From Hydrogenimonas cancrithermarum (GTDB lineage: Bacteria > Campylobacterota > Campylobacteria > Campylobacterales > Hydrogenimonadaceae), in contig NZ_AP027370.1 in NCBI RefSeq assembly GCF_030296055.1, positions 2,237,001-2,301,000 of the forward strand: a stretch of 64,000 bases of DNA. Reading direction: 5' to 3'. Below the pieces are notes generated by a model. That model was not told the origin of the DNA. It saw only the letters and a list, made by a program, of their open reading frames with translations, and made no database searches. Each line of letters starts with the position of its first letter. The stretch's first letter is position 1. A program made the position numbers and the translations under genes. This document shows positions 1 to 64,000 of the stretch, piece by piece.

Positions 1-1
1 T

Positions 2-658
2 GTGAACCTTTCGACGATCAGCGGCGAGGAGCGTCACGGTATCGTTCACCGCCTGGACAAAGAGACGAGCGGTGCGATGGTGGTTGCGAAGAACAATGCC
101 GCCCATGAAAAGCTTTCGAGGCAATTGCAGAACAAAACGATGGGGCGTTACTATGTCGCGGTCATCGATTATCCTCTCAAAAGTTCGGGGATTGTCGAAG
201 GGCCGATCGCCCGCAACCCCTCCAACCGTCTGAAGATGGGGATCGTCAATGGTGGGAAAGCGGCGAAAACAGAATTTCGGAAACTTCTGGAAAGTCCGAA
301 GGAACGATACGAGCTGATCGCCGCCAAACTCTACACGGGGCGTACCCACCAGATCCGTGTCCATCTCACTTCGATCGGCCGTCACATCGCAGGTGACAGT
401 TTATACGGTTTTAAGAGCCGGGGCGGTAAAATAGAACGCATTTTGCTGCATGCCTATATACTCTATCTTGACCATCCCGAAACGGGCGAACCGATGCAGT
501 TTACAGCCCCGATACCGGTCGATATGAAAACAGCCTGTGAAAGTTTTTTTGAGAAGGAGAAATTAGATGAAATATTGGATCCGTGCGCTCTGCTTCGGCG
601 CTTTGATGATGATTGCAAGCGGCTGCGCACCCAAGAGCCTGAGCCAGGAGGCTCCTAA
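2..658 (+). CDS. RluA-family rRNA pseudouridine synthase, 5' truncated by window edge
   Basis: Isomerises uridine to pseudouridine in ribosomal RNA. The visible 218 residues hold the RluA-family catalytic motif HRLDKETSG near the left edge, with the catalytic Asp, and downstream family segments such as GRTHQIRVH. The reading frame is open to the window edge, so the N-terminus (and any S4 domain) lies outside. The last ~30 codons overlap the next gene by 92 nt in another frame. That tail is rich in Arg and Pro and does not look like a conserved domain, so it may be a read-on after loss of an older stop. The exact target (RluA, C or D type) cannot be told from this part. Confidence 0.9.
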   Translation: MNLSTISGEERHGIVHRLDKETSGAMVVAKNNAAHEKLSRQLQNKTMGRYYVAVIDYPLKSSGIVEGPIARNPSNRLKMGIVNGGKAAKTEFRKLLESPKERYELIAAKLYTGRTHQIRVHLTSIGRHIAGDSLYGFKSRGGKIERILLHAYILYLDHPETGEPMQFTAPIPVDMKTACESFFEKEKLDEILDPCALLRRFDDDCKRLRTQEPEPGGS

Positions 659-1820
659 AATCCTGCCCAACCTTCCGACGGTCGAATCGATCAAGACGCT
701 CAGCAGCATGACGGCAGTGGGCTTCGAATGGAAAATGGTACCTTCATCGCAGATCGCTGGCTACAGGCTCTACCGTATGGAACCGAATGCAACACAGAAG
801 AGACTCAAGCGTGTGGCACAAATCGACGACAGGTACAGTTCCCACTACGTCGATGTCAAATTGAAACCGGGTATAGAATACATCTATCAGATGTCAACGT
901 TCAACGAAGAGGGATTCGAGTCGAAACAGTCCGAACCCGTACGCGTTCGAACCAAACCGATGGTCAAATCGGTCAGTTTCGTACGTGCCATCACCGATCT
1001 TCCAAAGCGGATCAAGCTGATCTGGCGCCCGCATCAGGATCTGCGAGTTACCGGCTATGTCGTCGAGCGTGCACGGGTCACGGAGCCGGATAAATGGAAA
1101 AAAATAGCGGAAGTCCCCAATCGCCTGAGTGCCGAATATATCGACAAAGATCTTGGAAACGGGGAAATCTATATCTACCGGGTCCGCGTCAAGCTCTGCA
1201 ATGGGCTGACGTCCGGTCCGAGCACGGCCGTGAAGGCTATTACCAAGCCGCTTCCGAAGCCGCCGACGGATCTGAAAGCCACGTTTGACCTGCCTAGAAA
1301 GATCCATTTGGAGTGGCAGCCGAGCCCGACGCAGGATGTGGTTTACTACAAAGTCTACCGTAGCCCGTTCAATATGGGATTTTATAGCTACCGCGCCAAA
1401 ACGGATAAAACCTTTTTTGACGATGTCGTCGACGATGATGGAAAAATATACTATTACAAAATTTCGGCGGTCGACAAAGACGGGTTGGAGAGCCCGATAC
1501 CGGAAACGCCTGTCATGGGAAGCACGCTGGTCAAACCGAGTGCACCGACGATCACCGCTGCGAAAGTCGCTTTCAATCAGGCGATCATTCTTTGGGAGCC
1601 GGGTGATTCCCGTGCCGACAGATACGATGTCATCCGAACCGAATGGGAAGGCCTGACCAGGAAAAAGCGTGTCTTTAAAAATATCTACGGAACCAAGTTC
1701 GTCGACAAATTCATGAAACCCGGTGTCAAATATACCTACCGGGTTGTCGAAATCGACAAAAACGGGCTACGGTCGGAGCCCTCCGAGCCGGTTGAACTCT
1801 ACATCGCGACGAAAGAGTAA
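567..1820 (+). CDS. Fibronectin type III repeat lipoprotein
   Basis: A 417-residue envelope lipoprotein. The N-terminus has a short hydrophobic signal ending in a lipobox (IASGC, Cys20). The rest is four successive fibronectin-III modules, roughly residues 45-130, 135-225, 230-320 and 325-415. Each ends with the Tyr-rich strand typical of the fold (for example YIYRVR, YYYKIS, YTYRVV). FN3 modules are binding or spacer units, so a scaffold role on the periplasmic or outer membrane is inferred; no catalytic motif is seen. The start ATG follows a strong GAAGGAGA site, although it lies inside the upstream synthase frame. It is followed after 8 nt by trmB. Confidence 0.85.
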   Translation: MKYWIRALCFGALMMIASGCAPKSLSQEAPKILPNLPTVESIKTLSSMTAVGFEWKMVPSSQIAGYRLYRMEPNATQKRLKRVAQIDDRYSSHYVDVKLKPGIEYIYQMSTFNEEGFESKQSEPVRVRTKPMVKSVSFVRAITDLPKRIKLIWRPHQDLRVTGYVVERARVTEPDKWKKIAEVPNRLSAEYIDKDLGNGEIYIYRVRVKLCNGLTSGPSTAVKAITKPLPKPPTDLKATFDLPRKIHLEWQPSPTQDVVYYKVYRSPFNMGFYSYRAKTDKTFFDDVVDDDGKIYYYKISAVDKDGLESPIPETPVMGSTLVKPSAPTITAAKVAFNQAIILWEPGDSRADRYDVIRTEWEGLTRKKRVFKNIYGTKFVDKFMKPGVKYTYRVVEIDKNGLRSEPSEPVELYIATKE

Positions 1821-1828
1821 CGTAGTCG

Positions 1829-3004
1829 ATGCCCCATATTCGTATAAAATCTTTCGACCTTTCGAAAATACCGTTTGAAAGGGAGGATGTCCGTTTCGAA
1901 TGGTACGCCGAAAATCTCCAAAGTGCGGGGGAAGGGCTCGTGGGAGTGCGTGTTTCGAATATCCCTTTTTTACTGCAGGTAAAGCCCAAAGGTGATAGTG
2001 TTCTGCTCAAAGCGGAAAAGATATCCCGTCCTTCTCCAAATACATTGGTCAAAAAGGCACTTCATGCCTATATCGAAGAGGCGAGGCCGCAACTTCTCTA
2101 CTCCAACATCGCCAATGTCGACCAGGCTGTGCTGAAAGAGCCGCTGCCCTGCCTCAAAGAGATCGCCACATTCGATGCATCATCTCTTCCTGAAAAACCG
2201 CTTTGGATCGAGATCGGTTTTGGAAGCGGACGGCATCTGCTTCATCAGGCACAAAAACATCCGGATGTCCATCTGATAGGACTCGAAATACACAGGCCAT
2301 CCCTCGAACAGGTGATGCGCCGTATCGATCTCGAAAAGCTCGAGAATGTCTGGGTGATCGACTACGATGCAAGGCTCTTCATGGAGCTGCTGCCAAGTAA
2401 TCGTGTCGAGCGGATTTTTGTCCATTTCCCCGTACCATGGGACAAGAAGCCGCATCGGCGTGTCATTTCCGAAAGCTTTCTCGAAGAGGCGTCGAGGGTT
2501 CTCTCACCCGGTGGAACGCTCGAACTCAGGACCGATAGCGAAAACTATTTTCGCTATGCGATGGAGGTTTTTACAAAACCCGAACAGGTCAGGCTCAGAC
2601 TCGAAAAAAATCTCGAAGCAGCCGTCCGGAGCAAATATGAAGAGCGATGGCTGCGCATGGAAAAAAATATTTACGAGATTCATGTCGAGTCGCTCGAGAG
2701 ATCGCCTGAACGAAGTGTCGAGATAGATTTCGGCTTTCCGGAGGGTGCCTCTATCTCGAAACTTTTCGAAAACCGGCCTCCGAAAGCTTTTCTGACGCCG
2801 GAGTGTTTCGTACATGTCGAACGCTTCTACGCCATCAACGAAGAGGATGGCCTCATCCGTGTCTCTTTGGGAAGTTTCGACAGGCCCGAGCACAAATTTA
2901 TCCTGATACAGAACGGAAAAGCCTCCTACTACCCGCATCCGCCGGTTGCAACGCAGACCAACCGGAAGGCGCATGAAATCCTTCGGGAGTGGTTCCATGC
3001 CTAA
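1829..3004 (+). CDS. trmB: tRNA (guanine-N7-)-methyltransferase TrmB, long form
   Basis: Methylates N7 of guanosine 46 in the tRNA variable loop with S-adenosylmethionine. The SAM-binding glycine motif (IEIGFGSGRHLL) is near residue 130, and the family motif HFPVPWDKK, a variant of HFPDPWPKK, follows around residue 200. At 391 residues it is far longer than the ~240-residue E. coli enzyme. It has ~120 extra residues in front of the fold and ~100 behind, as is usual for Campylobacterota. It overlaps ftsE by 8 nt and is probably co-transcribed with it. Confidence 0.93.
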   Translation: MPHIRIKSFDLSKIPFEREDVRFEWYAENLQSAGEGLVGVRVSNIPFLLQVKPKGDSVLLKAEKISRPSPNTLVKKALHAYIEEARPQLLYSNIANVDQAVLKEPLPCLKEIATFDASSLPEKPLWIEIGFGSGRHLLHQAQKHPDVHLIGLEIHRPSLEQVMRRIDLEKLENVWVIDYDARLFMELLPSNRVERIFVHFPVPWDKKPHRRVISESFLEEASRVLSPGGTLELRTDSENYFRYAMEVFTKPEQVRLRLEKNLEAAVRSKYEERWLRMEKNIYEIHVESLERSPERSVEIDFGFPEGASISKLFENRPPKAFLTPECFVHVERFYAINEEDGLIRVSLGSFDRPEHKFILIQNGKASYYPHPPVATQTNRKAHEILREWFHA

Positions 3005-3668
3005 TGTGGTGGAGGCGCAGAGCGTCAAACTCGCCTATCCGCGCCACGAACCGGTGATAAAAGATGCCACGTTCACCGTTGAAACGGGAGAGTTCGTTTT
3101 CATTACCGGTGCAAGCGGCAGCGGAAAATCGACACTGCTCAAGTCGATGTACGGTGCCATGGAGATCGGCGGTGGGGGGATGTCCGTCGGAGGGATCGAT
3201 ATGCGCTCGATCTCGGGATCGAAGCTTTACAAACTGCGCAGACATATAGGCATCGTTTTTCAAGACTACAAGCTGATTAGGGAGTGGAGTGTCGAAAAGA
3301 ATGTGATGCTGCCGCTTATCATCGCGGGATTTCCGAAAGATGTCTGCCGTGCCCAGGCCCAGAAACTTCTCGCCCATGTCAAGCTTTCGCACAAAGCGGA
3401 CAAGTATCCTCTGGAACTCAGTGGCGGCGAGCAGCAGCGGGTCGCGATGGCGAGAGCGCTTGCCCACAACCCTTTTTTGATCTTGGCCGATGAGCCGACC
3501 GGCAATCTCGACGATTACTCCTCCCAGGTGGTGTGGGAACTGCTGGAACGGGCCAACGAGGAGCTCGAAACGACGATTCTGGTTGTAACCCATCACATTC
3601 CCGAAATGTTCAGTGCGGACTATCGGCATCTGATGATCGAAAACGGAGTTCTCTATGAAATCCGTTAG
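2997..3668 (+). CDS. ftsE: Cell division ATP-binding protein FtsE
   Basis: ATPase of the FtsEX complex, which couples ATP hydrolysis at the septum to activation of peptidoglycan hydrolases. At 223 residues it shows Walker [10 protein letters not shown] at residues 38-46, the ABC signature LSGGEQQR near 138 and Walker [13 protein letters not shown] near 160. An in-frame ATG lies 51 nt upstream, but the start at MPNVVEAQ fits the family length and keeps only a short overlap with trmB. Its end overlaps the start of ftsX by 14 nt, as in other ftsEX pairs. Confidence 0.95.
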
Positions 3669-4467
3669 AAACCATCTCGCTCTCATTCTCCCTCTGTTTG
3701 CGATACTCTTCGCCGTCGAGTATCTGCTTGTTCTCGAGAGAGTCGTTCAGGCATACGAGAACCGTCTCAAAGAGCAGTACAGTGTCATCGTCGTGGCGGA
3801 CAGAAGTGTGAAAAGCGATACGATCGGCCGGGTAAACGGTCTCATCGAAAATGTCGAGCCTGTCGATGCGGAAAAAGTGCTGATGCGAATTCGAAAGCAG
3901 GTGAGCAAGGAGAGTTTGGAGAAGCTTCAGGCGGTGATGCCGGCTTTCTATACGGTCAAATTGCGGCGCTACCCCGACAAGAAGAGCCTGGAGCGTTTGA
4001 AAAACGATCTGTTGTCGCTCGAAGGCGTCAAACGTGTAAAGGTGTTCGAAAAGGTTCACGACCCGCTCTATGCGATGCTCGCGTTCATGAAAAGCAATGT
4101 TCTCGTCTTCGCCATCCTTCTTGGAATAACCGGTTTCCTGCTCATAATAAAGCAGATGTATATATGGCAGCTCGAGCATAAAGAAAGAATGCAGATCATG
4201 GCACTTTTCGGTGCGCCTGTCTGGTTGCGAAGCGGCGTGCTCTTCCGGCTCGCCATCGTGGATGCGATCATCTCTTTGCTTCTTGCCGGTGCAATGACGC
4301 TCTATCTCATGACGAACAGTACCGTCAGATCGTTTCTTTATGAGATCGATATGCGAGTGGACAGTCTGGTAGGGTTCGACGATTTCGGCCTTCTCGCCGC
4401 CGTGGCACTGGGTATGGCACTTATGTGCGCCTTCTGGGTCGTCGTTCGTTTCAAAGAGGAGTCGTAA
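3655..4467 (+). CDS. ftsX: Cell division permease-like protein FtsX
   Basis: Membrane partner of FtsE, 270 residues. It has an N-terminal transmembrane helix (about residues 8-26), a periplasmic domain to about residue 135, then three further helices (about 142-163, 187-207 and 235-262), the four-helix FtsX plan. The periplasmic loop is expected to hold the hydrolase or its activator. The next gene, a coiled-coil M23-type protein, is the obvious partner. Overlap with ftsE points to coupled translation. Confidence 0.88.
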   Translation: MKSVRNHLALILPLFAILFAVEYLLVLERVVQAYENRLKEQYSVIVVADRSVKSDTIGRVNGLIENVEPVDAEKVLMRIRKQVSKESLEKLQAVMPAFYTVKLRRYPDKKSLERLKNDLLSLEGVKRVKVFEKVHDPLYAMLAFMKSNVLVFAILLGITGFLLIIKQMYIWQLEHKERMQIMALFGAPVWLRSGVLFRLAIVDAIISLLLAGAMTLYLMTNSTVRSFLYEIDMRVDSLVGFDDFGLLAAVALGMALMCAFWVVVRFKEES

Positions 4468-4472
4468 CGGGC

Positions 4473-5684
4473 ATGGGGGGCAAAATATTTCTTTTTCTGG
4501 TGATGCTCCTTCCTTTTCTTTCGGCCGCCACGATCGACAAAAAGATAGAACGCTCCAAAGCACGGCTGGCGAGTACCAAAAACGCCTTTGCGAATATGGA
4601 CAGAAAGCTCGCGAAAATTGCGAGGCAGATCGCCGCCAACCAGAAAAACCTCAGAAAACTCGACGAAACCATCGCGAAACTCGACAAAGAGATCGCCGTG
4701 AATGCAGTGCTTCTTGAAGAGGGTAAAAAACGCCTCGTCACCATCGAGTCCCAACTTCGAAAACTGAAGAAAGAGCGTCTCGAAAAAGAGCGTAAACTGG
4801 TCGACATGCTTGCCGACCGTTATGTAATCGAAGAGATCGTCCGAGACAAAGAGATGCAGTCTCCGGAGAACGTCATCGAATCGGAGCTTCTCGCCGCTTT
4901 GATCAAATCGGACAGTGAAGCGCTGAAATCGTTGCAGAGCTCCTACTTGAAGACGCTCAAACGGAGTGAAGCGCTGAATCGCGAAGCACAGCGGATCAAA
5001 GCGATGATCGTACGCTTGCAGAACCGGAAAAAAGAGGCGGCCAGGGAGAAGGAGCGGCGAAGCAGGCTGATGGCGAAGCTGGAAAAAGAGAAAAAGGCCT
5101 ACCAGTCCCGTCTTGAAAAGCTTCAAAAAGAGGAGAGCGATCTTAGAAAAACCCTGGCGAAGCTGAACATCTTGAAAAGAGAGTCCCTTTCACAGAGAAA
5201 AAAGAAAAAACAGACCAGTGTCGCCATCGCGAAGGGGGACAAACTGAAAGTCCGGACCATCGGCTCTTCCTACCAACGTCATGCCATCGGCCGGTATCGG
5301 GGAAAAAAGACGATATCGCCCGTCGGCAAAGCGAAAGTCGTCAAGAAGTTCGGCCCCTACGTCGATCCGGTTTACGGGATAAAAATATTCAACGAATCCG
5401 TGACGCTTCAGCCCTATAAAAAGAGGGCGAAGGTCAAAAATGTCCTCAATGGACGTGTCGTTTTCGTCAAAGATACGCCGATGCTCGGAAAAGTCGTTAT
5501 CATCGAACACAAGAACAATCTGCACACCATCTACGCGAAAATGGATAAAATCGCTCCGACGATCAAAGAGGGCAAGAAGATCAAAAAAGGGTACGTCATC
5601 GGCAGGGTGGAGAAGGAGTTGATGTTTGAAGTGACGCAGAAAAACCGACACATCAACCCCCTCGAGCTGATCCGCCTGAAATAG
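4473..5684 (+). CDS. EnvC-like murein hydrolase activator (coiled coil plus M23/LytM domain)
   Basis: 403 residues with a signal peptide (FLFLVMLLPFLSAA). A very long Lys/Glu/Leu-rich coiled coil follows (about residues 20-240), then a C-terminal LytM/peptidase-M23 fold (about 280-400). In the M23 region the zinc-ligand His and Asp positions look degenerate: the usual HxxxD and HxH patterns are not evident, apart from a VIIEHKNNLHTIYAKM segment. This suggests an activator rather than an active endopeptidase, as in EnvC. The frame extends 48 nt upstream inside ftsX, but the ATG used here gives a clean signal peptide. Its place 5 nt after ftsX supports a FtsEX-EnvC type system. Confidence 0.85.
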   Translation: MGGKIFLFLVMLLPFLSAATIDKKIERSKARLASTKNAFANMDRKLAKIARQIAANQKNLRKLDETIAKLDKEIAVNAVLLEEGKKRLVTIESQLRKLKKERLEKERKLVDMLADRYVIEEIVRDKEMQSPENVIESELLAALIKSDSEALKSLQSSYLKTLKRSEALNREAQRIKAMIVRLQNRKKEAAREKERRSRLMAKLEKEKKAYQSRLEKLQKEESDLRKTLAKLNILKRESLSQRKKKKQTSVAIAKGDKLKVRTIGSSYQRHAIGRYRGKKTISPVGKAKVVKKFGPYVDPVYGIKIFNESVTLQPYKKRAKVKNVLNGRVVFVKDTPMLGKVVIIEHKNNLHTIYAKMDKIAPTIKEGKKIKKGYVIGRVEKELMFEVTQKNRHINPLELIRLK

Positions 5685-5849
5685 GCTGGCGAGCCTTCGA
5701 CAAGATCCGCCAAAAGAGGAAAATAGAGGGTAAAAGCGATGATCGTTTCATTCGTTCCCACTCTCGATTGAAGTACCGTTCGGCGTGCGAAGTGTCGCTT
5801 GGAAAGAGAGTAGCGGAGAGTTTATATCTTTTTCAAAGTAATTTTTGGG

Positions 5850-6599
<750 letters not shown>

Positions 6600-6623
6600 A
6601 AAAATAAACTTCAGGAGATTAAG

Positions 6624-6836
6624 ATGAGATTGGAAAAAGTAGCGGCAAAAGCCCTGGAAAAAGCGAACTTCAACCGATACCTGCTTTCGGCAGCCGTATC
6701 CAAGCGTGCAAACGAATTGGCGGCAGGTGCCGAACCGATGATCGAAATGGATCCGAAAAAACACAAATACTCGGATATCGCCATTACGGAAATCGCGCAG
6801 GGGTTTATCAGGATAGAGGGTATGGAAGACAGCTAA
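6624..6836 (+). CDS. rpoZ: RNA polymerase omega subunit
   Basis: A 70-residue omega subunit, a small RNA polymerase assembly and stability factor that also carries a ppGpp site in proteobacteria. The N-terminal segment with NRYLLSAAVSKRANEL matches the conserved omega helix (normally RY.lv..aakRArql). It is preceded by a strong AGGAGA site. Its position directly before spoT is the same as in E. coli and most proteobacteria. Confidence 0.92.
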   Translation: MRLEKVAAKALEKANFNRYLLSAAVSKRANELAAGAEPMIEMDPKKHKYSDIAITEIAQGFIRIEGMEDS

Positions 6837-6845
6837 GGTCTGTTT

Positions 6846-9002
6846 GTGCATCCGGCATTGGAGCCTCTGCTCGATATTATCCGTGCGGTCAAGACGGTCG
6901 ATGAAGCGGAAACCATACTGTTCGATACGATTGAACCGACCGATGCAATCAGGCGTGCTTTGGATTTTGCCGGGGAGGCACATAAGGAACAGCTGAGAAA
7001 AAGCGGCGAACCCTATATCATCCATCCGATCCTTGTGGCGGCGATCACCGCTTCGATCAGCGAGGACGAGACAATGGTCCTGGCGGCACTTCTTCATGAT
7101 GTCGTGGAGGATACACCCTATACGATCGACGATATCGAGGAGCGCTTCGGCGAGGATGTCGCCTATCTGGTGGAGGGCCTTACGAAGATAGTCGAGATTC
7201 GCGACAGCGAGTTGGTTCCCTCCACATCCGACGAAAAACTGATCTCTTCCGCCCTCAGTTTCCGGAAGATGCTGATCTGTTCGATCGAGGACGTCAGGGT
7301 TCTGGTCATCAAGCTGTGTGACCGCCTTCACAATATGATGACGCTCGATGCACTTCCCGAGCCAAAACAGCACCGCATCGCCGAAGAGACACTCGTCGTC
7401 TATGCACCGATCGCACACCGTCTCGGTATCGCTGCGCTCAAAAACAAGCTGGAAGATCTCAGTTTCTACTATCTTTTCCCAAAAGAGTATGCCAAAATCG
7501 ATGCGTACATCCGTTCGCATCGTCAGGATTTTCAGATCAAACTCAACACTTTCATCTCGAAAGTCAAAACGCTGATGGTCCATAACGGATTCCACGCAGA
7601 CAGTTTCGAGATATTTGGCCGCGTAAAACATTACTACTCGATCTATCTGAAGATGCAGCGAAAAGGGATATCGATCGACGAGATTCTCGATCTTCTGGCG
7701 ATTCGGATTCTGGTCCCCGAACCGATCGATTGCTATCGCTCGCTAGGAACGCTGCATCTGAATTTCAAACCGCTGATCGCACGTTTCAAAGACTATGTGG
7801 CACTTCCGAAAGAGAATGGCTACCAGACACTGCATACGACAGTCTTTGACGATACGTCGATCATCGAGGCGCAGATTCGTACATTCGAAATGCACAAAAC
7901 TGCCGAATTCGGCATCGCGGCTCACTGGAAGTACAAACTCGGCGAGTCTTTGATCAACATCGAATGGTTGAAAAACCTGCAGTACCAGAACGAATCGATC
8001 GAAGAGTTTTACGAGCTCGTCAAAAACGATCTCTACAGCGAGGATATCAGCGTCTTCACTCCCGCGGGCGATCAGATTACGTTGCCAAGGGGCGCTACGG
8101 TTCTCGATTTCGCCTATGCGGTCCATACACAAGTCGGTGAACGTGCGAGTGCCGCACTCGTCAACAAACAGCCCTCTTCGCTTTTGAGCGAGTTGAAAAA
8201 TGGTGACCTCGTCCGGATAATCACGGCCGATCATCCCATTTATCACTGTACCTGGATCGACGCGGTCAAAACCTCCCGTGCCAAGAGCCATATGCGTACC
8301 CGCTGTAACCAGCGCCGCAAAGAGATCGACCGGATGAGTGCCGTCAATATCCTCTCCGCGACCCTGGGCCTGCCGGCCGAAAAAACGGAAGCGTGGATCG
8401 AAGAACAGGGACTTGCGGAACAGATTTACCGCGTTGCGAGGGAGTTAAGTTTCTACAAAGAGGTCATTCATCGCTTTTTGGATACGAAAAAAGAGAAGTC
8501 GATCCTTTCGTCGATTTTCCAGCGCCCGTACCGGCGCCTCAAACGGTTCGATTTCGAAAATTTCGTCATCTATTCGACGGAGAGTGTCAACAGTGTCGAG
8601 TTCGACTACTGCTGCCATCCCAAAAGGGGAGACCCTATTGTCGCATTCAAGCTGGGAAACAAGGCCGTCGTCCACCACAAGTTTTGCGAAAAGGCCTACA
8701 CACTCATTCAAAAACGGACGCCGATGCTGTTCGTCGAATGGAGCGAGAACAGAATGCAGCGCTACCGTCTTCTGGTAACGCTCAAAGACGAGAAAGGGGC
8801 TTTGGCGAAACTTCTTGCCTACCTGGCGAAGATCGATAGCAACATCATTTCGATCAAGCTGGGGGATGGAACGTCCCAGAGCAATCTGTGCGAAGTGATT
8901 TTCGAAAGCAAAGAGCACGACCAAAATCATCTCAAAAAGATCATAGAACGCCATTTCAAAGTGATCGAACTGGTGAGCCTCACCGATGCGTACAAACAAT
9001 AG
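6846..9002 (+). CDS. spoT: Bifunctional (p)ppGpp synthetase/hydrolase, RelA/SpoT family
   Basis: The single long RSH enzyme of the stringent response, 718 residues. Order: HD hydrolase domain with intact HDVVEDT (about residue 80), synthetase domain with RIKHYYS-type and ENGYQTLHT segments (about 230-350), TGS domain (about 390-450) and C-terminal ACT domain (about 640-710). Both catalytic domains look intact, so it should make and degrade (p)ppGpp. The start is GTG, 9 nt after rpoZ. Confidence 0.95.
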
Positions 9003-9016
9003 CAGGAAGGAAAGAA

Positions 9017-10249
9017 ATGGAGGAAAATCGCGCAATGGAAAACGATAAAATGATAGAAGAAGCTTTAAACGAGATCAAACGCGGAGCTGCGGAGATCATC
9101 ACCGACGAACAGATCGAAAAACTGCTGAAACGCTATTACGAAACAGGTGAACCCTACTATGTCAAAGCCGGCTTCGACCCGACGGCGCCCGACTTGCATC
9201 TGGGCCATACGGTTTTGCTGCAGAAACTGGCAACGTTTCAGAAGTATGGAGGGATCGTTCAGTTTCTGATCGGAGATTTTACCGGTATGATCGGGGATCC
9301 GACCGGAAAGAGCCAGACGCGAAAGAAACTGACCCAGGAAGAGGTGAAAGCCAACGCCAAAAGTTATGAAGAGCAGGTTTTCAAAATTTTGGACCCGGAA
9401 AAGACGGTCGTCGTTTTCAACAGCGATTGGCTCGGCAAACTGAGCAGTTACGAGATGATCGAACTCGCCTCCAAACGCACCGTGGCCCGAATGCTCGAGC
9501 GTGACGATTTCGAGAAGCGTTTCAAAAGCGGGCAGGATATCTCTTTGTACGAATTTTTCTATCCGCTCTTCCAGGGCTACGACAGCGTCGTACTCAAAAG
9601 CGATATCGAGATCGGCGGAACCGATCAAAAGTTCAACCTCCTGATGGGACGTCATCTGCAGCGCGCCTACAATGTCGGCAAAGAGCAAGTGGTCTTGATG
9701 ATGCCGATTCTAGAAGGCCTCGACGGGGTTCAGAAGATGAGCAAGTCACTCGGAAACTTCATCGGTGTCGCGGAAGACCCGAACACGATGTTCGCCAAAG
9801 TGATGAGTGTCAGCGACGATCTGATGTGGCGCTATTACGAACTGCTGAGTGCACGTTCGCTCGGAGAGATTGCACAGATGAAAGCGGATGTCGAAAGCGG
9901 AAAACTTCATCCCAAGCGTGCAAAGGAGATGCTTGCCGAAGAGATCGTCGAGCGTTTCCACGACAAAGAAGCGGCGCTGGCGGCGTGTGAAGAGTTCAAC
10001 AAGGTCTTCAAACAAAAAGACCTTCCCACCGATATGCCCGAATACGAGATCGAAGGACCGATCTGGATCGCCAAGGCGTTGGTCGAAGCGAAACTCGAAC
10101 CCTCCACCTCACAGGCCAGGCGTGACCTTCAAGCCGGTGCTGTACGTATCGATCAGGAGAAGGTGAACGACAAAGACTTGCAATTGGAAGCGGGAGATTA
10201 TATACTTCAAGTTGGAAAGAAAAAATTTGCAAAAGTGAAGGTGAAATAG
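9017..10249 (+). CDS. tyrS: Tyrosyl-tRNA synthetase
   Basis: Charges tRNA-Tyr; class I synthetase of 410 residues. It shows the HIGH variant HLGH (in [10 protein letters not shown]), KMSKS in QKMSKSLGN near residue 240 and a C-terminal S4 RNA-binding domain (about 345-405). The frame is open 129 nt upstream inside spoT, but the ATG chosen has AGGAAGG seven nt ahead and gives the usual length. Its stop overlaps the next GTG start by 1 nt. Confidence 0.95.
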
Positions 10250-11340
10250 TGGAGCTGAAACCTGTAAAAATCGGAAAATATACGCTGAAATATCCGATCA
10301 TCCAGGGCGGTATGGGTGTCGGAATCAGCTGGGACAAACTTGCGGGGCATGTGAGCCTCGAAGGCGGCCTCGGTGTCATCAGCAGCGTTGGGACCGGGTA
10401 TTATGAAGATAGAGCCTATGTGGAGAAACTGGTTGCCGACAGACCGCTGGAAGTGGAGAACTTCTACTCCAAAAAGGCGCTTGTCAAAATTTTCGAGAAT
10501 GCGCGTAAAATCTGCGGTGACGCACCACTCGCATGCAATGTACTGTATGCGATCAACGACTACGGACGTGTCGTCGAAGATGCGTGTGAAGCGGGTGCGG
10601 ATATGATAATCACCGGTGCCGGCCTTCCGACCAACATGCCGGAGTTCACTGCCGACTATCCCGATGTGGCGCTCATCCCCATCGTTTCGTCTCCCAAGGC
10701 GTTGCGGCTGATCTGCCGTCGGTGGGAAAAACGCTACGGTAGGATCCCCGATGCCGTGGTCCTCGAAGGGCCGCTCAGCGGTGGCCACCAGGGATTTACC
10801 TACGAACAGTGTCTGATGGAAGAGTATCAGCTCGAAAACCTGATCGGTCCGGTCGTCAAAGAGGCGAACAACTGGGGCGGTATTCCCGTTTTCGCAGCCG
10901 GCGGTATTTGGGACAAAAAAGATATCGAGCGCTGCATCGAACTGGGCGCCGCAGGCGTACAGATGGGAACGCGCTTTATCGGTACCCATGAGTGTGACGC
11001 GCACGACAACTTCAAAGAGGTGCTGCTCAAGGCGAAAAAAGAGGATATCCTTCTGCTTAAATCGCCGGTAGGCTATCCTGCACGGGGTGTCCGCACGAAT
11101 CTGATCGACCTCGTCGATAAACGTGAAGGCCCCGCGATCAAATGCATCAGCAACTGTGTCGCTCCCTGCAAACGCGGTGTCGAAGCCAAAGAGGTCGGCT
11201 ACTGCATCGCAGACCGATTGAGCGACGCCTATATGGGCAACAAAGAGCTTGGACTCTTTTTTACCGGCTCCAACGGCTATCGCATCGATGAATTGATCAG
11301 TGTCAAAGAGCTGATGCACAAACTCGTCCACGGGGAGTGA
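10249..11340 (+). CDS. Nitronate monooxygenase / FabK-like FMN flavoprotein
   Basis: A 363-residue TIM-barrel flavoprotein of the 2-nitropropane dioxygenase family. The start (PIIQGGMGVGISWDKLAG) and the FMN phosphate segments (GPLSGGHQG near residue 170, VFAAGGIWD near 215, GAAGVQMGTRF near 240) are all present. The C-terminal part carries five Cys in a short stretch (CISNC, APCKR, GYC), unusual for the core family and possibly a metal or Fe-S site. Family members oxidise nitronates or reduce enoyl-ACP; the substrate here cannot be fixed. GTG start overlapping the tyrS stop. Confidence 0.85.
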   Translation: MELKPVKIGKYTLKYPIIQGGMGVGISWDKLAGHVSLEGGLGVISSVGTGYYEDRAYVEKLVADRPLEVENFYSKKALVKIFENARKICGDAPLACNVLYAINDYGRVVEDACEAGADMIITGAGLPTNMPEFTADYPDVALIPIVSSPKALRLICRRWEKRYGRIPDAVVLEGPLSGGHQGFTYEQCLMEEYQLENLIGPVVKEANNWGGIPVFAAGGIWDKKDIERCIELGAAGVQMGTRFIGTHECDAHDNFKEVLLKAKKEDILLLKSPVGYPARGVRTNLIDLVDKREGPAIKCISNCVAPCKRGVEAKEVGYCIADRLSDAYMGNKELGLFFTGSNGYRIDELISVKELMHKLVHGE

Positions 11341-12827
11341 CCATAAAAAAGGCGCTGCTACTTCTGGCGTTTTTCGCCGTATTTCTTTTCGGGTCCGATT
11401 ATGCTTCACGGCTTGAAAATGCGGCGAAAGCGATAGGCTCCGATAAAAAATCGATCGTCTGGAAAGGGTATCACGACTATCAGTCCCTTTACATGAAAGG
11501 GTTGCTCGAACAGAACAAGACGCTTCAGGTCGAAGCGCTTCAAGGGCTTATCGAGGCATCCTCTTCCCTCGGACTCGATCCTGAACGTTATAAAAATGCG
11601 TTAAAGAGTCTGCGCCCCGATCTATTTTCCAAACAGAAGAAGCGCTCCAAACGAAAAGCGTCCCTCAAAAATGGCACGGCCAAAACGCAACCGGCACCGG
11701 TTTCCGGAAAAAAAGCGAAGCTTCTCTCGTCGCGCCTCGATGCCAACCGGCTGATTTTGGAATTTTCGCTTCCGATTTCCGAAAGGGCGATCCGCCATTT
11801 CGTTCTCAAAAGAAAACATAGCGTTCTCTACGTTTACGACATAAAACCCGCTCGCGTCCCTTTTTCCATCAAACGATACAAAGGCGGCCGTTTCAAAGAG
11901 ATAAGAATCGCACAATACGATCCGAAAAAGATACGTATCGTCATCGAAACGCAGCGCCCCTATACGCCCCAATTGAAAATTACGGGGCAAAAGGTGGCAA
12001 TCACTCTTCCCGGAGCCGCAGCCGAAATGGCCTCCTCCAAGAAGCCCGGGCACGATACGAAAAAGAAAAAGAAACTTCATTTACAACCGCAAGCTTCTCA
12101 GAGTGCCTCTGCCGCCACAACTCAAAAGAAGCCGAGGCTGAAAACCTATACCGTCGTTATCGACCCGGGCCATGGCGGCAAGGATGCGGGGGCTGTGGGG
12201 TATAAGCGAAGAAAAGAGAAAGATGTCGTGCTAGCGGTTGCGAAAGACCTGAAAAAAGTGTTGAAAAAACGTGGTTTCAAAGTCTATCTGACACGTGAAC
12301 GGGACAAGTTCATCCCGTTGAAACGGCGCACCCATTTCGCCAACAGGAAAAATGCCGACTTCTTCATCTCGATCCATGCAAACGCCGCTGCAAAGAAGAG
12401 CAGTTATCTCAAAAACAAAGGGATAGAGACCTATTTTCTTTCATGGAAGCGCAGCGGACGTGCCAAACGGGTGGCTGAGCTCGAGAACAGGGCGGATCTG
12501 AGCGACAAAAACTTCTATACGAAAAATACCTATCTCGATGTCATGAATAGAGAGAAGATCATCGAGTCGAACAAACTCGCCATCGATCTACAGCGGCAGA
12601 TCCTCTCATCGGTCAAAAGAAAGTACAAGGATGTCGTGGACAACGGCGTGCGGGATGGGCCGTTTTGGGTGCTGGTCGGTGCGCAGATGCCCGCGGTGTT
12701 GATCGAGATCGGCTACATCACCCATCCCAAAGAGGCGAAACGGCTTTTCAACCCCTACTATCGCAAACTTTTGGCCGAAGGGATCGCCAACGGAATCGAA
12801 AGTTACATCTATCATAACAAACAGTAA
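11337..12827 (+). CDS. N-acetylmuramoyl-L-alanine amidase (AMIN plus Amidase_3)
   Basis: Cleaves the amide bond between N-acetylmuramic acid and the stem peptide during cell separation. 496 residues: signal peptide (LLLLAFFAVFLFGS), a Lys/Ser-rich spacer, an AMIN-like domain (about 125-230), a basic linker and a C-terminal zinc amidase (about 270-490). Zinc motifs seen are DPGHGGKDAG and SIHANAA; a C-terminal EIGYITHP holds the catalytic Glu. GTG start with a GTGA overlap. It is a likely target of the FtsEX/EnvC-like system encoded upstream. Confidence 0.92.
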   Translation: MTIKKALLLLAFFAVFLFGSDYASRLENAAKAIGSDKKSIVWKGYHDYQSLYMKGLLEQNKTLQVEALQGLIEASSSLGLDPERYKNALKSLRPDLFSKQKKRSKRKASLKNGTAKTQPAPVSGKKAKLLSSRLDANRLILEFSLPISERAIRHFVLKRKHSVLYVYDIKPARVPFSIKRYKGGRFKEIRIAQYDPKKIRIVIETQRPYTPQLKITGQKVAITLPGAAAEMASSKKPGHDTKKKKKLHLQPQASQSASAATTQKKPRLKTYTVVIDPGHGGKDAGAVGYKRRKEKDVVLAVAKDLKKVLKKRGFKVYLTRERDKFIPLKRRTHFANRKNADFFISIHANAAAKKSSYLKNKGIETYFLSWKRSGRAKRVAELENRADLSDKNFYTKNTYLDVMNREKIIESNKLAIDLQRQILSSVKRKYKDVVDNGVRDGPFWVLVGAQMPAVLIEIGYITHPKEAKRLFNPYYRKLLAEGIANGIESYIYHNKQ

Positions 12828-12851
12828 AAAATAGGGGAATGGTTAGGGAGT

Positions 12852-12872
12852 CGGAGGGGGATAACCCCTCCG
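12852..12872. terminator. Hairpin between convergent amidase and ppa genes
   Basis: Perfect 8-bp GC-rich stem (CGGAGGGG / CCCCTCCG) around a 5-nt loop, midway between two convergent stop codons. The U-tracts are imperfect on both sides, so a bidirectional terminator is likely but not certain. Confidence 0.6.
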
Positions 12873-12884
12873 GCATACACTCTT

Positions 12885-13403
12885 TTATTTGTAGTTTTTG
12901 ATCGAAATCTCGAGAAGTTTCGCAGCTTCCTCTTTGCCCTGGAAGTCTTTGACCTTGACCCATTTGTTGGGTTCGAGCATCTTGTAGGTTTCGAAGAAGT
13001 TTTTGATCTTGTTCAAAGTCGCCTGCGGCAGATCTTCGTAGCTCTGAATCGCATCGTAGGTCGGGTCGATTTTGCTAACCGGAACCGCGAGGAGCTTTTC
13101 ATCCATTCCTGCTTCATCTTCCATGATCAAAACACCGATCAGACGGCATTTGATGACGGAACCCGCCTGAACCGGATAGTCGTTGAGAACCAGTATGTCG
13201 ATCGGGTCGCCGTCGTCGGCGAGTGTATTGGGGACGAATCCGTAGTTGGCCGGGTAGAACATGGCAGAGTAGAGTACCCGGTCTACGACGACGGCACCGC
13301 TCTCTTTGTCGAGTTCATACTTGATGTTCGATCCGTAGGGGATCTCGATGAGTGCGTGAACCTTGTCGGGGCATTCGCCGCTTCCGATTTTTGATATATC
13401 CAT
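12885..13403 (-). CDS. ppa: Inorganic pyrophosphatase, family I
   Basis: Hydrolyses pyrophosphate to phosphate, pulling biosynthetic reactions forward. 172 residues, the usual bacterial length. The signature DGDPIDILVLND with its metal-binding Asp residues is at about 65-75; an N-terminal EIPYGSNIKYE segment and a KVKDFQGKEEA C-terminus also fit. The start has AAGGAGA ahead. It stands alone, divergent from the HAD gene. Confidence 0.96.
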   Translation of the reverse strand: MDISKIGSGECPDKVHALIEIPYGSNIKYELDKESGAVVVDRVLYSAMFYPANYGFVPNTLADDGDPIDILVLNDYPVQAGSVIKCRLIGVLIMEDEAGMDEKLLAVPVSKIDPTYDAIQSYEDLPQATLNKIKNFFETYKMLEPNKWVKVKDFQGKEEAAKLLEISIKNYK

Positions 13404-13434
13404 CGTTGCTTTCTCCTTGCAAAGTTGATGTGGA

Positions 13435-13440
13435 ATTTTA
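13435..13440 (-). promoter_or_regulatory. Putative -10 box for ppa
   Basis: TAAAAT on the minus strand (in GCTAAAATTCC), 32 nt before the ppa start. Confidence 0.5.
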
Positions 13441-13488
13441 GCGCAATGTGATTGAAAATCAAATCAAGCCAACCCGGAGCCGGTATGC

Positions 13489-13494
13489 TACAAT
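13489..13494 (+). promoter_or_regulatory. Putative -10 box for the HAD phosphatase gene
   Basis: TACAAT (in GGTATGCTACAATTG), 35 nt before the start codon, divergent from the ppa promoter. Confidence 0.45.
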
Positions 13495-13528
13495 TGCGTG
13501 AATTTCAAATACGAAAGAAGAGAGTGGA

Positions 13529-14362
13529 ATGAAACAGTTTTACTTGACCGACCTCGACAAAACTTTTCTACGCACCGACTTGAGCATCAGCCATTACAGC
13601 CGGAAAGTTTGGAACGAAGCGGTGGAAAGGGGAGAGAAACTCTCGATCGCCACGGCTAGAAGTTACACCGGTGTTCGCAAACTCTTGAAAGAGCTGCATC
13701 TCAAAGAGCCGCTGATCCTTCTGGATGGCGTCATGATCGCCTCCCCGGAGGGAGAACTGCTTCACGTCAGTGCATTGAATCGTGAAATAGGCGATGAGAT
13801 CATCGAGACCGGATACAAAGTCGGCGGACTCTACCCATTGCTTGTAGGCCTGGACGATGAAGGCATCGAACGGTTCGTCTACCCCAAACATCGCAACCAT
13901 TATCAGGAGGAGTTGCTTGGAACTTACCACAACGATCGCAGAGTGCTCGATGCCGACCCGCTCCGGGCGATGAAGAGAAACCTCAAAATCGTCTATATGG
14001 AAAGCGAGGATGTGACGGCGGAGCTCGAGCGTGCTTTGAAGGAGCGGTTCGGCGGGACAATCGAGATCAAACGCTCCAAAGACCCCTATATGGACTGCTG
14101 GTTCATGACGGTGTTACATGCCGAAGGGGACAAAGTGCATGCGTTGATGCGATTGGAAGAGATCGAAGAGGTCGATCGAGACCACACCACCGTTTTTGGC
14201 GACAGTCACAACGACTTAGGGCTTTTCACCGCCGCCGGACGAAAGATCGCCGTAGCCAACGCCATCGACGAACTCAAAGCATCTGCCGATGAGGTTCTGC
14301 CGTGGACGAACGATGAAGATGCGGTGGCGAGGTTTTTGGAAAAAGAGTTTTCGATTGGCTAA
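13529..14362 (+). CDS. HAD superfamily (Cof/IIB type) hydrolase
   Basis: 277-residue cytosolic phosphatase of the HAD class IIB group. Motif I is LTDLDKTFL at residues 5-13 (the nucleophile Asp and the +2 Asp), motif II a Ser/Thr in SIATARSYTG, and motif IV GDSHNDLGLF near residue 230. Between them is an alpha/beta cap. Such enzymes act on sugar or nucleotide phosphates; the substrate is not predictable. The 3' end overlaps the convergent DUF503 gene by 4 nt. Confidence 0.85.
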   Translation: MKQFYLTDLDKTFLRTDLSISHYSRKVWNEAVERGEKLSIATARSYTGVRKLLKELHLKEPLILLDGVMIASPEGELLHVSALNREIGDEIIETGYKVGGLYPLLVGLDDEGIERFVYPKHRNHYQEELLGTYHNDRRVLDADPLRAMKRNLKIVYMESEDVTAELERALKERFGGTIEIKRSKDPYMDCWFMTVLHAEGDKVHALMRLEEIEEVDRDHTTVFGDSHNDLGLFTAAGRKIAVANAIDELKASADEVLPWTNDEDAVARFLEKEFSIG

Positions 14363-14634
14363 ATCGATTCATAACTCAATTCTGCTTCGATCTCCGGAAA
14401 TCTGGTTTCGAGCATGGTTTCGATCTTTTCGATTTTCTGTTTTGCCTGTTGCTCATCGGGTGAGAGAAAGGCGATGGCGATCTCTGCCTCTTTCGGATAC
14501 TCGCCCGAGATATCGAGAACAGAGCAGTTTAACGCCGCAAGGCGGTCTTTGATGGCATTGAGGATGGCGCGTCTTCCTTTTTTCGAGGAGACGTAGGGCA
14601 AGTCAATCGTCAGGGTTGCATAGGTCAGGGTCAT
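14359..14634 (-). CDS. DUF503 / YlxP-like small protein
   Basis: 91 residues with the beta-alpha-beta layout of the YlxP/DUF503 family: an N-terminal strand, a KKGRRAILNAIKDRL helix (family: slKekR.vlksl.drlr), a central AEIAIAFLS strand and a C-terminal helix ending in ETRFPEIEAE. In some bacteria the family lies near rbfA/infB and has been tied to ribosome assembly; that role is not shown here. It is last in the leftward aspS operon and overlaps the CinA-like gene by 32 nt. Confidence 0.65.
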   Translation of the reverse strand: MTLTYATLTIDLPYVSSKKGRRAILNAIKDRLAALNCSVLDISGEYPKEAEIAIAFLSPDEQQAKQKIEKIETMLETRFPEIEAELSYESI

Positions 14635-15373
14635 TGTGCCTGTCTCCTTCTATCCACTCTATGCCTTTTTCTTTCATGAATCGAACAAACTTCCCATACC
14701 ACGTATCGACCAAACTTTTCTCTTTGCTGCACAGACTTATGACGGCGATACGCCTGTCGCCACAGAAGGTGGGAAGCGATGAGAGTTCCACCTCTTCGGG
14801 GACCTGCTGCATTATTTCGATCAGATCGTTTTCGCTCGTGAGGGCCGTGAAGGTTTTCCGGTGAAGCGGTTTGGCGTCGGGCAGCAGGGTCGTGATGGCT
14901 TGCTTTATCATCGGGTGGGCCATCTGCGGAAAGCCAGGGACGAAAAAAAAGCGGCCGCCGACACTGAAACCGGGAACGTTGTTGACGGGATTGTCAAGCA
15001 AATCGGCACCTTCTGGCAGTTCCGCCATATGGATGCGGTGCGGATAGGCGTCGTCGCCAAACTCTCCTATAATGCGCCGTTTCGCCTCTTCGTGCACGGC
15101 AAGCGGCTTTCCGGTAAAGACTTTGGCGGCGATTTCGCGGGTCAGGTCGTCGGGTGTGGAGCCGATACCTCCGAAGCTGAACATGATGCTTTCGGGGTCG
15201 TTTTTTATGAGTTCGAAGACATTTTCGATGAGCTGTTTGTCGTCTTCGATGATGAAAGAGGCATAGAGCTTCTCTCCGCGGGCAAGTAGCTCGGCGGAGA
15301 GAAAGTCGAAGTGTTTGTCGCTTCTGCGACGGCCCAGTATCTCAGATCCGATGATGACCTGGTAGATGTGCAT
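14603..15373 (-). CDS. CinA-like molybdopterin-binding domain protein
   Basis: 256 residues of the MoCF/CinA N-terminal family. It has the IIGSEILGRRRSDKH start (CinA: iGdELL.G...dtN) and SFGGIGSTPDDLT near residue 68 (CinA: TGGLGPT.DD.T). The PGFPQMAH segment near 170 is also typical. There is no C-terminal deamidase domain, so NMN deamidase activity is not expected. Known members bind or hydrolyse nucleotide-type substrates such as ADP-ribose; the role here is open. The ATG overlaps the adk stop by 1 nt. Confidence 0.82.
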   Translation of the reverse strand: MHIYQVIIGSEILGRRRSDKHFDFLSAELLARGEKLYASFIIEDDKQLIENVFELIKNDPESIMFSFGGIGSTPDDLTREIAAKVFTGKPLAVHEEAKRRIIGEFGDDAYPHRIHMAELPEGADLLDNPVNNVPGFSVGGRFFFVPGFPQMAHPMIKQAITTLLPDAKPLHRKTFTALTSENDLIEIMQQVPEEVELSSLPTFCGDRRIAVISLCSKEKSLVDTWYGKFVRFMKEKGIEWIEGDRHNDPDLCNPDD

Positions 15374-15945
15374 CAGATTTTGCTTTTGATGAACGCTTCC
15401 ATCTCGTCGACGATCTCTTCGATGCTGCGTTCGCCGTTGATCACATGCAGCAGGCCCTTTTCTTTGTAGAACTTGCGGATCGCGTCGATCGGCTCGGTGT
15501 AGACTTTCATACGGTTTTTGAAAACCTCTTCGTTGTCGTCGGCACCGCGTGCACGTCCCAAAACACGCTCTTTTGCGACATCTTCGCTGACGTCGACTTC
15601 GATGACCGCTTCGAGTTTGACCTCCGGCTCATCGCTGAGAATCTTGTCGAGTGCTTCCATCTGCTCGACACTGCGTGGGAATCCGTCGATGAGAATGACG
15701 GGTTTGTCGCATTTTTTGATCGCACTTATGATCGTATCGATGACGATCTCGAGCGGTACGAGGTTGCCCTGGCTGATGTATCTGTCGATGGTTTGACCCA
15801 ACATGGAGCCACTGGCCACTTCGGCGCGAAGCAGTTCACCGGTAGAGTAGTGTGCAATGGTATCGGCATTGTTGGCCGCGATGATTTCCGCGTCGGTGGT
15901 TTTTCCGCTGCCGGGGGCGCCGATGATAAGAAACAGTTTTTTCAT
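15373..15945 (-). CDS. adk: Adenylate kinase
   Basis: Interconverts AMP and ATP with two ADP. 190 residues, the short form without a zinc lid. P-loop GAPGSGKTT at residues 8-16, AMP-site segments [10 protein letters not shown] and IDGFPRS, and [10 protein letters not shown] in the short lid. The frame is open 165 nt further upstream through the feoA-like gene, but MKKLFLIIG, with AGGAGA ahead, is the family start. It overlaps feoA-like by 4 nt. Confidence 0.95.
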
Positions 15946-16184
15946 GATGTTCTCCTGAGTTTGATTGGTTTTATTATAATTTTCTCTGCCTGACCGCGAC
16001 ATAAAGCGATGTCGATATTGTCGTTTTTGATTTCGATGGGGCCCAAAAAGGCCTTCGATTTCACCTCGACGATATCGCCGATGCGAATACCCAGGGCATC
16101 GAGGCGGCATTTGAATTCGTCGCAGCCACCTTCGAACCCCCTGATTTTAACAAGATCGCCCGGTTTTGCCTCACTGAGTCGCAT
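15942..16184 (-). CDS. FeoA-domain protein
   Basis: 80 residues with an SH3-like FeoA fold: L-x-E-A-K-P-G-D-x-V-K-I at the start, then [15 protein letters not shown] and a C-terminal ...LCRGQAEKI segment. FeoA proteins are small cytosolic partners of the FeoB ferrous iron transporter. No feoB is in the window, so this orphan may act elsewhere. The start is placed at [10 protein letters not shown]; the frame runs 72 nt further into aspS without a family-like sequence. It overlaps aspS by 14 nt. Confidence 0.75.
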
Positions 16185-17940
16185 CGGTCTTAGGCTGCTT
16201 CCTGATTCTGATTCCAAGCTCTTTGAGCTGTGCGTCGTCGACCGGACTCGGTGCATGGGTCAGCAGACAGGTGGCACTCTGTGTTTTCGGGAAAGCGATG
16301 ACGTCACGGATGCTCTCTTTTTTGGTCAGAAGCATCATGAGACGGTCGAAGCCAAGGGCGAACCCACCGTGTGGCGGCGCACCGAATTTGAGTGCGTCGA
16401 GGAGGAAACCGAACTTTTCGTCCGCCTCCTCTTCGCTGATGCCCAGCATCTCGAAAACCTTCTTCTGAATATCCAGTTTATGGATACGGATACTTCCGCC
16501 GCCCAGCTCGATGCCGTTGAGAACGACGTCGTAGGCGATCGAGTCGATCGCTTCGATATCCTCTTCGTCGATGTTCTTAGGCATCGTAAAGGGATGGTGA
16601 AGCGCTTTGAGATGCAGTTCGCCCTCTTCGAGTTCGAACATCGGGAAGTCGACGACCCAGACGAACTCGAAACGGTTTTCGTCTATCAGGTTCATGCGCT
16701 TCGCCACTTCGGTGCGCAGGCGCCCCATGTAGTCCCAGACCGTTTTGCGGTCACCCGCACCGAAGAAGACGATGTCGCCGACTTGCAAATCGAGGCGCGA
16801 TTTCATCGTTTCGACCGCTTCTTCGGAGAGGAATTTGAGGATCGGCCCTTTGAGACCTTCCTCTTTGACCTGAATGTAGGCGAGGCCTTTGGCACCGAAT
16901 TTCGTGACGAAGCTCTCGAGCTCTTTGATAATCTTGCGCGAGAAGGCGTTGTCACCGCCGGGGACCTTGAGCGCTTTGATGCGGTTGAGCTTCTTGTACT
17001 GGGCGATCTCCGCGAAGATCGGACTGTCGCAGTTTTCGAAGAGGTCGATGACGTCGACCAGTTCCAGGCCGAAGCGCAGGTCGGGGCGGTCGTTTCCGTA
17101 TTTCTCCATCGATTCGCGGTAGGTGATGCGGTTGAAGGGGGTCCGGATCTCATGGCCGCAGGCATTGAAAACGGCTTTGAGAAGATCTTCGGCCACTTTC
17201 ATGACGTCTTCTTGGGTGCAGAAACTCATCTCGACGTCGATTTGCGTAAATTCCGGCTGGCGGTCGGCGCGGAGGTCTTCGTCGCGGAAACATTTGGCGA
17301 TCTGGAAATAGCGGTCGAACCCGCTGACCATCAGCAGCTGCTTGAAGAGCTGCGGCGACTGGGGCAGGGCGTAGAACTCGCCGTTGTGAACGCGGCTCGG
17401 GACCAGGTAGTCGCGCGCCCCTTCGGGAGTCGACTTGGTGAGAATCGGTGTTTCGACCTCCAAAAAGCCCTGCGAGTCGAGCAGGTTGCGTGCCGCGATC
17501 GCCGCTTTGGAGCGGAGTTTGAAGGTTTCGAACATCTCTTTCTGGCGCAGGTCGAGGTAGCGGTACTTGAGACGGATGTCCTCGCCGACGTTCGGGTCGC
17601 CGAGGGTAAAGGGCATCGGCTCGCTGCGGTTTTCGACAACGAGTTCGTCGATGACCACTTCGATTTTACCTGTCTCGAGGCGTGGGTTTTCAAGCCCCTC
17701 TCCGCGCCGTCGTACTTTGCCTTTGGCGATCAGGACATACTCATCCCGGATATGGGAGGCGACTTTATGGGCCTGCTCGTTGTCGGCGGGGTCGCAGACG
17801 AGCTGGATGAGGCCGGTTTTGTCACGCAGGTCGATAAAGATGACACCCCCGTGGTCGCGGTAGCTGTTGACCCATCCGGCGAGAGTGACCTCTTCGCCGA
17901 CATGGTTTTCATTAAGATCGGTACAGTAATGTGTTCGCAA
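16171..17940 (-). CDS. aspS: Aspartyl-tRNA synthetase (probably also charges tRNA-Asn)
   Basis: Class IIb synthetase of 589 residues: OB-fold anticodon domain at the N-terminus ([12 protein letters not shown]), catalytic core with YRYLDLRQ, and a C-terminal motif 3 with [10 protein letters not shown] place the start at a TTG 27 nt inside the longest frame. It has GGAG 7 nt upstream, and the protein then begins (M)RTHYC like E. coli MRTEYC. Campylobacterota lack AsnRS and use a non-discriminating AspRS plus GatCAB; that this enzyme is non-discriminating is inferred from the group. Confidence 0.93.
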
Positions 17941-17997
17941 ATCGAATCTCCAGTATCCTGGGCGCAAAAGGAGGCACCCGTTTGAGTTAATGGCGCG

Positions 17998-18003
17998 ATT
18001 ATA
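17998..18003 (-). promoter_or_regulatory. Putative -10 box of the aspS operon
   Basis: Perfect TATAAT on the minus strand, 57 nt upstream of the TTG start of aspS, in the divergent spacer with nadK. Confidence 0.6.
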
Positions 18004-18026
18004 TCAAAACCAAACTTATTTTTTGT

Positions 18027-18032
18027 TAGAAT
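18027..18032 (+). promoter_or_regulatory. Putative -10 box of the nadK operon
   Basis: TAGAAT after a T-run (TTATTTTTTGT), 29 nt before the nadK GTG start. Confidence 0.5.
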
Positions 18033-18060
18033 CGCCATAGATATTGAAAAAGGTTTTCCC

Positions 18061-18924
18061 GTGCAAGAGAAACTAACCATCAAGCGTGTCGGCATTGTAC
18101 TGCGTCCTTCCACGCCGGAGCTCAAAGCACTTTTCTATCAGGTGAAAGGGGCGTTTGAAAAACATGGCACCGAAGTTTTCATCGATGCGATCAGTGCCGG
18201 AATGATCGGTGTTTTGGGGCAAGAGTTCTCTTCGATGTGCCGGGTAAGCGATATTCTGGTCTGCATCGGCGGAGACGGGACGCTGATTTCGCTCGCACGC
18301 AGAAGCTACAGGTATCACAAGCCGATTCTGGGGATCAATGCCGGTACACTCGGCTTTCTCGCGGACATCAACCCTTCGGAAGTGGAGACCTTCATCGACA
18401 AACTCTATACGGGCGAGTATCGGATCGATGAGCGTATGATGATCGAGGGCGTACTCGCGGGCGGCGGTGAAGAGACGATGCTTCACTCTTTCAACGATAT
18501 CGTCATCAGCCGCCCCTCCATTTCGAAGATGGTCAAAGTGGATGCCTATATCGACAGCAAATGGTTCAACACCTACTACGGCGACGGGCTGATCATCTCG
18601 ACGCCGACCGGATCGACCGCCTACAACCTCGCCGCCGGCGGGCCGGTTACCTTCCCTTTGACGGACGCCTTTATTCTCACACCGATCTGTCCGCACTCTC
18701 TGACCCAGCGGCCGCTCGTAATTCCCGCCAATTTCGAAATCGAGATCAAAACACCCGAAAAAGAGTCGCTTGTCATCATCGATGGGCAGGAGCAGTACGA
18801 TTTCGGTCCCGACGACACGCTCGTCATCCGAAAAGCGCCCATCGGTGCGCGTCTCATCCACCGGGTCGAGCGCAACTATTTCGATGTGCTTCGCGAAAAA
18901 CTTTCATGGGGACAGGGACGATGA
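18061..18924 (+). CDS. nadK: NAD kinase
   Basis: Phosphorylates NAD to NADP. 287 residues with the family motifs GGDGTLI near residue 64, GTLGFLAD near 95 and the nucleotide-binding TPTGSTAYNLAAGGP near 180-194, followed by PICPHSL. GTG start. Its last four bases overlap recN (ATGA), the start of the rightward run towards tatD. Confidence 0.95.
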   Translation: MQEKLTIKRVGIVLRPSTPELKALFYQVKGAFEKHGTEVFIDAISAGMIGVLGQEFSSMCRVSDILVCIGGDGTLISLARRSYRYHKPILGINAGTLGFLADINPSEVETFIDKLYTGEYRIDERMMIEGVLAGGGEETMLHSFNDIVISRPSISKMVKVDAYIDSKWFNTYYGDGLIISTPTGSTAYNLAAGGPVTFPLTDAFILTPICPHSLTQRPLVIPANFEIEIKTPEKESLVIIDGQEQYDFGPDDTLVIRKAPIGARLIHRVERNYFDVLREKLSWGQGR

Positions 18925-20459
18925 TCGAGCGTTTTTACGCCCGAAATCTGATCGGGTTCGAGACCATCGACCTGACGTTTGAACCTGGCCTGATCGCCAT
19001 CACCGGTCCAAGCGGAGCGGGGAAATCGGTCTTTATGGGCGCGCTGCTGGCACTCTTCGGGCGTGCCGACATTCGAGCCGATGTCTCGGAAGCGGTACTT
19101 CGAAAGAGCCCCCTGCTGCAGCTGGAGAGTTTCGAGGTCGAGGAGGCGGAGGTGACGGTACGTGCGGTAAAAAAAGAGAAGATTCGCTTCTTTCTCAACG
19201 ACCTCACCATCTCCAAAAAGCGGCTCAAAGAGATGCTCTCACCGCTGGTGCGGCATATCGCGCAGCGCAGCAACAACGAACTCTCTTCCGAACTTCTGTT
19301 GGCGCTACTGGATGCGATGGCGGCGCAGGAGGATGTCTCCTATACGGAGCGGATCGGAACCTATCGGGAGATTTATGACGACTATCAGGCGAAACTTCGA
19401 AAACTCGAATCGATGCGGGCCGACGAGAAGCGTGTCAAAGAGTTGATCGAGTTCGCGGAGTTCGAGATCGCCAAGATCGATGAAGTCGCGCCGCGCCCCG
19501 GCGAGGACGAGGAGCTGATGGTCATCAAGCGAAAACTCTCCAAAAAGGAGAAGATCGGCGAGGCGATCGCGAAGGCATCGAGGATTTTCGAAGCCGAAGA
19601 CGATGTTTTGGAAGCACTCTCCCTGATCGAGAGTGATACGGTGCTTTTCAACGAAACGATGAATATGCTCAGAAACGAATTCGAACGTGCCGAAGAGATG
19701 CTGGGAGAGCTCGAGGAGACCGATGTAGAGCAGGTACTCGACCGTATCGAGGCACTCGCCGCTCTCAAGCGGCGTTACGGTTCGATCGAGGATGCGCTCG
19801 CCTACCGTGACGAAAAGATCGAAGAGCTCGAGTATTACAGAAATATCGATCATGAACTGGGCGGACTGGAAGAGGAGACGGAACGGCTCTACCTGCAGCT
19901 TGAAAAGAGTGCCGAGGCGATCAGCCGGGCGCGAAAGGCAGCGGCAAAAGATGTAGAGCGTTTTATCAACAGTTATCTCGAGCAGTTGAGAATGCCTGAA
20001 ATGCGCTTCGAATTCGGATCCAAACCACTCGACAGAGAGGGTTCCGACGCCGTCAATATCGATCTACAGGGTTCCTCGATCGAGACACTCAGCGGCGGGG
20101 AGTTCAACCGTATACGGCTTGCGTTGCTCCTGTGCAAAAGCGAACTGGCCGGCGGGGAGGGGATTTTGCTGATTGACGAGATCGACGCCAATGTCAGTGG
20201 CGATGAGTCGATCGCCATCGCGAAGCTTCTCAAGCGGCTTTCGAAGAACTACCAGATCGTCGCCATCTCCCACCAGCCCCATCTGAGCGCTGCGGCACGA
20301 CAGCACTTTCTGGTCACGAAAGAGGGGGGAAGAAGTGTGGCCAGAGCGCTGAGTGCCGATGAGCGCATTCGTGAAATTTCACGGATGATCGCCGGAGAGA
20401 AGGGAATGCAGGAAGCCCGGAATCTTGCCGAAAGAATTGTAAAGGAGTTTTCAGCATGA
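18921..20459 (+). CDS. recN: DNA repair protein RecN
   Basis: SMC-like ATPase that holds and processes DNA ends in double-strand break repair. 512 residues: Walker A GPSGAGKS near residue 31, a long Glu/Lys-rich coiled-coil middle (about 150-350), the ABC signature LSGGEFNR near 390 and Walker B ILLIDEIDANVSG near 415. The longest frame starts 360 nt earlier inside nadK, but the ATG overlapping the nadK stop is the real start. Confidence 0.93.
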   Translation: MIERFYARNLIGFETIDLTFEPGLIAITGPSGAGKSVFMGALLALFGRADIRADVSEAVLRKSPLLQLESFEVEEAEVTVRAVKKEKIRFFLNDLTISKKRLKEMLSPLVRHIAQRSNNELSSELLLALLDAMAAQEDVSYTERIGTYREIYDDYQAKLRKLESMRADEKRVKELIEFAEFEIAKIDEVAPRPGEDEELMVIKRKLSKKEKIGEAIAKASRIFEAEDDVLEALSLIESDTVLFNETMNMLRNEFERAEEMLGELEETDVEQVLDRIEALAALKRRYGSIEDALAYRDEKIEELEYYRNIDHELGGLEEETERLYLQLEKSAEAISRARKAAAKDVERFINSYLEQLRMPEMRFEFGSKPLDREGSDAVNIDLQGSSIETLSGGEFNRIRLALLLCKSELAGGEGILLIDEIDANVSGDESIAIAKLLKRLSKNYQIVAISHQPHLSAAARQHFLVTKEGGRSVARALSADERIREISRMIAGEKGMQEARNLAERIVKEFSA

Positions 20460-21241
20460 TTATCGATACCCACTGCCATCTCGACGATCCGAGATTTGAC
20501 GACGACCTCGAAGAGGTAATCGCCAGAGCCCGGGAGCATGGTGTCAGAGGTTTTCTGATACCCGGTGCCGATCCCGATACTCTGCAAAAGGCGCAGGCCA
20601 TCGCACATCGGTTCGATGGAGTCTATTATGCAGCGGGCGTCCACCCGTACGATACGCAAAAGTATGACGAAGCACTGCTGCGTGAGCATTTAAAAGATGA
20701 AAAGTGTATCGCGGTGGGCGAGTGCGGGCTGGATTACTACCGGCTTTCGGAGGACGAGGCTCAAAAACATGAGGAAGTCGCCGAACAGAAACGTGTTTTC
20801 GGACGTCAGATCGAGCTGGCAAAGGCGGTGGGAAAACCGCTGATCGTCCATATCCGCGATGCGAGCGACGATTCGATGCAGATGCTGATCGACCACGGGG
20901 CGGGCGAGGTCGGCGGCGTGCTGCACTGCTACAATGCTGACGAACAGCTGCTGAAACTCGCCGACTACGGCTTCTACTATGGTATCGGCGGGGTAGTGAC
21001 GTTCAAAAACGCCAAAAAGCTTCCCCATGTGCTGCCGAAAATTCCCTACGGCCGTCTCGTTGTCGAGACCGATGCGCCTTATCTGACGCCTCACCCTTTC
21101 AGGGGGAAACGAAACGAACCTTATTACACGGTTTTCGTCGTCGAAAGAATTGCCGATATACTCGGAAAGAGCGTCGAAGAGATCGAAAGGGTGACGACGG
21201 AAAACGCCTGTCGGCTCTTTCGACCGTTTTCCACGGTTTGA
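20456..21241 (+). CDS. tatD: TatD family metal-dependent DNase
   Basis: 261-residue TIM-barrel hydrolase of the TatD family. It has the metal motif DTHCHLDD at residues 3-10, GECGLDYYR near 87, HIRDAS near 135 and ETDAPYLTP near 206. Characterised members are metal-dependent 3'-5' exonucleases or deoxyribonucleases. ATGA overlap with recN supports co-transcription. Confidence 0.93.
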   Translation: MIIDTHCHLDDPRFDDDLEEVIARAREHGVRGFLIPGADPDTLQKAQAIAHRFDGVYYAAGVHPYDTQKYDEALLREHLKDEKCIAVGECGLDYYRLSEDEAQKHEEVAEQKRVFGRQIELAKAVGKPLIVHIRDASDDSMQMLIDHGAGEVGGVLHCYNADEQLLKLADYGFYYGIGGVVTFKNAKKLPHVLPKIPYGRLVVETDAPYLTPHPFRGKRNEPYYTVFVVERIADILGKSVEEIERVTTENACRLFRPFSTV

Positions 21242-21262
21242 AAGTTGTCAGTCTTTAAATGG

Positions 21263-21268
21263 TATAAT
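21263..21268 (+). promoter_or_regulatory. Putative -10 box for mltD
   Basis: Perfect TATAAT 32 nt before the start, in the 59-nt spacer after tatD. No convincing -35 at the normal distance. Confidence 0.55.
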
Positions 21269-21300
21269 AAAAGACTTTTGCCAAATTTCCAGGGGGTATT

Positions 21301-22506
21301 GTGAAAAAATTTCTGCTTGTTTTTGTCACGGCATTTGGATTTTTGCATGCATCGCTCTTTATGGAACCGCAGTACAACGACGATGTCAAAGTACTGCAGA
21401 CGCTCGACATCGAATCTTCGTTTTTACGGGATCCCATCTTTCTTCAGCTCAAAAACAGCCTGACGACGAGCAAACGGAACCATTACCTCAAAATGCTCGA
21501 ACGCGGGTCGCTCTATATTCCGACGCTGCGAAAGATGATTCACGACAACAACATTCCGCAGGTCTTTTTGTATATGGCGATGGCGGAATCCAACTTCGAC
21601 ACCCACGCACTTTCACACGCCAAAGCTTCCGGCCTCTGGCAGTTCATGCCGAAAACGGCGAAAATCTACGGCCTGAAGATCGATCGTTACATCGATGAAC
21701 GCAGAGACCCCGTCCGTTCGACCGAAGCGGCCATCGCCTACCTCAAGCGTCTGCACAGACTTTTCGGTAAGTGGTATTTGGCGGCACTGGCCTACAACTC
21801 CGGAGAAGGAAGGGTGCTTCGTGCGATCAAGAGAGCGGGCAGCGACGACCTGCATGTACTTTTGGACGAGAAAAAGAAGTATCTGCCGCGAGAGAGCCGA
21901 AATTACATCCGAAAGATCGTGTCGCTCGCCCTGGTCGCCAACGATGCCGAAATGTGTTTCTCCGGCGAGCAGTCGCATATGTTCAATCGTACGGAGGGCC
22001 GGTCGCTGGTACGTGTGAAGGTGAGTGGGGGCGAAACCCTCGAACACATCGCCTCCCAGATCGGCATGAGCGGTAACGACCTCAAACTCCTCAACCCGCA
22101 GTTCAACTACAGCTTTACGCCGCCGGATGAGGGGGCGCATATCAACATCCCCTACAGCAGACTGACCCGTTTCAAGGAGGTCTACCGGCCTGGCAGGCAG
22201 AAAAACATGTTTCTGGTGCATACCGTCAAAAAGGGGGAGAGTCTCAGCAAAATCGCGCATCGCTATGGCATTTCGTACAAGATGATTCTCAGTTTCAACC
22301 GGATGAAGAGACCGGTTATCTACCCGAAACAGGAGCTCATCATTCCGGTACCGAAGGGTTCGCTTCACCACTACAGGGTGAAGAAGGGAGACTCTATCTA
22401 TAAAATCGCGAGACGCTTCGGGATCAAAGTCGCGACGCTCAAGGCGCGTAACGACCTGAAGGGGAACATCATACATATAGGTGACAAGCTTGTCATTCCG
22501 AATTGA
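21301..22506 (+). CDS. mltD: Membrane-bound lytic murein transglycosylase D-like (SLT plus three LysM)
   Basis: Cleaves peptidoglycan glycan strands to 1,6-anhydromuropeptides. 401 residues: signal peptide (LLVFVTAFGFLHA), an SLT domain with catalytic Glu in MAESNFDTHA and SGLWQFMPKTAK (about 95-125), AYNSGEGRV near 180, then three LysM peptidoglycan-binding modules (about 240-285, 300-345 and 358-400). There is no clear lipobox Cys. GTG start after AGGGGG. It precedes rlpA, another glycan-cleaving enzyme, with a 26-nt overlap. Confidence 0.92.
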   Translation: MKKFLLVFVTAFGFLHASLFMEPQYNDDVKVLQTLDIESSFLRDPIFLQLKNSLTTSKRNHYLKMLERGSLYIPTLRKMIHDNNIPQVFLYMAMAESNFDTHALSHAKASGLWQFMPKTAKIYGLKIDRYIDERRDPVRSTEAAIAYLKRLHRLFGKWYLAALAYNSGEGRVLRAIKRAGSDDLHVLLDEKKKYLPRESRNYIRKIVSLALVANDAEMCFSGEQSHMFNRTEGRSLVRVKVSGGETLEHIASQIGMSGNDLKLLNPQFNYSFTPPDEGAHINIPYSRLTRFKEVYRPGRQKNMFLVHTVKKGESLSKIAHRYGISYKMILSFNRMKRPVIYPKQELIIPVPKGSLHHYRVKKGDSIYKIARRFGIKVATLKARNDLKGNIIHIGDKLVIPN

Positions 22507-23281
22507 CCGTTTTGCACTGATGCTTTTTGGAGCATGGATGCTCGTTGGATGCAGCAGCCATACCTACGTTCCACCAAATTCCTCTGTCATCGAACCGGCA
22601 CAGACGAAACCGCGCTCGTCCGAAGCGATTCACAGGGCGACGCTGCGGCCCTATACGATAAACGGAAAAACATACCATCCGACGGTCGTTTCGCTCGGAT
22701 GGACGCAGGAAGGGATTGCGAGCTGGTACGGCCCCAATTTCCACGGAGGAAAAACTTCCAACGGTGAACGTTACAATATGTATGCGATGACGGCGGCACA
22801 CAAAACGCTTCCGATGAATACGATGATACGCGTCACCAACAAGCGTAACGGCAAATCGGTGGTCGTCAGGGTCAATGACCGCGGGCCGTTCGTACGCGGG
22901 CGGATCGTCGACCTCTCCTATATCGCGGGCAAGAAGGTCGGCATCGACAAGACCGGAACGGCACCGGTGAAACTGGAGGTTCTCGGTTTCGATTCGCTGA
23001 TCGCCTCGATGGCTTCGAAAAAAGGAAAGCGTGCCAGAAAAGAGGTCGTTCTGGGCGGATTCGGTGTACAGGTGGGCGCGTTCCGGCGTCTGCAAGGGGC
23101 GCAGATCTATCAGCAGCGCTACGACAATTTCGAGGGGCGATACCATACGAAGATTCGGAAGTTCATCGTCGACGGGGAACCGCTTTACCGTGTCTGGCTG
23201 ATGGGATTCAAAAGCGAGGCGGAAGCGAAAGATTTTATCGAAGCGTGGGGTATTCCCGGCGCATTTATCATAAGGGGGTAA
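22481..23281 (+). CDS. rlpA: Septal ring lytic transglycosylase RlpA (lipoprotein, SPOR domain)
   Basis: 266 residues: lipobox LVGC at residue ~24, double-psi beta-barrel RlpA domain with ASWYGPNFHGGKTSNGERYN (about 80-105) and VRVNDRGPFVRGRIVDLS (about 128-145), and a C-terminal SPOR domain (about 190-265). SPOR domains bind glycan denuded of stem peptides at the septum; RlpA cleaves such strands in Pseudomonas. A GTG start is used, since the next ATG would leave only ~10 residues before the Cys. Confidence 0.9.
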   Translation: MTSLSFRIDRFALMLFGAWMLVGCSSHTYVPPNSSVIEPAQTKPRSSEAIHRATLRPYTINGKTYHPTVVSLGWTQEGIASWYGPNFHGGKTSNGERYNMYAMTAAHKTLPMNTMIRVTNKRNGKSVVVRVNDRGPFVRGRIVDLSYIAGKKVGIDKTGTAPVKLEVLGFDSLIASMASKKGKRARKEVVLGGFGVQVGAFRRLQGAQIYQQRYDNFEGRYHTKIRKFIVDGEPLYRVWLMGFKSEAEAKDFIEAWGIPGAFIIRG

Positions 23282-23284
23282 CAG

Positions 23285-23860
23285 GTGAGTGTTGAAAAAA
23301 GACGTGTAACGAAAGAGACGAAGATCGTACTGAAACTGGATGTGGACGGTTGCGGCGAATCGAAAATATCGACGGGTGTCGGATTTTTCGACCATATGCT
23401 CGAGAGCTTTTCGAAGCATGCTCTTTTCGATCTGGAGGTAGCGTGCGAAGGGGACATTCATGTGGACGATCACCACAGTGTGGAGGATGTCGGTATCGTG
23501 CTCGGGCAGGCGCTGCGCGAGGCGATCTATCCGCTGCAGGGGGTGGAACGTTTCGCCAATACCATCATCGTGATGGACGAGGCGGCAGTCGAATGTGCGA
23601 TGGATCTGAGCAACCGTCCCTACCTGGTCTATGAGATCGACGTCGAAGGAAAAGTGGGGCAGTTCGACGTGGAGCTTGCGGAAGAGTTCTTCAAAGCGCT
23701 GACATTCAATGCGGGATTGACGGTCCACCTTTCCATGCTTCGCGGAAAGAATCGACACCATATCGTCGAAGCGGCGTTCAAAGCGTATGCCGTCGCACTT
23801 CGGCGTGCACTCGCGCCCAATCCGAAAGCGGGGGTTCCGAGTACAAAGGGCGTACTGTGA
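23285..23860 (+). CDS. hisB: Imidazoleglycerol-phosphate dehydratase
   Basis: Histidine biosynthesis step converting imidazole glycerol phosphate to imidazole acetol phosphate. 191 residues, monofunctional (no HAD phosphatase part). It has the duplicated metal-binding pattern GFFDHMLES and DDHHSVEDVG in the first half, with NRHHIVEAAFKA near 155 in the second. GTG start. It overlaps kdsC by 4 nt. It sits among envelope genes rather than in a his operon. Confidence 0.95.
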   Translation: MSVEKRRVTKETKIVLKLDVDGCGESKISTGVGFFDHMLESFSKHALFDLEVACEGDIHVDDHHSVEDVGIVLGQALREAIYPLQGVERFANTIIVMDEAAVECAMDLSNRPYLVYEIDVEGKVGQFDVELAEEFFKALTFNAGLTVHLSMLRGKNRHHIVEAAFKAYAVALRRALAPNPKAGVPSTKGVL

Positions 23861-24351
23861 TCAGGCTTCTGGTTCTCGATGTCGACGGATGTCTCACCGA
23901 CGGTAAAATCATCTATACCGACGAGGGGGACGAGATCAAGGCGTTCAACGTCAAAGACGGTTTCGCCATCGTCAACTGGATGGCGCTGGGACGGCATGCC
24001 GCCATCATTACCGGCCGTCGTTCCAAGATCGTGGAACGGCGTGCGAAGGAGCTCGGCATTGTCCACTTCTACCAGGGTGTCAAAGACAAATTGGCGATGC
24101 TGCAGGAGCTTTGCGACGAACTCGGCATGACGCTTGATGAAGTGGCTGTCATAGGCGACGATTTGAACGATTACCGAATGCTCGAGGCGTGTGGACGGTC
24201 GTTCGTCCCTGCCGATGCGATGCATCATGTCACTGCGATCGCCGATGTCGTATTGAGCCAAAAGGGAGGGGATGGCGCCGTCCGGGAGATGATCGACCTT
24301 CTGATCCGTCAGGAGGGACTTGAAGAGGAGTATCTGTCGCGGTGGACCTGA
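23857..24351 (+). CDS. kdsC: KDO 8-phosphate phosphatase
   Basis: Removes phosphate from 3-deoxy-D-manno-octulosonate 8-phosphate to give KDO for the lipopolysaccharide inner core. 164-residue HAD enzyme of the capless C0 type: motif I LDVDGCLTDG at residues 5-14, ITGRRS near 50, and GDDLNDYRML near 102. GTG start, 4-nt overlap with hisB and 10-nt overlap with lptC. It heads the kdsC-lptC-lptA lipopolysaccharide block. Confidence 0.93.
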   Translation: MIRLLVLDVDGCLTDGKIIYTDEGDEIKAFNVKDGFAIVNWMALGRHAAIITGRRSKIVERRAKELGIVHFYQGVKDKLAMLQELCDELGMTLDEVAVIGDDLNDYRMLEACGRSFVPADAMHHVTAIADVVLSQKGGDGAVREMIDLLIRQEGLEEEYLSRWT

Positions 24352-24875
24352 ACGTCAAACACTTTTTCGGCCTCCTCTTTTTGCTGATGGCAGGCGCGAT
24401 TTTCTGGCTCAAACCGCACAAAGTGGACGTGGTGAAGAAGAAGGGTGTCCCGCAGGTCGCCTTTATCGATTTCCAAAGTTACGAGATCACCCCCAATGGG
24501 GTCGAAGCGCTAATGCATGGCGAGCGTGCCCTGAAGTTTGCGGACTATATGCATGTGGAGCTTCCGGAGATGAAACGCCTGACCCCCAAAGGTGTCGAGT
24601 CCGTCAAGGCGAAAGAAGCTTTTTTGTATGACCGAGAGGGCATCGAACTCAAAGAGCGTGTCCATCTGGCCAGAAGCGACGGGTGGGAGATCACGACCGA
24701 CAGGATCTATTACGATCTGAAGAAAAAAGTCTATACGACGAAGGGACTTCCCTTTACAGCGCGCTACGGCAAGAGTGTCGTCGAGGGAAAGAGTATGGTG
24801 TATGAGCAAAAAAGTGGTAAAATCAGTGCGGAATCGATCCGTGCGATTATCAACGAAGAGGATAGAATAAATTGA
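24342..24875 (+). CDS. lptC: LPS export protein LptC
   Basis: Bitopic inner-membrane protein that passes lipopolysaccharide from LptBFG to LptA. 177 residues with one N-terminal transmembrane helix (about 6-22) and a beta-jellyroll periplasmic domain (YEITPNGVEA, LKERVHLARSDGWEITTDRIYYD). The GTG start overlaps kdsC. The assignment rests on fold pattern and on kdsC before and lptA after. Confidence 0.83.
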   Translation: MDLNVKHFFGLLFLLMAGAIFWLKPHKVDVVKKKGVPQVAFIDFQSYEITPNGVEALMHGERALKFADYMHVELPEMKRLTPKGVESVKAKEAFLYDREGIELKERVHLARSDGWEITTDRIYYDLKKKVYTTKGLPFTARYGKSVVEGKSMVYEQKSGKISAESIRAIINEEDRIN

Positions 24876-25363
24876 AAAAGCTATGGAGTCTAACGCTGTT
24901 CTGTCTGTCGGCAGTGGCAATCTACGCGGCATCGGAACAGGTCGAGATTACAGCGGACCGTTTCGAAGCGAGCGAAACGGAGCGGCTGACGAAATTTATC
25001 GGGCATGTCCATATGAAAAAAGGGCCGGACGAGCTGAACGCATCGAAAGTCTTCGTCTATTTCGACAAGGCACGCAAACCTATGCGGTATGAAGCGGTTG
25101 GAAATACGTCGTTCGTCATTCATATGGACAACAACCAGACCTATGTCGGCCGGGCCGACAGACTTCTCTACCGCCCTGGCAAAGAGATTTATGAACTCTT
25201 CGGCAATGTGGTGTTGAAAGAACCCAGGCTCGATCGTACGCTGATGGGTGAAAAGGTTGTCGTCGAGAAGATCAGCGGGAAAGCCCATGTCGAAGGGAAA
25301 GAGGACAAACCGGTAAAATTCATTTTCAAAGTGGAGGACAAGAATGCCAGCAAGGATCGTTGA
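24872..25363 (+). CDS. lptA: LPS transport periplasmic protein LptA
   Basis: Periplasmic bridge protein for lipopolysaccharide transport. 163 residues: signal peptide (LTLFCLSAVAIYA) and a beta-jellyroll OstA-like domain with the VEITADRFEASE start, LTKFIGHVHMKKG, and a later VVVEKISGKAHVEG strand. TTG start overlapping the lptC stop by 4 nt. The 3' end overlaps engB by 20 nt. Confidence 0.88.
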   Translation: MKKLWSLTLFCLSAVAIYAASEQVEITADRFEASETERLTKFIGHVHMKKGPDELNASKVFVYFDKARKPMRYEAVGNTSFVIHMDNNQTYVGRADRLLYRPGKEIYELFGNVVLKEPRLDRTLMGEKVVVEKISGKAHVEGKEDKPVKFIFKVEDKNASKDR

Positions 25364-25961
25364 TGCCTCCTTCCTCACGAGTGCAAGCAAGATCGATGAG
25401 GCGCCTGCCGAAGGGATTGGCGAAGTGGTCTTTCTTGGCCGTAGCAATGTAGGAAAGAGTTCGCTTCTAAACTCCCTCACCCATCGCAAGAGCCTCGCCA
25501 AAAGCTCTTCGACTCCTGGAAAGACCCGTCTCATCAACTACTTCGAAGTGGTCTACAAAGATGACGAAGCGGATGAAAAATACAATCTCCATTTTGTGGA
25601 CCTGCCGGGATTCGGATACGCCAAAGTTTCTAAGAGTATGAAGTACGAGTGGCAGAAAAGCCTCAACGAATTCATCAAAAACCGAAGGACGATCCGCCTT
25701 TTCGTCCATCTGCGCGATGCACGCCATCCCAACGAGCCGATCGACGACGATGTCAAACGCTATATTGAAGAGTTTATCGGCCCCGACCAGTGCTATATCG
25801 AAGTTTTCACGAAATCGGACAAGCTCAAACAGAAAGATCTCTCCAAAATACTCAAAGAGCATCCGGGGGCACTTCTGGTTTCGAACCTGAAGAAGCGCGG
25901 CATCGAGAAGTTGGAGCATCTGATTTTCGATATCGTCATCAAGGGGCAGCCGTGCCCGTGA
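25344..25961 (+). CDS. engB: Ribosome biogenesis GTPase EngB/YsxC
   Basis: GTPase needed for late 50S subunit assembly. 205 residues: G1 GRSNVGKSS near residue 33, the G2 threonine in SSSTPGKTR, G3 DLPGFGYA near 83 and G4 TKSDK near 152. Start ATG lies inside the lptA 3' end. Linkage of engB to lptA is common in Campylobacterota. Confidence 0.94.
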   Translation: MPARIVDASFLTSASKIDEAPAEGIGEVVFLGRSNVGKSSLLNSLTHRKSLAKSSSTPGKTRLINYFEVVYKDDEADEKYNLHFVDLPGFGYAKVSKSMKYEWQKSLNEFIKNRRTIRLFVHLRDARHPNEPIDDDVKRYIEEFIGPDQCYIEVFTKSDKLKQKDLSKILKEHPGALLVSNLKKRGIEKLEHLIFDIVIKGQPCP

Positions 25962-26419
25962 AGTTCGAAAAACCGATTCTGCCCGATATCCCCGAGATGC
26001 AGGCAATCGTCAAGAAAGAGGTGGAAGAGGGGGTGATCCTGCCCCGAAGCGACGACGAGCTGGCGACGAACATACGCTCCTACACGGTAGCGAAAGAGGC
26101 GGAAACGGGGGAGATTATCGGGTATGTGGCACTTCATATCCACTCGATGCGCCTTGGCGAGATACGCAGCCTCATCGTCAAAGAGGGGCACCGTCACAGA
26201 AAGGTCGGCAGCCGCCTGGTCGAATTGGCGGTGGAGGAGGGGCGAAAACTCCGCCTTCAGGAGGTGCTCGCACTTACCTACATGGGATCTTTTTTCGAGC
26301 GTCTCGGCTTTAGCGAGATTCCCAAAGAGACGATTCCCGAACATAAAATCTGGGCGGACTGCATCAAATGCAAATATTTTCCGGTGTGCAACGAAATATC
26401 GCTGATAAAAAAACTCTGA
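25952..26419 (+). CDS. GNAT acetyltransferase, short ArgA-like
   Basis: 155-residue GNAT enzyme. It has the acetyl-CoA loop region EIRSLIVKEGHRHRKVGSRLVE (about 72-92) and a C-terminal ADCIKCKYFPVCNE segment with three Cys. This layout is that of short stand-alone N-acetylglutamate synthases, which start arginine synthesis in bacteria without the long ArgA. The match is from memory of the family, so activity is inferred. Two GTG codons two codons apart could start it; the first has AAGGGG 5 nt ahead, the second gives a 4-nt overlap with engB. Confidence 0.75.
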   Translation: MPVKFEKPILPDIPEMQAIVKKEVEEGVILPRSDDELATNIRSYTVAKEAETGEIIGYVALHIHSMRLGEIRSLIVKEGHRHRKVGSRLVELAVEEGRKLRLQEVLALTYMGSFFERLGFSEIPKETIPEHKIWADCIKCKYFPVCNEISLIKKL

Positions 26420-26838
26420 CGCCGCTGCTTCTGCTGGGTTTGATCCTTCTCTATCCTTCGATGGAGGCGATCTATCCGCTGCTGCCACCGCTGCTCGGCA
26501 TCGCCTATGTCAAATGGAGGGAAGCGGTTTACCGGCACGATTTTGTGCAGGCAGGTGCCTGGATGCTCTATACCCTCGTACTGGAATCGGTTTGGGGCTT
26601 GCCGTTTTACGGTACCTGGACCGTCATGCTCGTCACCTTTACGATATTCGATCCGAAAATCACGCAGCTTCTGCATATGCCTTCGATGATACGTGTCATC
26701 AGTGTCATATTTTTCGATCTGCTCTATCTCGCCTTTTTGTATGGATACGGCGCTTTGATGCATCTGAAACTTGTCGATGGTGATCTTATTTTGCTCTACT
26801 ATCTTTTGGTCGATATATTGGGAGTGCTTCTGTTTTGA
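26368..26838 (+). CDS. MreD-like membrane protein
   Basis: 156 residues, mostly membrane-embedded, with four to five predicted helices (LLLLGLILLY, then stretches around 55-70, 85-100, 112-128 and 138-156). MreD is a small membrane protein of the rod-shape elongation machinery. The call rests on size, hydrophobicity and position directly before the PBP2 gene, not on a motif. The ATG start gives a 52-nt overlap with the acetyltransferase; a GTG 18 nt later would shorten it. The stop overlaps the mrdA TTG start by 4 nt. Confidence 0.55.
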   Translation: MQIFSGVQRNIADKKTLTPLLLLGLILLYPSMEAIYPLLPPLLGIAYVKWREAVYRHDFVQAGAWMLYTLVLESVWGLPFYGTWTVMLVTFTIFDPKITQLLHMPSMIRVISVIFFDLLYLAFLYGYGALMHLKLVDGDLILLYYLLVDILGVLLF

Positions 26839-28628
26839 GAATCAAACTGGTCATCACGGTTTTTCTTGTCGTTTGGACGATTCTGCTCGTTCGCATCTAT
26901 CAGCTGACGATCAAGTCCAATGCCTACTATGAGACACTGGCGACGCAGAATATCATTAAAAAGGAGTGGATTCTTCCTGTACGTGGGGAGATACTCGACC
27001 GTTCCGGGAAGCCTTTGGCGATCAACAAGATCGGATTTAAAATTTTGATCGATCCACACCTGAGTTCGAAAAAGCGTTTGCCGGAACTTGAAAAAGCACT
27101 CGTACATATTCAAAGAGACTTTCCCGATGTCAATACGACCAAGCTGCTGAAGCGCTACAAACGGCTCGATTCTCCCTACCGGCACGACCCGATCGTGATG
27201 GTCCGTTTTCTCCCCTACGAAAAAGTGCTTCCACACTTTACGGAGCTTTCCCGAAAACCCCATATCAAAATCGAGCCGACGACCAAACGCTACTATCCCT
27301 ACGGATCTATGACGGCGCATGTCATCGGCTATGTCGGCAAGGCGAACGAAAAGGATATGGCGAACGACGACGTGGTAAAGCTGACGATGATTGCCGGCAA
27401 GAGCGGACTCGAAAAGTACTACAACCGATTTTTGGAGGGAGAACCGGGGTACAAACATGTGAAAGTGAGTGCTTTCAACAAGCAGATCGGAGTTATCGAA
27501 ACGGTGCCGCCCAAAGAGGATCGAGACATTACTCTCCATCTGGATATGGACCTCCAGGCGTTTATCTCGAAGATGTTCGACAAGGGACACAAATCGGGTG
27601 CCGTCATCGTCATGCGCAAAGACGGGGCGATTTTGAGTGCCGGCAGCTACCCGGCTTACGACCCAAACGAGTTTGTCAGCGGCATCAGCCGTGCCGAGTG
27701 GAAGCGGATCATCGAAAACCTGAACCATCCCTTCACGAACAAACTGATTCACGGCCTCTATCCGCCGGGATCGGTCATCAAACCCGGGGTGGCCCTTGCT
27801 TTCGTCGACTCGAAGAAGGTGTCGCCCTATACGAATTTCTACTGCAATGGCGCCATCGAACTCGGCAAACACAAGTTCCGGTGCTGGAAAAGCGAAGGAC
27901 ATGAAAAGACCGATATGATCAAAGCCATCCGTGAGAGTTGCGATGTCTATTTCTACAAAGGAAGCCTCCTGACGGGTATCGACAAGATCGCGCAGGAGCT
28001 CAGAAAGATGGGGCTTGGGCAAAAGACGGGTATCGACCTTCCCAACGAGTTTATCGGAGCCGTACCCGACAAGCCGTGGAAGATGAACAAATATGGCCAG
28101 CCCTGGTACCAGGGAGAAACGCTCAACGCCGCGATCGGCCAAGGGTATATGCTGGTGACGCCGATGCAGATTGCACGTTATACGGCCCTTTTGGCGACAG
28201 GAAAATTGCCACGTCCCTCCCTGGCCGAATCGCTGGCGGGCAAAAAACTCGAACCGGTGCTGGAAGATGTTTTGAGCCTTCGCGAAAAACGGGCCCTTCC
28301 GCTGGTGCGGCGTGCGATGTACGAAGTGTGCAACCACCCCAAAGGAACGGCCTACTGGGCGATGCGCGGAACGAAAGTGAAAGTGGCAGGAAAGACGGGA
28401 ACGGCACAGGTCATCGGTATCCCGCAAGAAGAGAAGAAGCGGATGAAAGAGGACGAACTCGCCTACTACCACCGTTCACACGCATGGCTGACGACCTATG
28501 CCCCATACAAGAACCCGCAGTATATCGTCACAATCCTCGTCGAACACGGCGGCCACGGCGGTTCCGCCGCCGGACCGATGGTCAAGGAGATTTACAACTG
28601 GCTTGTCGACCACGGGTACATCAGGTAA
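26835..28628 (+). CDS. mrdA: Penicillin-binding protein 2 (elongation transpeptidase)
   Basis: Class B PBP that cross-links peptidoglycan during rod elongation. 597 residues: N-terminal transmembrane helix (about 3-22), dimerisation domain (RGEILDRSGKPLA), then the transpeptidase with the SxxK serine in PGSVIKPG near 313, a Cys-containing RESCDVYFY (SxN region) near 365 and KTGTAQ near 520. TTG start. It follows the MreD-like gene, consistent with an elongasome operon. Confidence 0.94.
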   Translation: MRIKLVITVFLVVWTILLVRIYQLTIKSNAYYETLATQNIIKKEWILPVRGEILDRSGKPLAINKIGFKILIDPHLSSKKRLPELEKALVHIQRDFPDVNTTKLLKRYKRLDSPYRHDPIVMVRFLPYEKVLPHFTELSRKPHIKIEPTTKRYYPYGSMTAHVIGYVGKANEKDMANDDVVKLTMIAGKSGLEKYYNRFLEGEPGYKHVKVSAFNKQIGVIETVPPKEDRDITLHLDMDLQAFISKMFDKGHKSGAVIVMRKDGAILSAGSYPAYDPNEFVSGISRAEWKRIIENLNHPFTNKLIHGLYPPGSVIKPGVALAFVDSKKVSPYTNFYCNGAIELGKHKFRCWKSEGHEKTDMIKAIRESCDVYFYKGSLLTGIDKIAQELRKMGLGQKTGIDLPNEFIGAVPDKPWKMNKYGQPWYQGETLNAAIGQGYMLVTPMQIARYTALLATGKLPRPSLAESLAGKKLEPVLEDVLSLREKRALPLVRRAMYEVCNHPKGTAYWAMRGTKVKVAGKTGTAQVIGIPQEEKKRMKEDELAYYHRSHAWLTTYAPYKNPQYIVTILVEHGGHGGSAAGPMVKEIYNWLVDHGYIR

Positions 28629-28706
28629 CGGCTACGCCCGAAGCCCTCCGCTTTGCTTGCATGCGTTCTCGTTCGACAGATGGTGGTATATGGTGCGTAA
28701 CGCCGG

Positions 28707-29639
28707 TCAATGAATCAAAGCGTGTTGCAGGAAAATGGCGAGCACGATAAGGAGCATGACGCCGGAGGCTTTGGCGTAGAGTTTGTTGGCGGTGATGAAG
28801 ACCAGCATCAGAGTGACGCCGATCATCAAAAAGATGTCGAACGAGCTCGATGCCAGGTCGATCGTAAGCGGCCTCGTCATCGCCGCGGAGCCAAGCACCA
28901 CGGAAGTGTTGGCCATGTTGGAGCCGATGATGTTGCCGATGCTCATATCGGCTTTTCCCTGGCGTGCCGCTTTGATGCTGACGACGAGTTCGGGCAGACT
29001 GGTACCGAACGCGATGAGCAGAAGGCCGATGATCCACTCGCTGATGCCAAAGGTCCGCGCGATGTTCGCGGCACTGTCGATAGCGTAGTCGGCACCGACG
29101 ACGACAAGGATGAATCCGATACCGAGAAGAGCGAGCGTTTTTTGCCAGTTGAAGGGCTCTTTTTTGAGCTCTTCATCGACTTCCGCGAGCTGCTCTTCCC
29201 TGCTGGACTGCATAAGGAAAAGGAGATAGGCCCCCATCATCGCAAAGAGCAGAAAGCCGTCGAGACGTGAAAGTGATCCGTCGATGATCATCAGAGGGAA
29301 GATGATGACCGGAAAAAGAAGCCATGCGCTGTCTTTGAAGAAGAGGTCTCGGCCGGGTGTGATGCGTGAAGCGATCAAAAAGACGAGACCCAGTACGAGC
29401 GAGATATTCATGATGTTCGAACCCAGAACGTTGGCGACGGCCATGTCGCTCTGGCCTTTGATACTCGCCGCGACACTCGCCGCCATCTCCGGAAGACTGG
29501 TTCCCAGGGCGATGAGCGTCGCACCGATGATGAACTCGCTGATGTTGTAGTGGAACGCGATGCGTTCGGACTCTTTGATGATGAATTCGGCACCCAAGAT
29601 GAGCGCACCCATACTGATGACGAAGATGATGAAATCCAT
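28707..29639 (-). CDS. CaCA-family sodium/calcium exchanger (YrbG type)
   Basis: 310-residue inner-membrane antiporter with about ten helices in two inverted halves. Each half carries the alpha-repeat: ALGTSLPEMAASV with GSNIMN near residue 75, and AFGTSLPELVVS with GSNMANT near 235. The middle hydrophilic loop (about 145-165) is short and acidic. The start overlaps the ybeY stop by 1 nt, so the two genes are probably co-transcribed. A 78-nt spacer separates its end from the convergent mrdA. Confidence 0.93.
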   Translation of the reverse strand: MDFIIFVISMGALILGAEFIIKESERIAFHYNISEFIIGATLIALGTSLPEMAASVAASIKGQSDMAVANVLGSNIMNISLVLGLVFLIASRITPGRDLFFKDSAWLLFPVIIFPLMIIDGSLSRLDGFLLFAMMGAYLLFLMQSSREEQLAEVDEELKKEPFNWQKTLALLGIGFILVVVGADYAIDSAANIARTFGISEWIIGLLLIAFGTSLPELVVSIKAARQGKADMSIGNIIGSNMANTSVVLGSAAMTRPLTIDLASSSFDIFLMIGVTLMLVFITANKLYAKASGVMLLIVLAIFLQHALIH

Positions 29640-30064
29640 CAGTCGTCTCCTTCCGTTCGAACGATGAGGCTCCCTGGAAGGCCGAAGTGACGGATCAGCT
29701 CTTCCTCTTTTTTTCGCATTTCACCTTGGTCCGTTTCGTGATCGTAGCCGAGTAGGTGCAAAAGGCCGTGAATGAACAGAAGTGCGATTTCATCATCGAG
29801 GGAGTTTTTGTATTCGCTCGCTTTGTTCTTCGCATAGTCGACACTGATGACGATCTCACCCAGCGGCGCGAACGGCACCTTTTTCAACGGAAAGCTGAGC
29901 ACGTCCGTCGGTGCATCGATGCCGCGGTGTTCGCGGTTCATCTCCTGTATGGTCGCATTGTCGGTAAAAATGAGCTCGATGTCTCGGTCGGTAAGCTCCG
30001 CTGCAATCGTTTCGAGCAGGTTGACGTTGGGTTGGTAGTCGGTTTCGTTGGCAATCTCTATCAT
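29639..30064 (-). CDS. ybeY: Endoribonuclease/rRNA maturation factor YbeY
   Basis: Single-strand endoribonuclease for 16S rRNA 3'-end maturation and ribosome quality control. 141 residues with the zinc motif [11 protein letters not shown] near 108-118 and a TDVLSFP segment near 57. The frame is open far upstream across queC, but MIEIANETD is the family start. No Shine-Dalgarno is visible (CGCCCCC precedes the ATG), and the only -10 candidate is 8 nt away, so the transcript may be leaderless. Confidence 0.93.
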
Positions 30065-30071
30065 GGGGGCG

Positions 30072-30077
30072 ATTTTA
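30072..30077 (-). promoter_or_regulatory. Putative -10 box for ybeY
   Basis: TAAAAT on the minus strand (GCTAAAATCGCC), ending 7 nt before the ybeY ATG. The expected start of transcription falls at or next to the start codon. Confidence 0.45.
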
Positions 30078-30089
30078 GCGAAATTTGGA

Positions 30090-30095
30090 TAAAAT
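30090..30095 (+). promoter_or_regulatory. Putative -10 box for queC
   Basis: TAAAAT in TTTGGATAAAATTCC, 35 nt before the queC start, divergent from the ybeY promoter. Confidence 0.5.
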
Positions 30096-30130
30096 TCCCA
30101 CTTCAAGACATTCTTTATAAAAGGTTTTTT

Positions 30131-30802
30131 TTGAAAAAAGCGGTAGTGATTCTCAGCGGGGGAATGGATTCGACGACGGCAGCCTATATCGCCAAGTCGG
30201 AGGGGTATGAAATCGTTGCGCTCCATTTTGATTATCGGCAGCGGACTCAGCGTCGCGAGCATGAAGCGTTCGATGCCATCTGCGATGCCCTTGCCGTTGC
30301 GAACCGATATGTGATCGATCTGCCGTTTTTTGAGCAGATCGGTGCTTCGGCACTGACGGACGCCAGTATCGATGTTCCTACCGGAGGGATCGAAGAGGGT
30401 GTTCCCGTGACCTATGTGCCGTTTAGAAACGGGATTTTTTTGAGCATCGCGGCCGCAGTGGCGGAAAAAGAGAGAGCCGAAGCGCTCTATATCGGTGTCG
30501 TCGAGGAGGACAGCAGCGGCTATCCGGACTGTCGGGAGGATTTCATCGCCGCGATGCAAAAAGCCATCAATCTCGGGACCAAAGAGGAGACGAACCTCGT
30601 CATCAAAACGCCTCTGGTCCATCTGAAAAAAGAGGATATCGTCAAAACGGCTCTAGAATACGGTGTGCCGCTGGAGCTGACCTGGAGCTGTTACCAGAAC
30701 GAGGATGAGGCGTGCGGTGTCTGCGACAGCTGCCGCTTGCGTCTCAAAGGATTTGAAAAAGCCGGTATCGAAGATCCGATTGCCTACAAGATACGGCCGT
30801 GA
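30131..30802 (+). CDS. queC: 7-cyano-7-deazaguanine synthase QueC
   Basis: Converts carboxydeazaguanine to preQ0 in queuosine synthesis. 223 residues: PP-loop LSGGMDSTT at residues 8-16, and the four zinc cysteines in the C-terminal part ([15 protein letters not shown]). TTG start with AAGG six nt ahead. The frame runs 375 nt further upstream, antisense to ybeY, and that part is not real. Confidence 0.93.
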
Positions 30803-31138
30803 GTGAAAATTCAGGACCCTTTGGTCTTTTGCGACGCGATAATTGAGATATTGCCAAAAACTTCTCTTCGTTGTTTGAAGGGAAGCTCCATTCTTGCAAG
30901 TTGTATGTACCACCTCTCTCCTCTTTCGGTAAATCATTGAAACCGGATCATCTCTTTCTGTTTGGTTATTATAAAGGTTCTTAATGTAAAATGGTGAATG
31001 TTCGTGAGAAATTCATATAAACAGTACAGTGATGGGATGGAAGAAAAGGCCGTTATATCCGTTTCGATGTCGATGTGAATGGATTTTCTATCGGCAAAAA
31101 GGAATTGTAAAGTAGAAAGTAGAAGGAGAAAACGATTG
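30803..31138. other. Spacer between queC and VOC lipoprotein gene
   Basis: About 335 nt without a convincing gene. Base composition falls to A/T-rich from here. Two -10-like boxes for the following gene are visible, TATAAA at 30970-30975 and TAAAAT at 30987-30992. A longer frame from 31079 would add 20 Arg/Lys-rich residues to the lipoprotein, but lacks a start-site signal. No hairpin terminator for queC is evident. Confidence 0.5.
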
Positions 31139-32023
31139 ATGCGTGGAAAGATCGGAAAATATATAGGGATGCTCGTTGTTGCATTTTCACTTTCAGGGTG
31201 TTTGCAACCCTCCCCACCTTCGTCTTCGGAGGGGGAAAAGGTCCTGCCTGCAATCACAAAAGAGGATACGCATAAACATTACCAGGGTAAGTTCGTATGG
31301 CATGACCTATTGACCAATGACGTGGCATCGGCACAGACTTTCTATGCCGGGCTCTTTGGATGGTCGTTTCAAAAGCGAGACAATTATGTGTTGGTTATGA
31401 ATCACGGTGAGCGTATCGGTGGTATGGTAAATATCGCATCGCCACGCGGTGAAAAAGTCACGGCTATATGGTTGCCATCCATCTCCGTTGCAGATGTCGA
31501 CGAAGCGGCCGAGTATCTGGTTCGAAAGAAAGGAAAAGTGCTGAAAGGCCCTATGGATATGAAAAAAAGAGGCCGAGGAGCACTCGTAAGAGATCCGTAT
31601 GGGGCGTTTGTTGTATTGCTACATTCAAAAAGCGGAGACCCTTTGGATACGACACCGAAAATAGGTGACTGGCTCTGGAATGAGCTTTGGAGCAATTCCC
31701 CATCACAAAGCTACAGCTTCTATCGTGCGTTGGGTGGGTATGACAAGGAAGCCGACACCGAAAAGGATTATCTGATTCTCAAACAGAAAGGTGTGTGGCG
31801 TGCCGGTATCAGATATGTCGAAGAGGATGCGTTCGACGTTCAATGGGTACCCGTCGTTCGTGTCTCCGACCCCGAGGCCATCGTCGCCAAAACTCCCGAG
31901 CTGGGTGGCCGTGTTCTCATGAAGCCGCAAGCTACGTTAATGAATGGCGATGTGGCTCTGATTGCCGATCCATCGGGTGCATTATTGATCGTACAGCGAT
32001 GGAAAGAGGGGGATATGGAATGA
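31139..32023 (+). CDS. VOC (glyoxalase/bleomycin-resistance fold) lipoprotein
   Basis: 294 residues: signal with lipobox LSGC (Cys ~21), then two VOC modules (about 50-160 and 175-290). Each begins with a W..L.t.D...a..FY..lfGW-type strand: VWHDLLTNDVASAQTFYAGLFGW in the first, WNELWSNSPSQSYSFYRALGGY in the second. Paired-module VOC proteins are usually cytosolic; the lipobox would put this one in the periplasm or on a membrane. Metal ligands are not clear. Start ATG has AAGGAG upstream. It overlaps the next small lipoprotein gene by 4 nt. Confidence 0.82.
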   Translation: MRGKIGKYIGMLVVAFSLSGCLQPSPPSSSEGEKVLPAITKEDTHKHYQGKFVWHDLLTNDVASAQTFYAGLFGWSFQKRDNYVLVMNHGERIGGMVNIASPRGEKVTAIWLPSISVADVDEAAEYLVRKKGKVLKGPMDMKKRGRGALVRDPYGAFVVLLHSKSGDPLDTTPKIGDWLWNELWSNSPSQSYSFYRALGGYDKEADTEKDYLILKQKGVWRAGIRYVEEDAFDVQWVPVVRVSDPEAIVAKTPELGGRVLMKPQATLMNGDVALIADPSGALLIVQRWKEGDME

Positions 32024-32316
32024 AGTGGAATATCGAAAGCATTGTCCGCATCGCCATCGTATTGGGAGGATTGGGATTTCTATCGGGGTGTACGGGGCAC
32101 CATTATTCGTCGGTAGGGTATGGTGTGTATGGTGGATATGGCAGCTATGGGGGCAGTGGATGGTATTATCGCCCGCCCTATTACCGCCCGCCGAATAGGC
32201 CGGGAAGGCCCAAGCCGGAGCATCCTATTACGAAACCGTCGATACGCCCATCCATAGGACGCCCACCTGCACGGCCGACCATGAGACCTTCGGGTGGCCC
32301 GGCGAGGATGCGATAA
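32020..32316 (+). CDS. Small Gly/Tyr/Pro/Arg-rich lipoprotein
   Basis: 98 residues. A hydrophobic signal ends in a lipobox (LSGC, Cys ~25). The mature part begins Gly/Tyr/Ser-rich (GYGVYGGYGSYGG) and turns into Pro/Arg-rich repeats (RPPYYRPPNRP and similar), with no recognisable domain. Such low-complexity lipoproteins may bind wall or surface polymers, but no function can be assigned. ATGA overlap with the VOC lipoprotein suggests the two are made together. Confidence 0.7.
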   Translation: MKWNIESIVRIAIVLGGLGFLSGCTGHHYSSVGYGVYGGYGSYGGSGWYYRPPYYRPPNRPGRPKPEHPITKPSIRPSIGRPPARPTMRPSGGPARMR

Positions 32317-32462
32317 GGTTGACGAATTCTTGGAGTCAGGGTTTCCATAAAATTCCAAAGTGGATCGCGGCTTCCGCAGCCCGGTGACTCAACCCTCCTT
32401 GGCCATGATGTGTATTTTTCGTCATATAAATTGTTCCATTTTGCCGAATTTCATTGATTGGA

Positions 32463-32468
32463 TATAAT
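32463..32468 (+). promoter_or_regulatory. Putative -10 box of the accessory operon
   Basis: Perfect TATAAT, 78 nt before the flavoprotein ATG, with a weak -35 candidate TTGTTC at 32441-32446 (16-nt spacing). The spacer from 32317 holds no gene; it has a small GCGG/CCGC hairpin near 32371. Confidence 0.55.
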
Positions 32469-32546
32469 GGGTATTCAACGAAAACCGATTACCGAAGAGG
32501 TAGAGAGAGTCGTCAACGTAGAGTTTCCATAAATGAAAGGATTGAA

Positions 32547-33914
32547 ATGGAGAGAATGATATGTGATGTTTTGATCATTGGCGGAGGACCTGCAGGAGGG
32601 GTATGTGCGGTGACTGCAAAAATGAACTATCCGGAGAAGAAGATACTGGTTGTTCGTGAGATGGAGGTGCAGATGGTTCCCTGTGCCATTCCATATGTTT
32701 TTGGACCGACACTCGGAAGTAGTGAAAAAAATATCGCCTCTTGTGGCAAAGCGGATGAAATGGGTATCGAAAACCTCGTTGCCAAAGTCGAAGAAGTCGA
32801 CATCGATGGAAAGATTGCCTATACCCCTACCCATCGGATAGATTTCGACAAAGTGGTTTTTGCAACGGGTTCGATACCGTTCGTACATGCATCGTTGGAA
32901 CCTTCGCTCGCACTCGATGGAGTTTTTACCGTACCCAAAAACAAAGAACTGATAGACAAGGCGAAAAAATATTGTGACTCCGTTACCGATATTGTGGTTG
33001 TCGGTACGGGTTTTATCGGTGTCGAGATGGCGATGGAACTTAGGGAGAGTGGAAAAAACGTAACGCTTCTGGGCGGGAGCCCTCATATATTCAAGGGTAT
33101 TTTCGACCGGGAGATAGCTGCACAGGCAGAGGAGATACTCTCTTCTCAAGGCATCACTTTTATCGGCGGAGATCGTGTTGCCGCCATTCTCGATCGAAAC
33201 GGAGACAATATAGTCGACGCCGTACAGCTTGAAAGTGGTACGATCATCGATACGCAAGCGGTGATATTGGCGACGGGGTACAAACCCAATACGGAACTGG
33301 CGGAAAAAGCCGGCCTGCCTTTGGGAGATTATGGCGGAGTCGTTGTCGATGAGTATATGAGAACGAAGAATGGCGACGTTTTCGCCATTGGAGATTGCAG
33401 TGCAAGAAGAGGGTTTATTACGAGAGAACCTTCCAAAGTGATGCTGGCATCCACTTCCGCTGCAGAGGGACGGGTGGCAGGGAGCTCTCTGTACAGTCTG
33501 AAATATATGAAAAAATTCAACGGAACCATCGCTATTTTTTCAACCATCGTTGGCGATACGGTATTCGCTTCTGCCGGGATCACAGAAGAAGATGCATTGC
33601 GAAACGGTGGGGAGATCGTCGTGGGCAGCTTCAATGGCGTGAATAGACACCCTTCGACCATACCGGGGGCTCAAAGTCAATTCGTTAAACTCGTCGCGAT
33701 GCGGCATGGAGGGCAGATTATAGGAGGACAGGTTGTCGGTGGAAACGAAGCAGGTGAAATGATCAATATCATCGGCCTCATGATAGAGAACAACATGACC
33801 ATTTACCAGGTCATGTCCATTCAGGTGGCGACCCATCCGATGTTGACTGCTGCACCGACGAGCTATCCTATCGTGATGGCGGCGAGTATGACGGCGAATG
33901 CTATGGAAAAATAG
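32547..33914 (+). CDS. FAD/NAD(P) pyridine-nucleotide-disulfide oxidoreductase (CoA-disulfide reductase/NADH oxidase-like)
   Basis: 455-residue flavoprotein. It has an FAD site GGGPAGG at residues 12-18, an NAD(P) site VVGTGFIGVEMAMEL near 150, a second FAD segment FAIGDCSA near 290 and a C-terminal dimerisation domain (about 330-455). A Cys at position 46, in VPCAIPYVFG, sits where CoA-disulfide reductases and NADH oxidases keep their redox-active Cys. The reaction is therefore likely disulfide, persulfide or oxygen reduction with NAD(P)H; the substrate is unknown. The ATG has AAAGG 6 nt ahead; the longer frame from 32454 begins inside the promoter. First gene of the accessory operon. Confidence 0.85.
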   Translation: MERMICDVLIIGGGPAGGVCAVTAKMNYPEKKILVVREMEVQMVPCAIPYVFGPTLGSSEKNIASCGKADEMGIENLVAKVEEVDIDGKIAYTPTHRIDFDKVVFATGSIPFVHASLEPSLALDGVFTVPKNKELIDKAKKYCDSVTDIVVVGTGFIGVEMAMELRESGKNVTLLGGSPHIFKGIFDREIAAQAEEILSSQGITFIGGDRVAAILDRNGDNIVDAVQLESGTIIDTQAVILATGYKPNTELAEKAGLPLGDYGGVVVDEYMRTKNGDVFAIGDCSARRGFITREPSKVMLASTSAAEGRVAGSSLYSLKYMKKFNGTIAIFSTIVGDTVFASAGITEEDALRNGGEIVVGSFNGVNRHPSTIPGAQSQFVKLVAMRHGGQIIGGQVVGGNEAGEMINIIGLMIENNMTIYQVMSIQVATHPMLTAAPTSYPIVMAASMTANAMEK

Positions 33915-33925
33915 AGGAGAGATTG

Positions 33926-35092
33926 ATGAAAAGAAAAAAAGTACTTATTACTGGTGTAGGTGGCGTAGGCGTTTTTGCTGCACATTTGATCGCGAAGTTG
34001 CCGGAGGTGGAACTCTATCTTGGACGGCGCGGGTATGACTTCATCAAGCACAAAGCGAATGGGATCATGGATTCCGCATACTACATGAATCCGGATAATC
34101 CGTATCCGACCGTTGTTCCTGTGAAAATGGACCTGATGGATCTCGAGAAAACCACCGAACAGCTTGAGGAGATACAGCCGGATGTCATCTTGCATTTGGC
34201 GACACTGCTGGCTGCTCAAAAAATACGTGAAGGTTTGCCGGTTGACGTTGCAAAAAAGATTTACGATGCCAATCCGGTCGGGACCGGACTGAGGCCATGG
34301 GCACCTGGACATACGGTCTTGCTGCTCAATTTGATGAAAGCGGTCAAAGCGAGTGGAATAGAGACGAAAGTCGTCAATGGGTCGGGATGTGATTTTTTGC
34401 ATCTTTCATTCAGCAAATTTGGACTCGAACCCACATGCGGGTTGGGTGATTTCGCTCTGTTGGAACCGGGGATCAAGCGTATTCTGGCGCGAACCAAAGG
34501 CCTCGACCAGACAAAACTTCAACTACATATGGTAGGGCACCATTCATTGGTGATGCCCATCATGTTTTTTGGTGACTCCCAGGGGATCCCATACAAGATC
34601 AGGACTATTTATGATGGAGAAGATATCAGTGACAGTATCGACTATGAAAAAGATGTCTTCCCCTATATGCCGGAAGAGTCTTCCTGGCCTCCCAATGCTT
34701 CGTCACACGATCAGGAGCAGACGGCGGCCCATGCAGCGAGAATCGTCAAAGCGATTCTGTATGATACGAACGAGATCTTGAACGTACCAGCGCCTGAGGG
34801 GCAGCCGGGATGTTATCCCACGAGAGTCGGAGCCTTCGGAGCCAAAATAGTGGTTTCGGAAGGAGAAACCCTCGAGGAATTGGTCGAGATCAATGTCGAT
34901 GGAAATATCGCTGAAGGTTTCAAGGAGATTCGAGATGACGGAACGATGGTTGCAACAGACAGAACGGTAGAGCTCGTCGAGGAGATATTCGGTATCGATT
35001 GGAAATATAAAAGTTTTCATCCTGAAGAAGCTTTCGAGGCTTACAAAGAGATTCAGGAAGCCTATGATAATTTCGCTAAACAATACAAATGA
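33926..35092 (+). CDS. Divergent lactate/malate-dehydrogenase-like Rossmann protein, function unknown
   Basis: 388 residues. A dinucleotide-binding loop GVGGVGVFAAHL is at the N-terminus and a PDVILHLATLLA strand near residue 90. GTGLRPW follows, then NGSGCDFLHLS near 150, CGLGDFALLEPGIKR near 170 and HMVGHHSLVMP near 205. The order recalls the LDH/MDH fold (GxGxxG, NP.D, GLG..LDsaR, GeHGd..vP), but the catalytic residues do not line up clearly and the C-terminal ~120 residues are unlike it. A short-chain or saccharopine-type reductase is an alternative. GAGGAG 6 nt before the ATG; 11 nt after the flavoprotein and 4-nt overlap with the exporter. Confidence 0.6.
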   Translation: MKRKKVLITGVGGVGVFAAHLIAKLPEVELYLGRRGYDFIKHKANGIMDSAYYMNPDNPYPTVVPVKMDLMDLEKTTEQLEEIQPDVILHLATLLAAQKIREGLPVDVAKKIYDANPVGTGLRPWAPGHTVLLLNLMKAVKASGIETKVVNGSGCDFLHLSFSKFGLEPTCGLGDFALLEPGIKRILARTKGLDQTKLQLHMVGHHSLVMPIMFFGDSQGIPYKIRTIYDGEDISDSIDYEKDVFPYMPEESSWPPNASSHDQEQTAAHAARIVKAILYDTNEILNVPAPEGQPGCYPTRVGAFGAKIVVSEGETLEELVEINVDGNIAEGFKEIRDDGTMVATDRTVELVEEIFGIDWKYKSFHPEEAFEAYKEIQEAYDNFAKQYK

Positions 35093-36690
35093 AACTACAA
35101 AAACTCTTTGAGAACAAATGGTACACCTTGGGTGTACTGTTGATGGCTCAGATTTTGATCATATTCGACAATACCGGACTCTCCATCTCCACTGCAAATA
35201 TCATTTCGGAACTCAATACGACGCTTGACCAAGTTCAATTTTCGTTGGCGATGTATCCCATGGTAGCCGGTTCTTTGATGATCGCTGGTGGTATGCTGGG
35301 GCTGGTGATCGGATGGAAACGCCTGTTCCAGATCGGAGTAGGGCTTTATGTTCTGGCCGAACTCATCGTCGCAACTGCCGGCAGTATCGAAATTCTGATT
35401 TTCGGAGGCAGGGTTTTGGCGGGTTTGGCGGGAAGTATGATCATCCCTGCCGTTTTGGGCATGATCCCGGGCCTCTATTATGGAAAAGATAGGGTGCAAG
35501 CCTTTTCGTTGGTTGCGGTTGCGGTTGCGATAGGTTCCGCGATCAGTCCTTTTGTTTTTGCGATCATTATCGATAATTATAGTTTCAAACTGGGTTTCGG
35601 ATTCATGATGGTCATGTTTGGTTTAATGTTCACTTTCAGTTTTTTTATCAAAGACATTCCACTGCCCGACAAAAAGATCGTATTCGATTTTGTAGGCATG
35701 CTTTTGATGAGTACTTCGGTTTTTCTTTTTATGATCGGCTTGATGAAGATCGGTGAATGGGGTATTTGGTCTGCGCATAACGACGAAACCGCCATCATGG
35801 GTTTGAGCCCTTCACCGATTCTGGTATTGCTTGGATTTTTCATTTTTTATATTTTTTTGAAATGGGAGTCGAAAGTCGACAAAAAAGGCGGCGATTGCCT
35901 CTTGCCTTTGGAGTTTATCGAAAGTGCAGAAGTTCGTTCGGGATTGGGGTTTACTGCAGTTGTCTTCATGGCTTTCGTGACCATTACATTCATAGTTATA
36001 TCCTATATCCAGATTGTCGGAGAGTTTTCGGCTTTGAAAACGGCCGGGATGCTACTCTTTTTTTCGATAGGAATGATCGGAGGGTCTTTGGGGGCACCCG
36101 CATGGCTCTCTCGAATGTCGGCGAAAAGCGTCAATACACTTGGGTTCATAGCACTTATAGTTGGTCTTGTATCGATGTATTTCGGCTTGGAATACGCGGG
36201 AATCAATACTCTCATGCCGATAGGAATGTCGATCTTCGGGGTAGGGTTGGGAATCATTTCTGCCCAGATGTCTTTAATGGTAACCGAATCCCTTTCGCAT
36301 CAAGGTGCCATGCAGTCGGGAGGCGTTCAAGCGACTTTTAGAGGGATTGGCGAAGCGCTCGGAGTGGCTGTGCTCGGCACGACACTCATGCTCTCCACCA
36401 CACTTTCAATCAAAAATGCCGGCCGCTCCAACAACGAAATTTCCAAAAAGACAGCGGATTTGATCGTAGAAGTCAATACCATCCCGTTCAGTGCGGATAA
36501 AACATTTAAAATAATGTTAGATAAACACATCGAAGACGAGCGGGACAAAAAAGAGTTGATGCTGATAAATACCGAAGCGAGAAAATATGCCGCCGAGAAT
36601 GCGCTTGTCATCATGATCTTTCTGGTCTCGTTCTTCTATATGTTGCTTCAAAGAGGTGTTCGTGACGAATCGATTTTGAATAGTTCATAG
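35089..36690 (+). CDS. MFS drug/metabolite exporter, DHA2 (EmrB/QacA) type
   Basis: 533-residue inner-membrane protein with about fourteen predicted helices, the DHA2 plan. Motif-C-like GSAISPFVFAI is near residue 145, and an N-terminal pattern near 18-50 (IFDNTGLSISTANIISEL) matches the family's D-x-T-iVn-vALP. DHA2 members export drugs, toxic metabolites or polyamine-like compounds with proton antiport. Periplasmic adaptor (EmrA) and TolC genes are absent; a barrel-like protein follows instead. ATGA overlap with the preceding gene implies a shared transcript. Confidence 0.85.
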   Translation: MKLQKLFENKWYTLGVLLMAQILIIFDNTGLSISTANIISELNTTLDQVQFSLAMYPMVAGSLMIAGGMLGLVIGWKRLFQIGVGLYVLAELIVATAGSIEILIFGGRVLAGLAGSMIIPAVLGMIPGLYYGKDRVQAFSLVAVAVAIGSAISPFVFAIIIDNYSFKLGFGFMMVMFGLMFTFSFFIKDIPLPDKKIVFDFVGMLLMSTSVFLFMIGLMKIGEWGIWSAHNDETAIMGLSPSPILVLLGFFIFYIFLKWESKVDKKGGDCLLPLEFIESAEVRSGLGFTAVVFMAFVTITFIVISYIQIVGEFSALKTAGMLLFFSIGMIGGSLGAPAWLSRMSAKSVNTLGFIALIVGLVSMYFGLEYAGINTLMPIGMSIFGVGLGIISAQMSLMVTESLSHQGAMQSGGVQATFRGIGEALGVAVLGTTLMLSTTLSIKNAGRSNNEISKKTADLIVEVNTIPFSADKTFKIMLDKHIEDERDKKELMLINTEARKYAAENALVIMIFLVSFFYMLLQRGVRDESILNSS

Positions 36691-36791
36691 AACTCCATTT
36701 TCAATCTAGTGGGGTGAAGAAAAGCGGAACTTAAACAGAATTAACTAAAGGAGCTAATATTAATCAGCAAAATTTATTACAGACAATTTTT

Positions 36792-37676
36792 ATGGCTACC
36801 ATGTTTCTGTCAACACAGCTCATCTGGGCAATGGATGTGGGAACGATCGCCGCGGCATATACTTCTGAAGTGAAAGATGAAATCGAAGAAGAGGCCCTGG
36901 AGGAGGATAAAAGTGCCGAAGAACTTGCCAAACAATTGGCAAATCCCATCGCAGCTTTGATATCCTTGCCATTTCAGCTCAATTATGACAGAGGATACTA
37001 TCATTCAACTGGCGACGATAGCAATAAATGGACATTGAACATCCAGCCGGTCGTACCTATATCGCTCAACGAAGATTGGAATTTGATTTCCAGAACGATC
37101 GTTCCGATCGTTCGAATGGATAATACACCTCCAGGAAACGGCATTGAGAGTGGAGTAGGCGATATCGTTCAAAGCCTTTTTCTCTCCCCGGCTCTCCCGA
37201 CCGAGAATGGATGGGTATGGGGAATCGGCCCGGTATTTCTGATTCCTACGGACAGCGACAATATTTCCGCCAGAAAGTGGGGAGTGGGTCCCACAGCCGT
37301 AGCGCTCAAACAAGATGGCCCTTTGACCTACGGAGTGCTGGCGAACCATCTGTGGTCAATCGCCGGAGAGGATATCGAAGACGACAATGGGAATGTCTTG
37401 AACGATATAAGCCAGACATTCGTACAGCCGTTTTTCTCCTATACGACATCGGAAGCGATCACCGTGACGACAATGATGGAGACCACCTATAACTGGAATG
37501 CCACGAATGGGAATGAATGGAGTGTGCCGATTTTCCTGATGGTCTCGAAAGTCGATAAAATAGGCGGACAGCTCGTCAATTATGCGGGAGGTGTCAAGTA
37601 TTATGCCCAAAGCCCGGATGGAGGGGCCGAAGGATGGGGAGCACGGATCGTCTTTACATTTTTGTTTCCCAAATAA
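36792..37676 (+). CDS. Outer-membrane beta-barrel-like protein (MetA-pathway/transporter-like)
   Basis: 294 residues from the first ATG. After a signal-like stretch and an acidic segment (KDEIEEEALEEDKSAEE) it consists of alternating amphipathic strands ending in Phe (ARIVFTFLFPK), typical of an outer-membrane barrel. It resembles the 'MetA pathway of phenol degradation' family (segments such as GVGDIVQSLFLSP, GIGPVFLIPT, WGVGPTAVALKQ). The ATG has no ribosome site. An in-frame AUU 33 nt upstream (36759) has AAAGGAG at 5-nt spacing and would give a fuller signal peptide, so translation may start there. It lies about 100 nt after the exporter and is likely part of the same module. Confidence 0.72.
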   Translation: MATMFLSTQLIWAMDVGTIAAAYTSEVKDEIEEEALEEDKSAEELAKQLANPIAALISLPFQLNYDRGYYHSTGDDSNKWTLNIQPVVPISLNEDWNLISRTIVPIVRMDNTPPGNGIESGVGDIVQSLFLSPALPTENGWVWGIGPVFLIPTDSDNISARKWGVGPTAVALKQDGPLTYGVLANHLWSIAGEDIEDDNGNVLNDISQTFVQPFFSYTTSEAITVTTMMETTYNWNATNGNEWSVPIFLMVSKVDKIGGQLVNYAGGVKYYAQSPDGGAEGWGARIVFTFLFPK

Positions 37677-37719
37677 AATACATACTTAATTAAGTTAAGG
37701 ATCAAGCGTAAAAAGCGGC

Positions 37720-38814
37720 TCAACGGATGGAAAAATACTTCGCTTCACTGGTGTCGGTCCACGGTTTGATGCGGCGGTAGTAACTCTCCATCGAAGCGTA
37801 GACGTGTTTGAAATCTTCGCTTCGGGCACTCTGTTCTTCGACCACTTCCATCACCGCTTTTTTCGCCGCTGCGATAATATCGGAGGGAAAATCGCGTATC
37901 TGTACGCCGAGCTCCTTCAGTTTTTTGAGGGCTTTGGCATTTTCGTCCATAAATTCGTGGTACATTTCGTTTGTCATCGCTTCGGAAGCGTAGCGAAGGA
38001 TCGCTTTGTGTTCGTCGCTGAGGCTTTCGAAACGTGCCTTGTTGAACGTGAGTTCGAGGATGGAGCCCGGTTCGTGCCATCCCGTGTAGTAGTTGGGGGC
38101 GACTTTGTAGAAACCCATGCGGATGTCGAGTGCCGGCCCGACCCACTCGGTCGCGTCGATCGTGCCGCGTTCGAGCGAGGTGTAGATTTCGCCGGCAGGG
38201 AGCAGGATGGGGTTGACGCCGAGCTTCGCCATCACTTCGCCCCCAAGCCCGGGAATGCGCATCTTCAATCCCTTCAGGTCGGCGAGCGATTCGATCGGTT
38301 TTCTGAACCAGCCGCCCATCTGTACACCGGTATTGCCGCCCATGAAGGGGTAGAGGTTGAATTTGGCGTAGAGTTCGCGCCATAGGTCGTAACCGCCGCC
38401 GTAGTTCATCCAGCAACTCAGTTCACTGGCCACCATACCGAGCGGCAGGCCGCTGAAGAGTGCGAATGCCGGGTTTTTCCCTTTCCAGTAGTATGGCCCC
38501 GAATGGAAACCGTCGATCTGTCCGCTGCTTGTCGCGTCGAAAACGGCGAGTGCAGGAACGAGAATGTTTTTTGGATAGACCTTGATCTCCAGACTCCCGC
38601 CACTCATCGCCTTGACCTTCTCGGCGAAGCGGTCGACACCCGTCCCCATAATCGGGAAGTTCGCCGGCCAGCTGGTGGCGATTTTGAGTTTCACTCTGCG
38701 CTGCCGATTGACGCTGAAACTCTTTTTCCCTTCGACCTGTTCTCTAGTACACCCCGAAAAAGTGGCGGCCGCACCCACAACCGCCGCCGATTTCAGAAAA
38801 TCTCTTCGTTTCAT
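37720..38814 (-). CDS. TRAP transporter solute-binding protein (DctP family), orphan
   Basis: Periplasmic substrate-binding protein of 364 residues. The N-terminus has a twin-arginine motif (RRDFLKS) and then a lipobox (FSGC), so it should be exported folded and lipid-anchored. DctP-family segments follow: KIATSWPANFP, DGFHSGPYYW, LKGLKMRIPGLGGEVMAKLGVNPILLPAGEIYTSLERGTIDATEW. The conserved Arg of this motif (in KMRIPG) normally binds a carboxylate. No DctQ or DctM membrane genes are in the window. The preceding spacer holds tandem 100-bp repeats. Confidence 0.9.
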   Translation of the reverse strand: MKRRDFLKSAAVVGAAATFSGCTREQVEGKKSFSVNRQRRVKLKIATSWPANFPIMGTGVDRFAEKVKAMSGGSLEIKVYPKNILVPALAVFDATSSGQIDGFHSGPYYWKGKNPAFALFSGLPLGMVASELSCWMNYGGGYDLWRELYAKFNLYPFMGGNTGVQMGGWFRKPIESLADLKGLKMRIPGLGGEVMAKLGVNPILLPAGEIYTSLERGTIDATEWVGPALDIRMGFYKVAPNYYTGWHEPGSILELTFNKARFESLSDEHKAILRYASEAMTNEMYHEFMDENAKALKKLKELGVQIRDFPSDIIAAAKKAVMEVVEEQSARSEDFKHVYASMESYYRRIKPWTDTSEAKYFSIR

Positions 38815-38863
38815 CGTTTGCCTTTTTCAATAGAATCGATCAATACGGAAATAAAATATTCAA

Positions 38864-38869
38864 ATTATA
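38864..38869 (-). promoter_or_regulatory. Putative -10 box for the TRAP binding protein gene
   Basis: TATAAT on the minus strand (GGTATAATTTG), 50 nt before the start codon and between the gene and the tandem repeats. Confidence 0.55.
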
Positions 38870-38971
38870 CCGACCGAAGCAAAAATTATCGATAAGAGTG
38901 ATTGAAGGAGAAACATAGAACGGAGTGAGCCGAAGCGATACGACAAGCAGCCGCACCAGTGCGGCGGGCCT

Positions 38972-39247
38972 GCTGCCGAAGCGAACCCAGTGTTAACGTA
39001 GGGCGAGTGGCTTTGCCGGTCGACTGTGTTTGCCGAAGGCAAGATCTGAAGCGGTACAACCGCGTGGGCCCGCTGCCGAAGCGAACCCAGTGTTAACGTA
39101 GGGCGAGTGGCTTTGCCGGTCGACTGTGTTTGCCGAAGGCAAGATCTGAAGCGGTACAACCGCGTGGGCCCGCTGCCGAAGCGAACCCAGTGTTAACGTA
39201 GGGCGAGTGGCTTTGCCGGTCGACTGTGTTTGCCGAAGGCAAGATCT
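38972..39247. repeat. Exact 100-bp tandem repeat, about 2.8 copies
   Basis: Two full 100-bp units (38972-39071 and 39072-39171) and a 76-bp partial third unit (39172-39247), identical by eye. The unit contains a TTGCC/GGCAA hairpin, a GCGGT/ACCGC hairpin and the palindrome GTTAAC. The left flank (about 38948-38970) is a divergent half-unit in which the second hairpin is kept with different bases (CCGCAC/GTGCGG). The period is not a multiple of three, so it does not encode a repeat protein. It ends exactly at the stop codon of the calcium exchanger and sits upstream of the TRAP gene. Confidence 0.95.
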
Positions 39248-40411
39248 CTAATGATAAAAGGCGGCGATCACCGCATAGGCGAGGAAGAACATCAGATGCG
39301 ATATCCCCTCGACGTAGTTGGTCTCTCCATTGTCCGTCGTTTTCCATGCAAGAATGACCGTTAGAATCAGTGCGCCGATCTGCAAGGAGTTGAAGTCGAG
39401 AGAGAGCTGGACATCGGCGAGCGGTGCCAGCATCATCAGGATGGGAACCGTCAGCAGGATCGAGACGGTCGACGCACCCATCGCTATGTTGACGACACGC
39501 TGGATCTGGTCGCTTTTGGCCGCTTTGACGGCAGTGAAGAGTTCGGGCGAGACACTGATGATCGCGATGACGAGACCGGCGAGGGCAGCCGAGACACCGA
39601 AGTCATTGGCGATCTGCATCCCATCACTCGCGAAGATCTCTGCGATAATACCGATGAAGAAAATGAGACCGAAAATGGCGAAGAAATTGGCGATATTCGG
39701 AAGCTTTTCGAAGATGTAGTCATCATCTTCCTCCTCTTCGTTGTGCTGTGCCTTTTTACGCCGTAGACGGAAGATTCGGCTTCTCGCCGTCGCCTTGAAG
39801 AAGTGGATATGCGTTTTGGTTTGGAAAATGAAAATCGTCACATAGTAGACGATCAGCAAAAAGGCGATGATGTAACTTGCCGTCATGATCGATTCGCCAC
39901 TTCCTTTTGAATACTGCAGCAGACTCGGCACGAGCAGTGCAACCGAAGCGACGAGGAGAATGGTCGTGTAGGTGCTGGAGGTGTCTTCGTTGTGCTCCTG
40001 CTCCTTGAAACGAAGTCCTCCGACAAAGACGGCGATGCCGAGCAGGACGTTCATATCGACGATGACGGCGGAGATGATTCCTCCTTTGACCGTTTCGAGG
40101 GCATGGGCGCCATGGCTGCTCTCCATCAAAATCATGAAAAGGAGCAGTATCTCGACGGCGACGGCACTGAATGTCAGGACGAAACTGGCATACGGTTCCT
40201 GCAGCCGTTCGGCTAGAATCTCGGCGATTTCGGAAACGGTAAACGAAAAAGATGCGATGCCGAGACCTGCAAAAAGTGTCGCCAGATAGGGATGGTCGGT
40301 AAGATGGAAGGTAAAAGCGGCGATGGCGAAAAGAAAACCTGCGATCAGGTCCCAGTAGTCTTGAAGAAAGTTCTGTAAGTCCGACGACGAGGGTTCGGAA
40401 GTACTGTTCAT
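39248..40411 (-). CDS. CaCA-family calcium/cation antiporter
   Basis: 387-residue inner-membrane protein with about eleven helices and a charged cytosolic loop (RRKKAQHNEEEEDDD, about residues 219-233) between its halves. Each half has the exchanger pattern with an acidic residue in a polar helix (FSAVAVEILLLF near 88 and ISVSPELFTAVKA near 290). The split architecture resembles ChaA/CAX-type Ca2+/H+ exchangers more than the YrbG protein encoded near 29 kb. Its stop codon abuts the 100-bp repeats. Directly follows the MurF-domain gene. Confidence 0.82.
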   Translation of the reverse strand: MNSTSEPSSSDLQNFLQDYWDLIAGFLFAIAAFTFHLTDHPYLATLFAGLGIASFSFTVSEIAEILAERLQEPYASFVLTFSAVAVEILLLFMILMESSHGAHALETVKGGIISAVIVDMNVLLGIAVFVGGLRFKEQEHNEDTSSTYTTILLVASVALLVPSLLQYSKGSGESIMTASYIIAFLLIVYYVTIFIFQTKTHIHFFKATARSRIFRLRRKKAQHNEEEEDDDYIFEKLPNIANFFAIFGLIFFIGIIAEIFASDGMQIANDFGVSAALAGLVIAIISVSPELFTAVKAAKSDQIQRVVNIAMGASTVSILLTVPILMMLAPLADVQLSLDFNSLQIGALILTVILAWKTTDNGETNYVEGISHLMFFLAYAVIAAFYH

Positions 40412-41428
40412 CTAAAATAGTCCTTTTGTCATGGTGTGGTGGCCGATCAGGCCGAGTTTTTCCATTGTATCGAAAAAAGGTTCGCTTCGCATGTCGACGA
40501 GAATGGAGTATCCCGGATGCTGGAGCTCTTCTCGAACCAATTTGACCAACTTTTCGATGGCTCCGTATTCGCGCTTTGGTAACTTTATATCACATTGAAA
40601 CTTAATTTGAGTTGGGATGTAGAGGCTACATCTGGTCCAGCGGACCCTGTCGAACTGAGTGAGACAGCGGCATCCGAGACGGCTGTCGGCAAAGAGCAGT
40701 ACCCGGTCGCTCTCTCCGAAATCGCGCCGAAACCCTTTCGCGTCGACGAAAATGGGTTCAAAGGAGGGAGTATATTCGAGATGTGTGAGCGTGAAGGGAG
40801 CGTTTAGTGTCTGAAGCGTCCCCACGGCATCGAGAAAAGAGGCCATCATGCAAGGAACGAGCGGGAGCCGTTCGTAATACTTCTCTTTGAGGATGAAAGA
40901 GGTCTCGAAGAGCGTCTGCGAGACGATCTCGGCGTCTACAGGCTCCGGCTCTATACGTCTAGGGCCGACTCCGATATGCTCCAGAAATAGCCTGTCGTCG
41001 CACAGTATCGTCTGCTTTTGGCTGGAGGCGAAAATTTGGGCGCTCATCCGGGCACTCTCTCCATCGAGAAGAAGAACTGCAGAGTCGAAACTTATATGGT
41101 AAAGAAACTCCATCACCTCTTTGGAAACGAAAAAAATAGTTCGGGGATTGACCATCAGCCAGAGACGAAGGAGTTTGGGAAGTGTGCAGGAGATGTCGTC
41201 TACTAGAATCCATGCGATCTCTTCGTCTTCCGGTACGACGGGTTTGTCGGTGATGATACCGTAAGCCCCCTGGGCAATGGCCTGTGCAATCTCTTCGGAA
41301 GATCGTGCGACGAAAAGGGCACCCCTCGTCACTTTCTTGAGTGTGAGTGCGACGGCGTCGAATCGGGAAATGGAGGGGGCGTTGAGAAGCTTGCCACCCG
41401 TGACGGCAAGAACGTTTTCAAGCCGCAT
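40412..41428 (-). CDS. MurF N-terminal-domain-like protein without the ATPase core
   Basis: 338 residues. The first ~95 match the substrate-binding N-domain of MurF/MurE (FDAVALTLKKVTRGALFVAR, then QGAYGIITDKP and WILVDD). The ATP-binding loop GxxGKT that should come next is absent, and the remaining ~240 residues contain no Mur-ligase motif I can identify. A peptidoglycan-precursor-binding or regulatory role is possible, but this is inference. It lies between the calcium exchanger and metG, 8 nt after metG, and is probably co-transcribed. Confidence 0.6.
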   Translation of the reverse strand: MRLENVLAVTGGKLLNAPSISRFDAVALTLKKVTRGALFVARSSEEIAQAIAQGAYGIITDKPVVPEDEEIAWILVDDISCTLPKLLRLWLMVNPRTIFFVSKEVMEFLYHISFDSAVLLLDGESARMSAQIFASSQKQTILCDDRLFLEHIGVGPRRIEPEPVDAEIVSQTLFETSFILKEKYYERLPLVPCMMASFLDAVGTLQTLNAPFTLTHLEYTPSFEPIFVDAKGFRRDFGESDRVLLFADSRLGCRCLTQFDRVRWTRCSLYIPTQIKFQCDIKLPKREYGAIEKLVKLVREELQHPGYSILVDMRSEPFFDTMEKLGLIGHHTMTKGLF

Positions 41429-41436
41429 CGGAAACG

Positions 41437-43404
41437 TCAGCCGATGGCACTGCCGGCTTTTCTCGGTTTTTCCGGGCGAATGAGGCAGAGTCCTTCATCG
41501 TCTTTCGCTGCGAGCAGCATGCCTTCGCTCAGCATGCCCATCAGTTTCGCCGGTTTGAGGTTGGCGACGACGCAGACCTGTGTATCTTTGAGGTCTTCCG
41601 GGCTGTACCACTCTTTGATGCCGGCGACGATCTGGCGCGGTTTCTCTTCCCCGAGGTCGACCTGGAGTTTGAGAAGCTTTTTGCTTTTCGGAACCTCTTC
41701 GGCTTCGACGACGGTTCCGACTTTCAGTTGGACCTGGAAGAACTGGTCGATCGTGATGAGGTTCGCACCGCTCTCCTCATCCTGAGTCTGGGGTTTTGAT
41801 TTTTGATTTTTGATTTTTTCCTCTTTTTTTGCGGCTTCGGCTTTTGCGGCGGGGGTTTCCACCAACGGTTCTTCGATACGTGGGAAGAGAGGCGGGATCT
41901 TTTCGATCGTGAATTCGTCCAGAAGTTCGTTGTTTTTGATCAGTTCGACGTAACTGGCATTGTTGACCGTAAATCCCAGCGCCTTTGCGATGGTTTGCGT
42001 GGTTTTCGGCATGAAAGGGTGTAGCAGAACCGCCACTCTCGCCAGGATGTTGGCGACGAGCGCGATCGTTGCCATCGCTTCATCCTCTTTTCCCTCTTTC
42101 ATCTTGACCCACGGCATTCCGGTGTCGATCGCTTTGTTGGCGATGCGCAGTGTCTTCCAGAGGTCTTCGAGGTAGCGATTGGTCTGGATCTCGTACAGAT
42201 GCTTCTCGACAGGCTCCAAAATGGCTTCGACCTCTTTCAGTTCGGACGCATGAAACTTTCTGACGCCATCGCTTGTGATTTTGAAGTCGAAATATTTTCC
42301 GCTCATTCCGATGATACGGTTGAGCAGGTTTCCGAGGTCGTTGCCGAGATCGGAGTTGATGCGGTCGATCAGAGCACGCTGGCTGAAGTCGCCATCCTGG
42401 CCGAAAGGGACTTCGCGCAGCATGAAATAGCGAAAGTTCTCCAATCCGTAGGCGTCGGCGATCTCTTTTGGGTCGACGACATTTCCTTTGGATTTGCTCA
42501 TCTTCTCCCCGTTTCGCGTCCACCAGCCGTGTGCCGCGACATGGTGGGGAAGCTCGAGACCGAGACTCATCAAAAATGCGGGCCAGTAGATGGCGTGAAA
42601 GCGCAGGATGTCTTTGCCGATCAGGTGGACTTTGGCCGGCCAGTACTCCATCAGCTTTTCGTCGGTACCGTATCCGAGTGCCGTCACGTAGTTCATCAAA
42701 GCGTCGAGCCAGACATACATGACATGTTTCGGATCGTCGATGCTCTTGGGCAGTTTGACACCCCAGTCGAAACTGGTACGGGTGATAGAGAGATCCTCCA
42801 GACCGTTTTTCACGAAGTTGATCACTTCATTGCGTTTGGCTTTGGGAAGGATGCAGTCGGATTTGCTCTCATACCACTCGAGCAGCCTATCCTGATATTT
42901 CGAAAGTCGGAAAAAGTAGCTCTCCTCCTCCACCATCGTAGTCGAGCGGCCGCATTCGGGGCAGAATTCATCGTCGATGAGCTGGGTTTCGGGGAAAAAG
43001 GTTTCACAGCTTACGCAGTAGTGGCCGCGGTAGACATCTTTATAGATATCGCCGTTGTCATACATCACTTCGAACGCTTTTTGCACTCCCTTCATGTGGT
43101 CGGGATCGGTCGTTCGGATGAATTTGTCGTAACTGATCTCGAATTCGTCCCAGAGCTGCTTGAAGCGGTTGGAAATTTCGTCGGCGTACTCTTGCGGGCT
43201 TTTTCCGCGCGCTTTCGCCGCCTGCTCGATCTTCTGGCCGTGCTCGTCGGTACCGGTAAGGAAAAAGACATCCATCCCTGCCATGCGCGAGTATCGTGCC
43301 AGTGTATCCGCGATGATCGTCGTATAGGCGTGACCGATGTGTGGCACGTCGTTGACATAGTAGATGGGGGTGGTGATATAGACTTTTTTACATTTGTCGC
43401 TCAT
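41437..43404 (-). CDS. metG: Methionyl-tRNA synthetase
   Basis: Class I synthetase of 655 residues. HIGH motif VPHIGHAYT near residue 20, zinc knuckle with two Cys pairs (CVSC and CPEC near 127-148), KMSKS motif GEKMSKSKGN near 300 and a C-terminal tRNA-binding (Arc1p/EMAP-like) domain (about 550-655, FFQVQLKVGTVVEAEEV). A Lys/Glu/Ala linker joins the two. Start ATG has GAAGG ahead; a long inverted repeat lies just upstream. Confidence 0.96.
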   Translation of the reverse strand: MSDKCKKVYITTPIYYVNDVPHIGHAYTTIIADTLARYSRMAGMDVFFLTGTDEHGQKIEQAAKARGKSPQEYADEISNRFKQLWDEFEISYDKFIRTTDPDHMKGVQKAFEVMYDNGDIYKDVYRGHYCVSCETFFPETQLIDDEFCPECGRSTTMVEEESYFFRLSKYQDRLLEWYESKSDCILPKAKRNEVINFVKNGLEDLSITRTSFDWGVKLPKSIDDPKHVMYVWLDALMNYVTALGYGTDEKLMEYWPAKVHLIGKDILRFHAIYWPAFLMSLGLELPHHVAAHGWWTRNGEKMSKSKGNVVDPKEIADAYGLENFRYFMLREVPFGQDGDFSQRALIDRINSDLGNDLGNLLNRIIGMSGKYFDFKITSDGVRKFHASELKEVEAILEPVEKHLYEIQTNRYLEDLWKTLRIANKAIDTGMPWVKMKEGKEDEAMATIALVANILARVAVLLHPFMPKTTQTIAKALGFTVNNASYVELIKNNELLDEFTIEKIPPLFPRIEEPLVETPAAKAEAAKKEEKIKNQKSKPQTQDEESGANLITIDQFFQVQLKVGTVVEAEEVPKSKKLLKLQVDLGEEKPRQIVAGIKEWYSPEDLKDTQVCVVANLKPAKLMGMLSEGMLLAAKDDEGLCLIRPEKPRKAGSAIG

Positions 43405-43428
43405 AAATTAACCTTCGATTTGGTGAAT

Positions 43429-43499
43429 ATTGAAAAATGAATAGTGAAAACTCGAGGGGCGTTGCACTCCATTTCATTTTTCCACTATTCATTTTTCAT
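43429..43499. repeat. Inverted repeat, ~22-bp arms, upstream of metG
   Basis: Left arm 43429-43450 and right arm 43477-43499 are complementary apart from one extra C, around a 26-nt loop. The arms are A/T-rich (core GAATAGTG / CACTATTC). The element fills the gap between metG and the small Cys protein and supplies the latter's stop codon. It may be a small mobile or interspersed repeat, or a transcription terminator. Confidence 0.75.
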
Positions 43500-43702
43500 T
43501 AAAATTCGAATCCGCCGCCCTGGCCTTTGCTCATGCTCTCATAGACTTTTTTGACATAGTCGCTGCGGATTTCACATCCGATCACTTTCTCGCACTTCAT
43601 GCAGCTTTCGATGCCGTGCTCTTTTTGACACGCAAGAAGCCTCTCTTTCGCTTCTTCACGTGCCAGTTCCCATTTGTCGGGCCTTTTTTCAGTCGACGTC
43701 AT
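43499..43702 (-). CDS. Small conserved cysteine protein, function unknown
   Basis: 67 residues with four Cys: LLACQ, then [12 protein letters not shown], a compact pattern that could bind zinc or iron, followed by a basic helix and a Gly-rich tail (KGQGGGFEF). I do not recognise a named family. The start overlaps the fbp 3' end by 14 nt, so it is probably translated from the mobB-fbp transcript. Confidence 0.65.
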
Positions 43703-44540
43703 ACGCCGCTTTCACCTTCGATATCTCATATTTGCTGCCGAAGAAGCAGGGGGTCGTTTCGTGCGGGTCGTCGCAGGAGAGCTCCATCAGGCGGCGTCCC
43801 TTCTCGTCGATCGCTTCGCCGCCGGCCGTTTCGTAAACGAATGCGAAAGGAAAGACTTCGAAAAGTTTGCGCAGTTTCCCTTCGGGTTTGTCGGTCGTTC
43901 CTGGATAGCTGAAGAGGCCGCCCCCCTTGAGAAGGATCTGGTGCAGATCGGGCACCATGCCGCCGGAGTAGCGCAGACGGTATCCTTCGGCGAAGAGCCC
44001 GTCGATCATCTTTTTGTGGTGCGGTGGCCAGTGTTTCTGCGTCCCGCCCGGTGCGTTGAGCTTCCCTTTTTCATTCAGTTTGATCGTCTCCTGCTCCATG
44101 AATCGGCCATGGCGGAAGATGTAGTGGCGGACGCCCCCTTTGTAGGCGGTCACCAACTCCAGGCGAGGGCCGTAGACGACATAGACGGAGGCCAGCATGT
44201 TGGATGCCTGGAACTCTCCGTCGTAGATGCCGAAGATCGATCCGACACTGAGGTCGACGTCGATAAGGCTCGAACCGTCGAGCGGATCGTAGGCGATCAT
44301 GTAGCGGCCGTTGGGATGAAGTGTTTCAGCCTCCTCTTTCTCTTCGCTTGCGATCGCCTTGATCGCGGTGATCTTGGAGAACTCTTCGGCGATGATCAGG
44401 TCGCTTTGTATGTCGAGTTTGAGCTGCATGTCACCTGTCGAGTTGCACTGTTGGGAATAGCAGAGATCTTCGTTCGTGATCGCATCGCGAATACGGTGCG
44501 CGGAGCGTTCAATGGCGTCGAATATCGGTTTGAGTGTCAT
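43689..44540 (-). CDS. fbp: Fructose-1,6-bisphosphatase, class I
   Basis: Removes the C1 phosphate of fructose 1,6-bisphosphate in gluconeogenesis and carbon fixation cycles. 283 residues, slightly shorter than the usual ~330. The metal motif [22 protein letters not shown] near 90-110 is intact, as is the preceding IASEEKEE; a [13 protein letters not shown] segment is near 205. ORF ends overlap the small Cys gene; mobB lies directly upstream without spacing. Confidence 0.95.
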
Positions 44541-45038
44541 TTAAACTGCCTTTGCATGGGTTTTGATCCAGCCGATAATCTGCTCGACATCATTGAGGTC
44601 GAGAATGTCGATGGCCGGAGGGATCTCGTAATCGTTCGGGTCGATCGAATCGTCGATCGCGATCGCTTCGGAGTAGGAAAAGTAGCTTTCGTCGATCGCG
44701 TTGCGAAAGATCGCGATACGCGGGAGGGGAAGCGTTTTCAACCCCTCTACGAGCAAGTAGTCGAAGTCGTCGACCATCCGGATGATCTCTTCGATGCTCT
44801 TTTTACGATGAGAGAAGTAGGTGGTACGTGTCGGCGAAGTGACGACCACTTCCGCACCCGTTTGAAAAAACTTCCAGCTGTCTTTCCCTTCGACGTCGAA
44901 GGTCGCTTTGTCTTTTGGGTCGTTTTTGACGATGGCTACCCTGTATTCACTGATCAGGATACGTGCGACTTTTTCGATGATCGTGGTTTTACCGCTGTTG
45001 GACGGGCCGGTAAAGGCGACGGCTAGACGTTTTTTCAA
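44541..45038 (-). CDS. mobB: Molybdopterin-guanine dinucleotide biosynthesis protein MobB
   Basis: P-loop GTPase-like adaptor for molybdenum cofactor nucleotide attachment. 165 residues: Walker A FTGPSNSGKTT near residue 8, VEGLKTLPLPRIAIFRN near 105. The frame runs 39 nt further upstream, but a TTG with AAGG 7 nt ahead gives the natural start (M)KKRLAVAFTGPS. First gene of the leftward mobB-fbp-small-Cys run. MoCo-dependent enzymes are not in the window. Confidence 0.88.
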   Translation of the reverse strand: MKKRLAVAFTGPSNSGKTTIIEKVARILISEYRVAIVKNDPKDKATFDVEGKDSWKFFQTGAEVVVTSPTRTTYFSHRKKSIEEIIRMVDDFDYLLVEGLKTLPLPRIAIFRNAIDESYFSYSEAIAIDDSIDPNDYEIPPAIDILDLNDVEQIIGWIKTHAKAV

Positions 45039-45066
45039 AGTTCTACCTTGCTCTAAAATTGAAAGG

Positions 45067-45072
45067 ATTATA
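45067..45072 (-). promoter_or_regulatory. Putative -10 box for mobB
   Basis: Perfect TATAAT on the minus strand (GGCTATAATCC), 28 nt before the TTG start of mobB. This supports that start rather than the longer frame. Confidence 0.55.
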
Positions 45073-45104
45073 GCCAAAAAAGGTTTAAAGAATGGAATGT
45101 GTGT

Positions 45105-45110
45105 TAAAAT
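45105..45110 (+). promoter_or_regulatory. Putative -10 box for the 45.1-kb lipoprotein gene
   Basis: TAAAAT (GTGTTAAAATTTT), 32 nt before the GTG start, divergent from the mobB promoter. Confidence 0.45.
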
Positions 45111-45142
45111 TTTACACGATTACAATACAAAGGCTTCGGCAC

Positions 45143-45637
45143 GTGAAAAAAGAGATTCTTACACTTCTTACCGCTCTTTTCGTTCTGACGGGATGCAGTG
45201 GAAAAAACGAAATTTCCCAAATGCTTCAACCGGACGTTATCTACGAAAAGGCGCTGGTGCATACCCGTGAAGCACAGATCATCCGATCGTTCGAAACCAA
45301 AGCCTCCATCAGCGCGACACTTCTGAACGAGGTCTTTCCTCAGAGGTACTCTTACGAAAAAGGGGTATTCTTCTTTGTAGGCGTTATCACGGATATGAAG
45401 GCGGAGGAGTTCAAAAAACGATACCACATCACCCTCAATGGCGACGAACCGGTCAACATCGAACCGGTGACGCGAAACGACGATCTCTATATACTGATGC
45501 CCAGTGTCACACGGTGGGGGAAATACTGGATTGTCACTTTCCCGCCGCAAAAAGCGAAAAAATTCGTTATCGACTTCGGAATCGATCCGTACGGTTCGGT
45601 AGAGTTAGCGTTTCAACGGCCGATGCCACGCCGATAG
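45143..45637 (+). CDS. Lipoprotein of unknown function
   Basis: 164 residues with a signal peptide and lipobox LTGC (Cys ~18). The mature part has mixed alpha/beta character (FETKASISATLLNEVFP, YHITLNGDEPVNIEP) and no motif I can name. GTG start with AAAGG 9 nt ahead; 51 nt of upstream frame is not used. It is the only rightward gene in this stretch and its last 71 nt run antisense into slt. Confidence 0.7.
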   Translation: MKKEILTLLTALFVLTGCSGKNEISQMLQPDVIYEKALVHTREAQIIRSFETKASISATLLNEVFPQRYSYEKGVFFFVGVITDMKAEEFKKRYHITLNGDEPVNIEPVTRNDDLYILMPSVTRWGKYWIVTFPPQKAKKFVIDFGIDPYGSVELAFQRPMPRR

Positions 45638-47189
45638 GCTCTCCCAGAATCTTTTTGTAGACGATATAGTTGGCGAGCACCTTCTTGCCGTATCGCCGGC
45701 TCTCGTCGTAGTAGACCAACTCCATGCTAAGCCACGGTTCGTAAGGCCCCTTTTCAAAAAGCCCTCTTTCTGTCAGCAGCCGTTTTGTAAACCCTATCCC
45801 GCCGTTGTAGGCATAGGAGATGAAGAGCGGATGCCATAGATGGCGCTTGAGATACTTCAGGTGCGTTCGGGCGTAGGAAATGTTGGTTCGCGGAATCAAC
45901 ATCGCATCGAGATCGAATGGTTCGTGCCGCTCTTTCGCCAGCGCTTTGACCAGAAACGGCATGATCTGCATCATGCCGAGTGCATAGGAGGGTGAAATGG
46001 AGGAGGGGATGAAACGGCTCTCCTGGCGTGCCAGGGCGAGCATGAGCGCTTTGTCGTCGGTTTTCATCCCTTCATACGCATCTTCATAGGGGATCGGGAA
46101 GTAGTGGGTCCTGTAGCGCGAAGCACGTTCCATCACGAAGCAGTAGTGCCCTTCCGTGCGGCTGCATGCGAACCGTTTTCCGTAGTCGATCAGCTCCGGG
46201 GTAGTTTTTCTTCTCTTTATCTCTTTCAGGCTCTTCAGCCATGCAAATGGATCGGAGATGTTGTAGTCGCACCCTTTTTTTCCAAATTTCGGCCTGACGA
46301 TCCGCGGCCAGCGTGTTTTCAGTTTTTCATGCGCATAGAGGGTGTAGATGTTGAGGTCGAAACTCTCTGAAAGCGCTTTGAGGTAGGGGCCTTTGGGATC
46401 GAGTTGTGAGAGCCAGAAAAGCGTTTTGTCCTTGTCGAAGCGGTACCATGCTTTGTTGTAGGCATCGGCCAGGTAGATGCCTGCCAGTTTGGCTCTGTCG
46501 TGCCTCAATGCGTTCATGGCGAGAAAAAAGGTGCTCTGGTGATCGAGGGTTTTGCTATCGATTCCCAGAAGCGACCGCTGCAGTCGGGTGAGTCTGTTGT
46601 CGGTGACGATCAGTTTGATTGTCTGGGAGAATTCCCGTTTCGAAGCGAGACGTTTGATCAAGGAGGGGGGAAGCGGATGGTCGAGATACTCCTCTCTCCA
46701 TGTTCTTCCGCAGTTGTTGAAAACTTCGAAAAAGGTGTCGGCATCGCTTTTGACGAGTTCGTAAAACGGGCTTTCCGATATCATCACATTTGTCCAGCGA
46801 AGCAGATCGGGGTAGTTTTCCAGCTGTTCGACGAGTCGGAACTGCCGTTTTTTCGGAAGTTTGGTGAATTTGTAGGGGGTGAGTGCGACAGCGCTGCACT
46901 CCGCACGCTCCGCCGGCAGCTTGGAAGGTTTGAGCCGGTAGCACCGGACGGCCATCGCGAAGCCCGGCATTTTCGTCTTTTCCGCGTAGCGGCGAATCAG
47001 CTTCCAGTTGACGGATCGGATCTGATAGAAGGCTTTATCGGCCTCTTCGGAGGTGATATTCTGGTCGAAAAAACGCCAGATGTAGAAATCTTTGGCGTAA
47101 CTTCGCGGCATCTTCTCCAACTGCTGCAGAGTAATTTCGGCCGAGAGCAGCAGAGGGAGAAAAAAGAGAGAAAAGAGGAGTCGCTGCAT
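45567..47189 (-). CDS. slt: Soluble lytic murein transglycosylase
   Basis: Exo-acting transglycosylase of the Slt70 type, 540 residues. Signal peptide (LLFSLFFLPLLLSA), a long alpha-helical superhelix (about 20-370), then the SLT domain with catalytic Glu in ALARQESRFIPSS, YALGMMQIMP (about 390-415) and SYAYNGGIGFTKRL near 465. Third gene of the gltX-yggT-slt run. The C-terminal ~23 codons overlap the convergent lipoprotein gene. Confidence 0.92.
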   Translation of the reverse strand: MQRLLFSLFFLPLLLSAEITLQQLEKMPRSYAKDFYIWRFFDQNITSEEADKAFYQIRSVNWKLIRRYAEKTKMPGFAMAVRCYRLKPSKLPAERAECSAVALTPYKFTKLPKKRQFRLVEQLENYPDLLRWTNVMISESPFYELVKSDADTFFEVFNNCGRTWREEYLDHPLPPSLIKRLASKREFSQTIKLIVTDNRLTRLQRSLLGIDSKTLDHQSTFFLAMNALRHDRAKLAGIYLADAYNKAWYRFDKDKTLFWLSQLDPKGPYLKALSESFDLNIYTLYAHEKLKTRWPRIVRPKFGKKGCDYNISDPFAWLKSLKEIKRRKTTPELIDYGKRFACSRTEGHYCFVMERASRYRTHYFPIPYEDAYEGMKTDDKALMLALARQESRFIPSSISPSYALGMMQIMPFLVKALAKERHEPFDLDAMLIPRTNISYARTHLKYLKRHLWHPLFISYAYNGGIGFTKRLLTERGLFEKGPYEPWLSMELVYYDESRRYGKKVLANYIVYKKILGEPIGVASAVETLTLPNRTDRFRSR

Positions 47190-47193
47190 CGCC

Positions 47194-47487
47194 TTACATG
47201 CTCATCGACAACTCAAACAGCAGTTTGACAAAGAAGAGGTCGATGAACTGGAGCCCGAAGATGACGATGAGCGGTGCGAGGTCGATACCGCCGACCGCCG
47301 TCGGAATGTAGCGGCGGATCCAGGCATAGACCGGCTCCGTCAGACGGTAGAGCGTCTGGACGATCGGGTTGTAGGGATCGGGGCGTACCCAGCTTACCAG
47401 TGCTGCGATGATGACGACCCAGATGTAGATGTTGATGACCATATGCAGAATCTGCGCGAGGGCCTGGATAAGTGTCGAAAGAATCAT
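47194..47487 (-). CDS. YggT family membrane protein
   Basis: 97 residues with two transmembrane segments (about 10-32 and 68-90) around the family's loop: [32 protein letters not shown]. YggT proteins are linked to osmotic shock resistance and, in cyanobacteria, thylakoid organisation; the molecular role is unknown. 4-nt overlap with gltX and 4-nt gap before slt. Confidence 0.9.
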
Positions 47488-48782
47488 TTTACAATCTCCA
47501 TGAGGTAGGATTTGAGATAGGGGTAGAGGTGTGAAAGTTCGGGGCCGTGTTCACTGCCTGTCAGGAGCAGCCGCAGTGGTTTGAAAAAGTTTTTGCCTTT
47601 CAGCCCTGTCGCTTTCATCAGGTAGCTTTTGAGCTCGTCGAACGTCTCGAACTTGGGGGCGGTTTTTAGTGCGTCACGCAGCGTTCTCATCTGCTCACCC
47701 CATTCGTTGTCGAAAGGTTTTGCGCTGAAGATCGCCTCGATTTTCGGTTTGATCTCTTTGATCGTGCTGCCCTCTTCGAGGTAGCATTTGGCCACTTCGC
47801 CGATCGCCGCGTCGGCGAACCCGAAAGCCCGGGAGAGCTCTTTGGGATCCATCATCTTCATATGTTCGCGGTTGATATAGCGCAATTTGTCGATGTCGAA
47901 CTTCGCGGCCGCTTTCGAAATGTTTCGAAGGTCGAACCACGTGATCGCTTCTTCCATCGTAAAGATCTCTTTGGGCGTCTTGTTGCCGAGAAGGATCAGG
48001 TAGTTGGCGACCGCTTCGGGCAAGAACCCCTCTTCCAGAAGCCACTTGACGCTCGATGCGTCGTCGCGCTTGGACATCTTTTTGCCTTCCGTATTGAGAA
48101 TGATCGGAAGGTGTGCGTAGGCGATCTGCTTGTCGTAACCGAGTTGATTGCGGATGTGGATCTGTTTGGGTGTATTGCTGACATGGTCCTCTCCCCGGAT
48201 AACAAGGCCGATATCGTGGATCATGTCGTCGAGTGCACAAGCGAAGTTGTAGGTGGGGGTCTTGTCGGCACGCATAATGACGAAACTGTCGATATCGTCC
48301 GGTGCGAAAGATTGACGCCCTTTGATGAGATCGTCGAATATGACCGCACTTTCCGGTTTTTTGAGGCGGATCGTGAAAGGCTTTTCGTTCGCGAGCACCT
48401 CTTCGTCACTCAACGTTTCACATTTTCCACTGTATCGGTATGCCTTTTTTGCTGCTTTGGCGGCTTCACGCTCCGCTTCGAGCTCTTCGGGGGAGCAGAA
48501 ACAGGCGAACGCTTTGCGTTCTTCGAGCAGTTTGATCGCCATATGCTGATGAATCGTCAAATTGTGACTCTGGTAGTACACATCGTCTGGATGGAGGCCG
48601 AAAAGCTGAAGAATTTCGAGAATCTCCCGATCTTTCCCCTCGATATTCCGCGCTTGGTCGGTATCTTCGATACGAACGATGAAACGCTCACGCTTCTGTT
48701 TTGCGACAATATAATTGAAGATGGCGACACGCAGATTGCCGATGTGCATATCTCCGGTCGGACTGGGTGCGAAACGCAACAT
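47484..48782 (-). CDS. gltX: Glutamyl-tRNA synthetase
   Basis: Class I synthetase of 432 residues: HIGH variant MHIGNLR at residue 12, RIEDTDQAR near 43, KMSKRDD near 238. It lacks the zinc-finger extension of the longer enzymes. Campylobacterota usually carry two GluRS copies, one charging tRNA-Glu and one tRNA-Gln for GatCAB; which copy this is cannot be told here. Heads the gltX-yggT-slt operon. Confidence 0.94.
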
Positions 48783-48826
48783 AAAATCCCTTTCGCCTTT
48801 GTTTTTGGAGGCTAAATTTTAAAGCG

Positions 48827-48832
48827 ATTATA
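48827..48832 (-). promoter_or_regulatory. Putative -10 box for the gltX operon
   Basis: TATAAT on the minus strand (GGTATAATCGC), 45 nt before the gltX start, overlapping the stop codon of the upstream signalling gene. Confidence 0.55.
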
Positions 48833-50822
48833 CCAAATTGGGCTTAGGTTCGGATATATAATAGCCCTGAACATAGGTGACACCGAGATCTTTGACGGTA
48901 TCGTAGATCGCTTTTGAACTGACGAATTCCGCACAGGTGTCGATCTGCAGTTTGTTGGCGAAGTCGATGATCGTCTCGACGACGATTTGGGAACTTATGT
49001 CGGTGTCGATATTTTTGATCAACGCTCCGTCGATTTTCAGCATATCGACTTCGAGTTTGAGAATGTGTTCGAAGCTGGAGTAGCCGGAACCGAAATCGTC
49101 GAGCGAAATGTGGCAACCAAGTCTCCGAAGCTTTTTGAGACACTCCGAAACCTCTTCGTACCGTTCGATTCCTTCGCTCTCCAAAATTTCGAAATGGATT
49201 CTTCCTGCGTCGCTGAAGGATTCGATCCGGTCGATGATGTATGTCATCGTCTCTTTGTTCATGATGTCGAGATAGGAAATGTTGATTGAGAAATCGTAGG
49301 GTTTGTCTTTGAAATATGTGAAGGTTTTGTCGATCACCCGTTTGGTCAAATCGGGATAGAATTTGGTCTGTTTCGCGACATCCAGAAAATAGAATGGAGA
49401 GTGGACCGTGCCGTTCTCGTCGATCAGGCGTACAAGCGCCTCATAGCTTTTGACGCGGTTGTCGCCCGTTGAGACGATGGGCTGAAAGTAAGGGACGATC
49501 CGGTCCTCCTCGAGTGCCTGTTTTATCTTTTCCGCCCATTCGAGATTTTCCGCGTACTTTTCGCTCAGGTCCATGGAAGGGTCGTAGATGACATAGTCCG
49601 CTCGGTCTGCTTTCGCTTTTTTCATCGCCATATCCGCCGTAATCAGAAGATCTGCCCCGTCGTTCGAGGCTCCGATGGCGATTCTTAGATGAACGACGTT
49701 TTCATCGATATCGAAGTCGTGATTGTTGATCGTCTTGACGAGGTGCGTGATGAACGTTTCGAGTCTCTCCTGCGATAGATCGTCATAGATCAAAATCGCG
49801 AATTCATCCGCTGGCATTCGGTAAAGGTCGCAGGTATCGATACGGCACTCGGCCTTTAGCAGTTTCGCGAGCCCCTGGATGAGCTTGTCTCCCGCACTGT
49901 GGCCGTAAAAATCGTTGATCTGTTTGAAGTCGTCGATATTGATGAGAATCAAAGCTTTCGGAACGCTGGAGTGCAGGTCCTGAATCAACGCGTTACGGTT
50001 GCGGAGTCTTGTCAGGGGGTCATGATAGAGCCGGTGCTCGAGCTCCATTGACTTGGTTTGCAGGGCTTTGGTTTTGTTTTCGACCTCTCTTTCCAGGTTT
50101 TGCGTGTATTCGGCCGCGTTTTTATAGATTTTCTTTGTCAGTATGTAAAAGATAAAAAGAAAGACGAGCGAGATCGCGAGCATCACGACGATATTTTGAT
50201 AGACGATGGCCGAGAGTGACGCGTTGAGCTGTTTTTGTGAAAAATAGATGGCGGTGATGCCTCTTAAATCACCGATCTCGTAATCATAGGCTTTGTCGTA
50301 GTTTTCTCTGATGTACGCGGGGGCGTCTTCCCTTTTCCCGTGACACCGCAGGCAACTCTTTTTGATATAGAGCGGTGCGGCGAAAAAGAAGGTTTTGTCG
50401 TTTTCATGATCGACCAGTGTATAGTAATTTTCTATTCCGCTGTGGCTTCTAAAATAAGCGATGGTCCGCTTTTCGAGTTCGTTCGCCATATTTTTCGGGT
50501 CTCTTGGATTGTCCGAAACCGTTTTGATGGAAGCCTTGCTGGAGAGATAATTCTCAAAGCGCCTCGATATGTCCGGTATCGTCACGACGGGAAGCAGGTT
50601 GATCGTCTCTTCGTTGAAGGGAATATGCTTGTGTATGAAGGTATCCTGATAACTTTCGCGAAACGCCTTTAAAAAAGCGTTCAGATTTTCAGCCTGATTC
50701 TTTGCGATAAAGAGTTGGAGATGGTGTATGCGTCGCAACTGGTCATAGGCGAAAAAGATATTGTACAGAAATGCCAAAATAGCGACGACAACGAAGAGGG
50801 AGATGAAACGATTGTTTTTCAT
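48828..50822 (-). CDS. Haem-binding sensor with degenerate GGDEF and EAL domains
   Basis: 664-residue membrane protein in cyclic-di-GMP signalling. Order: transmembrane helix (about 8-25), periplasmic DUF3365/Tll0287-like sensor with a c-type haem motif CLRCH at 157-161, second helix (about 210-230), coiled coil, GGDEF domain with the signature changed to MPADEF (336-341), then an EAL domain. EAL motifs look intact: YEALVRL (460-466), DDFGSGYSS and KIDGALI. It is therefore likely a phosphodiesterase whose GGDEF part is regulatory. The longest frame is 573 nt longer but antisense to the IscU-like gene; the ATG used starts the first helix. No clear ribosome site. Confidence 0.88.
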   Translation of the reverse strand: MKNNRFISLFVVVAILAFLYNIFFAYDQLRRIHHLQLFIAKNQAENLNAFLKAFRESYQDTFIHKHIPFNEETINLLPVVTIPDISRRFENYLSSKASIKTVSDNPRDPKNMANELEKRTIAYFRSHSGIENYYTLVDHENDKTFFFAAPLYIKKSCLRCHGKREDAPAYIRENYDKAYDYEIGDLRGITAIYFSQKQLNASLSAIVYQNIVVMLAISLVFLFIFYILTKKIYKNAAEYTQNLEREVENKTKALQTKSMELEHRLYHDPLTRLRNRNALIQDLHSSVPKALILINIDDFKQINDFYGHSAGDKLIQGLAKLLKAECRIDTCDLYRMPADEFAILIYDDLSQERLETFITHLVKTINNHDFDIDENVVHLRIAIGASNDGADLLITADMAMKKAKADRADYVIYDPSMDLSEKYAENLEWAEKIKQALEEDRIVPYFQPIVSTGDNRVKSYEALVRLIDENGTVHSPFYFLDVAKQTKFYPDLTKRVIDKTFTYFKDKPYDFSINISYLDIMNKETMTYIIDRIESFSDAGRIHFEILESEGIERYEEVSECLKKLRRLGCHISLDDFGSGYSSFEHILKLEVDMLKIDGALIKNIDTDISSQIVVETIIDFANKLQIDTCAEFVSSKAIYDTVKDLGVTYVQGYYISEPKPNLV

Positions 50823-50942
50823 AGTGGGAACATGACCGTACTTTCGGATTTTTTGGAGAACGGTTTCAACCGATCGTGCATGGTTGTGATATTCGGTTTT
50901 TTTATTTTTCACTCTATTGTAACGAAAATCTTGTATTAATGC

Positions 50943-50948
50943 TATAAT
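50943..50948 (+). promoter_or_regulatory. Putative -10 box of the IscU-like operon
   Basis: Perfect TATAAT 25 nt before the first ATG, in an A/T-rich divergent spacer with the signalling gene. Confidence 0.6.
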
Positions 50949-50972
50949 CTCGGTTCGTTTCAAACAGATAAA

Positions 50973-51440
50973 ATGGAATATATGGAAAAAGTTATGGAAA
51001 AGAGTGAACTTTACGATATTACGATGGATCATATGATGAATCCTCGCAATTACGGGAAATTGGAAAATCCTGACGCCCAGGGAATAGGAAAAAACCCGGA
51101 AAATGGGGAGATGGTGATCGTCTATTTGAAGATACACGACGGGAAAATCGAAGATATCGCGTTTCAGGCCAAAGCGTGCATGACGACGATCATCGCAGGC
51201 TCGATCTTCACGGAAACCGTCAAAGGCGCTTCGATCGAAGAGGCTCGGGAACTGGCACAGATCATGCTGGACAAACTCGATCAGATGCCCCCTGAAGAGG
51301 CGGCCTGTTCGGAAATGGTGGCCGAAGCGTTTCTGGCTGCGTTGGAACATTATGCGGCCATACGCACGGAACCCGAAGCGCTGGTGCCGACCCATATGAT
51401 TACCCGCGCGTGTACACTACCAGAAGAGGAGGCGAAATAA
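50973..51440 (+). CDS. IscU/NifU-N-like iron-sulfur scaffold, first ligand Cys missing
   Basis: 155 residues of the IscU fold: MNPRNYGKLENPDAQGIG (family: npRN.G.l..pda.g.G), AFQAKACMTTIIAGS (Cys69) and EEAACSEMVAEAF (Cys112). The first Fe-S ligand, normally in PxCGD, is replaced by PENGE (Asn44), and the Asp by Glu46. An extra Cys147 lies near the C-terminus. Three in-frame ATGs (50973, 50982 and 50994) are possible starts and none has a strong ribosome site. It may not assemble clusters in the classical way. TAATG overlap with the next gene. Confidence 0.82.
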   Translation: MEYMEKVMEKSELYDITMDHMMNPRNYGKLENPDAQGIGKNPENGEMVIVYLKIHDGKIEDIAFQAKACMTTIIAGSIFTETVKGASIEEARELAQIMLDKLDQMPPEEAACSEMVAEAFLAALEHYAAIRTEPEALVPTHMITRACTLPEEEAK

Positions 51441-52261
51441 TGCAAAAACGGCTATTTACAACGGTACATGAAGGGTGGCTCAAACTGCTCTTTTCTTCAT
51501 TCGCAGTGAACGACAGGGCCTGGGGAGAGAAACTCTACGACTACTCGGAGATCATCTACCGCCATCTGCGCTTTATCGAGAATCTTTATGTCCAAAAAAA
51601 GATCGAGTACAGCTACGAGCGACCGGCCATCCAGCTCTCCTTCACCACCGAAGGCGAAGCGGCGATGTTTTGTGACGAAGTACTCGAACGCATCGAGTTG
51701 CAGCTGAGCGACAACGGCGACCCGCTTGCGAAACGGATGCTGAGCGACCTGCGCTATATTCGCGCGACTTTGCAGCGGAAGTTTATGCGCAGCGAAAAAG
51801 TCACGGCGTTCGACAAATCGCTGACGCTGAATGGAATCGAGCTCGAAAAAGGTTCGTTGGACGCACTGGTGCTTTTTCTGTTCGAAGAGAGTTACAAGGA
51901 GTACGAACTGATCGTCATCTACTCTTATGCCCAGACCGTCGTTGAGGATAAGCGGCTTGGCGAAATTTTCCAGATACTGATCGACGAGTCGAAGTTTCAC
52001 CTCAAATCGTTTGCGAGAATGATGGCGGAGATGGGGATATTGGCGGTACCGCGCATGGTGACGCAGGAGATTTACAAATTCGATTCGCTGAAAAAATTCC
52101 TCGAAGATGGCATCGAAGAGGAGAAGGGCGCCAAGGAGCAGTGCCGCGCCCTGGCCGAAGCGGTGGACAACGAAGTCCTGCAACAATTTTTCGATTTTAT
52201 CAATTTTCAGGAAGATTACCACATCACCCTCATGCAAGAGGCTTTGGAGAGAATCAAGTAA
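51440..52261 (+). CDS. Ferritin-like-fold protein of unknown function
   Basis: 273 residues, almost wholly alpha-helical, cytosolic. The second half carries helix patterns seen in ferritin-like di-iron proteins: an acidic FEESYKEYELIVIYSYAQ helix, then ILIDESKFHLKSFARMM (D/E-E-x-x-x-H) and a final NFQEDYHITLM helix. The iron site is a suggestion, not proven. The start is at the ATG overlapping the IscU-like stop; the frame extends 30 nt further without support. Immediately followed by psd. Confidence 0.55.
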   Translation: MQKRLFTTVHEGWLKLLFSSFAVNDRAWGEKLYDYSEIIYRHLRFIENLYVQKKIEYSYERPAIQLSFTTEGEAAMFCDEVLERIELQLSDNGDPLAKRMLSDLRYIRATLQRKFMRSEKVTAFDKSLTLNGIELEKGSLDALVLFLFEESYKEYELIVIYSYAQTVVEDKRLGEIFQILIDESKFHLKSFARMMAEMGILAVPRMVTQEIYKFDSLKKFLEDGIEEEKGAKEQCRALAEAVDNEVLQQFFDFINFQEDYHITLMQEALERIK

Positions 52262-53089
52262 ATGGTCAAAAAACACATTACGAACACGGTATCACAATGG
52301 TTCGGCCGATTCGCCAACCATGAGTTTTCGAGCGGTGTGCAGTCGTTTATCAACCATGCCTATGTCAACCTTCTTGGGCTCGATATGTCGGAATTCGCCC
52401 CGCCGTCGACCTATCCGACACTCAACAAACTCTTTACCCGCGAGTTGAAAAAGCGGCGCCCGATCGACTATCGGCACGGTGCGCTGATTTCGCCGGTGGA
52501 TGCGTACGTAACCGAATGTGGAAAGCTCGAACAGGACAAGGCGCTGCAGATCAAGGGGATGAGTTACAGCATCGACGATCTTTTGACATTGCAGTACGGC
52601 CGAGAAGCGAAAGCGCTCTACGACGGCAGTTACATCAACTTCTATCTCTCCCCCAAAGATTACCACCGTTACCATATGCCCTACAAGCTGCGTATCGCCT
52701 CCATTCTGCACCAGCCGGGAAAGCTCTACCCGGTCAACTTCCCTTCACTGCGCCGGACAAAAGAGCTTTTCGTTGAGAACGAGCGTGTGATTTTGGAGTG
52801 TTTCACCGAAAAAAATCACCGTATTTTCATCGTCCTCGTGGGTGCACTCAATGTCGGAAAGATGACGATAGCCTTCGACCACCGCATCAAAACCAATGCC
52901 GACAGACGCGAACCGACCTTTTACAAATACGACAAAAAACCGGTTTGGTTGCACAAAGGGGACCTGCTCGGCATGTTCATGATGGGTTCGACCGTGCTCA
53001 TCTTCGCCGAGCCGGGTCTTATGGATGTCCGGACGAACGACAGAACCCACGTCCGCTTCGGGGAACGGGTGGCGATTATCAACGAATAG
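52262..53089 (+). CDS. psd: Phosphatidylserine decarboxylase proenzyme
   Basis: Makes phosphatidylethanolamine from phosphatidylserine at the inner membrane. 275 residues: SPVDAYV near residue 80, KDYHRYHMP near 138 and the self-cleavage site GST in MMGSTVLIF near 243, where the Ser becomes the pyruvoyl group. Starts directly after the ferritin-like gene with no gap. The order IscU-like, ferritin-like, psd looks like one transcript. Confidence 0.93.
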   Translation: MVKKHITNTVSQWFGRFANHEFSSGVQSFINHAYVNLLGLDMSEFAPPSTYPTLNKLFTRELKKRRPIDYRHGALISPVDAYVTECGKLEQDKALQIKGMSYSIDDLLTLQYGREAKALYDGSYINFYLSPKDYHRYHMPYKLRIASILHQPGKLYPVNFPSLRRTKELFVENERVILECFTEKNHRIFIVLVGALNVGKMTIAFDHRIKTNADRREPTFYKYDKKPVWLHKGDLLGMFMMGSTVLIFAEPGLMDVRTNDRTHVRFGERVAIINE

Positions 53090-53157
53090 AGTCAGCCGGC
53101 CACCGGTAAGTGAACTTTGGATACGAAAGATTTCCCGCCGATGCGCGGGGAGAATTT

Positions 53158-55113
53158 TTACCTCTCATCGATCCGGTTTTTCAAAAACGCCCGGATCTTT
53201 TCTTTCAGCTCTTTCAATTCATTCTCATTTTTTCCATACCGTAAATGATGGTAAATTCGATCGATTGTCTCGATCGGCTCTTCTTCGGGATGATCTTCGA
53301 GATAGCGCTTGAAAAGTGAGCGGAGTGTCTCTCCCTCCTTACGCGAATATCCCTCTTTTTCAAGTCGTTTGAGAAGAGGCTGTAAAAGACACAGGATTTT
53401 GTCGGGGCAGGGGGCTCTTTTGAAATGACGGACGGCTATCGTGACAACGATAATCAGAAGCAAAAGGGCGACGATGAATTGTATGACGAAAATCGGGTCG
53501 TTTTTCGCTTTTTCGAGTAGCTGCATCTGTCTGAACCGGCTGTAGCGCAAAATCCATGTTTCAACCTGGTATTTGGCGTAAAGAATGTAGAGGTCGAGTC
53601 GGGTTCTGGCCCGTGAAACTGTAGCGTCGCCCTGTGTCGTATCTTTACGCAGCAGTTCCGCCACTGTGTCGTCACTGATAAAAGCGGCGGTTGCAGTCGT
53701 TTCGACCCGCTGCCAATGGCCGTCGATCAGTACTTCCGCCCAAGCGTGGGCGTCACGCTCCTCTACGGCGAGGTAGTTTTTGACACGGTTCGCCATCTTC
53801 CCTTTGTATCCGGTGACGATGCGTGCCGGAAGGCCGGCGAGGCGTGCCATCGTTACGAAACTGCTGGCGAAGTGGACGCAATAGCCCTTTTTCTTCTCGA
53901 AGAGGAAGCTGTCGGTGGCGTGGTTCAGCTCGAGCGGTTCTGGTTTCAATGTATAGGTCAGGCGTGCAGTTTTGAAAAAGCGTACCAGTGCATCGATACG
54001 TCTCTCTTCTTCGGGGTAATCCGCTCTGATTTTTTTCGCCGCCGCTGCCGTTTTCGGGTTGGAGGAGGCGTTTGCATCGAGTGCGTAGGCGATGACGGTT
54101 TCGTCCGTCGAAGCTCCGTAACGGTACTCCAGGGCGGAGCTCGCCTCATAGATCTGCGGCGCGTCGATCGTCTCTTTGACTGTCGTTTCGAAATCGGCAT
54201 TTATCCACGCTCCTTCGGGTGCTTCGATCGGCAGGTCGAGCAGATAGAGCCACTTTTTGTGCGTCGGGTAGAGGTTGACTTTGTAGATGACGATGTTGGT
54301 GGCCTCTTCATACATTGGCGGCGTGGCGTACTTTCTTGGAGCGATGCGGTGTTGGATAAAAGGGGGCAGCGGTTCCCAATGGTCTTTTTTGTCGACATAG
54401 AGCACGCTGCCTCTGAAATAGAGTTTGCTTTCGGGTGGAAACTCTCCTTCGAACCCCACCTCCATGACGATGCGATCGGAAAGGACGTTCAGAGCGCCGG
54501 CATCGAGCCGCATCGTTCCGTCGTGGCCCATCCGCTGGAATGATTCGCCACGAAAACCGTAGGAGGCGTGCCCGAAGGAGATGCGTGGGAAAAAGATGAA
54601 GAGCAGCACGACCCACGGTAGCGAAAGGAGAAAGAGAATGCCGGTCATGCGCAGGCTTTCACGGAAGCCGCTTTGCATCTGCCATGTCAGAATGAGCCAG
54701 AGCAGTATGAAAAGTTCGAAAACGATATAGACGAGCATCGCGATCGAATCGAAAAAGAAGAGTGAAAGGGCGAGCAGAAGCATCGGCGAGACGATCAGGT
54801 AGCCGTTGATGGTTCTTGTCAGACGCTGCAGCGAAACGGCGAGAATCAGTAGGTAGGCCAGAAGTTCGACGAAAAGTTTGAGGCGTGAGAGTCCGATGAA
54901 ATTAAATGCGCCGTAGAGCGACAGGAAGATCGCGACGAGACCCAAAAGCGCCGTAAAGACCAGCAACGGCCTGGAAACACTTTTCCGCGAGATTACGAGA
55001 AAAACGACCACCATCATGAAAAGAAGCATGGGCAGTTTCGCCACGAGCAGGATCGGCGGCAAGACCGTCAAATAGGCGATGTCGAGCAGCCGCAGTGCCT
55101 TCGGATCGGTCAT
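53158..55113 (-). CDS. Transglutaminase-like membrane protein (TgpA type)
   Basis: 651 residues. N-terminal half has six to seven transmembrane helices (about 8-165), then a periplasmic transglutaminase core with Cys in KGYCVHFASSFVTMARLAGLPAR (about 400-420), His in RDAHAWAEV near 448, and one more helix near 545, with a cytosolic C-terminal tail. The longest frame starts 123 nt upstream inside the DUF58 gene; the ATG at MTDPKALRLL is chosen for its helix start. Third gene of the MoxR-DUF58-TgpA set. Confidence 0.88.
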   Translation of the reverse strand: MTDPKALRLLDIAYLTVLPPILLVAKLPMLLFMMVVVFLVISRKSVSRPLLVFTALLGLVAIFLSLYGAFNFIGLSRLKLFVELLAYLLILAVSLQRLTRTINGYLIVSPMLLLALSLFFFDSIAMLVYIVFELFILLWLILTWQMQSGFRESLRMTGILFLLSLPWVVLLFIFFPRISFGHASYGFRGESFQRMGHDGTMRLDAGALNVLSDRIVMEVGFEGEFPPESKLYFRGSVLYVDKKDHWEPLPPFIQHRIAPRKYATPPMYEEATNIVIYKVNLYPTHKKWLYLLDLPIEAPEGAWINADFETTVKETIDAPQIYEASSALEYRYGASTDETVIAYALDANASSNPKTAAAAKKIRADYPEEERRIDALVRFFKTARLTYTLKPEPLELNHATDSFLFEKKKGYCVHFASSFVTMARLAGLPARIVTGYKGKMANRVKNYLAVEERDAHAWAEVLIDGHWQRVETTATAAFISDDTVAELLRKDTTQGDATVSRARTRLDLYILYAKYQVETWILRYSRFRQMQLLEKAKNDPIFVIQFIVALLLLIIVVTIAVRHFKRAPCPDKILCLLQPLLKRLEKEGYSRKEGETLRSLFKRYLEDHPEEEPIETIDRIYHHLRYGKNENELKELKEKIRAFLKNRIDER

Positions 55114-55126
55114 TGCAATGGGGCGT

Positions 55127-55996
55127 TCAGTAGGTTGCGAGCGTTTCCAATATCGCATCGATCCCCTCCTTTCGGCTGTCAAGCTCCCCGTGCGGCATCC
55201 GGATGATGAACGGGAGGCCACGCTTTTCGCATTCAAGTGCCCAGAGCGTCAACTGCGAAAGTCTCGCTTCGTCACTCTTTGCGCAGCTTTTGAAGTCGAA
55301 ACGAAGTGTCTGCGTTTCGTGCTCCGTGATAAAATGTTTGACCATCGTCTCCCCTTTTGCAACCGAAGGCCAGTGGATCCGCGAAGCGCTTTGCGAGCCG
55401 CTGTAGTGTACCAGGCCGTCGAAATCGGTCTCTTCGCCGTAATGGGTACGGATGCGCTGCAGATAGCTTTGCAGCGGTTTTCCTTTCGGCTCGGGGTAGA
55501 CGACGACCTCACAGCGCGCTTCGATCGGAAGGACGAAGCGTATCGTCGAGAGTGGGAAGCGGCTTTCGAGCCTACAGGGCCCAAGCGCCATACGTCCACG
55601 CCGTTTCGGAACGATCGGAAGATTGGCCCGAATCACGGTTTGGGGTTCGATGGAGGATAGAGGCTGGCTTTGGTCTTTGCACCATAAGGCGATGCCCCAT
55701 GCCGTGGCGGGCGAAGGGTTTTTCACATTGAACCGGCAGTGGCTTTCGCGTTTTGCGAAAAGGCGGCCACATCCCTCGAACCCGGCTTCCAGCCGGCCGA
55801 TATTGAGTATGCCGAGAGGCGCGGCGGTCAGGACGGCGGCAAAAAGAAAAAAGAGGGTGATGTAGACAAGGTTAAAGTTGTGCATGTAAGCCTCCAGAAA
55901 GAGGCCGACAAGCAGCAGTACGACAAGGATAGTGTAGCGTGTGGCATGCTGTTCGACGCGTCTATACGTCTGAAGGAACGTGTGTAAAAAGCTCAT
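55127..55996 (-). CDS. DUF58 domain membrane protein
   Basis: 289 residues. Two adjacent N-terminal transmembrane segments (about 20-37 and 42-62), then a periplasmic-like beta region (VPKRRGRMALGPCRLESRFPLSTIRF) and the DUF58 signature near 190-225: VYPEPKG followed by DFDGLVHYSGSQSASRIHWPSVAKGETMVKHF. DUF58 genes regularly pair with MoxR ATPases, which are thought to act as chaperones for them. Overlaps the MoxR gene by 35 nt. Confidence 0.88.
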   Translation of the reverse strand: MSFLHTFLQTYRRVEQHATRYTILVVLLLVGLFLEAYMHNFNLVYITLFFLFAAVLTAAPLGILNIGRLEAGFEGCGRLFAKRESHCRFNVKNPSPATAWGIALWCKDQSQPLSSIEPQTVIRANLPIVPKRRGRMALGPCRLESRFPLSTIRFVLPIEARCEVVVYPEPKGKPLQSYLQRIRTHYGEETDFDGLVHYSGSQSASRIHWPSVAKGETMVKHFITEHETQTLRFDFKSCAKSDEARLSQLTLWALECEKRGLPFIIRMPHGELDSRKEGIDAILETLATY

Positions 55997-56882
55997 ACCG
56001 GATACGTTCGATCGACGTGGTACCCTCTTTGAAACGGAGCCTGTGGATGCAGGTTTCGCCCGCCACCGCCTGCAGATCGTCGGGGATGGCGTAGTCGCGT
56101 CCGTGCATCATCGCCCACGATTTGGTCATCGCCGTCAATGCCAGAGCCCCGCGGGTCGAGAGGCCGTTGACGAAGCGGCCACTGTCGCGGGTATGGGCGA
56201 TGATGGCCTGGATGTAATCGAGCATCGCCTCGCTCAAATGGACCGATGCGGCACGGGCTAAGAGCTCTTCGATTTGTGGCTTTTGCATCAACGGGTTGGA
56301 AGGCATAGGCGTCTGCGTGATGCCCTGAAGCACTTTGCGTTCCGCCTCTGCATTGGGATAGCCGATACCGAAGGAACAGATGAAACGGTCGAGCTGTGAA
56401 GAAGGGAGCGGGAAAGTACCAACCTCTTCGTGCGGATTCTGCGTAGCGATGACAAAAAAGGGTTCAGGCAATGGGTACGAGATACCGTCGATCGTCACAT
56501 GCCGCTCCTCCATCGCCTCGAGCAGTGCCGACTGGGTCTTTGGCATCGAACGGTTGATTTCATCCGCGAGAAGAAACGGTGTGAAGATGGGGCCTTTTTT
56601 CAGAGTGAAGCCGCCGCTTTTGAGATCGAAGTAGCTGACACCCAGAATGTCGGAAGGGAGCAGGTCGCTCGTAAACTGGATACGTCCGAACTTCAGTCCC
56701 ATCACCGATGCAAAAGTTTTTGCGAGTGTCGTTTTGCCGACGCCCGGAATATCTTCGAGCAGCAGATGCCCTCTTGCGAAAAAGGCGGCGAGCGTCAGGG
56801 TGATGGCGTGGCGTTTCCCAAGAAGATGCGATTCGATCGCATCGACGATGGGAATGAAGTCGGAAGAGAGGCTGTTTGGCAT
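55962..56882 (-). CDS. MoxR-family AAA+ ATPase
   Basis: 306 residues: Walker A DIPGVGKTTLAK near residue 43, Walker B LLADEINRSMPKTQSALLEAMEE near 108, sensor 1 VIATQNP near 145, sensor region LPSSQLDRF, and C-terminal lid with GRFVNGLSTRGALAL. MoxR ATPases remodel partner proteins. The two following genes are the expected partners. First gene of the set; the following spacer with the 233-residue gene is only 30 nt. Confidence 0.93.
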   Translation of the reverse strand: MPNSLSSDFIPIVDAIESHLLGKRHAITLTLAAFFARGHLLLEDIPGVGKTTLAKTFASVMGLKFGRIQFTSDLLPSDILGVSYFDLKSGGFTLKKGPIFTPFLLADEINRSMPKTQSALLEAMEERHVTIDGISYPLPEPFFVIATQNPHEEVGTFPLPSSQLDRFICSFGIGYPNAEAERKVLQGITQTPMPSNPLMQKPQIEELLARAASVHLSEAMLDYIQAIIAHTRDSGRFVNGLSTRGALALTAMTKSWAMMHGRDYAIPDDLQAVAGETCIHRLRFKEGTTSIERIRYELFTHVPSDV

Positions 56883-56912
56883 CGTGAGGGAAAGTCCTGA
56901 CCAATCATGGGC

Positions 56913-57614
56913 TCAGGAGAACTCTTCAGGGGTGCTGGTCGTATCGAGAAGCATCGGCCCACCGAGGTCGACGCGCTCGAACTCTTTCGTACGGCCCGGA
57001 AGTTCCTGACGGACGATGTAGAGCTCGCCGTAAACCTGCTGCGTTCTTAGCACATGCTCGTCGATTTCGAGCTTCTCGTCGTTGTACCATGCATTTTCCG
57101 GAACGACGAGATCGCACAGAAAGTCGTAGTATCCTTCACGGATCACGTCGTACTGGTTGTGTGACTGGCTGCAATCGAGATAGCCGAACTTGACGTTTTC
57201 GAGCGTAAACGATGCTTCTCCTTCGCCGCTGATGTCCCAGTAGGCTTCGCCAACTTCGGTTCGGATGAAGATGACGTCGCCGATCTTCGCTTTTTCGAGA
57301 AGCTCGAGTTTGGTATCGACATTGATATTTTGAAGTGTCATGTCGTCGAGAGAGACTTCCACCTCTTCGAGGTTGTCGGCATCGAGCGTGATCGTCGCTG
57401 TATCGGGATGGAAAGTCGTAAAGGTCTGAGCGCTGTCGAGCTCTTCGAGTTCGCCGCTTTCGATGTAGGCGTTGATGTTTTCGAAAAGCTCTGTGATGTT
57501 CTCTTTGTCGAAATCGGTATCGGCATCGATTTCAAGGCCTTCGAACTCGAGGCGGTTGAGTTTGTAGAATCCTATTTTTCTTCCTTCGGCTTCTATATGC
57601 AGTTTAAATGCCAT
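56913..57614 (-). CDS. Conserved acidic protein of unknown function
   Basis: 233 residues, strongly acidic, cytosolic, no signal peptide. It has repeated short beta segments (KIGDVIFIRTEVGEAYWDISGEG, YGELYIVRQELPG) and two Cys (DCSQS and LCDLV). No motif I recognise. It has its own promoter and stands before the MoxR set. AAAAGGAAC precedes the ATG. Confidence 0.65.
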   Translation of the reverse strand: MAFKLHIEAEGRKIGFYKLNRLEFEGLEIDADTDFDKENITELFENINAYIESGELEELDSAQTFTTFHPDTATITLDADNLEEVEVSLDDMTLQNINVDTKLELLEKAKIGDVIFIRTEVGEAYWDISGEGEASFTLENVKFGYLDCSQSHNQYDVIREGYYDFLCDLVVPENAWYNDEKLEIDEHVLRTQQVYGELYIVRQELPGRTKEFERVDLGGPMLLDTTSTPEEFS

Positions 57615-57641
57615 TGTATGTTCCTTTTAATTTATTTGGTT

Positions 57642-57647
57642 ATTATA
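57642..57647 (-). promoter_or_regulatory. Putative -10 box for the acidic unknown protein
   Basis: TATAAT on the minus strand (TGTATAATAACC), overlapping the ychF stop codon, 28 nt before the start. Confidence 0.5.
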
Positions 57648-58746
57648 CATTGAATCTGAAGTGCATGACATCGCCGTCTTGAACCACGTAATCTTTACCC
57701 TCGAGACGCATTTTCCCGGCCTCCTTGGCTCCCTGTTCGCCGCCATACTCGATGAAGTCTTCATAGGCGATCACTTCGGCGCGGATGAAGCCTTTTTCGA
57801 AATCGTTATGGATGACACTGGCCGCTTTCGGGGCTTTCCAACCGCGATGGATCGTCCAGGCGCGCACCTCTTTGACACCGGCGGTGAAGTAGCTGATCAG
57901 CCCCAGACGCTCGAACGCGGTTCGGATGATCTTGTCCAGACCCGACTCTTCGATACCGAGCTCTTCGAGGAACTCTTTGGCCTCATCCTCTTCGAGCTGG
58001 ACCAGCTCCTCTTCGATTTTGGCGCAGAGCTTGATGACATCCGCACCCACCTCTTCGGCGTGTTTCTTGACCGCCTGGACATATTCGTTGTCTTCGAGCA
58101 ATCCTTCTTCATCGACGTTGGCGCCGTAGATGATCGGTTTGTTGCTCAAAAAACGAAGCTCTTTGTCGAGTTGGATGAAGTTCTCGTCGTCACGCTTCTC
58201 GAAGGTGCTGACCGGTTTGATCTCTTCGAGGTGTTTCATCAACTCCTGGGCAATCTCGAGTTGCGCGCGCACCTTTTTGTCGCCGGTTTTCGCCTGGCGT
58301 GCGAGGCGGTCGATCTTCTTTTCGAGCTGCTGAATGTCGGCGAAGATCAGTTCACTCTCGATGATCTCGATGTCGCGCAGCGGGTCGATACTCCCTTCGA
58401 CGTGGGTGATATTGCCGTCTTCGAAGCAGCGTACCATATGCAAGATCATCTCCGTTTCACGGATATTGCTCAAAAACTGGTTGCCCAGCCCTTCGCCTTT
58501 GCTGGCACCCTTGACGAGCCCGGCGATATCGACGAAGTCGATCGTCGAGTGCTGGATACGCTCGGGATTGACGATTTTGGCCAACTCCTCCAGACGCGGA
58601 TCTGGAACGGGAACGACCGCCTTGTTCGGTTCGATCGTACAAAACGGATAGTTGGCAGACTCGGCATTCTGCGCTTTGGTAAGCGCGTTAAACGTGGTCG
58701 ATTTGCCGACATTCGGCAGCCCGACGATTCCTACGGGAAGACCCAT
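57643..58746 (-). CDS. ychF: Redox-responsive ATPase YchF (Obg family)
   Basis: P-loop enzyme of the Obg GTPase family that prefers ATP and binds the ribosome; it dampens the oxidative stress response in E. coli. 367 residues: GLPNVGKSTTFNALTKA near residue 9, DIAGLVKGASKGEGLGN near 70, a coiled-coil arm (about 130-190) and the C-terminal TGS domain (about 280-367). The start has AAGGAG ahead. Confidence 0.95.
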   Translation of the reverse strand: MGLPVGIVGLPNVGKSTTFNALTKAQNAESANYPFCTIEPNKAVVPVPDPRLEELAKIVNPERIQHSTIDFVDIAGLVKGASKGEGLGNQFLSNIRETEMILHMVRCFEDGNITHVEGSIDPLRDIEIIESELIFADIQQLEKKIDRLARQAKTGDKKVRAQLEIAQELMKHLEEIKPVSTFEKRDDENFIQLDKELRFLSNKPIIYGANVDEEGLLEDNEYVQAVKKHAEEVGADVIKLCAKIEEELVQLEEDEAKEFLEELGIEESGLDKIIRTAFERLGLISYFTAGVKEVRAWTIHRGWKAPKAASVIHNDFEKGFIRAEVIAYEDFIEYGGEQGAKEAGKMRLEGKDYVVQDGDVMHFRFNV

Positions 58747-58815
58747 ATAAAGACTCCTTGTTTGCTTGTAAATCTTCTGTTTTCAAGGGAAGTTTCGCAG
58801 TTTAAATAAAAAGGG

Positions 58816-58821
58816 AGTATA
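58816..58821 (-). promoter_or_regulatory. Putative -10 box for ychF
   Basis: TATACT on the minus strand (GGTATACTCC), 70 nt before the ychF start and 28 nt from the inverted repeat of the neighbouring transposase. Confidence 0.45.
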
Positions 58822-58848
58822 CCAAAGATAGCGAAAGAAAATCAACAA

Positions 58849-58934
58849 AAAAGTAGCCTGTCCCCATTAATTAGCCTGTCCCCATTAATCCATTAATCTA
58901 TAATTAATAAAAGTAAAGGGGACAGGCTACTTTT
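58849..58934. repeat. REP-like inverted repeat beside the Y1 transposase
   Basis: Perfect 17-bp inverted repeat: left arm 58849-58865 (core AGTAGCCTGTCCCC), right arm 58918-58934. Inside is a second direct copy of the left core: an 18-bp tandem TAGCCTGTCCCCATTAAT at 58854-58871 and 58872-58889. This CCTGTCCCC-type palindrome next to a RAYT gene is the expected substrate for the enzyme. Confidence 0.88.
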
Positions 58935-58955
58935 AAGCCATTTTCGATAGGATGA

Positions 58956-58961
58956 TAAAAT
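58956..58961 (+). promoter_or_regulatory. Putative -10 box for the Y1 transposase gene
   Basis: TAAAAT in GATGATAAAATCAT, 33 nt before the start and just inside the inverted repeat boundary. Confidence 0.4.
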
Positions 58962-58994
58962 CATTTCTTAGTTCAAATCTAAAAAGGTAGTTGT

Positions 58995-59660
58995 ATGCCG
59001 AGAATCGCTAGAGGTGAAACGGTCGGTGGAATTTACCATGTCATCAATCGTGGTAATATGCGGATGCGGATTTTTGACGATGATGAAGATTACAACTATT
59101 TTCTCGATCTGCTCGAGACGGCGAAAAAGCGGGAACCGGTGAGAGTACATGCCTACTGTCTATTGCCGAATCATTTTCATCTGATGCTCGTTCCACAGAA
59201 AGAGGGAGGACTGAGTCGCTTCATGCAGTGGGTGATGACGTCGCATGTGCGCTACTACCACAAAAAGAACAAAACCTCGGGCCATGTGTGGCAGGGGCGC
59301 TTCAAGAGTTTTATCGTGCAGCAGGAGAGCTACTATCTGACGCTGATGCGTTATATCGAAGCCAATGCGAAACGGGCCGGGTTGGTGGACGATGCTGGCG
59401 TTTGGCGGTATGGTTCGCTCTATGAGAGAATCCATAAAAGTAGATCGCTGCTCGATGAGACGTATCTCGACCTTGGAGATGGCTGGCACGATTTTGTCAA
59501 TGAGCCGATTTATGCTGCCGAACTTGAAAAGATACGCAATAGCGTCAACCGACAGGCGCCATTGGGTACGCCGGAGTGGCAAAAGCAGACGGCCGCGGAA
59601 CTCGGGCTGTTGTCGACACTCAATAGACGAGGCCGTCCAAAAAAGAAGAAGGAGGAATGA
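58995..59660 (+). mobile_element. REP-associated tyrosine transposase (Y1, RAYT/TnpA_REP)
   Basis: Single-strand DNA nuclease of the HUH Y1 family, 221 residues. PRIARGETVGGIYHVINRGN starts the domain, LLPNHFHLML at about residue 56-65 is the HUH metal motif, and the catalytic Tyr is expected in the later QQESYYLTLMRYIEANAKRAGLV region (about 110-130). The C-terminus is basic (RRGRPKKKKEE). RAYTs are often domesticated and mobilise REP palindromes; the adjacent inverted repeat fits. The frame is intact. Confidence 0.93.
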
Positions 59661-59774
59661 ATGACCGATGAGTGGATAAGAATGGGCTTGATCGTCGGAG
59701 CGGTGATTGTGATGGTCGTGATTTTGAAGATGCCCAAGAAAGATAAAAAAGAGGACGATACGAGAGATAGATGA
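59661..59774 (+). CDS. 37-residue single-helix membrane protein
   Basis: A short ORF starting one nt after the transposase stop, with GGAGGA at 5-nt spacing. It has a hydrophobic helix (LIVGAVIVMVVIL, about 10-22) and a charged tail (KKDKKEDDTRDR). No homologue is recalled. The strong ribosome site and membrane-like sequence support it as a real small gene. Confidence 0.5.
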   Translation: MTDEWIRMGLIVGAVIVMVVILKMPKKDKKEDDTRDR

Positions 59775-59779
59775 TTGTT

Positions 59780-59816
59780 GGGCAAGGGGAGAATGATTTC
59801 TCATGCCCCCTTGCCC
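59780..59816. terminator. Hairpin between convergent genes
   Basis: Perfect 10-bp stem GGGCAAGGGG (59780-59789) / CCCCTTGCCC (59807-59816) with an inner GAGAA/TTCTC stem in the loop. It lies between the small membrane ORF and the convergent pepA stop codon. There is no long U-tract on either side. Confidence 0.55.
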
Positions 59817-59826
59817 AGGAAAACGA

Positions 59827-61314
59827 CTAATGTGAAGACGACTTATCCTCTTTATTGGCCTGTTTTACAATCTGCTCGAACCATTTGACAGTCATGCGCA
59901 CACCCGCGCCGCTGGCACCGGCAGGGTTGTAGCCCCACGGTTTTTCGACGAAGGCCGGGCCTGCGATATCCAGGTGCAGCCACTTGTGTTTGTACTCTTT
60001 TTCGATGAAATGATCGAGAAAGAGTGCTGCAGTGATGGCACCGCCGTAGCGCGAGCTGCTGATGTTGCAGACGTCGGCGACATCGCTTTTGAGCAGTTTT
60101 TTCAGGTAACGGTTGAACGGTAACGTTCCAGTGAGTTCGCCGGCATTGGTCGCGGCTTTCGAGAAGCTGTGTTTGAGCCCTCTGTCGTGGCCCATCAAGC
60201 CTGTCGTATATTCGCCAAGTGCCACGACGCATGCCCCGGTCAATGTCGCGAAGTCGAGCAGGTAGTCGGGCGCAACCTTCTCCTGCGCGTAGCAGAGGCA
60301 GTCGGCGAGTACCAGGCGGCCTTCTGCATCGGTGTTGCGGATCTCGATTGTCGTGCCGTTCTTGGCTTTGAGGATGTCGTCGGGTTTGTAGGCGTTACCT
60401 CCGATCATGTTTTCGGTTGCACCGATGATGCCGTGTACCTCGATAGGAAGTTTCAGCTCACTCACCGCCTTCATGATGCCAAGTACCGCACAGGCTCCCG
60501 ATTTGTCCGACTTCATCGTCACCATATATTCGGCCGGCTTGAGGCTGAGGCCGCCGCTGTCGTAGGTGAGCCCTTTTCCGACGAGTGCCACTTTGAACTT
60601 CGCGTTTTCGGGCTTGTAGGCCAGGTGTACAAGTCTTGGCGGATGGTGGCTCGCACGGCTAACGGCAAGAAAAGCCTCCATGTTTTCGGCTTCCAGCCCC
60701 TTTTCATCGAGTACGATGCACTCCAGGCCGTTCTCTTCGGCGAGTGAGACCGCTTTGAGTCCCAGAATCTCCGGTGTCATGTCGTCGGGCGGCATGTTGA
60801 CGATGCTGCGCGTATAGTTGGTTGCCAGTGCGACGGTAACGGCTGCATCGACATACGCTTTGGCTTTTTCACAGTCGATACTTTTGCCGTTGAAATCCTC
60901 ACATGCGATCGTCACTTTTTTGATCGGGTGCTTCGCCTTTTCGGTTTTGTAGGCGTCGAATTCGTAGTCGCCGAGGATCATTCCTTCGGCCATCGCTTTG
61001 ATGTTTTGCGCCGAGCATTTTCCAAGGTAAAGCCCCGTTTTGACGTGCTCGGCTTTCGTCTTGCGTAGGGCACGGATCGCAGCGGCATAGGCGCTTCGGA
61101 TGTCGTCATGGTGCAAAGAGTCGGCTCCGACGTAGATGCGCCGACTCTGCGGCATCAGGCATGTCTCATCCTGCCCGCCTTCGAAACCTGAAAGTTCCAG
61201 TAGCTTTTTGTCCTCTTCGGCCCATGGATGGCCGAGGTTTTTTTCGACGACACAGACGATCTCCATGTCGGCTTCGATTTCACTTCGCGGCTGCGTTGTT
61301 GTTTCGATTTTCAT
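59827..61314 (-). CDS. pepA: Leucyl aminopeptidase (cytosol aminopeptidase, M17)
   Basis: Removes N-terminal amino acids from peptides in the cytosol. 495 residues: N-terminal regulatory domain, then the catalytic domain with VGKGLTYDSGGLSLKP near 265 and the family signature NTDAEGRLVLAD near 345. The Lys/Asp/Glu metal ligands in these motifs are intact. The longest frame starts 93 nt earlier, overlapping the DedA gene; the ATG used starts at MKIETTTQ, leaving a 35-nt overlap with that gene. Confidence 0.95.
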   Translation of the reverse strand: MKIETTTQPRSEIEADMEIVCVVEKNLGHPWAEEDKKLLELSGFEGGQDETCLMPQSRRIYVGADSLHHDDIRSAYAAAIRALRKTKAEHVKTGLYLGKCSAQNIKAMAEGMILGDYEFDAYKTEKAKHPIKKVTIACEDFNGKSIDCEKAKAYVDAAVTVALATNYTRSIVNMPPDDMTPEILGLKAVSLAEENGLECIVLDEKGLEAENMEAFLAVSRASHHPPRLVHLAYKPENAKFKVALVGKGLTYDSGGLSLKPAEYMVTMKSDKSGACAVLGIMKAVSELKLPIEVHGIIGATENMIGGNAYKPDDILKAKNGTTIEIRNTDAEGRLVLADCLCYAQEKVAPDYLLDFATLTGACVVALGEYTTGLMGHDRGLKHSFSKAATNAGELTGTLPFNRYLKKLLKSDVADVCNISSSRYGGAITAALFLDHFIEKEYKHKWLHLDIAGPAFVEKPWGYNPAGASGAGVRMTVKWFEQIVKQANKEDKSSSH

Positions 61315-61897
61315 ATCGCTCTTTTCTCCTCTGTAAAATATTCTTTTCGATACGTTTGAATGTGTAGACGATCCCTCCGAAAAAGAGACCTGCCATTGGG
61401 AGTGCAAAATACCAGTGCTCTTTTGTGTACTCTAGCACTTCCAGGATCTGTTCGCCGAAAATATAGGCCAGTACGATCGTGATGGCTGCCCACACCTGGG
61501 CGCTGATAAAGTTTATGATAGCGAATTTTTTCGCATCGTAGCGTGTCAGTCCGATGCTCATCGGTATGATCGTTCTCAAACCGTACAGGTAACGCTGTAT
61601 GAAAATGACGGGCCAGCCGTACTTTTTAAGCAGCAGGTGTGCCAGTGCGAACTTCCTGCGGTGGTTGTGAAGGTATTGGTGAATCCACTTTTTGTTGTAG
61701 CGGCCGATATAAAAATAGATCTGGTCGCCGACAAATCCGCCAAGACCCGCCACGAAAATCGCGGCTGACATATTCATGTGTCCGGTGTGGACCATCGTTC
61801 CTGCCATAACGAGTCCGAGCTCACCCTCCATGATACTCCAGACAAAGAGGATGATGTAGCCATACTCTGTCAACGCATGGAGTAAAAACGCTTCCAC
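61280..61897 (-). CDS. DedA family membrane protein
   Basis: 205 residues with five to six helices. The DedA features are an E-x-x-x-P-type region replaced here by EGELGLVMAG near residue 24, GDQIYFYIGRY near 58 and the FIQRYLYGLRTIIPMSIGLTRYDAKKF loop near 100-125. DedA proteins act in lipid carrier (undecaprenyl phosphate) or phospholipid flipping. It lies between trpB (9 nt) and pepA. Confidence 0.9.
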   Translation of the reverse strand: MEAFLLHALTEYGYIILFVWSIMEGELGLVMAGTMVHTGHMNMSAAIFVAGLGGFVGDQIYFYIGRYNKKWIHQYLHNHRRKFALAHLLLKKYGWPVIFIQRYLYGLRTIIPMSIGLTRYDAKKFAIINFISAQVWAAITIVLAYIFGEQILEVLEYTKEHWYFALPMAGLFFGGIVYTFKRIEKNILQRRKERYENRNNNAAAK

Positions 61898-61906
61898 GAG
61901 GCTCCT

Positions 61907-63112
61907 TTAGTCAAAATGTAGCAGATCTTTGGCCTGAACCATATCTTTGTCGCCCCGACCGGAGAGGTTGACGATGACCAGCTTGTTTTTGATGCGTTCA
62001 GGCTCCATCTTTTTGAGGTAGGCGATGGCGTGAGAGCTCTCGAACGCGGGAATGATACCTTCTCTTTGGCTGAGCCAGACGAAGGCGTCGAGCGCTTCGG
62101 CGTCGGTGATGGCGTCGTATTCCGCCGCACCGATCTCTTTGAGATAGGCGTGTTCCGGGCCGATGCCGGGATAGTCGAGGCCGGCGGAAATGGAGTGGGC
62201 TTCGAGAATCTGGCCGTCTTCATCCTGTAGCAGATAGCTCATCTGTCCATGCAATACACCCGGGCTTCCTTTGGCAAGGCTGGCACCGTGTTTGTCGGTA
62301 TCGAGCCCCAGGCCCCCGGCTTCGATACCGATACAGGTGGTCTCCGGCTCTTCGAGAAAGTGGGCGAAGATTCCCATGGCGTTCGAGCCGCCGCCAATGC
62401 AGGCGATGACGTAGTCGGGCAGGCGGTTTTGCGCTTTTAGGATCTGCCCTTTCGCTTCGTAACTGATGATTCCCTGAAAATCGCGCACCATCATCGGGTA
62501 GGGGTGCGGGCCCGCAACGGTACCGATGATGTAGAAGGTGTCGCGCGCGTTGGTGACCCAGTATCGGATCGCGTCGTTCATCGCGTCTTTGAGGGTTTTG
62601 CTGCCGCTTTCGACTGCATGGACCTTGGCACCCAGCAGTTTCATCCGGAAAACGTTGAGCTCCTGCCGTGCGACATCTTTGGCTCCCATGAAGATTTCAC
62701 ACTCGAGGCCCAGCAACGCTGCAATCGTGGCGGTTGCGACGCCATGCTGCCCTGCACCCGTTTCGGCGATCACTTTTTTCTTGCCCAGGCGTTTGGCGAT
62801 GAGCCCTTGCAAGATCGTATTGTTGATTTTATGGGCGCCTGTATGGTTCAGGTCTTCTCGTTTGAGGTAGACCGTCGCACCCACTTCGTCGGAGATATTT
62901 TTGGCGTAGTAGAGCGGGCTCGGGCGCCCGACGTAGTGTTCGAGGTAGTAGTGCGCCTCCTCCCAGAATGTTTCGTCGAAGCGGATTTTGGCGTATGCAT
63001 CGTCGAGTTCCTGCAGAATGGGCATCAACGTTTCGGGGACGTAACGCCCGCCGAAGATGCCGAAGTGTCCCAGCTTGTCCGGGTCGAATTTGAGTGGTTT
63101 TGGGATATACAT
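61907..63112 (-). CDS. trpB: Tryptophan synthase beta chain
   Basis: PLP enzyme condensing indole with serine to tryptophan. 401 residues: PLP lysine in [10 protein letters not shown] near 88, GGGSNAMG near 235. No trpA or other trp gene is in the window, so trpB stands apart from a trp operon here. It starts directly after the apt stop codon, so the two are probably co-transcribed. Confidence 0.96.
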
Positions 63113-63664
63113 CTAGATGACCTCCAAAACGGAATAGACGGGTGAGAGATTTTTGACCTTCTCGACACCGCCCAAAAATGTGAGGTTGATGAGAAAACAG
63201 GTTTCGACACATTCGGCTTTGGCGTCGTTGATGAGTTTGACGGCGGCTTCCGCAGTACCACCGGTGGCAATCAGGTCGTCGATAAGTAGAACGCGTGCGC
63301 CTTCTTTGTTCAAGAACGCGTCGATATGGATCTCCACTTCGTCCACACCGTATTCGAGCGAGTATTTCTCTGCAATCGTAGTGGAGGGCAGCTTTCCTTT
63401 TTTACGAATTGGAACGAATCCGATACCGAGTTTCGCTGCCAGTGCAGCACCGAAGATAAAGCCGCGACTTTCGATACCGGCGACGAAATCGAGGTTGGCG
63501 TCACTGTAACGTTCGGTGAGGTGATCCATCAGAAGATTGAACGCTTTGGCATCGTTCAAAAGGGTCGTTATATCTTTAAAAAGAATGCCGGGCTTCGGAA
63601 AGTCAGGTATGTCCCTGATCGAATCAAGGAGGAGTTTTTTCTCTTCAGGCGTTAGTGTTTTCAT
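63113..63664 (-). CDS. apt: Adenine phosphoribosyltransferase
   Basis: Salvages adenine to AMP with PRPP. 183 residues, usual length. The PRPP-binding loop [14 protein letters not shown] is near 125 and the purine-side segment [10 protein letters not shown] near 29. ATG start; no other purine salvage gene nearby. Directly before trpB. Confidence 0.95.
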
Positions 63665-63675
63665 AGGTCTCTCTC

Positions 63676-64000
63676 TTAAATAAGTGCTTCGATCCGCGAT
63701 TCGAGTTCTTTGATGCGGTTTCTGAGTTTTTCGTTCTCTATGCGGTACTGGCCGTTTCGCTGCTTGACTGTCTTGATTTCGCGCCGCAGCTTGTTCATCT
63801 GCTCATTGAGAATATCGATATTTCCAAGCGCTCTTTGGAGCTGGATCTGGTATTTTCTTATTAAAACTTCCGCCTCTTTGAGCGTCAGTTTCATTACGTC
63901 GTTGTTGCGTTGTTCTTTGATCGTGAGATTCTGAAAATAGAACATCTTCACCAGTACGAAGATCACCAGCAGAAGCGAGAAGGTGACCAGTGACCACTCG
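63676..64000 (-). CDS. Membrane-anchored coiled-coil protein, 5' end beyond the window
   Basis: The minus-strand frame is open to the window edge, giving at least 107 visible residues. A hydrophobic helix ([15 protein letters not shown]) near the visible N-terminus is followed by a Lys/Arg/Leu/Gln heptad-rich coiled coil (about 75 residues) to the end. This could be an FtsB/FtsL-like or other division or secretion spacer; I cannot name it. A GTG at 63966 is possible but would cut the helix, so the true start is probably further upstream. Confidence 0.6.

Follow-up and report, generated by a model that had tools for sequence, protein, structure and literature searches.

The window, a 64,000-nucleotide stretch of the Hydrogenimonas cancrithermarum genome, contains a 6.9-kb inserted block between queC and dctP, with the following features:

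ends at 30802, + strand: queC, flanking the block
30803..37719, no strand assigned: inserted block (genomic island) between queC and dctP, delimited by homology breakpoints
31079..32023, + strand: two-domain VOC/glyoxalase protein with a lipobox (LSGC); PF00903, PF18029; GC3 0.484
about 32095..32316, + strand: small Gly/Tyr/Pro/Arg-rich lipoprotein ORF (FLSGC), from the reading frame
32441..32468, + strand: promoter-like site TTGCCG-16-TATAAT, from a consensus scan
32547..33914, + strand: FAD/NAD(P)H disulfide-reductase-family flavoprotein with a single redox Cys46 (VPCAIPY); PF07992 180 bits, PF02852 64 bits
33926..35092, + strand: predicted NAD(P)-binding oxidoreductase with the LDH/MDH fold, from a family without a name; AlphaFold, Foldseek, profile and tree
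35089..36690, + strand: 14-TM-type (DHA2-like) MFS transporter of a rare subfamily; PF07690, QacA alignment, subfamily alignment A5
36792..37676, + strand: outer-membrane barrel-type 'transporter' family protein, 59% identical to Sinorhizobium pSymA 'transporter' proteins
37720-38814, − strand: dctP, TAT-exported TRAP protein (PF03480), a conserved flanking gene outside the module

Homology to congeneric genomes, as detected by blastn, stopped at ~30793 at the end of queC and returned at 37719/37720 at the end of dctP. In ten genomes of the same genus, queC and dctP lay next to or close to each other (on two separate contigs in G008), the block was missing and none of its genes was found at this site, while dctP was 76-88% identical in nine of these congeners and split into two parts in the remaining one (G010). 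The site varies across the genus, other genomes having an LPP20-like gene, an aminotransferase, a Cache-GGDEF gene or hardly anything there. Within the block, the five long genes had the lowest GC3 in the window (0.48-0.53), below every other long ORF (≥ 0.546, median 0.62), in agreement with the A/T-richer codon use that had been predicted. Given the insertion together with the foreign codon use, the block is best read as a foreign insert that was horizontally acquired and whose genes arrived together. No integration marks (tRNA, transposase or flanking repeats) were found at the block. The block begins upstream of the four genes of the original prediction, with a VOC/glyoxalase lipoprotein (79 bits against the KbpA model, cutoff 250) followed by the small lipoprotein ORF, which has no match in Pfam; this earlier start and the nature of the block as an insertion relative to ten congeners had been overlooked.

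The four genes are real and lie where they had been placed, all on the + strand. The spacing taken as a sign of translational coupling was confirmed, with an 11-nt gap between the flavoprotein and the Rossmann protein and a 4-nt overlap (ATGA) between the Rossmann protein and the MFS transporter, and the barrel gene follows 101 nt after the latter, close to the ~100 nt described. The set had also been credited with its own TATAAT promoter. The box exists, but the consensus scan found 11 promoter-like sites in the region against 10.6 expected, and because this number equals the chance number the box is not evidence of a promoter of its own.

The flavoprotein combines Pyr_redox_2 and Pyr_redox_dim domains, and its best PDB matches were 5l1n, 8a56 and 4fx9. 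It resembles CoA-disulfide reductases, NADH oxidases and CoA-persulfide reductases in its full-length domain match and in the alignment of Cys46 with the PCGIPY cysteine of 5l1n, indicating a single active-site cysteine. It differs from this group in having no rhodanese domain, scored 204.8 bits against the CoA-disulfide reductase model TIGR03385, below the cutoff of 578.8, and has uncharacterised proteins from the same class as its closest homologues. Its relatives include a 57% identical homologue standing alone in G008 and a 48% identical paralogue in its own genome.

The Rossmann protein had no Pfam match, including to Ldh_1_N and Ldh_1_C, and reached 17 bits against the NCBIfam model PRK06223 (cutoff 283). 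An AlphaFold model built with a 61-row alignment (pLDDT 93.1) returned LDH/MDH structures for all top 50 Foldseek matches (E about 1e-10, TM 0.59/0.69), and a profile match to LDH placed His206 on the LDH catalytic histidine, which confirms the call of an LDH/MDH-like protein. H206 aligns with the histidine of GEHGDS in 3wsv and is present in 58/61 family members. The enzyme shares with the LDH/MDH superfamily the predicted fold, the glycine-rich dinucleotide loop GVGGVG and the catalytic-His position, but it is only 14-18% identical to its members, about 70 residues longer, and carries a Cys/His/Asp set of its own. Asp168 and Arg171, the LDH pair for the 2-hydroxy-acid carboxylate, are replaced by L179 and G182, with E180 one place off, so that a one-residue shift is possible; as judged from this alignment, activity on 2-hydroxy acids is doubtful because the pair is not kept.

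The enzyme forms a tight clade (support 100/100) with two proteins of Vibrio sp. D404a that are 59% and 51% identical to it, the next best relative being 30% identical. The window and Vibrio proteins have C155, D175, H269, N286, C296 and several insertions in common, whereas at these positions 54-58/61 relatives carry other residues or gaps. The wider family has a broad distribution (rhizobia, Pseudomonas, Acidobacteriota, Bathyarchaeota), and neither a Pfam family nor an assigned function was found for it; remote relatives are encoded together with ABC importers in what look like amino-acid catabolic clusters and, in rhizobia, beside C45/AAT Ntn hydrolases. The gene was not found in 297 other genomes of the class. 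A single-sequence GTDB scan gave no matches; a further GTDB scan, which yielded 80 loci of the family, used two short patterns. As one Vibrio copy departs from these patterns, members may have been missed. In viral contigs, a 4-row family alignment gave no matches and a 3-row alignment only two weak, fragmentary ones.

The MFS transporter matched the MFS fold family (PF07690) with 78 bits (cutoff 33.4) and, among solved relatives, QacA (E 7e-15) and EfpA. Its 14-TM-type length and its D27, Y56 and R108, which align with the proton-relay residues D34, Y63 and R114 of QacA (PMC10425836), liken it to DHA2 transporters such as QacA, EmrB and EfpA. However, it scored 82.2 bits against the EmrB subfamily model TIGR00711, below the cutoff of 230.2, and the drug-binding acids of the QacA vestibule are replaced (D323 by M329, and E407, essential for all QacA substrates (PMC10425836), by A415). 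Antiporter motif C, G-x8-G-x3-G-P-x2-G-G in TM5 (PMC10604125), is lost, the window protein reading IGSAISPFVFA, with S-P-F-V-F-A in place of G-P-x-x-G-G; within the subfamily the motif is variable and intact (GPVAGG) in G740 only, while Q414 and R418 are invariant. Members at E < 1e-50 occurred in 2/321 gammaproteobacterial genomes and 2/200 genomes of the class, and the genes next to MFS homologues include a CBAH-family gene (G223) and Amidohydro_3 genes (G223 and a Plesiomonas plasmid).

The barrel protein belongs to no Pfam family. The protein may start at an in-frame ATT (36759), which is closely preceded by a strong RBS (AAGGAG). Relatives that are 66% (G040) and 44% (G312) identical are encoded beside CBAH genes, in G040 also beside Amidohydro_3, and others beside adenylate cyclases, an arylsulfatase and further genes; because these neighbours are so varied, the barrel's context says little about the substrate.

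The original prediction had treated the four genes as a set whose standing as a new system depended on their being found together in other genomes. The four together were found in none of 80 Rossmann-family GTDB loci, ~300 genomes of the class, 298 Vibrionaceae and 369 Gammaproteobacteria genomes; the four-gene system therefore fails, whereas a two-gene core of enzyme and MFS transporter survives. In Vibrio sp. D404a (NZ_JAHGAJ010000001.1, L054), the enzyme and MFS genes lie 2.7 kb apart, and the MFS protein is 35% identical to that of the window (E 3.8e-96, the next match in that genome being 5.7e-6). The Vibrio cluster resembles the window in its two copies of the enzyme clade, an MFS transporter of the same subfamily and an outer-membrane barrel, but that barrel is of the FadL type, a family unrelated to the window barrel, and the cluster contains two or three SDR genes, a LysR regulator and genes on both strands. 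It has no relative of the window barrel, and its genome no flavoprotein orthologue. The co-location in Vibrio supports the view that the Rossmann protein and the MFS transporter are functionally linked, and because two rare genes are again found together, chance is an unlikely explanation of their pairing, of which two independent occurrences are known (the window and one Vibrio genome). The flavoprotein and barrel, absent from Vibrio and each occurring elsewhere without other module genes, are for that reason outside the recurring unit. Next to the Vibrio cluster are aminotransferase, GntR/MocR, TauE and YdfG-like SDR genes, resembling the Toa-IsfD-IsfE set for isethionate/taurine (PMC6616044); such genes are missing from the window, and this connection was rejected except as a lead.

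From the gene set, the insertion, the predicted fold, the clade and the co-occurrence of enzyme and MFS transporter, we infer, with about even confidence, a horizontally acquired module for one small molecule with the LDH-fold enzyme and the MFS transporter at its core. The recurrence of this pair in a distant Vibrio suggests a pathway for a small molecule and not a full export apparatus of four genes, and no named pathway for the combination, as had been stated, nor any description of this gene set, was found in literature searches. In such a module, the enzyme (33926-35092) would be a soluble dehydrogenase that depends on NAD(P), translationally coupled to the MFS transporter (35089-36690), a permease driven by proton coupling; the dehydrogenase, through its retained catalytic histidine, would interconvert hydroxy and keto (or amino and imino) forms of the molecule, and the permease would carry the substrate or product over the inner membrane. 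The barrel would provide the route through the outer membrane, both clusters including a barrel, and the flavoprotein, of CoA-disulfide/NADH-oxidase type with one redox cysteine, could be an added redox partner for NADH re-oxidation or thiol/disulfide chemistry; these two may instead be unrelated cargo. Uptake and catabolism are slightly favoured over efflux because motif C is lost, barrel relatives lie beside secreted CBAH hydrolases and remote enzyme relatives accompany ABC importers. The solved MFS relatives QacA and EfpA are exporters, an observation that goes against uptake. A bolder form of the proposal, which we advance tentatively as somewhat improbable, is that the window/Vibrio clade represents a new kind of enzyme on the LDH fold, with an active site of its own (H206 with C155, D175, H269 and C296), acting on a substrate class beyond the known LDH/MDH enzymes and served by a dedicated anion-accepting MFS transporter (the invariant R418 standing in for the acids of QacA), the two genes forming a new mobile unit across phyla.

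The original prediction had proposed export across both membranes, in which a compound that is toxic or destined for secretion would undergo enzymatic modification in the cytosol, after which the MFS transporter passes it to the periplasm and the barrel releases it. DHA2/EmrB-type exporters are indeed the best match of the transporter among known families (TIGR00711, QacA, EfpA), the proton-relay residues are retained, and the VOC/glyoxalase lipoprotein of the block is of a kind frequently linked to resistance. This export reading is nevertheless rather unlikely, given the loss of motif C and of the QacA acids and the finding that barrel relatives are paired with secreted hydrolases, not exporters. 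The proximity of MFS and outer-membrane protein genes recalls EmrAB-TolC, but the barrel is not TolC-like and no ORF for a membrane-fusion adaptor of the EmrA type or a TolC-type channel lies between 30803 and 37719; with the adaptor missing, an EmrAB-TolC-like system was rejected.

That the variable queC-dctP site merely gathered unrelated genes in succession is unlikely too: the content of the site does vary within the genus, and the flavoprotein and barrel each stand alone elsewhere with no genome holding all four, but the tight spacing of the first three genes, the similar GC3 and the reunion of two rare genes in Vibrio speak against it. Very unlikely is a looser network for N-acylated or amide compounds (bile-salt-like amides, acyl-homoserine lactones or similar), with the MFS transporter and barrel carrying acids or amines freed by Ntn- or amidohydrolases. 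The hydrolase neighbours of MFS homologues, of the barrel homologues in G040 and G312 and of the remote rhizobial enzymes fit such a network, and CBAH enzymes include penicillin V acylases (PMC8066178); however, neither the window block nor the Vibrio cluster has such a hydrolase, CBAH genes of other genomes lack the MFS transporter and barrel, and barrel relatives have many other neighbours. A bile-acid module, suggested by the CBAH and BASS genes next to the MFS homologue in G223, was not adopted, as the BASS protein also matches PanS and the window lacks such genes.

For the module of enzyme and MFS transporter, the rarity of the transporter and the changes in the enzyme clade at near-invariant positions indicate a single substrate that can be defined. 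Its identification would assign a function to an extensive branch, so far without a name, of a well-known fold.

The four genes that the original prediction had grouped as a redox and export module were found, as reading frames, at the predicted positions and in the predicted order. The first two are 11 nt apart, the second and third overlap by 4 nt, and 101 nt separate the third from the fourth:

32547–33914, + strand, flavoprotein (Pfam Pyr_redox_2/Pyr_redox_dim)
33926–35092, + strand, Rossmann protein (no Pfam family matched)
35089–36690, + strand, MFS transporter (Pfam MFS_1)
36792–37676, + strand, barrel (no Pfam family matched)

Nucleotide homology with ten congeners ends at ~30793 and resumes at ~37720, indicating an insert of ~6.9 kb between queC and dctP, which also contains a VOC/glyoxalase lipoprotein (31079–32023) and a small lipoprotein. 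The former has two domains and a lipobox and is apparently exported, an unusual location for this fold. The queC–dctP spacing in these congeners ranges from 31 bp to ~3 kb (in G008 the genes lie on two contigs), and the site is occupied in other genomes by an LPP20-like gene, an aminotransferase or a Cache-GGDEF gene, so the site is variable. The insert ends carry no transposase, tRNA or flanking repeats. GC3 in genes 31079–37676 was 0.48–0.53, the lowest among all long ORFs of the window (median 0.62), in agreement with the A/T-richer codon use claimed originally. The TATAAT site proposed as the module's own promoter is present at 32441–32468, but shuffled sequence contains promoter-like sites of this type just as often. 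In the barrel gene, the best ribosome-binding site precedes an in-frame ATT (36759) rather than the ATG at 36792 (region 36750–36792), making a rare ATT start possible. Elsewhere around the site, a tandem array at 38966–39247 (2.8 copies of a 100-bp unit, 99% match) lies upstream of a divergent calcium-antiporter-like gene, with one similar unit at the same place in G007; dctP in the congener G010 (C72:36240–37330, L051) consists of two overlapping reading frames, suggestive of a frameshift, and is intact in the other nine.

Neither 59 close relatives nor 297 genomes of the class encode the Rossmann protein, whose best match lies in Vibrio sp. D404a, which has two copies (at 59% and 51% identity). 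In that genome, 2.7 kb separate an enzyme gene from the MFS gene, the next-best MFS scoring only 5.7e-6; the chance of placement within 2.7 kb is ~1–2 in a thousand for a genome of 5.3 Mb that carries two copies of the enzyme gene, by arithmetic done after seeing the result. The MFS subfamily is itself rare: hits at E < 1e-50 came from 2 of 200 genomes of the class, counting its own, and from 2 of 321 gammaproteobacteria (Vibrio included by design). Next to the Vibrio cluster (L054/L152) lie genes for a class-III aminotransferase, a GntR/MocR-type regulator, TauE/SafE and a YdfG-like SDR, in an arrangement resembling the taurine-to-isethionate set (Toa-IsfD-IsfE).

By contrast with this core pair, neither the flavoprotein nor the barrel is tied to it by recurrence, and the claim of a four-gene system falls by the refutation criterion that the original prediction set for itself. 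In G008 a homologue of the flavoprotein (57%) stands alone, in its own genome a paralogue (48%) adjoins pyruvate kinase, and matches in Vibrio sp. D404a reach only ~30%. Barrel homologues occur on rhizobial plasmids (59%), beside adenylate cyclase and hydrolase genes, and in two further genomes, G040 (66%; L158:5463–9790) and G312 (44%; L159:3886–5768), immediately next to linear amide hydrolases of the CBAH family whose N-termini resemble signal peptides. The G040 run also includes an Amidohydro_3 gene whose leader is TAT-like.

An AlphaFold model of the Rossmann protein, built from a 61-sequence alignment (pLDDT 93), retrieved only LDH/MDH among the top 50 Foldseek matches, and the family profile matched LDH across both halves and aligned H206 with the catalytic His, bearing out the predicted LDH/MDH-like fold; the positions of LDH Asp168 and Arg171 are not conserved in the family profile alignment. 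Together with the Vibrio proteins, the window protein falls in a clade supported at 100/100, on a long stem. These proteins have in common C155, D175, H269, N286, C296 and insertions; at these sites 54–58 of 61 family members carry Pro, Asn, Ser, His, Gly or gaps. We infer that this is what a substrate change would look like. Remote relatives, mostly at 22–30% identity, occur in rhizobia, Pseudomonas, Acidobacteriota, Bathyarchaeota and others. At three loci on rhizobial plasmids (L002, L003, L004) they belong to a conserved gene set that also encodes an alanine-racemase-like protein, a DMT transporter, a TIGR01459 HAD hydrolase and a C45/AAT hydrolase.

The direction of transport was weighed between efflux and uptake. 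The sequence homology of the MFS argues for efflux. The protein scores below the EmrB cutoff; aligned to QacA, it keeps relay residues D34/Y63/R114 (PMC10425836) as D27, Y56 and R108. However, M329 and A415 replace the QacA vestibule acids D323 and E407, and antiporter motif C (PMC10604125) is missing, losses that point to uptake, as do the hydrolase neighbours of barrel homologues, a Vibrio barrel of the FadL type and the seemingly catabolic surroundings of remote enzyme relatives. Uptake is judged slightly ahead of efflux, and the originally proposed export across both membranes through MFS and barrel is unsupported, given the motif C loss and the hydrolases adjoining barrel homologues. Q414 and R418 are invariant across the six members of the MFS subfamily. 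Its genes directly precede a CBAH-family gene at one locus and Amidohydro_3 genes at two others (G223, L150:8966–11520 and L151:8684–12038; Plesiomonas plasmid, L139:9968–13371), a loose parallel to the barrel that offers a lead.

Taking these observations together, the best-supported reading is a mobile small-molecule module whose core would pair a proton-coupled permease with an LDH-fold NAD(P) enzyme; the barrel would provide access through the outer membrane and the flavoprotein would act as an auxiliary redox enzyme. What remains of the proposed four-gene system is a genuine and moderately interesting enzyme–transporter pair, common to two distant lineages, its enzyme belonging to an unnamed LDH-fold family.
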